Origin: Methanobacteriota archaeon
GTDB lineage: Archaea > Thermoplasmatota > Poseidoniia > Poseidoniales > Thalassarchaeaceae
DNA length: 42,613 nucleotides
Assembly: GCA_014240285.1 (NCBI GenBank)
Contig: JAAZXI010000008.1
Location: 1-42,613, forward strand
Direction of reading: 5' to 3'
Part shown: positions 1 through 42,613 of the stretch, piece by piece
How positions within the stretch are numbered: position 1 is the stretch's first letter
How the letters are laid out: every line of letters starts with the position of its first letter
The notes under the pieces: model-generated
What the model saw: only the letters and a program-made list of their open reading frames with translations
Database searches by the model: none
Told to the model about the DNA's origin: nothing
Program-made: the position numbers and the translations under genes

Positions 1-149
1 GTCACCTCTAGAGAGGTAGCGCGAATAGAGGCTGTAGCCTGAGTCAGAGGGTACCTTTAGGTCTAAGTTGAATCAGTGGGTTAGCAAAGGGCTTGACGCT
101 TGTGAAGCATAATGTGAAGATTGAAATAATGAGTTTTAGATTAATTTTT

Positions 150-431
150 ATGGGCGGAATAAGGATAGTTGATTCGGAGCAAGAATACGAGAATGAATTT
201 ACGGCGAGATTCGCGAATTATTCTGTAGAGGAATTAGTAGACTCATTTAATTCCGATCAACCTAGTCAAGGTTGGGTAAGTGCTAGAGGAAGATTTCTTG
301 CTGCATTGCGTCAAGCTTTTTTAGATACTGATATAGATTGTACTAGTTTTATCTCTGAAGAAGGTATGTCACTGGATTATCCAATAAGGCTAGAAGGAAA
401 AATCATCTTTCAAGTTAAAGAAAATCAATAG
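150..431 (+). CDS. Conserved hypothetical small protein (contains GWVSARGRFLAALRQAF); ORF opens at 93, start at 150 preferred
   Basis: ORF track 93..431; internal ATG at 150 gives MGGIRIVDSEQEYENEF...; visibly AT-richer than the neighbouring genes. Confidence 0.55.
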   Translation: MGGIRIVDSEQEYENEFTARFANYSVEELVDSFNSDQPSQGWVSARGRFLAALRQAFLDTDIDCTSFISEEGMSLDYPIRLEGKIIFQVKENQ

Positions 432-498
432 AGCAAAGGGTACGGACCATGATGCCATCATCAGGTAGGGAATGAGTGGTATAGCAGTGACGCTGTCC

Positions 499-798
499 TC
501 AAGTGGAGGGGTATACTAGATCCCTCAAAAAAAGCGCAATATACCACAGAGGGCCACCTACTGAGGTTTGTTGAAAAGAAACTCCGCCCAACAGCCATCC
601 TTGAAACAGCATCGAAATCAAGGCCGTTACAACCGCCGCAAAGATGAGTATGGAGGAAACACGAAAAAGGCGGAAGGCCAATCCCTTGTCAGTTTTGTCA
701 ATTAGTTCGTCCATCATGTGGCCCACAGTATGCCTGCTTTGAACGATGTGCTGACCCCTCGTGTATACGGGCATCATATTGGGTACCCTATGATTCAT
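499..798 (-). CDS. Hypothetical membrane protein
   Basis: ORF 499..828; hydrophobic stretches FRLFRVSSILIFAAVVTALISMLF and PLWYIALFL; start placed at ATG 798 to limit overlap with the upstream gene. Confidence 0.5.
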   Translation of the reverse strand: MNHRVPNMMPVYTRGQHIVQSRHTVGHMMDELIDKTDKGLAFRLFRVSSILIFAAVVTALISMLFQGWLLGGVSFQQTSVGGPLWYIALFLRDLVYPST

Positions 799-1183
799 CT
801 CCTGTGTATTCTGTGACGCGTATGCCAAGCTTGCCTCTTCGGGCCTTTCGTGTCATTATCCGGTCCATCTTGCGGTGGAACTCGGACTCGAGATCAATCT
901 TCATCGCTAGCGAGTGGCCGAGTATCAGAATCAGCAGGTCGGCAAGTTCCTCAGCAGCCTCCTCCTCGGGCTTACCTTTTGTGATAGCAGCGGCGAACTC
1001 GCCCAACTCCTCGACAGTTAGAGCCACGCGGTAACCCATGTCATGCCCGTTGTTTTCCTCAGAAGCGAAGGCGTGCTTGTGGTGGAATTCGGCCACACGC
1101 GACATCATCGTCAACCATGAGCCATCTGGGCTGTTTTGCGCCTCAATCTCTATCCAATCGTCTACACTAACTGGTCGTGCCAT
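788..1183 (-). CDS. MazG-like nucleotide pyrophosphohydrolase
   Basis: EELGEF...EEAAEELADLLILILGHSLAMKIDLESEFHRKMDRIMTRKARR matches the MazG EExxE...ExxD helical pattern. Confidence 0.7.
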   Translation of the reverse strand: MARPVSVDDWIEIEAQNSPDGSWLTMMSRVAEFHHKHAFASEENNGHDMGYRVALTVEELGEFAAAITKGKPEEEAAEELADLLILILGHSLAMKIDLESEFHRKMDRIMTRKARRGKLGIRVTEYTGDES

Positions 1184-1208
1184 GGTGCTGGCTGAGTAAG
1201 GAGACACA

Positions 1209-1529
1209 TCAACGTAGTTGCCCCCCCAGTGGTGGCTGCTTAGGGTCGCTATCCTCGTATGGCAGCACCAGTACCAGTCCGCCTACTCCAGTTAGCATAA
1301 ACAGGGCCAGCGATCCGAGGAAGTACGACACCCTTTGTGATTTCTCTTGCTCTAACTCATTGCACAGCACGGGATCGGGGGACTCAATGATATGGAGGAC
1401 CAACGATCTGTATTCCATATCACACTCCCGCTCGTGTTCTCTAACTACGTCATCGTGCTCTTGCATCAAATTCATCGTCATAGGGAACAGCAGTATGGAA
1501 CACCCAATAAGGGCGAAACCTATCTTCAT
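1209..1529 (-). CDS. Hypothetical membrane protein
   Basis: ORF with two hydrophobic segments (IGFALIGCSILLFPMTM; FLGSLALFMLTGVGGLVLVL); start uncertain. Confidence 0.45.
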   Translation of the reverse strand: MKIGFALIGCSILLFPMTMNLMQEHDDVVREHERECDMEYRSLVLHIIESPDPVLCNELEQEKSQRVSYFLGSLALFMLTGVGGLVLVLPYEDSDPKQPPLGGQLR

Positions 1530-1552
1530 GTCATTTTCCAAAACATCACCGA

Positions 1553-2305
1553 CTAGAATAGAAGAGCCTTCACGCATTCACCGACGTGTTCCCTCATGGT
1601 CGCTGCCATGGCATCGACAGCATCGTGGTCAATCTCTGCTTCGGGCGATCCAGGAGTCCTACCTGCAGCCCAGTTCGAAGAGCATACCAACGCAACGTGA
1701 GGGAGACCTCTCTCACCTACTAGTCTGGATTCTGGTCCGAGTGTCATTCCAACAACATCAGCACCTAGACGCTCGAGCGCATCGATTTCCGAAGGAGTCT
1801 CGAACTGAGGGCCGATGCACTGCGCCACGACTAGGTCGCATGTGACCTGCCCCTGAATGGCCTCAAGAGTTTTGGCGCAAATCTCACTAGCGCCTGAGTT
1901 GAAGCACGAAGTTCTGTCAGTGTGAGTTGCATGATCATCGTAGAACGTCCACGGTCTCTCCGCGAGGTCGAGTACGTCTGCTGCAACACCTATTGAGCCA
2001 GGGGGTAGGTCCTTGCGCATGCTCCCGACCGAGTTGATGCTGAGTACCAATTCTGGTTGGATGCTGGCAGCGGCGTGGACATTGGCACGGTGCTCGATGC
2101 GATGAGGAGGAGTTCTCGAGTCGGAGTCAGAGTGATGTCTGTCGATGATTAGTACTTCGTCCTCTTTGACACTGACGAGTGTTACTGGTACCTGACCCCA
2201 TTCTGAATCCACCCTCATGGTGTTAGCAGCTGCACCCGGAGCAGAGGCCAATTGCGATGCGAAGGCGCTCATGCCAGTTCCGCAGAGCACCGCTATGCGG
2301 GCCAT
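1553..2305 (-). CDS. Purine nucleoside / methylthioadenosine phosphorylase family protein
   Basis: Full-length ORF; SINSVGSMR, QCIGPQFETPSEI, LGADVVGMTLGPESRLVGERGLPHVALVCSSNWAAG match PNP/MTAP-family motifs. Confidence 0.8.
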   Translation of the reverse strand: MARIAVLCGTGMSAFASQLASAPGAAANTMRVDSEWGQVPVTLVSVKEDEVLIIDRHHSDSDSRTPPHRIEHRANVHAAASIQPELVLSINSVGSMRKDLPPGSIGVAADVLDLAERPWTFYDDHATHTDRTSCFNSGASEICAKTLEAIQGQVTCDLVVAQCIGPQFETPSEIDALERLGADVVGMTLGPESRLVGERGLPHVALVCSSNWAAGRTPGSPEAEIDHDAVDAMAATMREHVGECVKALLF

Positions 2306-2309
2306 AGGA

Positions 2310-3215
2310 TTACTCCTTCAGACGCTCGATGAGATCGGCCTTCTTACCGGAAACTGGCTTGCCGGCCTCCTTCAGTAGTTCCTTGAGCTGGGCGACCGTC
2401 ATGGATCCGTAGTCAGTAGCGTCATCGGAATCCTCAGTGGCCTCATCTGCTTCCTCAGTATCTTCTGTCTCATCAATGATCTCTTCTGGGGCCTCTTCCA
2501 AATCATCCTCGGATGGAGTTTCCTCCTCGTCATCAACCTCAATTGCTGTGGCTTCCTTCTCGGCCTGCTCGTCCTCGAGCACCTGCTCGAGGGTCGGACC
2601 GTCCTTTGCGACAACTCCACCCTGCATCAGCTGAATGCGTCGAATCATCACCTCTCGGATAGGCTGAATCTTGGATGATGCTTCCTTAATCTGAGTCTCA
2701 AGCGTGCCGTCCAATGAGGCCTTCTGCATTTCGGCCCACGTAGAAGTGGCCCCCGCCTTGAGTATAATGTCTCGAGCCAGTGAGCGCATCTGCTGCTTTT
2801 GACTTCCCTTGATGCGATGCCTCGAAATCATCAGCGGTTTGACCCTGATGTAGAAACCGTCCTCAGTGACTACGTCTACCGTGTCGTCAATCTTGCCACG
2901 GTCGCGTCGAACCTGTCGGCGGATGTGGTCCTTCAGTAGTTCGTGTCCGATATACTCTGTCAGGGCGTCCGCACCGACCACTCCTGTAATCCTGAACTGC
3001 ACCTTGACATGCATCTTGGAGAAGTCTCCGTCGAGTTCGTTCTGCATTATCTCATAGTGCCGACCGATGAGTTGATCCTCATCCTCTGCGATTGTCTCGC
3101 CTATGACCTCGAAGGACCAGGGGTTTCGAGGGGCCCGAATGGTGAACCAGCGCTTGGACTTCCACTTGTCCCGCTGTTTGCGTGCCGCTGCCCTTGCTGC
3201 TGCTCCCTTCGCCAT
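2310..3215 (-). CDS. 30S ribosomal protein S3Ae with acidic linker and C-terminal SAP-like domain
   Basis: MAKGAAARAAARKQRDKWKSKRWFTIRAPRNPWSFEVIGET... S3Ae-like; C-terminus YGSMTVAQLKELLKEAGKPVSGKKADLIERLKE is SAP-like; start set at ATG 3215, in frame with the longer ORF. Confidence 0.88.
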   Translation of the reverse strand: MAKGAAARAAARKQRDKWKSKRWFTIRAPRNPWSFEVIGETIAEDEDQLIGRHYEIMQNELDGDFSKMHVKVQFRITGVVGADALTEYIGHELLKDHIRRQVRRDRGKIDDTVDVVTEDGFYIRVKPLMISRHRIKGSQKQQMRSLARDIILKAGATSTWAEMQKASLDGTLETQIKEASSKIQPIREVMIRRIQLMQGGVVAKDGPTLEQVLEDEQAEKEATAIEVDDEEETPSEDDLEEAPEEIIDETEDTEEADEATEDSDDATDYGSMTVAQLKELLKEAGKPVSGKKADLIERLKE

Positions 3216-3353
3216 GACAAGAACCTCTCCTCGGGGGCTACCCCGTATGCGGGCCGTCCGACCTGCCTCCAGTATTTGAATCAAAGCCCCCGTAGGGGGC
3301 CTTGGTATCTGAGCAGTAGTCGTATTCAAGGACGAGTTGCCTGTGCTGGGGCT

Positions 3354-3791
3354 ATGGGGCTGCACAGTGCGACCTGGAGGATTCATGCTAGCGCTGTCGA
3401 TGACCTCGGCTTGTTGGAGGAGAGTCTGCGCTGGTTGACTGGAGATCACTGCGAGCTGACTGTAGAAAGAGACAAGTCTTGGCATGGGTCCGAGCAGACC
3501 ATCCTAGAAACCACAACTAAGCGAAAGAAGGCTGCGTTGAAGGCGCTGTCTAGACTAGGTGACGGGGTGCTGAAGGGACTGCTCGATGAGGGAGTCTCGA
3601 AGAGGATAGACGATGAGAAGAATATGCACATCAGAATCAGGCTCTCGGACCTAGTACGAGGAGAGGTTGTGCTAGTCTCGGAGAACAATTCTGTGGCGGC
3701 CGCTAAGGGTCAATTCAAAATCGAGGCTTATCCTGGTAGCGAGCCATCTGATGTGATTACCAAGACGATATTATCTATGCTGGATTCCTAG
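3354..3791 (+). CDS. Archaeal exosome-associated RNA-binding protein, COG1325/DUF54-like
   Basis: From ATG 3354: [30 protein letters not shown]...[57 protein letters not shown]; pattern resembles COG1325; divergent from S3Ae. Confidence 0.6.
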
Positions 3792-3852
3792 TTGTCTGGG
3801 GCGGTTCCCGAGCAAGTTTATTACTCGATTATACATCCCCGAAACGAGAAAC

Positions 3853-4131
3853 ATGACTCATGTCGTCACCAGTGCGTGCGTTCGCTGCAAATACCAAGAT
3901 TGCGTTGCAGTCTGCCCTGTTGAGTGCTTTAGGGAGGCTGATGACTATCTCGTCATCGACCCCGATGAGTGCATCGACTGCGCCGCATGCATTCCAGAGT
4001 GCCCTGTAGAAGCAATCTACGCGGACACAGACCTACCCGATGAGGAAATGAGTTGGTTGGACAAGAATGAGGACGAGGCACCCAACCTGCCTTTGGCAGA
4101 AGGTGATTCGCCAGTCTTGGCGGATTCCTGA
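3853..4131 (+). CDS. Ferredoxin, FdxA-like (3Fe-4S/4Fe-4S)
   Basis: [18 protein letters not shown]...[16 protein letters not shown]. Confidence 0.9.
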
Positions 4132-4181
4132 ATCAGGACCTGCCTGAATAGGTTCTTGAGTGTGTGCTCGGAGGGGTTGCC

Positions 4182-5174
4182 ATGTCCAAGTTAGTAGACT
4201 TGCAGAAGATGCGTCACGGCACCGAGTTGCTGAAGCGCGGATTCGCCAAGATGCAGGAGGGTGGCGTCATCATGGATGTGGTCACCCCCGAGCAGGCACA
4301 TATCGCCGAGGATGCCGGGGCGACCGCGGTGATGGCACTAGAAAGGGTTCCAGCTGACATTAGATCCGATGGGGGTGTTGCTAGGATGAGCCATCCCCAC
4401 CTAATCAGAGGCATTATCGAGACCACCAGTATCCCAGTGATGGCCAAGGCACGCATCGGGCACGACGAAGAAGCTCGCGTGCTGCAGACGCTCGGAGTGG
4501 ACATGGTCGACGAGAGTGAGGTGCTGACTCCTGCGGACCCGTTCTATCACATCGCCAAGAACGACTTCACCATTCCTTTTGTGTGCGGCTGCACCAACCT
4601 CGGTGAAGCCTGTCGTAGGATAATGGAAGGGGCGGCAATGATTCGCACTAAGGGTGAAGCGGGCACAGGTAACGTTGTCAGCGCCATTCAGCATTCGAGA
4701 TTAGTAGCAGAGGAGATTGCGTTGCTGCAGAGCGCCAACGATGCTGAGTTTGAGGTTATTGCACGTACCATATCAGATGGCTTCCGCAGAATCGAATTGA
4801 AGAGCGAACACGACATAGTGGTTCAGAACACGCCCTTTGGAAGTATGGACGCCTGCCACGACTTGATCGTTGAGATCATGGGCGAGGTGAGGGAGATGAG
4901 CCGATTGCCAGTGGTAACATTCTCAGCCGGCGGTATTGCGACTCCCGCGGACGCCGCTCTACTCATGAAGCAGGGTTTGGATGGGGTGTTCGTCGGATCA
5001 GGAATTTTCAAGTCCGAGCACCCAGCGACCACTGCCTCGGCCATCGTAATGGCCACTCACCACTTCAACGACCCTGAGAAAGTAACCGAAGCCTCGTCGA
5101 TGATGGCTGGAAAGCCCATGGATGGCCTAGAGATCGACAAGCTCGATATTCGTATGGAAGAGCGCGGCTGGTAG
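4182..5174 (+). CDS. pdxS: Pyridoxal 5'-phosphate synthase lyase subunit PdxS
   Basis: [49 protein letters not shown]...[14 protein letters not shown]; highly conserved PdxS sequence; start at ATG 4182. Confidence 0.97.
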
Positions 5175-6161
5175 TCAGTCCCGCTTTCCTCTAGTAGTGC
5201 CGAGTCTCCTAGATTTCTTCCTCTCCTTCTTGTTGGACTCAGGCACAGAGTCAGTATCTGTCCTAGTTCCACCTAGAGTTATCGAGCCTTTCTCTAGAAG
5301 CTCGTCAGCAAGTGAAGAGGCGAGATCCTCGTCCTCGTCAGGCGTCCTAAGGGCATCCCGGACAAATTGATTATGATCCCTGATTAACCTCTCCCTCTCC
5401 TCACGCTGAGCCTTGAGATCGTCGCGTATCTCGTTGACCTGGTCCAGCAGGATCTTGATTTCGGAATGGACATTATCTGCAGCCTCTCTGGAAGAAGTGA
5501 AGGCGTTGTGCAGTCGGTCTCCCTCGGCCCTCAGGAAGTCTCTCTCCTCGAGCATTGGCTTGACCTCGTCCCAGATCTCGTCGGCCTCCTTGTTAGCATC
5601 CAGCATAGCCTTGTGCTGAGAGTCCGCCTCGGCCTTGAGGAGTTGGATTGAGCCCTCCATGTCGCCGAGGTCTATTTCGATAATCTGGAATTCCTCTGCT
5701 GCTGGCATCAACTCATCACGCTTGGCAATCAGCAACTTTAGCTTCTTCAACATCGCATTCTCCTTGTCTAAAGTCAACGAGCCGTCCGTCATTATGCGGT
5801 TCTCGATGCGATCTATCTCCCCCAAGGTCTCGGACAACTGTATGACTAACGACTTAGTGCCCTCACCACTCCTCTTGCCTCTGCGCTGTGTAATTAGTTC
5901 GCGCATCTGAGACTGAATCTCATCGCGCTTGGCCTGATGCACCTTAGCCCTGACACGCACCTCCTTCTGCTCATCCAAGTGCTCCTTGATTCGTTCCCTG
6001 AGCTCTCTGGACTGCTCTTGGACTGAATTGCGTGAATCGGCCGCCCTACGTGCGTTCTCGTTGTGTCCGTTCCTCTGCTCACGCATCCGCCTGATTCTGG
6101 TCTCCATGGCGTGTAGCCTGGTCCTGAGGTCTTCATCGGGACCCGCTTCTTCATCCGGCAC
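5175..6161 (-). CDS. Archaeal coiled-coil protein (COG1340-like)
   Basis: Long charged heptad-rich protein; C-terminus KKSRRLGTTRGKRD resembles the C-terminus of the ORF at 10902..11879. Confidence 0.7.
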   Translation of the reverse strand: MPDEEAGPDEDLRTRLHAMETRIRRMREQRNGHNENARRAADSRNSVQEQSRELRERIKEHLDEQKEVRVRAKVHQAKRDEIQSQMRELITQRRGKRSGEGTKSLVIQLSETLGEIDRIENRIMTDGSLTLDKENAMLKKLKLLIAKRDELMPAAEEFQIIEIDLGDMEGSIQLLKAEADSQHKAMLDANKEADEIWDEVKPMLEERDFLRAEGDRLHNAFTSSREAADNVHSEIKILLDQVNEIRDDLKAQREERERLIRDHNQFVRDALRTPDEDEDLASSLADELLEKGSITLGGTRTDTDSVPESNKKERKKSRRLGTTRGKRD

Positions 6162-6200
6162 AGGGTGGGCAGAGGGGGATGCCCTTTGAACCGACCTGAA

Positions 6201-7769
6201 TCAAAGACCCAGCAAGTTCAGTAAGAACGGGAGCATGGGCGATAGTACCACAATCGCAGCCCCGACCATGAACAACCCACCCAGTGTCATCTTGATTCTC
6301 GTGAGTAAGTCAGAGCGGACCTGTACCGTCAGTACCCGTCCTGAAATCATGTTCCCTGCATCATCCTCAAGCCTTACTGTAACCGTCGCCTCGCCCATCG
6401 ATGAAGGCAGCAGGCTCTGCCACACGATGCTAGTTGCAGATATGGTGCTGAGCAGTGATGATGAGATATCAGCAGAAAGACTCTCCGAATCAACCGAGAA
6501 TGGATCTATCTTGAGTCTGTAGACGCACTCGTGCGGCCTGAAGTCGGGGGTCTGGACCTTGAGTACCACGTCCCTCGGATTATCTCCCTCATTGAGCACG
6601 AATGCGAACAGGTTAGCCTGACCGACTACCAGATTCTCCATATCAACATCGAGCCATATGCCATCGTCAGTGCGCCCTCCAATGCGTCGCATCCTGATTC
6701 TGTCATGCAGTCTGAAGAAGGGGGGGCACTCGGCGCGTGCACGTGAAAGCAATCGGTCCCACGTCTCCTCACCGAGTTCTGGGTGACTGAATAGCCCCTC
6801 GATGGTAGATGCATCCACCATCGGCTCCAAAGCCGCTCTGAATTGTTCTTCGTCAATCAGTGAAGAGCGGCGTAGGTATAGTAGGTGTAACAGGGTCTCC
6901 TGTAGTTCCCTCCTGCTGCTGTTCTGGTGTATCTTCGAATCGAGTGATCCGAGGTATTGGGATATCCTGACCGCAAGCAATGGATCGATATGTGCCCTGA
7001 TTACATCGGTGAATGGGCGACTGAGTAGTGCCGGATGGATGGGTGGCGAGAATGCCTCTAGCATGCCCCAGGGCTCACTGGTGTTGAAGCGCGGACGGTC
7101 CGAGACCATGTGTACGCCGTGTCCCGACAAAAGAGCCCCTGTCGAGAAGGCTACTAGTATCGGAGTGGCGATGACGTCATCGGGTAGCCAAAGGCTCGCT
7201 GCTAGCAGAGCGGCAGCCATGGCCATCAGGAGTATGGTGATCCCCAGCTGCCTTATTGCACCGTCGATGGTGGCCCTCATCTCGGCATATCCGTGAGCAC
7301 TATTGAAGGTCAGACCTATTGTAGTCAGCTCCTTCGCCTCGAGCCTGAAAATAGTCCTCGTAAGCACCATCAGCCTCAGTAGTATCAGCAACAGAGCGGT
7401 GTCGGCCACCAACATCAACAGAGACATTCCGTAGATCCCTGTTGACATCCCCAACCCCTCAACAGTCGCTTCTATGTGATCGGTCCACCATTGTGGATTC
7501 GATGCAGTGAAAGTTTGAGCCAACCCATATAGGACTATGACCATCAGCGGAAGAAACAAGACGAGTCTCGCTCCGTCGCTTATGAGGAGTCTGTCTGCTC
7601 TGAGAAGGAGTTCTTCCTGTGACTTGAGCCTCTGGATCTTCTCGGCCCCTTTCAGGCTGCGCTGCGGCTCGGTTATAGATCGAGGTGGCATCTCGGGGGC
7701 CGGAGGGACAATCCCCTCCAAGGAGTCAGCCAATTCCTCGAGATCATCTGTCCGGACATCTTCCATCAC
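6201..7769 (-). CDS. Multi-pass membrane protein of unknown function, last gene of the DtxR-family operon
   Basis: 522-aa ORF with several hydrophobic segments; start overlaps the stop of the DtxR-like gene (7766..7769). Confidence 0.65.
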   Translation of the reverse strand: MMEDVRTDDLEELADSLEGIVPPAPEMPPRSITEPQRSLKGAEKIQRLKSQEELLLRADRLLISDGARLVLFLPLMVIVLYGLAQTFTASNPQWWTDHIEATVEGLGMSTGIYGMSLLMLVADTALLLILLRLMVLTRTIFRLEAKELTTIGLTFNSAHGYAEMRATIDGAIRQLGITILLMAMAAALLAASLWLPDDVIATPILVAFSTGALLSGHGVHMVSDRPRFNTSEPWGMLEAFSPPIHPALLSRPFTDVIRAHIDPLLAVRISQYLGSLDSKIHQNSSRRELQETLLHLLYLRRSSLIDEEQFRAALEPMVDASTIEGLFSHPELGEETWDRLLSRARAECPPFFRLHDRIRMRRIGGRTDDGIWLDVDMENLVVGQANLFAFVLNEGDNPRDVVLKVQTPDFRPHECVYRLKIDPFSVDSESLSADISSSLLSTISATSIVWQSLLPSSMGEATVTVRLEDDAGNMISGRVLTVQVRSDLLTRIKMTLGGLFMVGAAIVVLSPMLPFLLNLLGL

Positions 7770-8422
7770 ATCACCTCATCGGTCCTAGCAAGAATACGTA
7801 GCGAAACCGCTTTCGACATCTCGATTACTGAGCCATTGCAGGAGATGCCATCGTCAGTTGAACTGACCTTGGTCCCTATACCGACCCCGATCATTTCGAG
7901 AGTTCGGACGTCAGTCGGCCTCATCACCATCAGCTCGATGGTGGCAGTCGATCCTATTGGCAAGGCTGACAGAGGCAGTAGCAGCCCTGACCTCATAGGC
8001 TCCAACTGCCTTTCAATGATAGGAATCCGCTCTCCTCTTGGAGTCTTCTCGGGGTAACCCAGCATCTTGTCGAGGGCCATTTCTAGCTCCTCATCTATGG
8101 CGTGCTCGATTTTGCAGGCCGCCTCGAGGACGTCGCCTTCGAAGCCGATGACCTCAGTTAGTAGGATTTCGATGAGTCCCTCACGACGCTTAATCATCGC
8201 CGCTTGCTGGAATCCATCAGGCGTCAGTCTGCATCCTTTGTAGGGGATATGTGTGACCAAATCACGGCTGGCCAGTCGCTGTATCATCTCTGTGGTCGAG
8301 GCGGGGCTGACATCCATCATCTGAGCCAGTTGGGTGGTCTTTACAATAGCGCTAGGATTGTCCACGTGTGCTTCGAATAGGCGTTTCAAGTACATCTCCT
8401 CGAATTCGCTCAGTTCAGACAT
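7766..8422 (-). CDS. DtxR/MntR-family metal-dependent transcriptional regulator
   Basis: wHTH: AHVDNPSAIVKTTQLAQMMDVSPASTTEMIQRLASRDLVTHIPYKGCRLTPDG; EAACKIEHAIDEELEMALDKMLG dimerisation/metal motif; C-terminal FeoA/SH3-like segment. Confidence 0.85.
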   Translation of the reverse strand: MSELSEFEEMYLKRLFEAHVDNPSAIVKTTQLAQMMDVSPASTTEMIQRLASRDLVTHIPYKGCRLTPDGFQQAAMIKRREGLIEILLTEVIGFEGDVLEAACKIEHAIDEELEMALDKMLGYPEKTPRGERIPIIERQLEPMRSGLLLPLSALPIGSTATIELMVMRPTDVRTLEMIGVGIGTKVSSTDDGISCNGSVIEMSKAVSLRILARTDEVM

Positions 8423-10022
8423 CTGCCTCACCCACCTCGGCCATGAACTCGGTTCTGCAAGCCGGACATCTAGAACGAACGGGTCTGCGCTCAATAGGAA
8501 TCCTAAGTTTCTGATCGCACTGCGGACATGACAGTATCTCCTCGTGGGACCTAGCGATCGGTTCACTGGATGCGGTGGTATCTTCATTGAGAATTTCTTT
8601 CGATTCCTGCTTTACTTCCTCTGAATCCGGCTCTCCCTCTATCTGAGCTGATGAGAATTGAGTGGTGCAGGCCGGACATTTGACAGATCCAGTGTGTTCC
8701 GCAGGGATTCTCAGACGTTGCTCACAACTGGGGCATCTGACCTCTCTCTTCATGGGTGCTCGCTCTAGTCTACGGGTAATCCGTGACTCCCTCAGAATCT
8801 TTGAATCACTCTCAGTTCTAGGGGTCCTCTCGGACACGGCCCTCAATACGACCAGCCCGACGAGGACCACAACAAGACCTAGTGCAGCGCCATATACGGC
8901 TGCCATTGCATCGAAAGGCAACTCCCAATCACTCCCGCCCTCTGAATACGAAAATACCGTCAGTGGAACCGTGGCCTCAGAACCGTCCATCGACCAAATC
9001 ACCTCAGCTTCTACCATCGGTGTTTCAGGCCAAGGTCCGATGCTCAGAAATCCCGGAGACGACTCTCCTCCCGATACCGCCAACACGTTGATCTGTGCCA
9101 GTACCATTCCGTCGGATATGCCCACTACCCGTAGAGTTCCCGGAAGCGTTGCGGAGTCTCCGGAGTTGTTGAGCCAGTACGGCAAATTGACGAAATCATC
9201 CGTCCCAGGACTTTCGGGTTCGTGCACTCCGATAGATACCGAGGGAGAGATGTGAGGGGGCGTGACGCTAGTCTGCCAGGTTAGATTTACCGCTGAATTG
9301 GAAGGTATCCACCCATTTGGTTCCAAAATCACTGAGATGTGGTCGGCATCGGGTTGCCCCAAGTCCAGAGACAGTATCCTGAGCCCCGGATCTAGAGTGA
9401 TATTGAACCTCTGTACATCTTTTTCGGTACCCTGACTGACTAGGGATACTGAGACGCTCACATCTCGCTGCTTCCCGTCAGTTAGAGACACAGAAATATC
9501 GCAGTTCAAGCCACTCAATAGAGTCCAATCCACCGAGCCAAATCCCAGACCCAGTGTCTGAGGTTCATACACCTGCACTTCAAATGATCCACTCAATTCA
9601 GAAGATACCCCTCCGTCATCGCTTGTGACCTCCCAGTTCAACTCCAGCGCCCCGGTTGAGGCTGGTACCAGCGGAGCCGAAACCTCGCGGCTGGATCCGG
9701 GGTTGATTAGGACATCCTCGCCTACAGAGAGGTTGATTCCTGTCGAATCGGAGAGCACCAGCCTCACCGAACCCGTGTTCGAACCCTGATTATTGACAAG
9801 TATGGAGGCCGTGAGCTCGTCACCAACGTGGACCGGCTCTCCAGTGACGGCTATTTCAGATGAACCAGCAGGATAGAACATTTTCTCGCCCTCGCCGGAA
9901 ACTGGGGAGGACATCAGGACAAGTACAATGACCACCACAGCAGTTTTCCGCAGCTCCGAAGCTACAGAGACAAGGCCCATTGCAAGTTCTCGGCACAACC
10001 GGATGTATGAATCAACCCCCAT
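8415..10022 (-). CDS. Secreted/membrane-anchored protein: signal sequence, beta-rich ectodomain, TM helix, then two CxxC zinc-ribbon repeats
   Basis: N-terminal hydrophobic TAVVVIVLVLMSSPVSG; TM AAVYGAALGLVVVLVGLVVLRAV; REVRCPSCEQRLRIPAEHTGSVKCPACTTQF and ILSCPQCDQKLRIPIERRPVRSRCPACRTEF; alternative start about 9980. Confidence 0.7.
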   Translation of the reverse strand: MGVDSYIRLCRELAMGLVSVASELRKTAVVVIVLVLMSSPVSGEGEKMFYPAGSSEIAVTGEPVHVGDELTASILVNNQGSNTGSVRLVLSDSTGINLSVGEDVLINPGSSREVSAPLVPASTGALELNWEVTSDDGGVSSELSGSFEVQVYEPQTLGLGFGSVDWTLLSGLNCDISVSLTDGKQRDVSVSVSLVSQGTEKDVQRFNITLDPGLRILSLDLGQPDADHISVILEPNGWIPSNSAVNLTWQTSVTPPHISPSVSIGVHEPESPGTDDFVNLPYWLNNSGDSATLPGTLRVVGISDGMVLAQINVLAVSGGESSPGFLSIGPWPETPMVEAEVIWSMDGSEATVPLTVFSYSEGGSDWELPFDAMAAVYGAALGLVVVLVGLVVLRAVSERTPRTESDSKILRESRITRRLERAPMKREVRCPSCEQRLRIPAEHTGSVKCPACTTQFSSAQIEGEPDSEEVKQESKEILNEDTTASSEPIARSHEEILSCPQCDQKLRIPIERRPVRSRCPACRTEFMAEVGEADV

Positions 10023-10025
10023 TTC

Positions 10026-10044
10026 AAGGTCACATAGTGACCTT
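10026..10044. promoter_or_regulatory. Perfect inverted repeat AAGGTCAC-ATA-GTGACCTT, candidate operator
   Basis: 8-bp arms with 3-nt spacer in the divergent intergenic region, 3 nt upstream of the ATG at 10022 and about 30 nt upstream of the ATG at 10075. Confidence 0.5.
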
Positions 10045-10074
10045 TAATGCGGACTCTCCTGTGCCCCGGACGCT

Positions 10075-10905
10075 ATGGACACCGGGGCCCTGCTAGCAGT
10101 GACTCCGGAGGAACTCGCTCAGGCACTCTTGCTGAGGAGGCAGGTACTGAAAGAGGAGCTGCCGAACGTCATTCGCACTCTAGAGGCAGAGGAGGAGTCA
10201 CTGGAGCCTCGAGTGCAGAGAATTGTGACATCTCACAGAGCTACCAACGACAAGGTGGCTGAACTGAAAAAGAAGCGTAATCAGGCGCAGAAGGAGGCTG
10301 GATCAATACTCGGCGTTGTGAGGGGAACCAGAGACAGTCTCGCTGAAAGTAGCAAGATGGTCAATCTGGATCCCAACTGGAAGAAGGAGAAGCTTCTGGA
10401 TGAGCTTGAGCAAATTGAGAATAGTATCCAGACCTCGGCCCTAGACCACAGGGCAGAGAGAAAGTTGCTCGATCGCAGGAAGAAGTTACTTGAGGAGAAT
10501 GATCGTTGGCTGAAGTCGAGGCGCGATTCTAATCCCGAGATGGCGAGCTTCATAGACTCTAGATCCGAGATGAACATACTTTACAGGGAGGCTGATAAAG
10601 CCCACCGGAGTATGATTGAAATCGTTGAGAAAGCACAGCCGATGCATGAGAAGAAGGTTGCCCTAACAGCTGAGTTGAGGGAAATCAGGAGACAGTTGGA
10701 CAGAGCCAAGGAACTACTCGCTCAGTCTGACTATGCCATCGCTCACTGGGAAAGGCGTCTAAAAGACGGTTTTGAGGATCTCGGAGTGGGTTTTCCGGAT
10801 CTCATGGTGGCCAACATCCGCGTCTCCAAGGGAGGTAAGTCCTCCTTCGCTCGTAATTCTAAACCGAAGCACAGAACAGACCCTTCAGGGGGCGAAGAGA
10901 AATGA
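10075..10905 (+). CDS. Archaeal coiled-coil protein (COG1340-like)
   Basis: Charged coiled-coil composition (LLRRQVLKEELPNVIRTLEAEEESLEPRVQRIV...); first of three tandem coiled-coil genes. Confidence 0.7.
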   Translation: MDTGALLAVTPEELAQALLLRRQVLKEELPNVIRTLEAEEESLEPRVQRIVTSHRATNDKVAELKKKRNQAQKEAGSILGVVRGTRDSLAESSKMVNLDPNWKKEKLLDELEQIENSIQTSALDHRAERKLLDRRKKLLEENDRWLKSRRDSNPEMASFIDSRSEMNILYREADKAHRSMIEIVEKAQPMHEKKVALTAELREIRRQLDRAKELLAQSDYAIAHWERRLKDGFEDLGVGFPDLMVANIRVSKGGKSSFARNSKPKHRTDPSGGEEK

Positions 10906-11879
10906 GCACAGATGCACAGAGTGGGTCCTTTGATGACCTCGAGGAGATAGACCACAATGATATCGAGGAGATGCGTGGTGACCTCGAGCGAGAGTTGCGT
11001 TCTGTCGAAAGGCAGCACCGCGAACTCAGGGATGGGCGTCGAGACCAGATTGACCTAGTGCGCTCACTGAGGTCCGCAGTCGGTGAGATGAAATCGGCCG
11101 ATGGCGCTCGGAGGGGCTTGCTTAGGGAGTTTCACTCCATTAGAAAGTCCGCAGAACAAGCACGCCAGAAGAGGGACTCTGTGAATATCTGTATCCCTCC
11201 GCCCGCAGATGTACTTGTAGAATGGCTGGGTGAGACTCATCGTCGCTTGGTTACCATTGACAATGACCTGACTGCCGTCCCTACTCTGGCTAGAGAACTG
11301 GATTCGTTCGGGCGCTTCTTTGAGCTCCAAGCCGCTATAGTCAGGAAAGGTGAGTCGGAGAAAGCTCACAGTGAGTACGTTGGTCACGTCAAGAAAATGA
11401 GAGAAGTGACGACAAAACTGGATGCAACGAGGAAGAGCAGAAAGGAGAAGGTAGATGGCGCTCTAGATGAGACGGAACTAGACTCGGACAGCATATCACG
11501 CTCGGACATTCAAAAGACCAGTCTCCGCATCGACAAGATCGACAAGAAACTCGATGAACTCAGTTCCGAGAGGAAGGGGATTCGCAGGAGGCTAGGCAGA
11601 ATCAAGGCCTACCAAAAGATAACTCTCGGGGGCGGCAGGGCGATTCGTTTAGCTGATGTTAAGGACAGGGCCCAGAGCGGTGGCTCATTGGATGCAAACG
11701 AACTTGAGGCCTTATTAAATTCAGGAGGACTGTCTGAGATAGCCGGGTCAGAGGCGTCTGACAATCAACCCAAGCCGAAGGTCAAGCATAGTCGAAAGAA
11801 GAGAGGGGTGAGGCTAGGTGTCACCCGCGGAGGCTCGAGGAGAGGTACAATGGCTGCTCGTAGAGAGGGAGATGAATAA
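10902..11879 (+). CDS. Archaeal coiled-coil protein (COG1340-like)
   Basis: Overlaps the previous gene by 4 nt (ATGA); coiled coil; RLGVTRGGSRRG tail; SGGSLDANELEALLNSGG motif. Confidence 0.7.
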   Translation: MSTDAQSGSFDDLEEIDHNDIEEMRGDLERELRSVERQHRELRDGRRDQIDLVRSLRSAVGEMKSADGARRGLLREFHSIRKSAEQARQKRDSVNICIPPPADVLVEWLGETHRRLVTIDNDLTAVPTLARELDSFGRFFELQAAIVRKGESEKAHSEYVGHVKKMREVTTKLDATRKSRKEKVDGALDETELDSDSISRSDIQKTSLRIDKIDKKLDELSSERKGIRRRLGRIKAYQKITLGGGRAIRLADVKDRAQSGGSLDANELEALLNSGGLSEIAGSEASDNQPKPKVKHSRKKRGVRLGVTRGGSRRGTMAARREGDE

Positions 11880-11942
11880 CTCTGATTCGACTCCACCAGC
11901 CCTAAATGAAGTATCAAGTTCGGAAATACGGAAGTCGTCAAG

Positions 11943-12836
11943 ATGGTTATGGAATTCGACGAGGTCAGAGGGCTTCTGCAACCCCTGCGCGACTCCATAG
12001 GAAGTAAGTCAACCGGCCACCGGGACACCAGAGACGAATGGAATGCCAAGGTGAGGGAATTCCTTGACAAAAGGAACGAAGTCAACCGCCAAGTGAAGGA
12101 ACTAATCAACGAGGTACAGGCTCAGAAGGCGATAAGGGACGAGGCAAACCAACGGGTCAAGGAACTAAAGGGGGTCCGAGCAGAACACTCGGAACATCTC
12201 AAGGAAGTCAGAGAGGGGTTACGAGCCAAGCTGGATGAGCAGCGAGAAAATCTCGAGGAGCAACTCCGAAATCGGGCTAAACGAGGTCCCTCGGCTGGCA
12301 AAATCAGAGCAGATATGGAGAAACTGGAGAAGCAGTACATGACTGGGCAGTTCCTAGGAAAGAGGGAAAGGGACTACCACAAGAAAATGAAGCATTTGTC
12401 TGGGGCCCTGAAGGAAGCGACCAAGGCACAGGGAGGTGGAGAGATGCGCGAGCTCAAGGACTCAGTGAGGGATGCAGAACGACAGCAGGAGGATTCTCAC
12501 AAGTCAGTCGAAAGGGCCGTCATGAGGGCCCAGGAGGCTCATGACCTGATGGTGGAACTGTCCGAGGAAGTAGACCGTTTGAGAGAGAAGGCCAACACCG
12601 CTCACACCAGTTTGACCAGATCAAAACGCGAAGCAGACTCGCTACATAGCAAATACATCGTATCGTTACGGTGCATTCACTCAATCCAGGATATGATGAA
12701 GGCAATGGAATTGAGAGAGAAGAAGGAAGAGGGTTACGATGGACAGGAGAAGTTGGAGCTCACAGATTTGATGTCGAAACTGATGTCAGGAGATACATTA
12801 TCGACAGACGAACTGATGGCGCTTCGGCGTAACTGA
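11943..12836 (+). CDS. Archaeal coiled-coil protein (COG1340-like)
   Basis: MVMEFDEVRGLLQPLRDSIGSKSTGHRDTRDEWNAKVREFLDKRNEVNRQVKELINEVQ...; C-terminal SGDTLSTDELMALRRN. Confidence 0.75.
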   Translation: MVMEFDEVRGLLQPLRDSIGSKSTGHRDTRDEWNAKVREFLDKRNEVNRQVKELINEVQAQKAIRDEANQRVKELKGVRAEHSEHLKEVREGLRAKLDEQRENLEEQLRNRAKRGPSAGKIRADMEKLEKQYMTGQFLGKRERDYHKKMKHLSGALKEATKAQGGGEMRELKDSVRDAERQQEDSHKSVERAVMRAQEAHDLMVELSEEVDRLREKANTAHTSLTRSKREADSLHSKYIVSLRCIHSIQDMMKAMELREKKEEGYDGQEKLELTDLMSKLMSGDTLSTDELMALRRN

Positions 12837-13775
12837 TTATTCAATCTCGTATAGTCTGCCATTCCTACCATGAAGGGCCTGTGGCTCTAATCCCTCTGCG
12901 TTTATGATCCATCCAGGAATAACCAACTGGACATCACTGAGATTGGTCGAATCGGGATCTAAACGCCACCACTCCAACATGATGCTACTCACTGGTCCCT
13001 CATCAGAATCGGGTTCACCCTGCTTGCGACGGTCCAACAATTTGAGCAACTCCGACGGTACTGCCCTTATATCGGACCAACTCTCATCTGGGGGCTCAAT
13101 CAACCTCAATCTCGGAGGATGAGGTAGCTCCTCTTCAGGCTCGTGAACAGATAGGGCACCTGACCATGGATCCTCAACAATGCTCCAGGTACCAGGCTCT
13201 GTATCGCCCTCGGGGCCTTTCAGAAAGCCATCAACGATCCAGAGCCTAGCCGAGAGCAGGACGGGGGATGTGTTGACGTCTTCCCAGCCCCTCTGCATCA
13301 GCCACAAGTCTAGATCCACCAGAGGTTTGAGTGCGGTCATATTGGATGCTGATTCGGCAATCGAAACCTTGTCCCGCTCAATCTGCGACTGGTTCTGAGG
13401 TGAAGGTAAATGGGCGACTAACTCCCCCTCCATAACAGCCTCTCCAATCCATCTAGCCATCCGCTCCGGCCCCCAAATCACCACGTCAATTGACTTTAGA
13501 GGGGCAAGAATAGTTTCGTCGAACGGTCGTTCGCTGAGAATCCAGTGCCTCCCTCCGGGGGCGTCGACGCTCCACCTCTCTATCTCAGTGGCTGATATCG
13601 GCAGGATGTCCGGGGGAACGTGCCAGACGTGAACCATAGAGCCCGGAGTCTCCCCTAGCTCAGGTACCCTCTCAGCCACGCCCATACACCTGAATCCGTG
13701 AATCTGGGGGGCATCATCAGCCGGATGGAGCTTGACTGCTCGCAGGGCCAACAGGTCACGTACCGCTTCGTCCAC
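12837..13775 (-). CDS. Hypothetical protein, 312 aa
   Basis: Long ORF, GTG start at 13775; no recognisable motif. Confidence 0.55.
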   Translation of the reverse strand: MDEAVRDLLALRAVKLHPADDAPQIHGFRCMGVAERVPELGETPGSMVHVWHVPPDILPISATEIERWSVDAPGGRHWILSERPFDETILAPLKSIDVVIWGPERMARWIGEAVMEGELVAHLPSPQNQSQIERDKVSIAESASNMTALKPLVDLDLWLMQRGWEDVNTSPVLLSARLWIVDGFLKGPEGDTEPGTWSIVEDPWSGALSVHEPEEELPHPPRLRLIEPPDESWSDIRAVPSELLKLLDRRKQGEPDSDEGPVSSIMLEWWRLDPDSTNLSDVQLVIPGWIINAEGLEPQALHGRNGRLYEIE

Positions 13776-13857
13776 GAGACCAGCGACGGTACCGGGAACT
13801 TGAATCGAACGCTTGGAGAGGTAGTCACACAGGCTTTAGTCCTGAAGAGGATGACTG

Positions 13858-14154
13858 TCAAACGTTGGGCGATAGCGAGAGCAAATCGCTCTGCCCGGGA
13901 TCGATGACACAAAGAGCGCTGACTGGGAATGGCTTGGCGCAAGCCGCTCCCAGCTGGCTGTTTACCATCTGAACTTGATGGATGGGCACATCAGGGTGAC
14001 CCTCGGTCAATTCGGAGATGTAGTTGGCCGGGCAGTTGGCAGCCACGATGACTAGTCTGGCATCACCTTTAGTGCAAGCGCTCATGGTCTGCCTCTGCCC
14101 AAACAGGACTTTTCCTGTGCCCATACTCTGTTTGAGGTGCCTAGCCAAATCCAT
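13858..14154 (-). CDS. 50S ribosomal protein L30e
   Basis: MDLARHLKQSMGTGKVLFGQRQTMSACTKGDARLVIVAANCP...; location directly after rpoA2 is the typical archaeal order. Confidence 0.88.
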   Translation of the reverse strand: MDLARHLKQSMGTGKVLFGQRQTMSACTKGDARLVIVAANCPANYISELTEGHPDVPIHQVQMVNSQLGAACAKPFPVSALCVIDPGQSDLLSLSPNV

Positions 14155-14167
14155 AATCAGTTCTCCT

Positions 14168-15739
14168 TCAAACACTCTCTGGGATGTAGTAGAGGTCGAC
14201 ATTGCCGGTTCCCACTGCGACCGGTTGCCCCACGATGATGTTCTCAGTGACTCCACGGAGCTCGTCCCTCTCGCCAATCACTCCCGCCTGTAGCAGATGC
14301 GTGACAGTGACCTCGAAGGCAGAGCGTGCTAGGATGCTGTGCTTGGTGCCGCTGACACCATGCCTACCTATGGCGCGAACCGTGCCTTCGCTGGTCATCA
14401 CGTCGCTGACAGTCAGTAAGTGGCGTATATCGACATCTAGGCCAGCACCCTCAAGGGTGTCGAACATCTCATTGATAATCGCCTGTCTTGCGGCTTCGAC
14501 ACCGAGGTACTGATTGATTTCGTTGATGTTGTTGGTATAGGTCCTAGCTCTGTCGACTCCGGCGAACTCACTGACCTTGGCCAGATTCGATCCGATTGTC
14601 GAGATGTAATACTCGCCAGTGTCCCTGCTAGGGCCCTGAACATTGGCGCGGGTGATGTCAGCCAGACCTTTGAGTCTCAGTTTCTTGATCTTGTCCTCGA
14701 GCTGGAGGAGCGCTGTGTAGGTCGGAGGGTCGGATGCCAGTGTCTCTAGATCCTCTTCTTTGGACACTCCGGGGATGATTGTGAGAATCTTTGGACGGTC
14801 ATCGTTATTGGCCTGGATGAACAGTTTCAGAGCCCTTGACAGTTTGTCCCTGACTTCTGCGCCGGTCATGGCCTTGAGTCTCATATTGGGATTGCTGAGA
14901 TCGAGGGTGATGTGTCGCTGGGTGATTTCAACATTGATCTTGGCAATATCCAGCGTGGTAGTCATCTCCAGTGCGGCGGCAATCTTGCGAACGGCCTTCT
15001 CATTGGTGTTGAGGGGTTTTTTCTTGGAGTTGAACTCTTCGAGATAGATTAGCATCGTCGGAGTCTTAGGAACCTTCCTAGCATCTACAATCTCAATGAC
15101 TCTTGGAAGTCCCTGAGTTACGTTGACGGTCGCAACCCCTGCATAGTGGAAAGTTCTCATGGTCATCTGAGTCCCCGGCTCTCCGATTGATTGAGCAGTG
15201 GTAATGCCGACTGCCTCGTGCGGATCTACCCTAGCTGTGCCAATGAAGCTCTGCGAAGAGTTCAGCACTTTCTCGGCATCGGTGCGGTTCAGTTTGCCGA
15301 TTCCCCTAGAACGAATCCCCTCGGCCAGATTGCCTAGGATGCGGGGGGTGATAGAGAGGTTCATCTCGATTGAGGTATCACGGAGCTGCTGGTATATCGC
15401 ATCATCCGTGTCGATGTCACGAAGAATCTGCTTCATCTTGGATTCCTCGTCGTACTCCTGAAGTGGGAGAGCCTTCTTCTTGCGTCGTCTGGAAACCGCC
15501 CTTCTCCTGACAATTGTTTTCTCGGCAGATGCGGATGCTCGTGATGGCTTGGCGGATGCCTCCATCACCTTGAATATCTCCTGAGAGGTGCCAGAGTCGA
15601 GGCCGCAGATCTGAGCAATTTGACCGGATGTCAGTATCTTTACATCATCCCACTTGCGGTCATCTGCGAGCTTGTGCGCGTACTCTTCAGCCACACCGAG
15701 ATCCATGAGCTTCTTCTTAGTGGCGCTCTTAACTACCAT
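14168..15739 (-). CDS. rpoA2: DNA-directed RNA polymerase subunit A'' with N-terminal extension
   Basis: [73 protein letters not shown]. Confidence 0.96.
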
Positions 15740-18700
15740 CAGTCCTCACCTCCTAATGCTTCGTCTAGGACCTGTGAGACGTCGAAAGGCAACCCCTTGC
15801 GACTGCGAGCGGGGTCTATACCATCCTCTCCATACTCAAACTGGACAATGCGGTTAGCGGTGTTGCGCACCGAGCTCATGCCGTCGTTGGCAACCCTCAG
15901 GTCATCCATGGCGTTAATCAGACGGCGTTGCATGTACCCGGACTTGCTGGTTCTGACGGCAGTGTCAACCAGAGACTCGCGTCCCGAAATAGAGAGCATG
16001 AAGAACTCGGTCGGCTCGAGCCCACGCTTGAAAGAAGATGAAACGAACCCCTTCTCCTCGGCACCCTTCACTCCGCGCGGGAAATGCGGCAGTACACGGT
16101 CCTGGTAACCTCTCTCAAGGCGCTTACCACGGACCTTTGGCTGGCCGATTGAACCAGCCATCATAGCGAGGTTGTCCATCGAACCACGGGCCCCGGAGAC
16201 CGCCATCATAACGGCAGGGTTATCGGCACCAAGATGATCCCTAGCGACTTCACCGGAATCTGCCTTTCCTTTGTCAAGAATACCTAGGATGTTCTCCTCT
16301 AGGGTCTCGAGGGGAGTCCTGCCAGGTCGGGCCTCGTAGCGGCGGCCATTCTTACCGAATTTCTCGAGTTCGGAGTCGACCTCGGCGCTCGCCTCGATGT
16401 TGATTTCTGCAATCCTCTCTTTGGCCTTGAGTGGCAGGTCCTCATCGTCGATACCTGTGGTAAAACCCATAGCAGAGCAGATGGCAATGGTCATCTTCGT
16501 CATCCTATTCAGGAATTCGGCACCTGCATCCGAGCCATGAGTTTGGACGACGGCGTCGAGCAGTCGGCCATCCTCGGCACCGATTCCTCGCTTGTCTATG
16601 GTGCCTGTGACCTTGCCCTCGGTTACATTGACCTGGTCACCAGACCTACTCGTGTACTGCAGGTTGAATCCGGCTGGTACGATGAGGCTCAGTACGTCGG
16701 TCCCTCGGTATCCAACGATGTCGTTCTCCTGTACTTCCTCTGGCAGTTCACCGACCCAACCTATGGCGCCTAGAATCTCCAGAACCAAGTTCTTGGGCAG
16801 GATACGATCGCCATGAGTCAGTAAGTAGGCACCAGAAATATGATCGTGGATGCCACCTATCACACTGCCCCCGTAGCGCGGAGTGATGATGTGCTCCTGG
16901 ACACGCATGAGAATCTTGGCCTCTGCGCGTGCCTCCTCGCTTTGGATGACGTGCAGATTCATCTCGTCGCCGTCGAAGTCAGCGTTGTAGGGAGTGCAGT
17001 CAGCTAGATTGAATCTGAATGTCTTACCAGACATGACGCGTATCTCGTGGACCATCATTGACATCCTGTGGAGAGACGGCTGTCGGTTGAATATCGCGAC
17101 GTCGCCATCGATAAGGTGCCTCTCGACGATGACGCCGGGCTTCGGGTTGCCTTCCCTATCTAATGTGCTCAGTCTGTCTTCGATTTCGGACGAGTAAGTC
17201 CCACCATACTCGTCCTCAATTTCGGGGCTGCCGCAGTGAGAGCACGACACCTCTAGGTGATCTGGGAAATACTCGTCGGGATTGGAGTGTTCCCACTTCC
17301 ACCTGTTGTGGATTATGGCCTTGGGGTCATCCGCCTTCAGTGACTGCCCCTTAGCGTCCTCACCCTTAAGATTTGAAATCGTAGCCTCCAAGTCAACACC
17401 CCACTCCTCCTCGAGGTCGCCAATGGCGTTCCTACGCATCTGACGCTTCAACTCAAGACCAGGTAGGAAATTTGGAGCAGGAAGGACTTCGTTCAAATCG
17501 GGCCTGTAGCCAGCGTAGGGCTCATCCTCACTTCCGGAGTCGCACTCGGGATTGAGGCACCTGAATCCAGCCCAGATGTACTTCGTGCGATCTGTAATCC
17601 GAACTCTAAAGTGATCTCCTCGTACAATGTAATTTACACCCGGGTGCACATCTGGTCCACGTAATACCATCTGGCGCAACTGCTCCCTGTTGCGGCTAGT
17701 AACTCTGATGGGGACAGTGAGTTCCTTAGCGGACTTCTCTGGCACTCCGACCTCGTTGATTCCGAGGTTTGGATCAGGGCTGATTACAGTGCGGGCGCAA
17801 AAGTTGACGCGCTTGCCTGAGAGGTTGCTGCGGAATCTACCCTCTTTGCCCTTGAGACGCTGAGCAAGTGTCTTCAGGGGGCGTCCAGAACGATGTCTGG
17901 CAGGAGGTATCCCACTGGTCTGATTGTCGAAATAGGTAGTGCAATGATACTGCAGCAGCTCCCAGAGGTCCTCAACAATCAGTTGCGGGGCACCGGCGTC
18001 GCGGTTCTCCCGCAGGCGCTGGTTAATCCTGAGAACATCAACCAACTTGTGAGTTAGGTCATCCTCGGAGCGGTCACCACTGTCGAGGGTGATAGATGGG
18101 CGGACTGTGATTGGAGGCACCGGGAGGACCTTCATGATGATCCACTCGGGGCGACTGGAGTCCTTGTTCATCCCGAGGAAGATTAGGTGCTCATCGGGAA
18201 TTCGCTCGAGCCATTCTCGGATGTCGCGGGCGTTCAACTTGTGCTCACCCTTGTCCGCTTTCTTCTCTTTGAAAGTCGACGGTTTGTCGAGCATGATCTT
18301 GCCCTGCTCGGAACCGCAGTGCATGCAGATGGCCCTCCTCTTATGGGCGCACTCCTTCTCGATATCCTTGATGATGGTCTTGAACTCACGAGAGCCCACG
18401 CCATGCTTGATGATGATGTCGTGGACTCGATCTCGGTAGTAGTCCTGCTCAGACTTCTCAGGATCGAGGGGATGAGTCTCTGCCGAACTGTGTAGCAGAA
18501 TTTTGCTGCAGGTATTGCAAGTTGACTTGAGTGCGGTCCTGATCAAGTTGGTGAAACCGATGTGGAGGATAGGCAATTCGAGTGCAATATGTCCGAAGTG
18601 ACTCGGGCACTCCTCGTGCTTGTTGCCGCAGGTTTCGCAACGAATCCCTGGATCTATAACGCCCATCTTCGGATCCATCAGGCCCTGCTTGTATGCGTGT

Positions 18701-18831
18701 CCATCGTCCTTGTAGGTGTCAGCGGTCTTGATCTCTACTGATGACATCTTGCGAATCTCATTGGGGTCCATCAAACCGAACTTAATCGACTCGATCCTCT
18801 TCGGAATTTTGGCTGCATCGCGGGCGCTCAT
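15739..18831 (-). CDS. rpoA1: DNA-directed RNA polymerase subunit A'
   Basis: [58 protein letters not shown]. Confidence 0.97.
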
Positions 18832-21800
18832 CTTCGATCCTCCAGTTCCAGTCGCATCGCCACTCCAAGACTCTTCATCTCGTCGAGCAACAATTTGAAA
18901 GCGTAGGAAGTCTGTACTTTGTGGACGTCAGAGCGATCTCCGCAGTAGGGCAGACGGTAGTGCGGCGCTTCCAATCATAGTAAGCGACGTGTCCACATCC
19001 CGTGGTGTTGCAGACCATTAGGTCCCAGCCATCCGACTCGTCCAGAAGCCTGTCCTTAATCACCATCGATGCGCCGTGAGAAATCAGGCAGTCGCGCTCC
19101 ATCTCACCGAACCTGAGGCCCCCTTGGCGGGCACGGCCCTCCGTCGGTTGGCGGGTCAGGATTTGCACTCGGCCACGACTGCGGGCGTGCAACTTGCTGC
19201 TGACAAGGTGATGTAGCCTCTGGTAATAGATGACGCCGACGAAAACGTCAGCAGTGTAGTCCTCACCGGTCTCGCCGTTCATCATCGACTCGCGGCCGGT
19301 ATGATTGAATCCGCTTCGGAGCAACCCCGAGCGCAAGGAGTCCTCCTTCTCACCGGTGAACGCGGTTCCGTCGATCTTGCGGCCCTCCATGGAACCAACT
19401 TTTCCACCTATCATCTCGAGAACGTGGGCCACTGTCATCCGCGAAGGGATGGCGTGAGGATTGATGAGCAGGTCAGGGATAACACCGTCTACGGTGAAGG
19501 GCATATCCTCCTCGTTGACGAGTCGTCCGATTACCCCCTTCTGACCGTGTCGGCTAGCGAACTTGTCGCCGAGCTCCGGGATCTTGTTAGTACGAAGGGT
19601 GATTCGCACGAGTCGACCGGAGTCAAGGGACTCCGTGACGAACACGTTGTCGACCCAACCCTCTTCGCCGTGTCGTACCAGCATCGAGGACTCTCTCCTC
19701 TCCTGAGCCTGTAGGAATGCGCCGTGGGCCTCTTCAAGGAATCTCGGGGGGCTGGTCTTCCCCACTAGAACAGCTCTGTCCGACTTGCCAAGGGTAGACA
19801 GGAACTCCTCTGGTACAGGCAGACCGTCTCTCTCGAGGTGAGCATAACTGTCGAAAGACTTCAGGCCCTTGATTTCATCGAGACCGGTTCCGGGCACTTC
19901 GATCCGCTCCTCTTGACCACCGGGGAACCGCTTGTTCTCAGCGTTGTAGGTTCTGACAAAGGCGGAGCGGGCTAGGGAGCGCTCGACAGACGCTCGGTTC
20001 ATGATGACGGCATCCTGCATATTGTATCCGTGATGACTCATTATGGCAACTACGAAATTTTGGCCACCTGGTCTGCTGTTGAAATTAGTCGAATCCATCG
20101 CGCGCGTGCCGACGATTGACTGTTGAGGGTAGTGCATGATGTGAGCCCGTGTATCGGGGCGCAGTCTGTAATTGGCGCTTGGTAGACCCAGGCTCTGCTT
20201 GACCATCGCCGTGCCGCCGGTCACCCTTGGAGTGGAATTGTGCTCAGGATAAGGCACGAGAGATGCGCACACGCCGAGAATGAGTTGTGGGTCAATTTCG
20301 ACGTGGGTGTAAATCAGAATGGTGTTGTTCTTGGTCTGCTTCCTCTTGAGGGAGTCAATTTCGCTCTGGTAGTAGTTCAGGGGACTTGTGAACTCCTCGA
20401 AGACAGTCTCGCCGTTGGAGAGTTGAACCTCAGCTCTCAGTTTGGCCTCGGAAATCTCCTCCTCACCGAGGTTAACCCACTCCACTTTCGCCGGGTTAAT
20501 CGGCCTGCCGTGCTTAGGTGAGGTCTGAGGGAGATCGAAGGGCCTGGGGGCGACGAGGAGATCCTCCTCCTCTTCAGCATCAACCCACTCGACGACGCCG
20601 GAGGCCACCATGTCGGCAAATGTGAGTTCTCCGGACCTCAAGCCTTCCAAATGGAACTTCGTGAGGTTCAGACTGCCATGCTCGATGACCAACAGAGGAC
20701 GCAATACCCTACCTCTGTCGGTGTTGATGTATACGTCCCGGTTAGCAGTGTCGTGACGGATACAGACCTCTGGCCGTAGTCGGCCCGAGCGTCGACTCCT
20801 CTTAATCCTAGAAACCAGTTTTGCAGGTCTCTTGTGTAAGCCAAAGATATCGCCGTTGACGTGGATTCTCGAGCCATCCGCCCACTGTTCTGGAGAAGAA
20901 TTAACTCCGGCCTCGAGTAATAATTCTTTCACATCGTCCTCGGGGACCTCTTCGGAGACATCAATCATCTGGGCTGCGTTCTTGACCAGCCCACAGTTCT
21001 GACCCTCTGGAGTCTCGTTGGGGCAGAGCCTGCCCCAATGAGTGGGATGGAGATCACGTGCCTCGAAGTGCGGCTGGCTGCGTACCAGAGGACTGGTCAC
21101 CCTTCGCATGTGCGAAAGCGCAGCGATGTATGTCGTACGGTCCAGCAGCTGGCTGACACCGGAGCGTCCGCCGACCCAGTTACCGGTTGCCAAAGCGTGC
21201 ATAATCTTGGACGTTAGGACGTCTGGCCTAAGACAGGAGTTGATTTTCAGTTCTCGCTTACGGTTGTGATGCCTCTCGAGTTGGTACTTGAGGTCCCTAG
21301 ACAATTGCTGCATACTAACCCTGAACAAATCTTCCATCAGGTCACCGGCGAGTCGGACGCGCTTGTTGGCGTAGTGGTCCTTGTCGTTTGGATCGCGGTT
21401 GGTGATGGCCATTTCTAAGACCTGCCTGACGATGCGACCGAGGAAGATGGCTTTCTTCTCGCGGTGCTCGGGCGAGGAACCCAGATGAGGAAGGAGTTCC
21501 TTGTCGAGGAGGTTTTGAATTCGCGACTCTCGGTATTCCTTCTGCTGTCCGGCTGCGAACTTCTTCTCGAGCCAGGCGATTGCTTCTTCTTCTGTCTCGA
21601 CAGCGTACTCATCGTTGTCCTTGACGTCGTTTAGGTTGGCAACGGTATACTTCATCGCATCTACGGGACCTGCTATTGCCGCGAAGATTTCCCTGTCGTT
21701 CTCCATGCCCAACGCCCTCATGAGGAGGACAACGGGGATTGCCGTGGTGCCGGCGCTTGGAATCTTTACCATCAGCATACCGTCACGTCGCTTCTCAACA

Positions 21801-22540
21801 TTGAGTGGTTTACGCACACCGTCACGCTGAGAGAAAATCTTGGCGACTTCGGTCTCATGGGCGTACTTCTTGTTCTTCTCTACGGTGACTCTGTTGGGGG
21901 CGAGGTCCTCCATCGAGATTAGGACGCGTTCGGTGCCGTTGATGATGAAGTAGCCACCCGGATCAAGGGGGTCCTCACCCGCCTTCCTGAGAAGCTGAGT
22001 TAGGTGCTCGGAATCCTCGACCGAAGTCTGAGGAGACAGTTTCCTGTTCTCGTCGATGTGGTCAGAGTGCACGTTGCACCGTGCCGAGCGGACCATAATC
22101 GGGAGATTGCCGATGTGGACTCCATCTTCCTCGATGTAGCCAAGATCTGCATCTGGCGTATCAGGGGGTATGTCGTCCCTGTAAATTTGGAAGTCCATAT
22201 ACACGGGCGAGAAGTAGGTTAACTTGCGAATTCTGCACTCCAGAGGAGTAGCGGGATGCTCGGCACCGTTGGCCTCACGGATGGTCGGGCTCCCCAGCCT
22301 GATATTCTTGAGGCGCACTGTGATTTCCTTGTCGAGTACATCGAGTTTGATGCAGCCACCGGCGTCTTCGCCGCCAGGTAGGTCCTCGATTGGCTCGTCC
22401 GTCCCTATCCTGATGCTGCGAACAATCTTCTCCATCCTACTGAGGCGTCCGTCGCCTGATGGTATGCAATCATTGTATGACATCAACTGGTGATTGACTA
22501 GGCTCCTCTGCTTGAAATAACTCTCAACTATCTCCTTCAT
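18828..22540 (-). CDS. rpoB: DNA-directed RNA polymerase subunit B (fused B'/B''), apparent 1-nt frameshift near 18948; uninterrupted ORF is 18875..22540
   Basis: GRLCPNETPEGQNCGL, RPGGQNFVVAIMSHHGYNMQDAVIMNR, LGDKFASRHGQKGVIG; after restoring one nt, translation continues [42 protein letters not shown] and ends in an ATGA overlap with rpoA1. Confidence 0.92.
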
Positions 22541-22549
22541 CTTCTCACC

Positions 22550-23137
22550 TCATGCGCTCTCCACAATCAACCTGAATGCCGTGCTGGAACCTGCCGAGCG
22601 ACTGTACCTAACCACTCTAACGACCCTATTAGCGAGCCAACCTGCCGGGAGTTCATCGTCTTCCACCTCGACGGCTTCTTTGATTGCCTGTACAGCAGGG
22701 TCGGTGATGAGAATCTTCGGAAGTAGTTCCTTGGCCAGACGGGTGGTGCCGTCGGCGTTTTTCTGAGACAGACTCCAAGGAGCCAGCATGGCCTCCTCCT
22801 CCTCCTGAGGAACCAACTCATGATGCGGGACCAAAATATGATTGAGGACGTTGAACCTATCATCACCTTGTGGGATATCGGCATCGAGCATAGCCTTCCT
22901 GGAGATGGTTACCCTACCGGTGCGTGTCCTCTTGCGCGAAGCCATCTGCTCTCTGATGACTGCCATAACATTCTCGAGATCAGCGGCACCGGTCTCGAGT
23001 TCAAGTTTCTTCGCGACTTGATCGACGGTCATGCGCTTGATTGCATCCATGTTCGCATCATCGGCCAACCGGTGCGCGTGGGTCTCGGATATTCCGAGCT
23101 CCATCAAGCGCTTTTTCGTAGAACTCTTTACTGCCAT
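22550..23137 (-). CDS. rpoH: DNA-directed RNA polymerase subunit H (Rpb5-like) with long N-terminal extension
   Basis: FNVLNHILVPHHELVPQEEEEAML...LAKELLPKILITDPAVQAI...RVVRVVRYSRSAGSSTAFRLIVES. Confidence 0.9.
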   Translation of the reverse strand: MAVKSSTKKRLMELGISETHAHRLADDANMDAIKRMTVDQVAKKLELETGAADLENVMAVIREQMASRKRTRTGRVTISRKAMLDADIPQGDDRFNVLNHILVPHHELVPQEEEEAMLAPWSLSQKNADGTTRLAKELLPKILITDPAVQAIKEAVEVEDDELPAGWLANRVVRVVRYSRSAGSSTAFRLIVESA

Positions 23138-23186
23138 ATCACGCCCCCCCGCCCTGCAAAAACTGTGAGCCTGCGGCGTTGTCAGG

Positions 23187-23260
23187 CGGGCCTGATGGGA
23201 TTTGAACCCACGGCCGTCCGGTTAAAAGCCGGATGCTCTACCTGACTAAGCTACAGGCCC
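23187..23260 (-). tRNA. tRNA-Lys (anticodon TTT)
   Basis: Reverse complement GGGCCTGTAGCTTAGTCAGGTAGAGCATCCGGCTTTTAACCGGACGGCCGTGGGTTCAAATCCCATCAGGCCC(G): paired acceptor, anticodon and T arms, TTCAAAT loop. Confidence 0.93.
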
Positions 23261-23431
23261 ATAGCAAGTGCTGGGCCTTCATCGGACCGAGGAGGGGTTC
23301 TAAAAGATTACTGAAACGGCACCGCTACGCTCGGCAGGGCCGCAACTTCTCCAGGGGGGCGGAGATGTCACTTCGATGTTGGAGGCCTGTACGAATAAAG
23401 GTTTTCAGATTCTACCTACAGTGGAGGTTCG

Positions 23432-24811
23432 ATGGTAGATGAACATCGCCAGCGACCCCTGGGGGCCGGAACAAGATCGGCAACATCCAAATTCGGAATT
23501 GAGGAGGCCGGGCCATGGGAAATAATAGTCCCACATACAGTCTATCCACCTCGTGAGGACACCTTCCTATTAGGTCGGGCGCTCCTTGGACTGTCTGATC
23601 GCTGTGGTATTGCAACCGAGATTGGTTGCGGCAGTGGGGCCCTGTCGATTCTGCTTGCTTCACTGGGCTGGAATGTTGCTGCGTGTGATGTCAACCCATT
23701 CGCTGTGGCGGCGGCTAGAGGTAATGTCGAGAAGGCCGGTTTCGCCGGCGCGGTCAGTGTCAAAGAAGGTGGCCCGGGAGAGCCGGGTTGGGAATTGCAG
23801 GAGGGTGTGACTTTAGTAGTGTGGAATCTACCTTATCTGGATCCGCCAGAACATGACGGAGTTTTCCTTGAGCCTATCGAGGAAGCTTCGGTGTCTGATA
23901 TTCCCGAGGGTTGGTCCAACAGCCTTCTAAAGATAATGGATGATAAGCAAATAGATCCCAACTGCCTGATAGTTTTGCTTCACCGTACCGATCCCGACAG
24001 CCGCAGCAAACCCGTCGGTTGGATTCAAAACGGCTGGTCCTGCCGACGTCTAGACAGCATGAGACTGGGCGATGAACGGCTCGAGGTGCTATCTTATTGG
24101 AAGCCAGCAGCAGGAATGCCAGCCAAAGTCATGGACGAGTGTGAATCAACAATGGACGAGGCCAAGCGGCTCACTGAGGGGGGCTGGCAGAGGGTGTTGT
24201 CTCTCTCGCAGACCTCCGGCAGAGGGAGGAGAGGGAGCTCATGGCAGACCCAAGAAGGAGGGATGGCATGCACTTGGATCCTCCCTGCAGAGTGTCTGAA
24301 GAGGCACTCTCCGGGACTAATCCAGACCGTAATCGGTGCCGCAGTGTCTGAAGCCCTCGGCTGCTTTGTCAAATGGCCGAACGACTTGGTGTCAGAAGAT
24401 GGAAGGAAGCTGGGGGGAGTACTCGTGGAGGGGAGTTCAGCTGATGGCGCTATCAGGGTCGGTATCGGACTCAATCGAGAAGGCGGCGTTGTTGATGGGA
24501 TACCTGTAGTTGGATGGAATGAGTTTGTCGGAGAGAAAACAGTCTTCGAAGTCTTCGAAATTCTGGATCCTGCTATCTCATCACTCTTCGAGGAGCATCC
24601 ACTCGCGCCCCCTGTCGAGGGAGATGAGTTGATTATACTGTCCTGGAAGGGTCTGTCGAGGTCGCTTTCAACCGGTGTGGGACTCAGGCTCAACGGGGCG
24701 CCCCTGAGGGCAGTGGGCTTGAATGGGGAAGGTCATTTGTTGGCCGAATCCAAAGGAGTGGTTGGAAAGATTGATGATCTCGGTGGACTCGACTGGGGGT
24801 CTATTCCCTGA
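23432..24811 (+). CDS. Fusion protein: HemK/PrmC/Mtq2-like class I methyltransferase plus biotin--protein ligase (BirA)
   Basis: N-term YPPREDTFLLGRALL...ATEIGCGSGALSILLASLGWNVAACDVNPFAV...VVWNLPYLDPPE; C-term CESTMDEAKRL...QTSGRGRRGSSW...KWPNDLVSEDGRKLGGVLVE...GIGLN in one uninterrupted ORF. Confidence 0.88.
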   Translation: MVDEHRQRPLGAGTRSATSKFGIEEAGPWEIIVPHTVYPPREDTFLLGRALLGLSDRCGIATEIGCGSGALSILLASLGWNVAACDVNPFAVAAARGNVEKAGFAGAVSVKEGGPGEPGWELQEGVTLVVWNLPYLDPPEHDGVFLEPIEEASVSDIPEGWSNSLLKIMDDKQIDPNCLIVLLHRTDPDSRSKPVGWIQNGWSCRRLDSMRLGDERLEVLSYWKPAAGMPAKVMDECESTMDEAKRLTEGGWQRVLSLSQTSGRGRRGSSWQTQEGGMACTWILPAECLKRHSPGLIQTVIGAAVSEALGCFVKWPNDLVSEDGRKLGGVLVEGSSADGAIRVGIGLNREGGVVDGIPVVGWNEFVGEKTVFEVFEILDPAISSLFEEHPLAPPVEGDELIILSWKGLSRSLSTGVGLRLNGAPLRAVGLNGEGHLLAESKGVVGKIDDLGGLDWGSIP

Positions 24812-25115
24812 GACTCTGTCTACCGATTCCAAGTCTCTCCCTGACCAGCTTTATCTTCCCTGACCTCGTAATCGTGCAGCAGCCCTCGTCGGAATTAATT
24901 CTGGAAGTGGCCTCTTCGCAATCAGTGAGTCGGACTCTGACAATAGCCAGTGCAGAGTCGTCAGGCGCAATGTAGTGGTCGTACATCTTCCATTGCAATC
25001 CCTCGAGGAGTTGACCGAGAATCTCCTCGCCTGCTCCACGGCCAGCAGTCCCGGAACTGATTCTCACCCCTATCCATCGACGCTTGCCCCTAGCAGCCTT
25101 ACCGAGCCTTGCCAT
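24801..25115 (-). CDS. Possible RNase P protein component Pop5/Rnp2-like
   Basis: RRWIGVRIS...ILGQLLEGLQW...SALAIVRVRLTDCEEATSRIN...ITRSGKIKLVRERL loosely matches the Pop5 pattern; weak. Confidence 0.4.
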   Translation of the reverse strand: MARLGKAARGKRRWIGVRISSGTAGRGAGEEILGQLLEGLQWKMYDHYIAPDDSALAIVRVRLTDCEEATSRINSDEGCCTITRSGKIKLVRERLGIGRQSLRE

Positions 25116-25149
25116 GGCTGTTGGACGAGGTGACCCTTAATCGAGTTGG

Positions 25150-26055
25150 TCAAAGACCGCTGACTACCGCGACTAGTCTGATTCGCCCAACCATCTTGTC
25201 ACTGGCCCTTGCCCCCATTATTACCTGACAATCAGGATCGAGGGAGGAGACGAAAGCCTCTGTAACCTCATTCAGATGGGCCAAGGTCATGTCAGGGCCG
25301 CCCTCTACCTGTATCATGCAGCCTTTGGCTCCATCAATGCTGAGATTGGACAATGGTGACTTGCGTGCCTCTCCGACTACCTTGTCTGGCCTGTCAGTGG
25401 TCCCGGTACCGACAATCAGCGTGGCGTTTCCGGGCCTGTTGATTACCGTCCTGAGATCCATCAAATCGAGATTGATTTTCCCTACCTTAGCAAGAGTGGT
25501 TACAAGTCCCTCGATTAAATCTCCTATCCAACCCGATCCTGTCCTCCAGTCGTCATCCCGGTGACGAGCCTGCCAGGCCAGCCTCTCCATACTAACCCTG
25601 ATGCAAACGTGGGAGTTTTCCTCAAGGGCTTGAATTGCGGTCTCGGCGATTTTACACCTGAGAGGTTGTTCGGCAAAAGGCAGGCCGGCGATGGTGATTA
25701 CGAGGCAGTCGTTCTCGCGCGCTAGAGAAGCCAGTTCGGCCGAGGCACCAGAGCCCATTCCGCCTCCGAGCCCCGTCATGATGACTACGAGCTCGGCCTG
25801 TTCGAGTAGGGGTGTTACCGAGCCAATGCCATCCCTGAGGCGATGGGCTGCTAGCGCTGGAAGAGCGGCTGTGCCCCGGCCGTCACCGCCTGCATCGAGG
25901 TGTAGGCAATGCGCTGCTGCAGCACCAGCAAAAGAAGACTCATCGGCGTCTATGAGCAGCAAGTCAGCTAGTTCGGAGCATTTCGTGTGGGCCTTCTCGG
26001 CCCACGTACAGCCTATTCCTCCGACGCCGGTAACCAGAATCGCGCCCTCGTCCAT
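25150..26055 (-). CDS. Divergent FtsZ/tubulin-superfamily GTPase
   Basis: ILVTGVGGIGCTW (GVGGAGGN-like), MTGLGGGMGSGASAELA (variant of GGGTGTG), GKINLDLMDLRTVI (NxDxxD T7 loop), ATLIVGTG; start taken at ATG 26055, with alternatives at 26098/26178. Confidence 0.78.
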   Translation of the reverse strand: MDEGAILVTGVGGIGCTWAEKAHTKCSELADLLLIDADESSFAGAAAAHCLHLDAGGDGRGTAALPALAAHRLRDGIGSVTPLLEQAELVVIMTGLGGGMGSGASAELASLARENDCLVITIAGLPFAEQPLRCKIAETAIQALEENSHVCIRVSMERLAWQARHRDDDWRTGSGWIGDLIEGLVTTLAKVGKINLDLMDLRTVINRPGNATLIVGTGTTDRPDKVVGEARKSPLSNLSIDGAKGCMIQVEGGPDMTLAHLNEVTEAFVSSLDPDCQVIMGARASDKMVGRIRLVAVVSGL

Positions 26056-26092
26056 GTTGCACCCCTCGTGGCGCGAGCCGTTTAGAATATGC

Positions 26093-26398
26093 TCAATCAT
26101 AACTGAGGAGGCGTTGGTATCTCCGCCTCTCATCTCGAGCCCAAGCATTGTCCGGCTCGATTTGCAATACACGTTCATAGTACTCTATGGCCTTCCCCCA
26201 TTCTGAAAGATAGCGGCCATACATGTGACCTAAATTATTGAGTACTGGAACGCAATCAGAATCATTCTCCAGAAGTCCCATCAGGATAGATTCGGCCTTA
26301 TTTATATCCAGCATCTCCATGCGTTCTTCCGCCTCTTCTAGGCGCTGCAGTTGTCCCTCAGAGAGACGGTAGACATTACGCCATTGGGGTCCTGACAC
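26093..26398 (-). CDS. TPR-repeat protein
   Basis: VPVLNNLGHMYGRYLSEWGKAIEYYERVLQIEPDNAWARDERRRY; GTG start. Confidence 0.65.
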   Translation of the reverse strand: MSGPQWRNVYRLSEGQLQRLEEAEERMEMLDINKAESILMGLLENDSDCVPVLNNLGHMYGRYLSEWGKAIEYYERVLQIEPDNAWARDERRRYQRLLSYD

Positions 26399-26439
26399 AG
26401 TAGTCGCTGGGAGTGTTGTCGTTTGAGGTTTCGCGAATA

Positions 26440-26458
26440 TCTAATGAGCATCATTAGA
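26440..26458. promoter_or_regulatory. Perfect inverted repeat TCTAATGA-GCA-TCATTAGA, candidate operator
   Basis: 8-bp arms, 3-nt spacer, in the divergent intergenic region between the TPR/FtsZ-like genes and the respiratory operon. Confidence 0.45.
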
Positions 26459-26512
26459 GGGGCGGATGCGAGACCTTACGAAAGAGGCAAACTGGAACGT
26501 TAATATCCCTAT

Positions 26513-26537
26513 TCAAGGTGGGTTACCTGTACCTTGA
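26513..26537. repeat. Inverted repeat TCAAGGT-N11-ACCTTGA immediately upstream of the 26547 start codon
   Basis: 7-bp perfect arms, 11-nt loop (gggttacctgt). Confidence 0.35.
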
Positions 26538-26546
26538 GGTGTCAGT

Positions 26547-27359
26547 GTGAGCAGGGTAAGGGCGTACTCCGAGAGACTCTTCGTAATGGGCCTCATTGTC
26601 TTGTTCGTCGCAGGGAGTACTCAGGCTCTGCACAACGGCATAGGGGGCAATGGAGATGACAAGGGGGTAGTCCCTCAAGCGGGCTGCACCTGTCACAACG
26701 AGGCTCCGAGCAATTCGGTGACCGTGCTGGTTGATGGATTGCCTTACCACTATGAGTCTGGGACTGATTACGAACTGATGATTCAGATAATCGGCGGCCC
26801 TGAATTGGATTCCTCCTCCAACACCGGGGGTTTCTCTATGCTTGTCAGCGCCGGGACTCTGGCCGCAGATGAGGGTTATGAGACACTGGTTCAAAACTGG
26901 GAGGGCGATGTTACCACTATGACTCACACCAGCTCCGGTGCGACGACCTCCGACAGGACATGGGGCGTCATATGGACTGCACCTGCTGCTGGAGAAGGAA
27001 TGGTGAGTCTGTGGCTAGCTGGCAACTCCGTCAACGGAGACTCGGTGCAGAGTGAGCTTGACATGTGGAACAGACTCACAGCCTCTGTCGCCGAGGGAGA
27101 GGATGATGGCAATACGAGAGTGGTCTTCTCTGGTAATGGCACCATAGAGCCACCACCGCCCTCAGAGGGAATCCATATCCACGAGATGGGGGCTGGACTC
27201 AGGGCTCACTGGCTAGGCCTGCTTGGGTTCGCCGCGGTGATAATCGTCCTGCTATTCTGCGGGTTATTCCTGCGTTACGGCTTCTCTAGGCACTACACCG
27301 GAAGGAGCAATCTTCTACGACTCAGGATTAAGCATCTTAGAAGAGGTGATCAACTATGA
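26547..27359 (+). CDS. Secreted Reeler/choice-anchor-like domain protein with CxCH motif and C-terminal TM helix
   Basis: Signal-like LFVMGLIVLFVAGSTQA; PQAGCTCHNEAPSNSVTV...TGGFSMLVSAG; C-terminal TM LLGFAAVIIVLLFCGLFLRYGF. Confidence 0.6.
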   Translation: MSRVRAYSERLFVMGLIVLFVAGSTQALHNGIGGNGDDKGVVPQAGCTCHNEAPSNSVTVLVDGLPYHYESGTDYELMIQIIGGPELDSSSNTGGFSMLVSAGTLAADEGYETLVQNWEGDVTTMTHTSSGATTSDRTWGVIWTAPAAGEGMVSLWLAGNSVNGDSVQSELDMWNRLTASVAEGEDDGNTRVVFSGNGTIEPPPPSEGIHIHEMGAGLRAHWLGLLGFAAVIIVLLFCGLFLRYGFSRHYTGRSNLLRLRIKHLRRGDQL

Positions 27360-27805
27360 ATGAAGATGTTGTCATGAAACTGCTCAGGCAGGTACAGTCT
27401 GGCGAAGTCAGCGTCGAGGATGCTCGCTCTGCTCTCGAAGACACTGTGCTGACGGTGGAGGAATTCAGTGCCGCGGTAGATCATGGAGTGTTCAACGAGC
27501 CCGAGTCGGGTACGGTCGTGCGGGCCTCTGTCTCACCCTTCGGCGATTCCATTCTGATTCTCTTGCTGTCCCTCTGGGGCGTCCTTTGGAGTTTGTACTG
27601 GGCAGGTGGGCTAACCTACGGGCTGTTCAACGGATGGGATCAGCAATTGCTGTCGTTTCATATGGGCATGCTCATGTTGACCATCATCATCCTAGGGATG
27701 GTCTATCTGAAGTTCGTGATGCCAGATGTAGTCATAGTCAAGCACCGAGGTAACAAGTACATCACTTCGAATGATCCTGAGGGATGGAGACAGTATGAGG
27801 TGTGA
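27356..27805 (+). CDS. Small two-TM protein of the respiratory operon
   Basis: ATGA overlap with the previous gene; hydrophobic ILILLLSLWGVLWSLYWAGGLTYGLF and MGMLMLTIIILGMVYLKF. Confidence 0.6.
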   Translation: MNEDVVMKLLRQVQSGEVSVEDARSALEDTVLTVEEFSAAVDHGVFNEPESGTVVRASVSPFGDSILILLLSLWGVLWSLYWAGGLTYGLFNGWDQQLLSFHMGMLMLTIIILGMVYLKFVMPDVVIVKHRGNKYITSNDPEGWRQYEV

Positions 27806-28662
27806 TGATGGCTAGGAGATTCAGACTCAGACCCATCTCCGGCGATGCCGGAGTTGCTTCGGAGGCTCCGAATATGATTGACAGGAGGGAATTCATGCGC
27901 CACTCCTTCAACACCGCTGCCGGCGTCATCACCATGGCTAGTCTTGGCGCGATTGGTTTCGCCTCTCTGCTGATGGGACAGGCGGATGCGGACGGCGGAG
28001 ATTCTTCCGTGCGCTTCTGGGTGCCCACCGGTGCCGAGGATTCAGCTTGGTACGGTGACTTGCACCTCGAGCAGATGGAGTTCCAGTCGTTTGTCGATGC
28101 CGCTGCAACCTCCACTACAGGGATGGCAGGGGCTTCCGGAGTCTGGTCAGGCCTCCCTGTCAATGTGATTTACGTCCCTCACGATGAGAACTCTCAGACC
28201 ACTCTGGAGGAGAACAAGCCGCGGTTCCAGTTCATGGACGGTTACAACGAGAGTGGTGCCTATGTGGGCTCTGGTTACGAGGTCAACGAGAAGCCAGAGT
28301 ACGAGACCCTGTCGATTCACGACAATATGATCATCATATTCTCAAGGTGCCCGCACCTGTGCTGCATCCCTGGTTGGCAGCTCGTTGCGAATGACTTCAC
28401 AAGCGATCAATGGAGTCCTGGTGGCGGTGATGCCGGTGGCAACAAACTATTCTGCATATGCCACTCCAGTAGGTATGACCCCACGGTCATCGAGAAGAAT
28501 CGTAATAGAAACAGAATCAACGGCTCCGAATTCGACTTCATAGGAGTCAAAAGAACCGGTGGCCCTGCGCCAATGGGTATGCCATTGATTCCATTTGAGG
28601 TCAACGGAGGAATCATCGAGGCCCTTGATGACTTCAAAGACTGGTACACATTTTGTGAGTAG
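27802..28662 (+). CDS. Rieske [2Fe-2S] iron-sulfur protein
   Basis: CPHLCCIPGW...FCICHSSRYDP (CxH...CxxH plus the disulfide cysteines); N-terminal DRREFMRHSFNTAAGVITMASLGAIGFASLLMG (Tat-like). Confidence 0.93.
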   Translation: MMMARRFRLRPISGDAGVASEAPNMIDRREFMRHSFNTAAGVITMASLGAIGFASLLMGQADADGGDSSVRFWVPTGAEDSAWYGDLHLEQMEFQSFVDAAATSTTGMAGASGVWSGLPVNVIYVPHDENSQTTLEENKPRFQFMDGYNESGAYVGSGYEVNEKPEYETLSIHDNMIIIFSRCPHLCCIPGWQLVANDFTSDQWSPGGGDAGGNKLFCICHSSRYDPTVIEKNRNRNRINGSEFDFIGVKRTGGPAPMGMPLIPFEVNGGIIEALDDFKDWYTFCE

Positions 28663-28670
28663 GTGATATA

Positions 28671-29537
28671 GTGATTCAATTCTGGTTCCTGTGGCTTTTC
28701 ATTGCCATCGTTGTGGTCCTCGTGGCCTTCACGCTGCGAAAGGAGCGGGACGACATGCCGAGGACCGATATCCTGCGAGCCGTAGAGACCAGTGCAGGCA
28801 GCATGGGTCTAGCGGAGAAGGGTTTCTTGTGGGCATTCTCCTGGCTCGACACCAGATTCCGAATCCAAGACTACTGGGGGATGAGTAAGGACGCATACCA
28901 CCACATGCACCGGCAGATGCCGCTGACACACGCTGAGAAGTACAAGTTGCGTATCATCTGGTACTGGTATCCACTGTACTGCCTCGGAGGGATTTCCTTC
29001 CTCGCCTTCGTCATACTGGTGATCTCGGGGACTGTGCTGGGGTTGTACTATGTCCCAGGAGGAGAGGGGACTCCATCTCCTGCTTACCTCAGTATGGAGT
29101 TCATCATGGTCGACTTGCCGTTCGGCTACATCATGAGATCGATACACCACTGGACAACTCACTTCATGGTGGCAGCGGTGTTCCTGCACATGTGCAGAGT
29201 ATACTTCACTGGGGCGTACCGCAACCCACGTGAGCTAAATTGGCTCATCGGCGTCGCATTGATGTTCTTCACCATCTTCTTCGGTTACTCCGGCTACCTC
29301 TTGCCTTGGGACAGCTTAGCCTTCGGGGCTGCTACTATAGGTATCAACATGGCCAGTTCAACCCCCCTAGTAGGGAGTTGGATGGCCAAGGCGCTGTTCG
29401 CAGGAACCACTCTGTCCGGCCAGACAGTGACTAGGATGTACTTCCTGCATGTGTTCATTCTTCCTGTCCTAGTGACCGGCCTGATTCTGGCGCACCTGTT
29501 TATCGTCTGGGTACAAGGTATTGCGGAGCCACATTGA
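28671..29537 (+). CDS. Cytochrome b, b6-type N-terminal haem-binding subunit
   Basis: IHHWTTHFMVAAVFLHMCRVYFTGAYRNPRELNW and LHVFILPVLVTGLILAHLFIVWVQG give His spacings 14 and 15 as in b6; GYSGYLLPWDSLAFGA. Confidence 0.93.
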   Translation: MIQFWFLWLFIAIVVVLVAFTLRKERDDMPRTDILRAVETSAGSMGLAEKGFLWAFSWLDTRFRIQDYWGMSKDAYHHMHRQMPLTHAEKYKLRIIWYWYPLYCLGGISFLAFVILVISGTVLGLYYVPGGEGTPSPAYLSMEFIMVDLPFGYIMRSIHHWTTHFMVAAVFLHMCRVYFTGAYRNPRELNWLIGVALMFFTIFFGYSGYLLPWDSLAFGAATIGINMASSTPLVGSWMAKALFAGTTLSGQTVTRMYFLHVFILPVLVTGLILAHLFIVWVQGIAEPH

Positions 29538-29546
29538 GGTGATTGT

Positions 29547-32360
29547 ATGGGTATAATCGACAGGTTTGGGAGAATTGCTGACACTTACATAAGCGAAAGA
29601 GATCAGTTGTTAGAAGCGGATGAGGAGAGGCGCCGGGTTTTCGTCGGTCATGCCTTTTGGCCGACCGAGATCATCAGGGACAGCATTATCCTCGCCGCGA
29701 TGATGGCGGTAATTTCGTTTTACTCATGGATCATCCCTCCACCCCTCCATAGTGCAGCCGACCCATTTGCTCAAGCCGGATTCGTCTTCCCTGACTGGTA
29801 TGTCCTGTTCTCATACGGGTACCTGAGATGGGGTGAGTATCTCCCGCAGTTCATCATCCCGGCGGGACCCATAGGGGACTTCTTCGGCTCACCTGTAATC
29901 GCTTGGAACGCCGGTTGGTGGGGCTCAGCCTTGACAGGCATCCCCGTTGGCCTATTGGCACTACCTCCATTCATCATAGGGAAGAGAGAGAAGAGAGGTG
30001 TCGAGGACCCGTGGTTCGCCACTGCTGGGGCGATCTATCTGGCTCATGTCTGGTTCATCTCCGTTTTCTCGATCAACATCTTCCTCGACCTCTACTCTAA
30101 GGATCTTAGAAATTATTGCTGGTCAAACTCTCACAACGACCTAGTCTGCGGCAGACAGGCCCCTTGGACGGCTGATGTTTTCAATGCCATACCTTGGGTG
30201 TTGACGGGAATATTCGTATTCGCCGTGATATACTTCGGCGTGAGGTGGTTCGTTCTGAACTCAATCGGTGCGAGACTATCTCCGGTTATCGGCAGACAGA
30301 TTGCAATCAGCTCTATCGTGGCTGCCGTAATCATCTCTGTAGTCACATGGCCAATCTACGACAGCGGCTTCTGGGACTACGGTGGCCTTGGTGCGATGGA
30401 TGAAGTAGAGGACCTTGATACCATGCGTGCGCAACCCTCAGACACTCTAGTGCACAAAGGAAATGGTAACGTGTGGACTGACTGGGAGGAGGAATGCCTG
30501 CCCTATTCTGAATACTACAGTGAGCTAGCAGTTTGGGATGACTTTGACTTTGAACATGATGACCATAGTGACTGGTGTGTGATAGCGGCTGCGAATTGGG
30601 CTGATTGGGGAATCTATCAACCGACCAAGAAGGTCATCATAGACTTTTCAGGAGACAATGGGCATGCTGACACTGAGATTGGGAGAAATGCCGGCGGTTC
30701 GGCCACCACATACCCAGGGAATGTAGATCAGTCGCCAATAGCAATCTCTGATAGCAGCACGTTCGAAGTCGAAAATCTTGGGATTTCCAGTGTCCCTGCT
30801 GATGTTGGTTGCACGTTCCGGACGGTTTACACGGATACGGGCGATTCTGCCAGGAATGCGGGAGTTCACTCTCAAAGCATCAAACTCCTAGACTCCTCCG
30901 GGACGATCCTCTGGGAGAATAAGGGTAGTGAGTGTGAGTCAACTACAATCTACCTATCAGCTGGGGCAAGCTACACGGTCAGTTTCTCGTTCAACTCCGA
31001 GGGAGTCAATGAATCCATTTCTATGGCCACGGACTTCTCGGCAGTGGCCTACCAGCCCCTCCTACTCGGCGGAGATGGTACGGCTATCGTCAGGTCCGAA
31101 TCGGCTCTGAGTCTTGATGAGTTGACTGCGCTCTCCCTAGACAACCCAACATACCACAAAAATCCTAAGGGGCTCGATGCTAAGCTGATTTACAGCCTGT
31201 CCATCCCCTGTCTCGGAGTGGGTGCAATCGTGTTCATGGTTATGCGTAGCATGGCCAGAGGATACGAGTGGGAGATGAACAAGTGCTACGGCTGCGACCT
31301 GTGTGACGACGCCTGCCCGGTCAGGCTATTCACTGCCGGTGACAAACTGAACATCATCTACAACACTTGGAACAACGAGGACGACGGTGTCCCGTTGTAC
31401 TCTTGCCTAACCTGCACGGCCTGCACCAATGCCTGCCCGCAGTTGGTGGACTACGACTCCTACGTCGACATTCGCAGAAACCTCATTGTCGGTGGCCCAC
31501 CAGCTACTGAGATTCCACACACACTGCTTCAGGCTGTGCTGGCTGCTGAGGCTGAAGAGGATGCTGACGAGGCCTTCATCTCGATTGAGGACTACCCAAT
31601 AGATTCCAACGTCGGCTACTACCCAGGGTGCGTAGACTATATCGATCAGGAGATGGTTTTCAGTCATGTAAACGAGGGCGAGATGAATCTCGGTGAGACC
31701 ACTACCGCTGCCTTCACACTGTTCGAGGAGATGGGTGAGGACGTCACCTACCTTGGTCGCGACTTCCTGAAGTGCTGCGGTCACGACCAGAAATGGCAGG
31801 GTCTGTCAGAGGTGTTTGAGAAACTGAAGGCCTACAACCAAAAGAAACTGGGTGATAGCGGTATTGACACCTTGGTCACCTCATGTGCAGAGTGTTTTCG
31901 AACCTTCGCTCTAGATTACGAGTTGGACGAGATGAAGGTCATGCACACCACCGAGTACCTAGTCGAGAAGGGTTTTGACATGGAATTGGCTGTGGATGAC
32001 GACGTCACCGTAACCTACCATGACCCATGCCGCCTCGGACGTCAAATGGACCTCTACGACAAGCCCCGCGATCTGGTCGAGTCGGTAGATGGCGTTAGTC
32101 TGGTCGAGATGGAGCACCACGGTGAGGATGCATTGTGCTGCGGCGTCTCCAGCATGATGGCCTGTAACGAGAACAGTAGGGCTCTGCGCCTACAGCGATT
32201 CGACGAGGTGAAGGCGACTGGCGCAGATGTGATGCTTACGACCTGTCCCAAGTGCGTTGCGCATTTCGAGTGCCTCAAGTTAGAAGGGGATCCGCGTCAC
32301 GACTTCGAGATTCTAGACGTTGTCAGTTTCCTCGCCCGCCAGGTGGACTCCAGGAAATAG
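29547..32360 (+). CDS. Fusion protein: cytochrome b C-terminal (subunit IV-like) module, extracytoplasmic insert, HdrD-like (HdrC+HdrB) FeS/CCG module
   Basis: FPDWYVLFSYGYLRW (Qo PDWY motif), about 6 TM segments, CYGCDLCDDACPV...CLTCTACTNACPQ (2x[4Fe-4S]), two CCG domains (YYPGC...DFLKCCGH...SCAEC; YHDPC...ALCCG...TTCPKC), all in one ORF. Confidence 0.9.
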   Translation: MGIIDRFGRIADTYISERDQLLEADEERRRVFVGHAFWPTEIIRDSIILAAMMAVISFYSWIIPPPLHSAADPFAQAGFVFPDWYVLFSYGYLRWGEYLPQFIIPAGPIGDFFGSPVIAWNAGWWGSALTGIPVGLLALPPFIIGKREKRGVEDPWFATAGAIYLAHVWFISVFSINIFLDLYSKDLRNYCWSNSHNDLVCGRQAPWTADVFNAIPWVLTGIFVFAVIYFGVRWFVLNSIGARLSPVIGRQIAISSIVAAVIISVVTWPIYDSGFWDYGGLGAMDEVEDLDTMRAQPSDTLVHKGNGNVWTDWEEECLPYSEYYSELAVWDDFDFEHDDHSDWCVIAAANWADWGIYQPTKKVIIDFSGDNGHADTEIGRNAGGSATTYPGNVDQSPIAISDSSTFEVENLGISSVPADVGCTFRTVYTDTGDSARNAGVHSQSIKLLDSSGTILWENKGSECESTTIYLSAGASYTVSFSFNSEGVNESISMATDFSAVAYQPLLLGGDGTAIVRSESALSLDELTALSLDNPTYHKNPKGLDAKLIYSLSIPCLGVGAIVFMVMRSMARGYEWEMNKCYGCDLCDDACPVRLFTAGDKLNIIYNTWNNEDDGVPLYSCLTCTACTNACPQLVDYDSYVDIRRNLIVGGPPATEIPHTLLQAVLAAEAEEDADEAFISIEDYPIDSNVGYYPGCVDYIDQEMVFSHVNEGEMNLGETTTAAFTLFEEMGEDVTYLGRDFLKCCGHDQKWQGLSEVFEKLKAYNQKKLGDSGIDTLVTSCAECFRTFALDYELDEMKVMHTTEYLVEKGFDMELAVDDDVTVTYHDPCRLGRQMDLYDKPRDLVESVDGVSLVEMEHHGEDALCCGVSSMMACNENSRALRLQRFDEVKATGADVMLTTCPKCVAHFECLKLEGDPRHDFEILDVVSFLARQVDSRK

Positions 32361-32460
32361 TTACGAATGCATAGTATGCAGGCAATGCTTCCAGATAGTC
32401 ACCGACAGCCTAGTATCAAGGTGACAGAGATAAGCATACATTGAGAATGTGGGGCACTAG

Positions 32461-32802
32461 TTGCCGGACGTGACGGGGATACCAGACCTACTTGCCCGGC
32501 GGGCCGCCGAGCAGAAGCGCATCCGGATGATGCTCGATTCCATGAGAGCAGAAGAGGAGGCCAACATCAAGGGAGGTGAGGACGCTGTCGCATGGGTCAA
32601 ACAAGAGTTGTGCATAGGTTGCGACCAGTGCACTATAGTCTGTGACGATGAAGCCATAGAACTGTACGATACTCCACTCGCAAGCCCGATTATGGAAGTA
32701 GAAGTGAATCGCAAGGCCAAAATCCTGCGAGACGAATGCACAGGGTGTAAGTTGTGTGTCCTAGGCTGCCCGACCGATGCGATAATCATGATTGACAGGT
32801 AG
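32461..32802 (+). CDS. 2x[4Fe-4S] ferredoxin-type protein
   Basis: CIGCDQCTIVCDDEAI and CTGCKLCVLGCPTDAI; TTG start. Confidence 0.85.
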   Translation: MPDVTGIPDLLARRAAEQKRIRMMLDSMRAEEEANIKGGEDAVAWVKQELCIGCDQCTIVCDDEAIELYDTPLASPIMEVEVNRKAKILRDECTGCKLCVLGCPTDAIIMIDR

Positions 32803-32810
32803 GAATTAAC

Positions 32811-33110
32811 GTGGAAGACAAGGAGCCGTTGAGATTTGGGGCCGAGTTCGGCCCCAAGAGGAGTAGTCGCTCCAGCGGCGTCTCACTTTCGACATTCAAG
32901 ACCTTAGTGTGGGTGTCCAACATAGGCGGCCTTGTTCTGTTCGTAATTGGACTTGAGCTGATGGTGGTGATGCAGTCATTCTACCTCGGTCTCGGCTGCA
33001 TTGTGGCTGGGATAATCATCGCACTGTTCCCTTCAAACTACGAAATCGTTGGAATGGAAGACATTTCTATCGGGAACGAAGGCAGCGAGTCTGGGGACGA
33101 GGCGGAGTAG
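32811..33110 (+). CDS. Hypothetical two-TM membrane protein
   Basis: LVWVSNIGGLVLFVIGLELMVVMQSFYLGLGCIVAGIIIALF; GTG start. Confidence 0.55.
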   Translation: MEDKEPLRFGAEFGPKRSSRSSGVSLSTFKTLVWVSNIGGLVLFVIGLELMVVMQSFYLGLGCIVAGIIIALFPSNYEIVGMEDISIGNEGSESGDEAE

Positions 33111-33114
33111 TTCG

Positions 33115-33612
33115 ATGGAAGTGGGTATCGGGGCGATTGACACCCCCCTAGGTAGAATGGCCATCGTGGCCAGTGACGAAGGGGTCGTCAGACTCGAATG
33201 GAGTGAAGAGTCGGAAAACGAATCTGTGGTGGGCAGACACCACGTGGAAACGGCCAGAGGATGGGTGAGAGCTTTCTTCCAGAAGCGCGAAGCCCCCGTT
33301 CCCGTGCTCGACAGGGAGAGTCTTACTGCGTTCCAGAGAAAGGTCCTTGGAACCCTCCTGGAAGTTGCACCCTTCGGCGAGGTGATTAGTTACGGGGATC
33401 TAGCTCTAGCAGCGGGCTACGAGAACTCCAGCAGAGCTGTCGGTTCGGTCATGGCTGGCAATCCATGGGCCCTGTTGGTCCCCTGCCACAGAGTGGTTCG
33501 CAGAGATGGTGCTTTAGGGAACTACAGCGGCTGCAACGGTCCTGAGACCAAGGCGTGGCTGCTCAAGCACGAAGGTAGGGGGTTGGAACTCGGTCTACGA
33601 TTAGCGAGATAG
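33115..33612 (+). CDS. ogt: Methylated-DNA--protein-cysteine methyltransferase
   Basis: FGEVISYGDLALAAGYENSSRAVGSVMAGNPWALLVPCHRVVRRDGALGNYSG (PCHR active site). Confidence 0.95.
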   Translation: MEVGIGAIDTPLGRMAIVASDEGVVRLEWSEESENESVVGRHHVETARGWVRAFFQKREAPVPVLDRESLTAFQRKVLGTLLEVAPFGEVISYGDLALAAGYENSSRAVGSVMAGNPWALLVPCHRVVRRDGALGNYSGCNGPETKAWLLKHEGRGLELGLRLAR

Positions 33613-35415
33613 TTACTCGGGCCAGTCGCTGACATCCTCAAGAAGTTCCATCATCGGCTTGGTAGCCCGTTGCTGAGGATCCCCTGTCATGTGAATCGAG
33701 TGGAATAGTCTCATCCCTATGGCCATCTCTGGCTGGTCGGCGAGTTGATCTTTCAGTCTGCCGTACTCCTTGGCCCATTCAATGGCGTGTGGAGTCAACT
33801 CTTGTATAAACGAGGACACTAAGTCTGGAGCTGTTGCAGTTCCGGCTGGGAGCTTGGGACGCCTCACGATACTCGGGGGGAGGTCGGTCAACGCTGCCGC
33901 CTCACGCAGTGCAAGTTTCTCCGTATCCGCAGAGAGTCTCCATCTCATCGGTAGCCTGTTGGACTCGGCCCTGTGCTGAGAACTCAAGAAAGGAACTCTC
34001 ACTTCCATGCCCTGGGCCATGCTGTGCCTGTCGGCAAGACGCAGTTGGAAGTTCGACAACTGTCCTCTGTCGATCTCAAACTGTAAAGTCGAATGCAAGT
34101 CTTTGAAATGGTGTCCAGGATCTATCTTGCTATCGAGCCACGGCATCCCTGGCCCACACTCTATCCCAGAGGAGTCAAAACCCCGAGCAAGAGAGAGTCT
34201 TTTGGACACCTGCCGTGAGTGCTCATCCAGATCCCGGTAGCGCGCATATCCTGCATGGAGTTCGTCTGCACCCTGCCCACAAAGCCCCACGGTTACTTGC
34301 TTCGACATCTCCTCAAATAGAGTCTGCCAGAATAGCACTGTGATGTCAAGATCCTCGCCGTTGGAGACAAAGCGAGGGAGTCCCTTCCAAAACGCGTCCT
34401 CTTCGATTATCTTGGTATGGTGTACCAAATCGTGGTGCTGAGTGACCATCTCAGATGCAACGAAATCCGGATTGTCCTCGCTGCTGGCGACCGTCCAGCA
34501 TTCCGGGACCGGTTTTCCCGCATTCTGGGAAACCTCATGGGCGAGTGCTGCCACTAAACTCGAATCTAGGCCTCCCGAGAGTACGATTCCGATTGGGACA
34601 TCGGACATCATCCGGTCTTCGAGGCCGTCCCGGAAGCTGTCGAGTAGAATACGGGCTTGAATCGCCGGGTCCCAGCGTCCTTCGGGTGAGACAACATCTC
34701 GAGAGTACCTGCAGACTCCATTCAGAATTGCTCTACCATCATCGTCCAAGGACCAAGACTCGATTGTCCCAGGGGCTACTTGTGTGACGCCGAGGAAAAG
34801 AGTCGTCATATCCATCGGATACTCGTACGCGAGCCTGACGGCTAGAGCGTCGATGTCGGGTTTGGCGATGAATTCAGGATGGGCGTGGAAGGCCTTGACT
34901 TCAGATGCGAATAGGAGTGTGCCGTCCGGTAGCAATGTTCTGAGCAGAGGCTTGACGCCCATCGGATCCCTGCTCAGGAGCAGTTCGCGTCTATCTGGAT
35001 CCCAGAGGGCGAAGCCCCATATCCCATCTAGTAGTGAAACCCACCCTGCATGATCTACAGATTGATTGTAACTGGATAGTCCTGTAGCGAGCATGGCCTT
35101 CCTGTGCACGGCTAGAATGGTCTCGCCATCCCCTGAAGTGCGCCACGGATAGGCATTGCATCGGGAGCGCAGTTCCGACTGGTTGTATATCTCCCCATTC
35201 TGCACCAATACTGCTCCATGATCTGATCCGATGGGCTGCGAAGAGCCTTTGAGATCGACTATCGACAGTCTAGCGTGGCCGAACGCCACTGCTCCATACT
35301 TGAGTTCGTCGTAGAATCCGCCTACTCCGTCGGGGCCCCTGTGACTAAGGCAGTCAGCCATCGCCAGAGCAGTTTCCTGATTGGCATTTCCGAGCATGCC
35401 AGAGATGCCGCACAC
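33613..35415 (-). CDS. asnB: Asparagine synthase (glutamine-hydrolysing)
   Basis: MCGISGMLG N-terminal Cys; HRGPDG; GIVLSGGLDSSLVAALAH PP-loop. Confidence 0.93.
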   Translation of the reverse strand: MCGISGMLGNANQETALAMADCLSHRGPDGVGGFYDELKYGAVAFGHARLSIVDLKGSSQPIGSDHGAVLVQNGEIYNQSELRSRCNAYPWRTSGDGETILAVHRKAMLATGLSSYNQSVDHAGWVSLLDGIWGFALWDPDRRELLLSRDPMGVKPLLRTLLPDGTLLFASEVKAFHAHPEFIAKPDIDALAVRLAYEYPMDMTTLFLGVTQVAPGTIESWSLDDDGRAILNGVCRYSRDVVSPEGRWDPAIQARILLDSFRDGLEDRMMSDVPIGIVLSGGLDSSLVAALAHEVSQNAGKPVPECWTVASSEDNPDFVASEMVTQHHDLVHHTKIIEEDAFWKGLPRFVSNGEDLDITVLFWQTLFEEMSKQVTVGLCGQGADELHAGYARYRDLDEHSRQVSKRLSLARGFDSSGIECGPGMPWLDSKIDPGHHFKDLHSTLQFEIDRGQLSNFQLRLADRHSMAQGMEVRVPFLSSQHRAESNRLPMRWRLSADTEKLALREAAALTDLPPSIVRRPKLPAGTATAPDLVSSFIQELTPHAIEWAKEYGRLKDQLADQPEMAIGMRLFHSIHMTGDPQQRATKPMMELLEDVSDWPE

Positions 35416-35460
35416 AGGTGCTCGAGAAAATAACCCGCCATTATATTATGGAGTAAGCGA

Positions 35461-35580
35461 TTAGAAGTACACGACGAAGATTGCGAACGAAGCTAACGAA
35501 GCTAGGGTCCATATCAGAACATACGTACTTTGTGACAAAGGAGAATCTACAATACCCTCGCTTGAACCTTCATCCGACAT
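35461..35580 (-). CDS. Putative 39-aa single-TM small protein
   Basis: Own translation: MSDEGSSEGIVDSPLSQSTYVLIWTLASLASFAIFVVYF*; below the ORF-track length cut-off. Confidence 0.45.
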   Translation of the reverse strand: MSDEGSSEGIVDSPLSQSTYVLIWTLASLASFAIFVVYF

Positions 35581-35631
35581 GCTAACGTACGGGCCAGATG
35601 AAACCGGATTGTAAAGATGACGGACTGAGAC

Positions 35632-36285
35632 TCACAGGAATGGGCTGAGAAGCAGCAGAGCCGCTAGAGGGAGGAGAATCATCGTCGCATTGTCGTCGAT
35701 GTACTTGACTCTCGGCAGCTCCCCTAAGACTGTCAGAGGAGCTAGCAGGATGCTAATCCAGAGTGGAGTTCCCAACCAGAAGCTGCAACCCACCCATATT
35801 GCATACGATGCTACTAGGCCAGTTGTTATCGCTAATCTCATGTCTTGCTTCTGGCGCTTTATCTCACCCATCAGTGGGTCAACGAAAGTCAGACCGAATA
35901 TCAGCGGAATGCCGTATATTCCTGCCTCGAGGCCGGTGCCTGTAGAGAAGGGTTCCATTCCAGTTACCAAGAGGGCAAGGCATACGGCGAATGCACCCCA
36001 TGCGAGGGCTGAGATTTGCTCCGACTCATACTCCCTCTGACCAACAATGACTATTCCGAACCGTAGTCTTACTACTTCGATGATGAGAATCATGAGGAAG
36101 ATATAGCTGACTAATTCATCGGGCCTTACTGAGAATATTCCAGCGACATCGTCCCCGCGGCTGTAGTAGACTAGCGGAATCGCTGCCATAGAAATGTGCG
36201 TCAGACGCCTGAACGCGTGACCGCCGAACCCTCCAACCGAATGCTCCACGTGGTCGATGTCGAATCTGGTTTCTGACTCGCCCAT
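35632..36285 (-). CDS. Dolichol/phytol kinase-like (COG0170-type) membrane protein
   Basis: HAFRRLTHISMAAIPLVYY...DPLMGEIKRQ...PRVKYIDDNATMILLPLAALLLL; DDN motif and multi-TM pattern. Confidence 0.55.
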   Translation of the reverse strand: MGESETRFDIDHVEHSVGGFGGHAFRRLTHISMAAIPLVYYSRGDDVAGIFSVRPDELVSYIFLMILIIEVVRLRFGIVIVGQREYESEQISALAWGAFAVCLALLVTGMEPFSTGTGLEAGIYGIPLIFGLTFVDPLMGEIKRQKQDMRLAITTGLVASYAIWVGCSFWLGTPLWISILLAPLTVLGELPRVKYIDDNATMILLPLAALLLLSPFL

Positions 36286-36306
36286 TCTAAAACCTCTCCT
36301 GACTCC

Positions 36307-37173
36307 CTATTTCAGAGATTCCACGGCCTCATCGAGCGTTATACTTCCGGTTCCGAGAGCATCGAGCACCTCGTTTAACTTAGGGTGGTCGAGCAGACGA
36401 GAATCCCACACCGAGAGCATTCTCTCCCTAGCTCTAAGGCGCCCCCTTAAATGAGAGCCTGGGCAAGACTCAATCTCTTCCAGTAACTTGTCTACCCCGG
36501 ACCCATCATGAGCCGAAACCAAGTGGACTGGAGGCTGCGAGCCATGACTCAATCCGATAGCTGAGCGCACTGAATCTGCGGCCTGTTTTGAATTGGGTAA
36601 ATCCGATTTGTTGATCGCGATGATATCTGCCAATTCCATGATTCCGGCCTTCTCGGCCTGCACCACATCTCCTCTGTCTGGTCCGTCAACCAGAAGCACC
36701 CTGTCAGCGAAGGCGACGATTCGAATCTCAGATTGGCCAGAGCCGACCGTCTCGATGACTATCCTGCTCCAGCCACATGCGGCTAAGCATCCAATCATCG
36801 GAGATAGGCAGGAAGCCAATCCACCTGGGTGGTTCCTAGTGGCCAGAGATCTGACAAAGACAGAATCTCCAGAATCAATATCTCCCATCCTCAATCTATC
36901 TGCGAGGAGGGCACCACCGCTATTCGGCGAGGATGGGTCGACTGCTAGAACGGCAACTCTCTCCCCTCTGTCGACCCAACTCGAAATCAACCTGCCAATC
37001 AAGGATGACTTGCCTACCCCCGGGGGCCCAGTGACTCCGAGTGTCCATGGGTCTTGTGCACCCACCTCGAAACTGCCGCCGTCCTCAATGGACGTGAGGA
37101 TCTTAGATAGGTCCCTGCGATTACCCGATAGAGCCGATTTCAGAAGATCAGGGTCATTCAACCCCATCGCCAT
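36307..37173 (-). CDS. MeaB/ArgK-family GTPase (methylmalonyl-CoA mutase chaperone)
   Basis: LGVTGPPGVGKSSLIGRLI, AVDPSSPNSGGALLADRLRM, VRSLATRNHPGGL, IVIETVGSGQSE, INKSDLPN. Confidence 0.93.
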   Translation of the reverse strand: MAMGLNDPDLLKSALSGNRRDLSKILTSIEDGGSFEVGAQDPWTLGVTGPPGVGKSSLIGRLISSWVDRGERVAVLAVDPSSPNSGGALLADRLRMGDIDSGDSVFVRSLATRNHPGGLASCLSPMIGCLAACGWSRIVIETVGSGQSEIRIVAFADRVLLVDGPDRGDVVQAEKAGIMELADIIAINKSDLPNSKQAADSVRSAIGLSHGSQPPVHLVSAHDGSGVDKLLEEIESCPGSHLRGRLRARERMLSVWDSRLLDHPKLNEVLDALGTGSITLDEAVESLK

Positions 37174-37595
37174 CCTGAGTTCTCCCCTATCCCCACCGGC
37201 TGCCTCGACTCGATTCGCCGAGATACAGCCTCAAGGAACTCTAGGATCTCAGAGGTACGTGCGCCCGGTCCGAATATGGCCCGGACCCCTTGGTCGTGAA
37301 GAGAATCATGATCATCAGAAGGGATGATGCCACCAGCGAAGACTACGACCTCTGCGAGTCCTTCTTCCCTGAGTCCGTTGCAGACAGCGGGAACGAGGAC
37401 ATCATGAGCTCCTGACAGAGTAGAGAGGCCGAGAACTGCGGCGTCCTCATCCATCACAATTCGGACGATTTCCTCCGGTGTCTTGCGCAGTCCAGTGTAA
37501 ATAACCTCGTGGCCACCATCCCTGAGGGACCGAGCTATTACTTTCGCCCCCCTGTCGTGACCATCGAGTCCAGGTTTAGCAATCACGATGCGCAT
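37158..37595 (-). CDS. Methylmalonyl-CoA mutase B12-binding (small) subunit
   Basis: MRIVIAKPGLDGHDRGAKVIARSLRDGGHEVIYTGLRKTPEEIV (DxHxxG B12 motif); start at ATG 37595, longer ORF possible. Confidence 0.92.
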   Translation of the reverse strand: MRIVIAKPGLDGHDRGAKVIARSLRDGGHEVIYTGLRKTPEEIVRIVMDEDAAVLGLSTLSGAHDVLVPAVCNGLREEGLAEVVVFAGGIIPSDDHDSLHDQGVRAIFGPGARTSEILEFLEAVSRRIESRQPVGIGENSGWRWG

Positions 37596-37705
37596 TTCTA
37601 CGAAACTGGGAGTTGGCAGACAGTCTTCAAGCAACCGATGATGCATGAGTCCTGCAGCATTCCTGACGGGAATGCTCATTGGCGGGGTTTTCCACCTCAA
37701 GTACC

Positions 37706-39259
37706 ATGGCTGAGTCTGATGAGCGCGTTGAGGAGCTTCGCCGCCGGAAAGCACAGGCCAAAGGTGGGGGAGGGCAGGCTCGTGTCTCAGCGCAACACGC
37801 CAAGGGCAAGATGACAGCTAGGGAGAGAATCGAGCTGCTGCTCGACGAAGATTCGTTCATGGAAGTGGACACTCTGGTAGAACACAGATGCAGAGACTTC
37901 GAGATGGATCGCAACGTGATTCCAGGAGATGGAGTGATCTGCGGACACGGCACGATAGGAGGTAGAACGGTGTACTGCTTCGCCCAGGACTTCACTGTCT
38001 ATGGGGGCTCCCTCGGCGAGATGCATGGACTGAAGATATGTAAGATTCTGGACATGGCACTCAAGACTGGTGCCCCGGTCATAGGTCTGAATGACAGCGG
38101 AGGGGCTAGAATCCAAGAAGGGGTAGCGAGCCTAGGTTCGTATGCTGAGATCTTCTTTAGGAATGTCAGGGCCAGCGGAGTAATCCCTCAGATCTCCGTG
38201 ATTATGGGGCCGTGCGCCGGTGGTGCGGTTTACTCTCCAGCAATTACAGATTTCATCATAATGGTGGACCAGACCTCTCACATGTTCATCACTGGGCCTG
38301 AGGTAATTAAGACGGTGACTAATGAGGAGGTCACCTTTGAGGACCTAGGGGGTGCTTCAACCCATGCCACTAAGTCAGGAGTGACTCATTTCACAGCGAG
38401 CGATGACGAAGAGGCGCTGAAAATCGTGAGGGACCTCGTAGGACTGATTCCGTCTAACAATCTCGAGAATTCTCCTGTTGTTCCGACAATAGACCCTCCT
38501 GACAGGACATGCGACGAGTTAGATTCCCTTGTCCCCGAGGACCCCAGTCAGCCATACGACATCGTTACTGCTGTTGAGGCTGTGCTGGATGACGGAGGTT
38601 TCCTAGAAGTACAAGCCGATTACGCTGGAAACATAGTAGTGGGATTTGGTCGCCTTGGCGGACATACCGTAGGGGTGGTTGCGAATCAACCCAAGGTGTT
38701 AGCAGGATGCCTTGACATCGATGCTTCAATCAAGGCCGCGAGGTTCGTCCGATTCTGCGATGCGTTCAACGTGCCGCTCCTCACTTTTGTCGATGTGCCC
38801 GGCTTCCTTCCTGGGGCTAGCCAAGAGTGGGGCGGCATCATCAGGCACGGGGCCAAACTGCTCTATGCCTATGCCGAAGCAACCGTGCCGAAACTCACTG
38901 TCATCACACGAAAGGCGTACGGAGGCGCTTACGACGTGATGTCCTCCAAGCACATCAGAGGGGATTACAACATAGCCTGGCCAACCGCTCAACTGGCAGT
39001 TATGGGTGCAGACGGTGCGGTCCAAATAATTCATCGCAGGAGAATCCAGACTTCTGGCAATCCCGAGCAGGAGAGGGAGAGGCTGGTTGATGATTACGCG
39101 GAGACTTTTGCCAATCCATACAGGGCTGCTGCACTCGGATATCTCGACGATGTTATCCAACCACATCAGAGCAGGGCGGTCCTGATTCGCGCCCTAGGGG
39201 CATTACTGGAAAAGGAAGAGATTCGCCCTGCTAGAAAGCACGGAAACATTCCACTATGA
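37706..39259 (+). CDS. pccB: Acyl-CoA (propionyl/methylmalonyl-CoA) carboxylase carboxyltransferase subunit
   Basis: [26 protein letters not shown]...[20 protein letters not shown]...[47 protein letters not shown]. Confidence 0.95.
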
Positions 39260-39262
39260 GGT

Positions 39263-39469
39263 GTGAGTATGGGAAAGCGTGCCGACAGGGAAGCCAAGTT
39301 ACTGGCTGCAGCCATGGCTGCTGTGCTGCTTGTAGCTGAGGAAGGCGAAGCGATGGGGCCTACTGGGCAGAGGAAGTCGGGTGACCCGTGGTCCCGAGAT
39401 CACCGGCGGGTGCTAATCGGCAGACGCAACCTGTTCCGCGCGCGCACGCGTCGGAGCACCCCGAGGTGA
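39263..39469 (+). CDS. Small basic protein between carboxyltransferase and BCCP genes
   Basis: 68-aa ORF filling the gap with little intergenic space on either side; alternative ATG at 39269. Confidence 0.45.
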   Translation: MSMGKRADREAKLLAAAMAAVLLVAEEGEAMGPTGQRKSGDPWSRDHRRVLIGRRNLFRARTRRSTPR

Positions 39470-39473
39470 GTCG

Positions 39474-39884
39474 ATGGGTGAGAAGAGGAAAGTCACCGTA
39501 GATGGAGAGGAGTTTGAGGTCGACGTCGAGAGAGAAGGTGATGCTTGGAATGTACGAGTTGGTGGCCGGGAGTTCTTGATTCAAGTTGAGGGGGGAGGGT
39601 CAAGTGAGATAACACGGGGTTCGACTGGGCGGAGCAGGAGAAGAAATCTCTCTGGGACAATCTCATCCTCCATCCCTGGTAAGGTAGTGTCTCTGCACGT
39701 CGCAAAGGGAGACCGGGTCAAAGAGGGAGATGTCCTGCTCATCCTCGAGGCCATGAAGATGCAGAATGAGATTCAGGCCCCTATTTCAGGGACTGTCGGC
39801 GAAGTCAATTGCGAGTCAGGAGATAGTGTCGGGGCCAATGTTCCGCTTGTCATTATCGAGCCCTCGGATGAATCCGCATCATGA
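39474..39884 (+). CDS. Biotin carboxyl carrier protein (BCCP)
   Basis: ILEAMKMQNEIQAPISGTVGEVNCESGDSVGANVPLVII. Confidence 0.95.
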   Translation: MGEKRKVTVDGEEFEVDVEREGDAWNVRVGGREFLIQVEGGGSSEITRGSTGRSRRRNLSGTISSSIPGKVVSLHVAKGDRVKEGDVLLILEAMKMQNEIQAPISGTVGEVNCESGDSVGANVPLVIIEPSDESAS

Positions 39885-39922
39885 TTCACAGAGTTCAAGA
39901 GTGGTGATTAGCAGGGACATAT

Positions 39923-40153
39923 GTGCCGAAGTGCGATTACCCGAAGTGTGTGAATGAAGGTGAGCAGATTAGTCGCCTATCACCCGAGGGATTCTTGGTG
40001 GCCACAGGGAGCAAGGCATACTCATTCAGAGAAGCCTATAGGCGGTTCCACTACTGCGAGGAGCATCACGATGAACTCATGGCCTCAGTGTGGAATCGCG
40101 TCAGAGATTCGGAGGACAAGGGCGACGATCACGTCGCTCCCACTGCGATATGA
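39923..40153 (+). CDS. Small putative zinc-binding protein
   Basis: CDYPKCVNEG...HYCEEHHDEL (Cys/His pairs). Confidence 0.5.
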   Translation: MPKCDYPKCVNEGEQISRLSPEGFLVATGSKAYSFREAYRRFHYCEEHHDELMASVWNRVRDSEDKGDDHVAPTAI

Positions 40154-40191
40154 TGCGGTAGGTTCATCGAATCGACACTAACAGTAAGTCT

Positions 40192-41415
40192 GTGGCTTCT
40201 TACGTCAGTCATCTCGAATGTGCTTTCACTGGTCGGCACTATCCTGCCGATGGCCTCCACTCCATCTCCGATGTCGGCAAGCCGTTGCTTGTCAGATATG
40301 ACCTGAGCAGACTGGGCAAAGAAATCAGCAGGGCTGATATCGAGATCTCCTCGGAGCCAGGTTTCTGGAGGTACTCTCCTTTGCTCCCGGTAGCTAAGTC
40401 CAGAGACCGCGTCTCACTAGGCGAGGTCATTACTCCCTTAGTCGCACTCGAGAGGTCTGCTCACCTGATTGGCGCTACACCCGGGAAGGTGATTGTCAAG
40501 GACGAGTCGAGATTACCCACCGGCTCGTTCAAGGCCCGGGGACTGGCACTAGCGGTTTCCATGGCCAAGCAGTTAGGCGTTGAGCACCTTGCTGTTCCAA
40601 CGAACGGCAATGCCGGCTCAGCACTTGCTGCATATGCCAGCAGGGCTGGCATTAGGGCCACGGTGCTGTGTCCCGACAACACACCCGAAATCAACACTCA
40701 GGAAACTGAGGCACAAGGAGGCGATACACACCTTGTAAACGGCCTGATTGGGGACTGCGGCAAGATAATCGCGGATGGTTCCGATGATGTCGGTTGGTTT
40801 GCGGTCTCCACTCTTAAGGAGCCTTACCGCATCGAGGGAAAGAAGACCATGGGAATCGAATTAGCTGAGCAGATGGATTGGCGTTTACCTGACGTCATAT
40901 TCTACCCAACTGGCGGCGGAACGGGACTTATTGGGATGTGGAAGGCATTTGCAGAACTGATTGAATTGGGCTGGATAGATTGCGAACTGCCTCGGATGGT
41001 AGCTGTTCAATCAACTGGATGCGCTCCCATCGTCAAGGCTTGGGAGGGGGGTGCGGAATTTGCTGAGTTCTGGGAGAATGCCGAGACGGACGCATCTGGG
41101 ATCAGAGTACCTGCAGCTCTCGGGGACTTTCTGATTCTGAGAGCCGTGCGTGATTCGGGTGGCTTCGCCATCTCTGTCAGCGACGACGAGATACACAGAA
41201 TGGTAGAAGGGATAGGGCGTCAGGAAGGGCTACTTATGTGCCCCGAGGGGGCCGCGACTGCTGCTGCATGCAAAGTTGCTCTAGAGAGGGGGTTGATCGG
41301 CATGGATGACACAGTCGTCTTGTTCAACACCGCTACTGGTCTGAAGTATCCGATGCCGGAGGTGACTTCGTCAATAGACAAGGACGCAGAGATAGATTAC
41401 CAGATTTTCGGCTAG
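40192..41415 (+). CDS. thrC: Threonine synthase
   Basis: KDESRLPTGSFKARGLALAVSMAKQLG...VPTNGNAGSALAAYASRAGI...YPTGGGTGLIGMWKAF (PLP fold type II). Confidence 0.92.
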   Translation: MASYVSHLECAFTGRHYPADGLHSISDVGKPLLVRYDLSRLGKEISRADIEISSEPGFWRYSPLLPVAKSRDRVSLGEVITPLVALERSAHLIGATPGKVIVKDESRLPTGSFKARGLALAVSMAKQLGVEHLAVPTNGNAGSALAAYASRAGIRATVLCPDNTPEINTQETEAQGGDTHLVNGLIGDCGKIIADGSDDVGWFAVSTLKEPYRIEGKKTMGIELAEQMDWRLPDVIFYPTGGGTGLIGMWKAFAELIELGWIDCELPRMVAVQSTGCAPIVKAWEGGAEFAEFWENAETDASGIRVPAALGDFLILRAVRDSGGFAISVSDDEIHRMVEGIGRQEGLLMCPEGAATAAACKVALERGLIGMDDTVVLFNTATGLKYPMPEVTSSIDKDAEIDYQIFG

Positions 41416-42074
41416 ATTAAACCGAGTGCGTCTTCGATGCGGTTTAACTCCGGGCCCGTCGATCCTGAACCGACGAGAGCGTGAGTATCGCTGGCAGCAC
41501 ATCCAGCCCCGACGTAGGGCGAACCGAAAGTGACTGTTCCGACCATCACCGGGACCTTCATTGCGGACTCTATCGATTCGGCCTCTGACCTAGATATGTC
41601 GGGGTGAGCTAGCACCCCGTTACCATTGGCCACTAGCATGCTACCAACCGTGTCGTGCCCCGCCACCTTACTGCGGATAGCATCTACACCTAGGACTTCT
41701 GCGATCATGTCTACGCCATTCTGGGGTACCATCGGACTGACCACGGCACCGTGTGCGTTGCACTCAATCAAATTGCCCGCGGCGTTTACTCCACTCTCCA
41801 TCACGACCACGTCACTGAAGCTGGTCAGTTCGTCGAGATCCTCCTCAGTAGCGATGTCTGCCACGGCGATTCCCTTGGCGTTGCCACTGAGTAAACTTCC
41901 GAGCAGTGAAGAGCCGCCGACAAGAAAGGGGTGCATTTCGAGATCAAATGCCGACTTCAGCTCCTCAGTGGCTGCATCATCAAGAGATCGGGGGTGGAAC
42001 AGAATCTTATCGACAACTGAAAGGTAAACGCCTACTTGGGTGTGTGCAAGTATGTCCCCCGTACTGATTGTCAT
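41412..42074 (-). CDS. Translation initiation factor aIF6
   Basis: GNAKGIAVADIATEEDL...ECNAHGAVVSP...GSMLVANGNGVLAHPDISRSE...GSPYVGAGCAASDTHALVGSGSTGPE. Confidence 0.93.
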   Translation of the reverse strand: MTISTGDILAHTQVGVYLSVVDKILFHPRSLDDAATEELKSAFDLEMHPFLVGGSSLLGSLLSGNAKGIAVADIATEEDLDELTSFSDVVVMESGVNAAGNLIECNAHGAVVSPMVPQNGVDMIAEVLGVDAIRSKVAGHDTVGSMLVANGNGVLAHPDISRSEAESIESAMKVPVMVGTVTFGSPYVGAGCAASDTHALVGSGSTGPELNRIEDALGLI

Positions 42075-42265
42075 TGTTCTGCCTCAGTTGTATCGACTAT
42101 GGCTCCGCCAGTGATTTGTAATGTTGTTGCGGGGATGAAGGAGAGTGGCACAGCGACGAACGTTCCCGTGGGCTCTCGCGCCACAGTACAGGAATCGACG
42201 CAGGAGGGCTTGACTTCCGGGTTCGATATGGGACCGGGTAGCACCCCTCCGCTGTGGCCGTGCAC
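42071..42265 (-). CDS. Hypothetical small protein coupled to aIF6
   Basis: Stop overlaps the aIF6 start by 4 nt; GTG start at 42265; reading frame stays open further upstream toward the rRNA end. Confidence 0.35.
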   Translation of the reverse strand: MHGHSGGVLPGPISNPEVKPSCVDSCTVAREPTGTFVAVPLSFIPATTLQITGGAIVDTTEAEQ

Positions 42266-42344
42266 AACTCTTCCTTCGAATGTGAATTGATATGCTCTGT
42301 TGGACAGAGGCCCACAATAGGCCTTGGTGTTGTAGAAATTTTTT

Positions 42345-42613
42345 TGGATGCTCGGGGGGTTAGTGCAGCTGGGCTGAAGACCTCGGCGAACCTCGGTCCT
42401 TACACCCGCTGTCTATCAAACTCGTCTTTTACGAGTCCCCTGAGGTGCCTCGTCTTTCGGGCGACTTCGAGCTTAGATGCTTTCAGCTCTTATCCGTTCC
42501 CTGCTTGGCTACCCAGCTATACCATTGGCATGATAACTGGTGCACCAGCGGCAGGTCCATCCCGGTCCTCTCGTACTGAGGACAGCTTCCCTCAGATCTC
42601 CGACGCCCACAAC
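42345..42613 (-). rRNA. 23S rRNA, 3' end (partial; runs off window)
   Basis: Reverse complement contains CTCAGTACGAGAGGACCGGGATGGACCTGCCGCTGGTGCACCAGTTATC, a universally conserved 23S 3'-region sequence; 3' boundary approximate. Confidence 0.93.

Follow-up and report, generated by a model that had tools for sequence, protein, structure and literature searches.

Marine Group II (MG-II) ranks among the most common archaea in ocean surface waters. It has been described as having a non-canonical complex III or missing the canonical one, together with an orphan "RnfB" (PMC6336850). In one Angelarchaeales genome Diamond et al. noticed that genes resembling hdrD and rnfB lie next to complex III, and they suggested an entry of ferredoxin electrons (PMC9038741). 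In a survey of archaeal fusions the respiratory chains are represented by fusions of complexes I and IV, and none of complex III is listed (PMC11237513). In the EtfD protein of Mycobacterium smegmatis the D1 site is a linear [3Fe-4S] site at which Thr539 replaces a cysteine of Hdr, and the D2 cluster involves His583; since EtfD fuses a five-helix b-heme domain to an FeS module of two [4Fe-4S] motifs and two CCG domains, the view in the first-pass annotation of the locus described here, namely that HdrD-type proteins occur as separate subunits only, has to be corrected (PMC13083937). Anammox Rieske/cytochrome b complexes carry FeS/NAD(P) subunits on the N side, and an outward electron flow was proposed for them (PMC12954380). 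Whether b6f-type complexes accept ferredoxin electrons at the N-side heme ci has been debated for decades with regard to cyclic photosynthesis in plants, and the delivery of these electrons to the N side of b6f is still worded with a "may" (PMC13287000).

Here, we describe a locus in the window, i.e. the whole stretch of DNA that was analysed (42,613 nucleotides; G000:C94). Gene order and near relatives so named make a Ca. Thalassarchaeum (Poseidoniales, MG-II) its most likely source. The protein in question had been read in the first pass as one uninterrupted frame with a subunit-IV-like N-terminal region carrying FPDWY, further membrane crossings and finally two [4Fe-4S] motifs and two CCG domains, and all of this stands. 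A single open frame for 937 residues on the forward strand runs from the ATG at 29547 to the stop at 32360, hydropathy reveals six hydrophobic segments, and the C-terminal 360 residues consist of the two [4Fe-4S] motifs and the two CCG domains. Pfam calls PF02754 (CCG) twice (2.2e-22) and Fer4_8 (3e-07), both over their cut-offs; Cytochrom_B_C was not called on the fusion protein of the window itself. When the N-terminal half and its relatives were combined into a profile, cytochrome b (2qjp, 2.3e-05) and b6f subunit IV (2e74_B, 3.8e-05) were matched in the PDB, and in two other Thermoplasmatota PF00032 is over cut-off in the same frame as CCG and Fer4 (L045 with 789 aa, L101 with 606 aa). What had been missed is an insert of about 270 residues (276–545). 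It shows a mean identity of 0.48 versus 0.81–0.91 for the PetD core and the FeS/CCG domains, and its strands are predicted with good confidence in the AlphaFold model of the 937-residue protein. The coordinates of all features are collected in Table 1.

Table 1. Features of the fusion gene and its operon (positions in the window).
Feature	Position	Strand	Basis or remark
Membrane-anchored extracytoplasmic protein, choice-of-anchor V domain, CTCH motif; operon neighbour	26547..27359	+	NF041895 1.8e-24
Small membrane protein, DUF7318-like, complex III operon	27356..27805	+	PF24002 2.9e-05, just under cut-off; overlaps both neighbours
Rieske iron–sulfur protein	27802..28662	+	TIGR01416 3.6e-11, below cut-off; ligands CPHLCC...CICH
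Cytochrome b6-type subunit, two b-heme His pairs and heme-ci cysteine	28671..29537	+	PF00033 1.2e-40
Cys104 in YCLGG, equivalent of the heme ci/cN cysteine	28980..28982	+	pattern match 28965-28987
Fusion protein, PetD-like + insert + 2[4Fe-4S] + 2 CCG, 937 aa	29547..32360	+	
PetD/subunit-IV-like half, helices E, F, G, residues 1-183	29547..30095	+	profile match to cytochrome b / b6f subunit IV
PDWY Qo motif, residues 82-85	29790..29801	+	invariant in 78/78 distinct MG-II sequences
Two extra helices, TM4 (~214-232) and TM5 (~252-270)	30162..30371	+	hydropathy; predicted helices 206-243, 246-272
Extracytoplasmic beta-rich insert, ~270 aa, residues 276-545, between TM5 and TM6	30372..31181	+	fastest-evolving part
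Sixth helix, back into the cytoplasm	31185..31241	+	hydropathy 547-565
Two [4Fe-4S] motifs, Cys580/583/586/590 and Cys620/623/626/630	31284..31436	+	PF13183 3e-07; 8 Cys invariant in 78/78
CCG domain 1, Cys695, 743, 744, 780, 783; Glu782	31611..31916	+	PF02754 26.4 bits, over cut-off
CCG domain 2, Cys828, 864, 865, 900, 903	32010..32267	+	PF02754 64.1 bits; invariant in 78/78
Dicluster 2[4Fe-4S] ferredoxin, RnfB-like, probable partner subunit	32461..32802	+	PF14697 1e-12
Small membrane protein, last in operon	32811..33110	+	order conserved in Ca. Thalassarchaeum betae

The AlphaFold model of the N-terminal half, with predicted helices at residues 39–62, 84–97, 122–138 and 155–175, is of moderate quality (pLDDT 66.7); its top PDB match, the b6f subunit IV of spinach, is weak (E 0.27) and thus gives only a hint for a subunit-IV fold. 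The membrane part of the full-length model is poor (pLDDT 62.5, pTM 0.37), and because of this low to moderate quality the geometry was taken from neither model. From the alternation of the six helices it follows that PDWY and the insert should lie outside (P side) and the FeS/CCG domains inside (N side). The CCG half of the model clearly matches EtfD, LutA and HdrB. Elsewhere in the window, a single frame at 23432–24811 appears by eye to join an N-terminal methyltransferase to a biotin–protein ligase.

A subunit IV of the b6f type and an FeS/CCG module of the HdrC/HdrB type thus form a fixed and strongly conserved fusion. The N-terminal half of this fusion was found in 126 of the 129 MG-II genomes screened (two families, 21 genera), mostly in frames of 920–990 residues (about 930), and the three remaining genomes are 80–85% complete. 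The full fusion protein is encoded in a genome that consists of one contig of 2.06 Mb (G072), and also on contigs of the isolates AH-287-M04, AG-457-A01 and AG-404-A19, which we take, going by their names, to be single-cell genomes. A chimera or misassembly is ruled out by this presence in 21 genera, by the one-contig genome and by the records that read as single-cell genomes. In 78 distinct MG-II sequences the 18 FeS/CCG cysteines are invariant with one exception (Cys744 is serine in one sequence), and Glu782 is found in all of them. Over the FeS half and the junction dN/dS amounts to about 0.01–0.08 within the genus, as far as comparisons with non-saturated dS are concerned. Viral contigs were scanned for the PDWY region and none with it was found.

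The Rieske [2Fe-2S] ligand pattern CPHLCC...CICH occurs in 86 MG-II copies, and the extra adjacent cysteine in its CPHLCC loop is kept in these 86 copies as well. Cytochrome b has its H-13-H and H-14-H pairs and Cys104 in all 78 distinct MG-II sequences. Cys104 is the counterpart of Cys35 in cytochrome b6, the covalent site of heme ci/cN in b6f; the subunit has kept the b6f-type heme-ci cysteine, with heme ci itself putative. Genes of the same type as the anchored protein at the beginning of the operon are located upstream of complex III in the families f3, f4, f20 and f30, and for the last product (32811–33110) family-model searches gave no confident family. As read from genes and ligand residues, the operon is complete for a working Rieske/cytochrome b complex, and we infer that the fusion is a subunit of this MG-II complex III.

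The heme-ci cysteine is found in all covered MG-II loci, in G120, G140 and G146, lineages whose halves are fused or linked, in L044, L045 and L046, and in one lineage with PetD alone (L095). It is absent in six other PetD-alone lineages and in the MG-III genus g23, where serine occupies its place. The FeS arm and this cysteine thus tend to co-occur in the sequences compared, with one exception each way. Since g23 keeps the arm, heme ci would not be obligatory for it.

A second regular neighbour is the dicluster ferredoxin. It adjoins the fusion in 115 of the 117 MG-II loci with enough flank, some of which are one genome present in two collections (111 on the same strand, four on the opposite one); near the fusion in the other two loci (L049, L104) it was not found. 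Its match to the RnfB family reaches at most about 51 bits against a cut-off of 68.7, and the identity as classical RnfB was rejected because it stays under this cut-off everywhere in MG-II. It probably is the orphan "RnfB" reported for the group (PMC6336850). The MG-III counterpart has four [4Fe-4S] motifs, and in two MG-III genomes the first half of this protein consists of a flavodoxin domain (PF00258, 7.5e-27); the resulting flavodoxin–dicluster ferredoxin fusions lie beside complex III (L048:7004-7993 and L054:6946-7935, both on the minus strand). Ferredoxin and flavodoxin are classic stand-ins for each other. In the CSMAG lineage an HdrA-like/FlpD gene (L103:757-2292, plus strand), which unites an HdrA N-terminal-like region and an FlpD domain in one protein, overlaps the stop of the PetD–CCG fusion. 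All these partners are cytoplasmic low-potential electron carriers. In MG-II, 2-oxoacid:ferredoxin oxidoreductases were detected in each of 18 genomes but NuoF in only one of 18, so that electrons are likely handled to a large part as reduced ferredoxin. The NADH-binding NuoF was not found in the other 17, although MG-II has been described with a canonical complex I.

We therefore lean towards the reading that the FeS/CCG arm connects ferredoxin- or flavodoxin-type carriers with the N side (Qn/heme ci) of a b6f-like complex. Quinol oxidation would take place in the usual way at the Qo site on the P side, and on the N side the arm and the small ferredoxin would form an electron wire between soluble low-potential carriers and the Qn site or heme ci. 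Input is the most likely direction, the reverse being possible: electrons would come in from ferredoxin and help in quinone reduction at Qn. For b6f a function as ferredoxin–plastoquinone reductase has been proposed, and this is the model for such an input. The location of the arm across the membrane from PDWY, according to hydropathy, speaks in favour, as do the complete operon and ligands, the heme-ci cysteine kept in MG-II, the carrier genes beside the fusion, the distribution of 2-oxoacid:ferredoxin oxidoreductases and NuoF, and the separate route for electron-transfer flavoprotein described below. Against it count that the putative heme ci is deduced from one cysteine, which is serine in g23 despite the arm there, that a direct delivery of ferredoxin electrons to quinone would leave out complex I at a loss of energy, and that the ferredoxin gene was not found near the fusion in L049 and L104.

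No such waste would arise if the electrons ran outward. In that case those of quinol would be bifurcated: one would pass through Rieske to a plastocyanin and oxygen, and the second would travel over bL, bH, heme ci and the FeS arm and reduce ferredoxin, flavodoxin or a substrate in the cytoplasm. The same parts could serve this flow, as has been proposed for the anammox Rieske/cytochrome b complexes, whose N side bears FeS/NAD(P) reductase subunits (PMC12954380), but the need for it is unclear with ferredoxin-producing 2-oxoacid oxidoreductases in every MG-II genome tested, and very low heme b potentials would be required. We hold output to be rather unlikely. Its particular form, a cross-membrane bifurcation in an aerobic marine archaeon, in which one quinol electron enters the high-potential chain and the other reduces ferredoxin or flavodoxin through heme ci and the built-in FeS/CCG arm, is unlikely.

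The solved structure nearest to the FeS/CCG half, and also its best structural match, is EtfD (9ojn, 5.1e-22), and by this kinship the arm might, like mycobacterial EtfD, accept electrons from electron-transfer flavoprotein (ETF) as an ETF:quinone oxidoreductase. However, the genome of the window has a distinct protein of 676 residues with the EtfD-specific ligands, serine at the place of T539 and CPHC at that of H583, and its MG-III counterpart is located directly upstream of etfBA. Two of 18 MG-II genomes lack this CCG protein of about 680 residues and encode a classical ETF-QO, yet the fusion is kept in both. At the places of Thr539 and His583 the fusion shows Cys744 (77 of 78 sequences) and Glu782 (78 of 78), and its membrane half is subunit-IV-like, with no five-helix b-heme domain of the EtfD type found in it. 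With ETF served by a separate EtfD or ETF-QO, the identity of the fusion as ETF dehydrogenase was ruled out; its partner is most likely something else, and an ETF-accepting arm is very improbable. This EtfD-like protein of archaea, which bears the ligand signature known from mycobacteria, is encoded at L097:1195-3225 (minus strand; G000:C28), and in G014 and G019 classical ETF-QO takes its place.

HdrB is likewise among the structural matches, and the five-plus-five cysteine ligands of the HdrB type are complete in 77 of 78 MG-II sequences, as would suit a heterodisulfide-reductase-like thiol/disulfide enzyme coupled to the quinone pool. Such chemistry had been part of the first reading. But one cysteine of the first CCG domain was lost in three sub-lineages, i.e. 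G013 within MG-II, MG-III g23 (Ser) and G120 (Gly, CAEG), and without it two-cluster disulfide chemistry should no longer be possible; furthermore, no gene for a thiol-substrate partner was seen in the operon, where the neighbouring partner is ferredoxin or, in MG-III, flavodoxin–ferredoxin. We consider disulfide chemistry quite improbable. What can be retained of the initial interpretation is that a b6f-like complex and a module of the HdrC+HdrB type are covalently linked and that this link is fixed across an order. Models of the LdhH and TfrB type among the top family matches would also allow for another soluble partner, for example a dehydrogenase of the lactate or glycolate type. The operon has no such dehydrogenase gene, and a structural or regulatory appendage that is inert is disfavoured by the strong purifying selection on all cluster ligands, so we assign little probability to this group of explanations.

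Beyond MG-II the same modules are arranged differently. While they are fused throughout the order, the halves are separate only outside of it: MG-III-like genomes (f3) encode subunit IV and two [4Fe-4S] motifs in one gene, whose clearest copies specify 351–378 residues, and, overlapping with it, the CCG pair in a gene of its own. The full fusion lacks the insert in L045 and L101, and the insert is absent from the L045, L046 and L047 proteins. In six other lineages and in L095 PetD stands alone, and the stretch read there contains no CCG gene. PetD-alone proteins end with YExxLNxxYYKVR and fused proteins have YExxMNKCYGCDLC at the same place, which locates the fusion junction inside a conserved tail. 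In a tree of cytochrome b and PetD the six PetD-alone lineages group together (support 100) and the fused lineages are poorly grouped (support 52–83); with these latter values, rooting the origin of the fusion (fusion first versus loss first) failed. The PetD of f20 (L092:5994-7733, minus strand; 579 residues) also has a long insert and lacks the FeS/CCG part.

The operon of MG-II offers one answer to both its non-canonical complex III and its orphan "RnfB" (PMC6336850), in that this complex would probably trade electrons directly with cytoplasmic ferredoxin-type carriers. With an FeS electron arm welded onto subunit IV, entry or exit of electrons on the N side becomes directly testable in a defined complex. 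In the limited literature collection searched no description of a PetD–FeS/CCG fusion, biochemical or other, was found.

Compared with known systems, the MG-II complex shares with cytochrome b6f and other Rieske/cytochrome b complexes the Rieske protein, a four-His cytochrome b6, a subunit IV with PDWY and the heme-ci cysteine. In contrast with b6f, its subunit IV adds two helices, the extracytoplasmic insert and the cytoplasmic module of two [4Fe-4S] motifs and two CCG domains, and no cytochrome f or c1 gene was recognised in its operon. The locus in Angelarchaeales represents the same neighbourhood idea with the same suggestion of ferredoxin entry, but it was reported in one paragraph as proximal genes, without fusion or residue analysis (PMC9038741). 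Common to the Rieske/cytochrome b complex of Kuenenia (PMC12954380) is the proposal of an N-side FeS wire to heme bN/cN; there, however, a flavin/NAD(P) subunit and multiheme c subunits are involved, whereas the CCG module of MG-II has no recognised flavin or nucleotide domain. With HdrDE and DsrMK the fusion shares the HdrD architecture, i.e. two [4Fe-4S] motifs and two CCG domains with complete sets of five cysteines each, but its membrane partner is a fused bc-type subunit IV and not a cytochrome of the HdrE or DsrM type. Mycobacterial EtfD (Rv0338c / MSMEG_0690; 9ojn), finally, also fuses membrane helices to two [4Fe-4S] motifs and two CCG domains. In EtfD the membrane is spanned by a b-heme domain of five helices that has a quinone site of its own, whereas the membrane part of the MG-II fusion is subunit-IV-like, and the D1 and D2 sites involve Thr539 and His583 in EtfD but Cys744 and Glu782 in the fusion.
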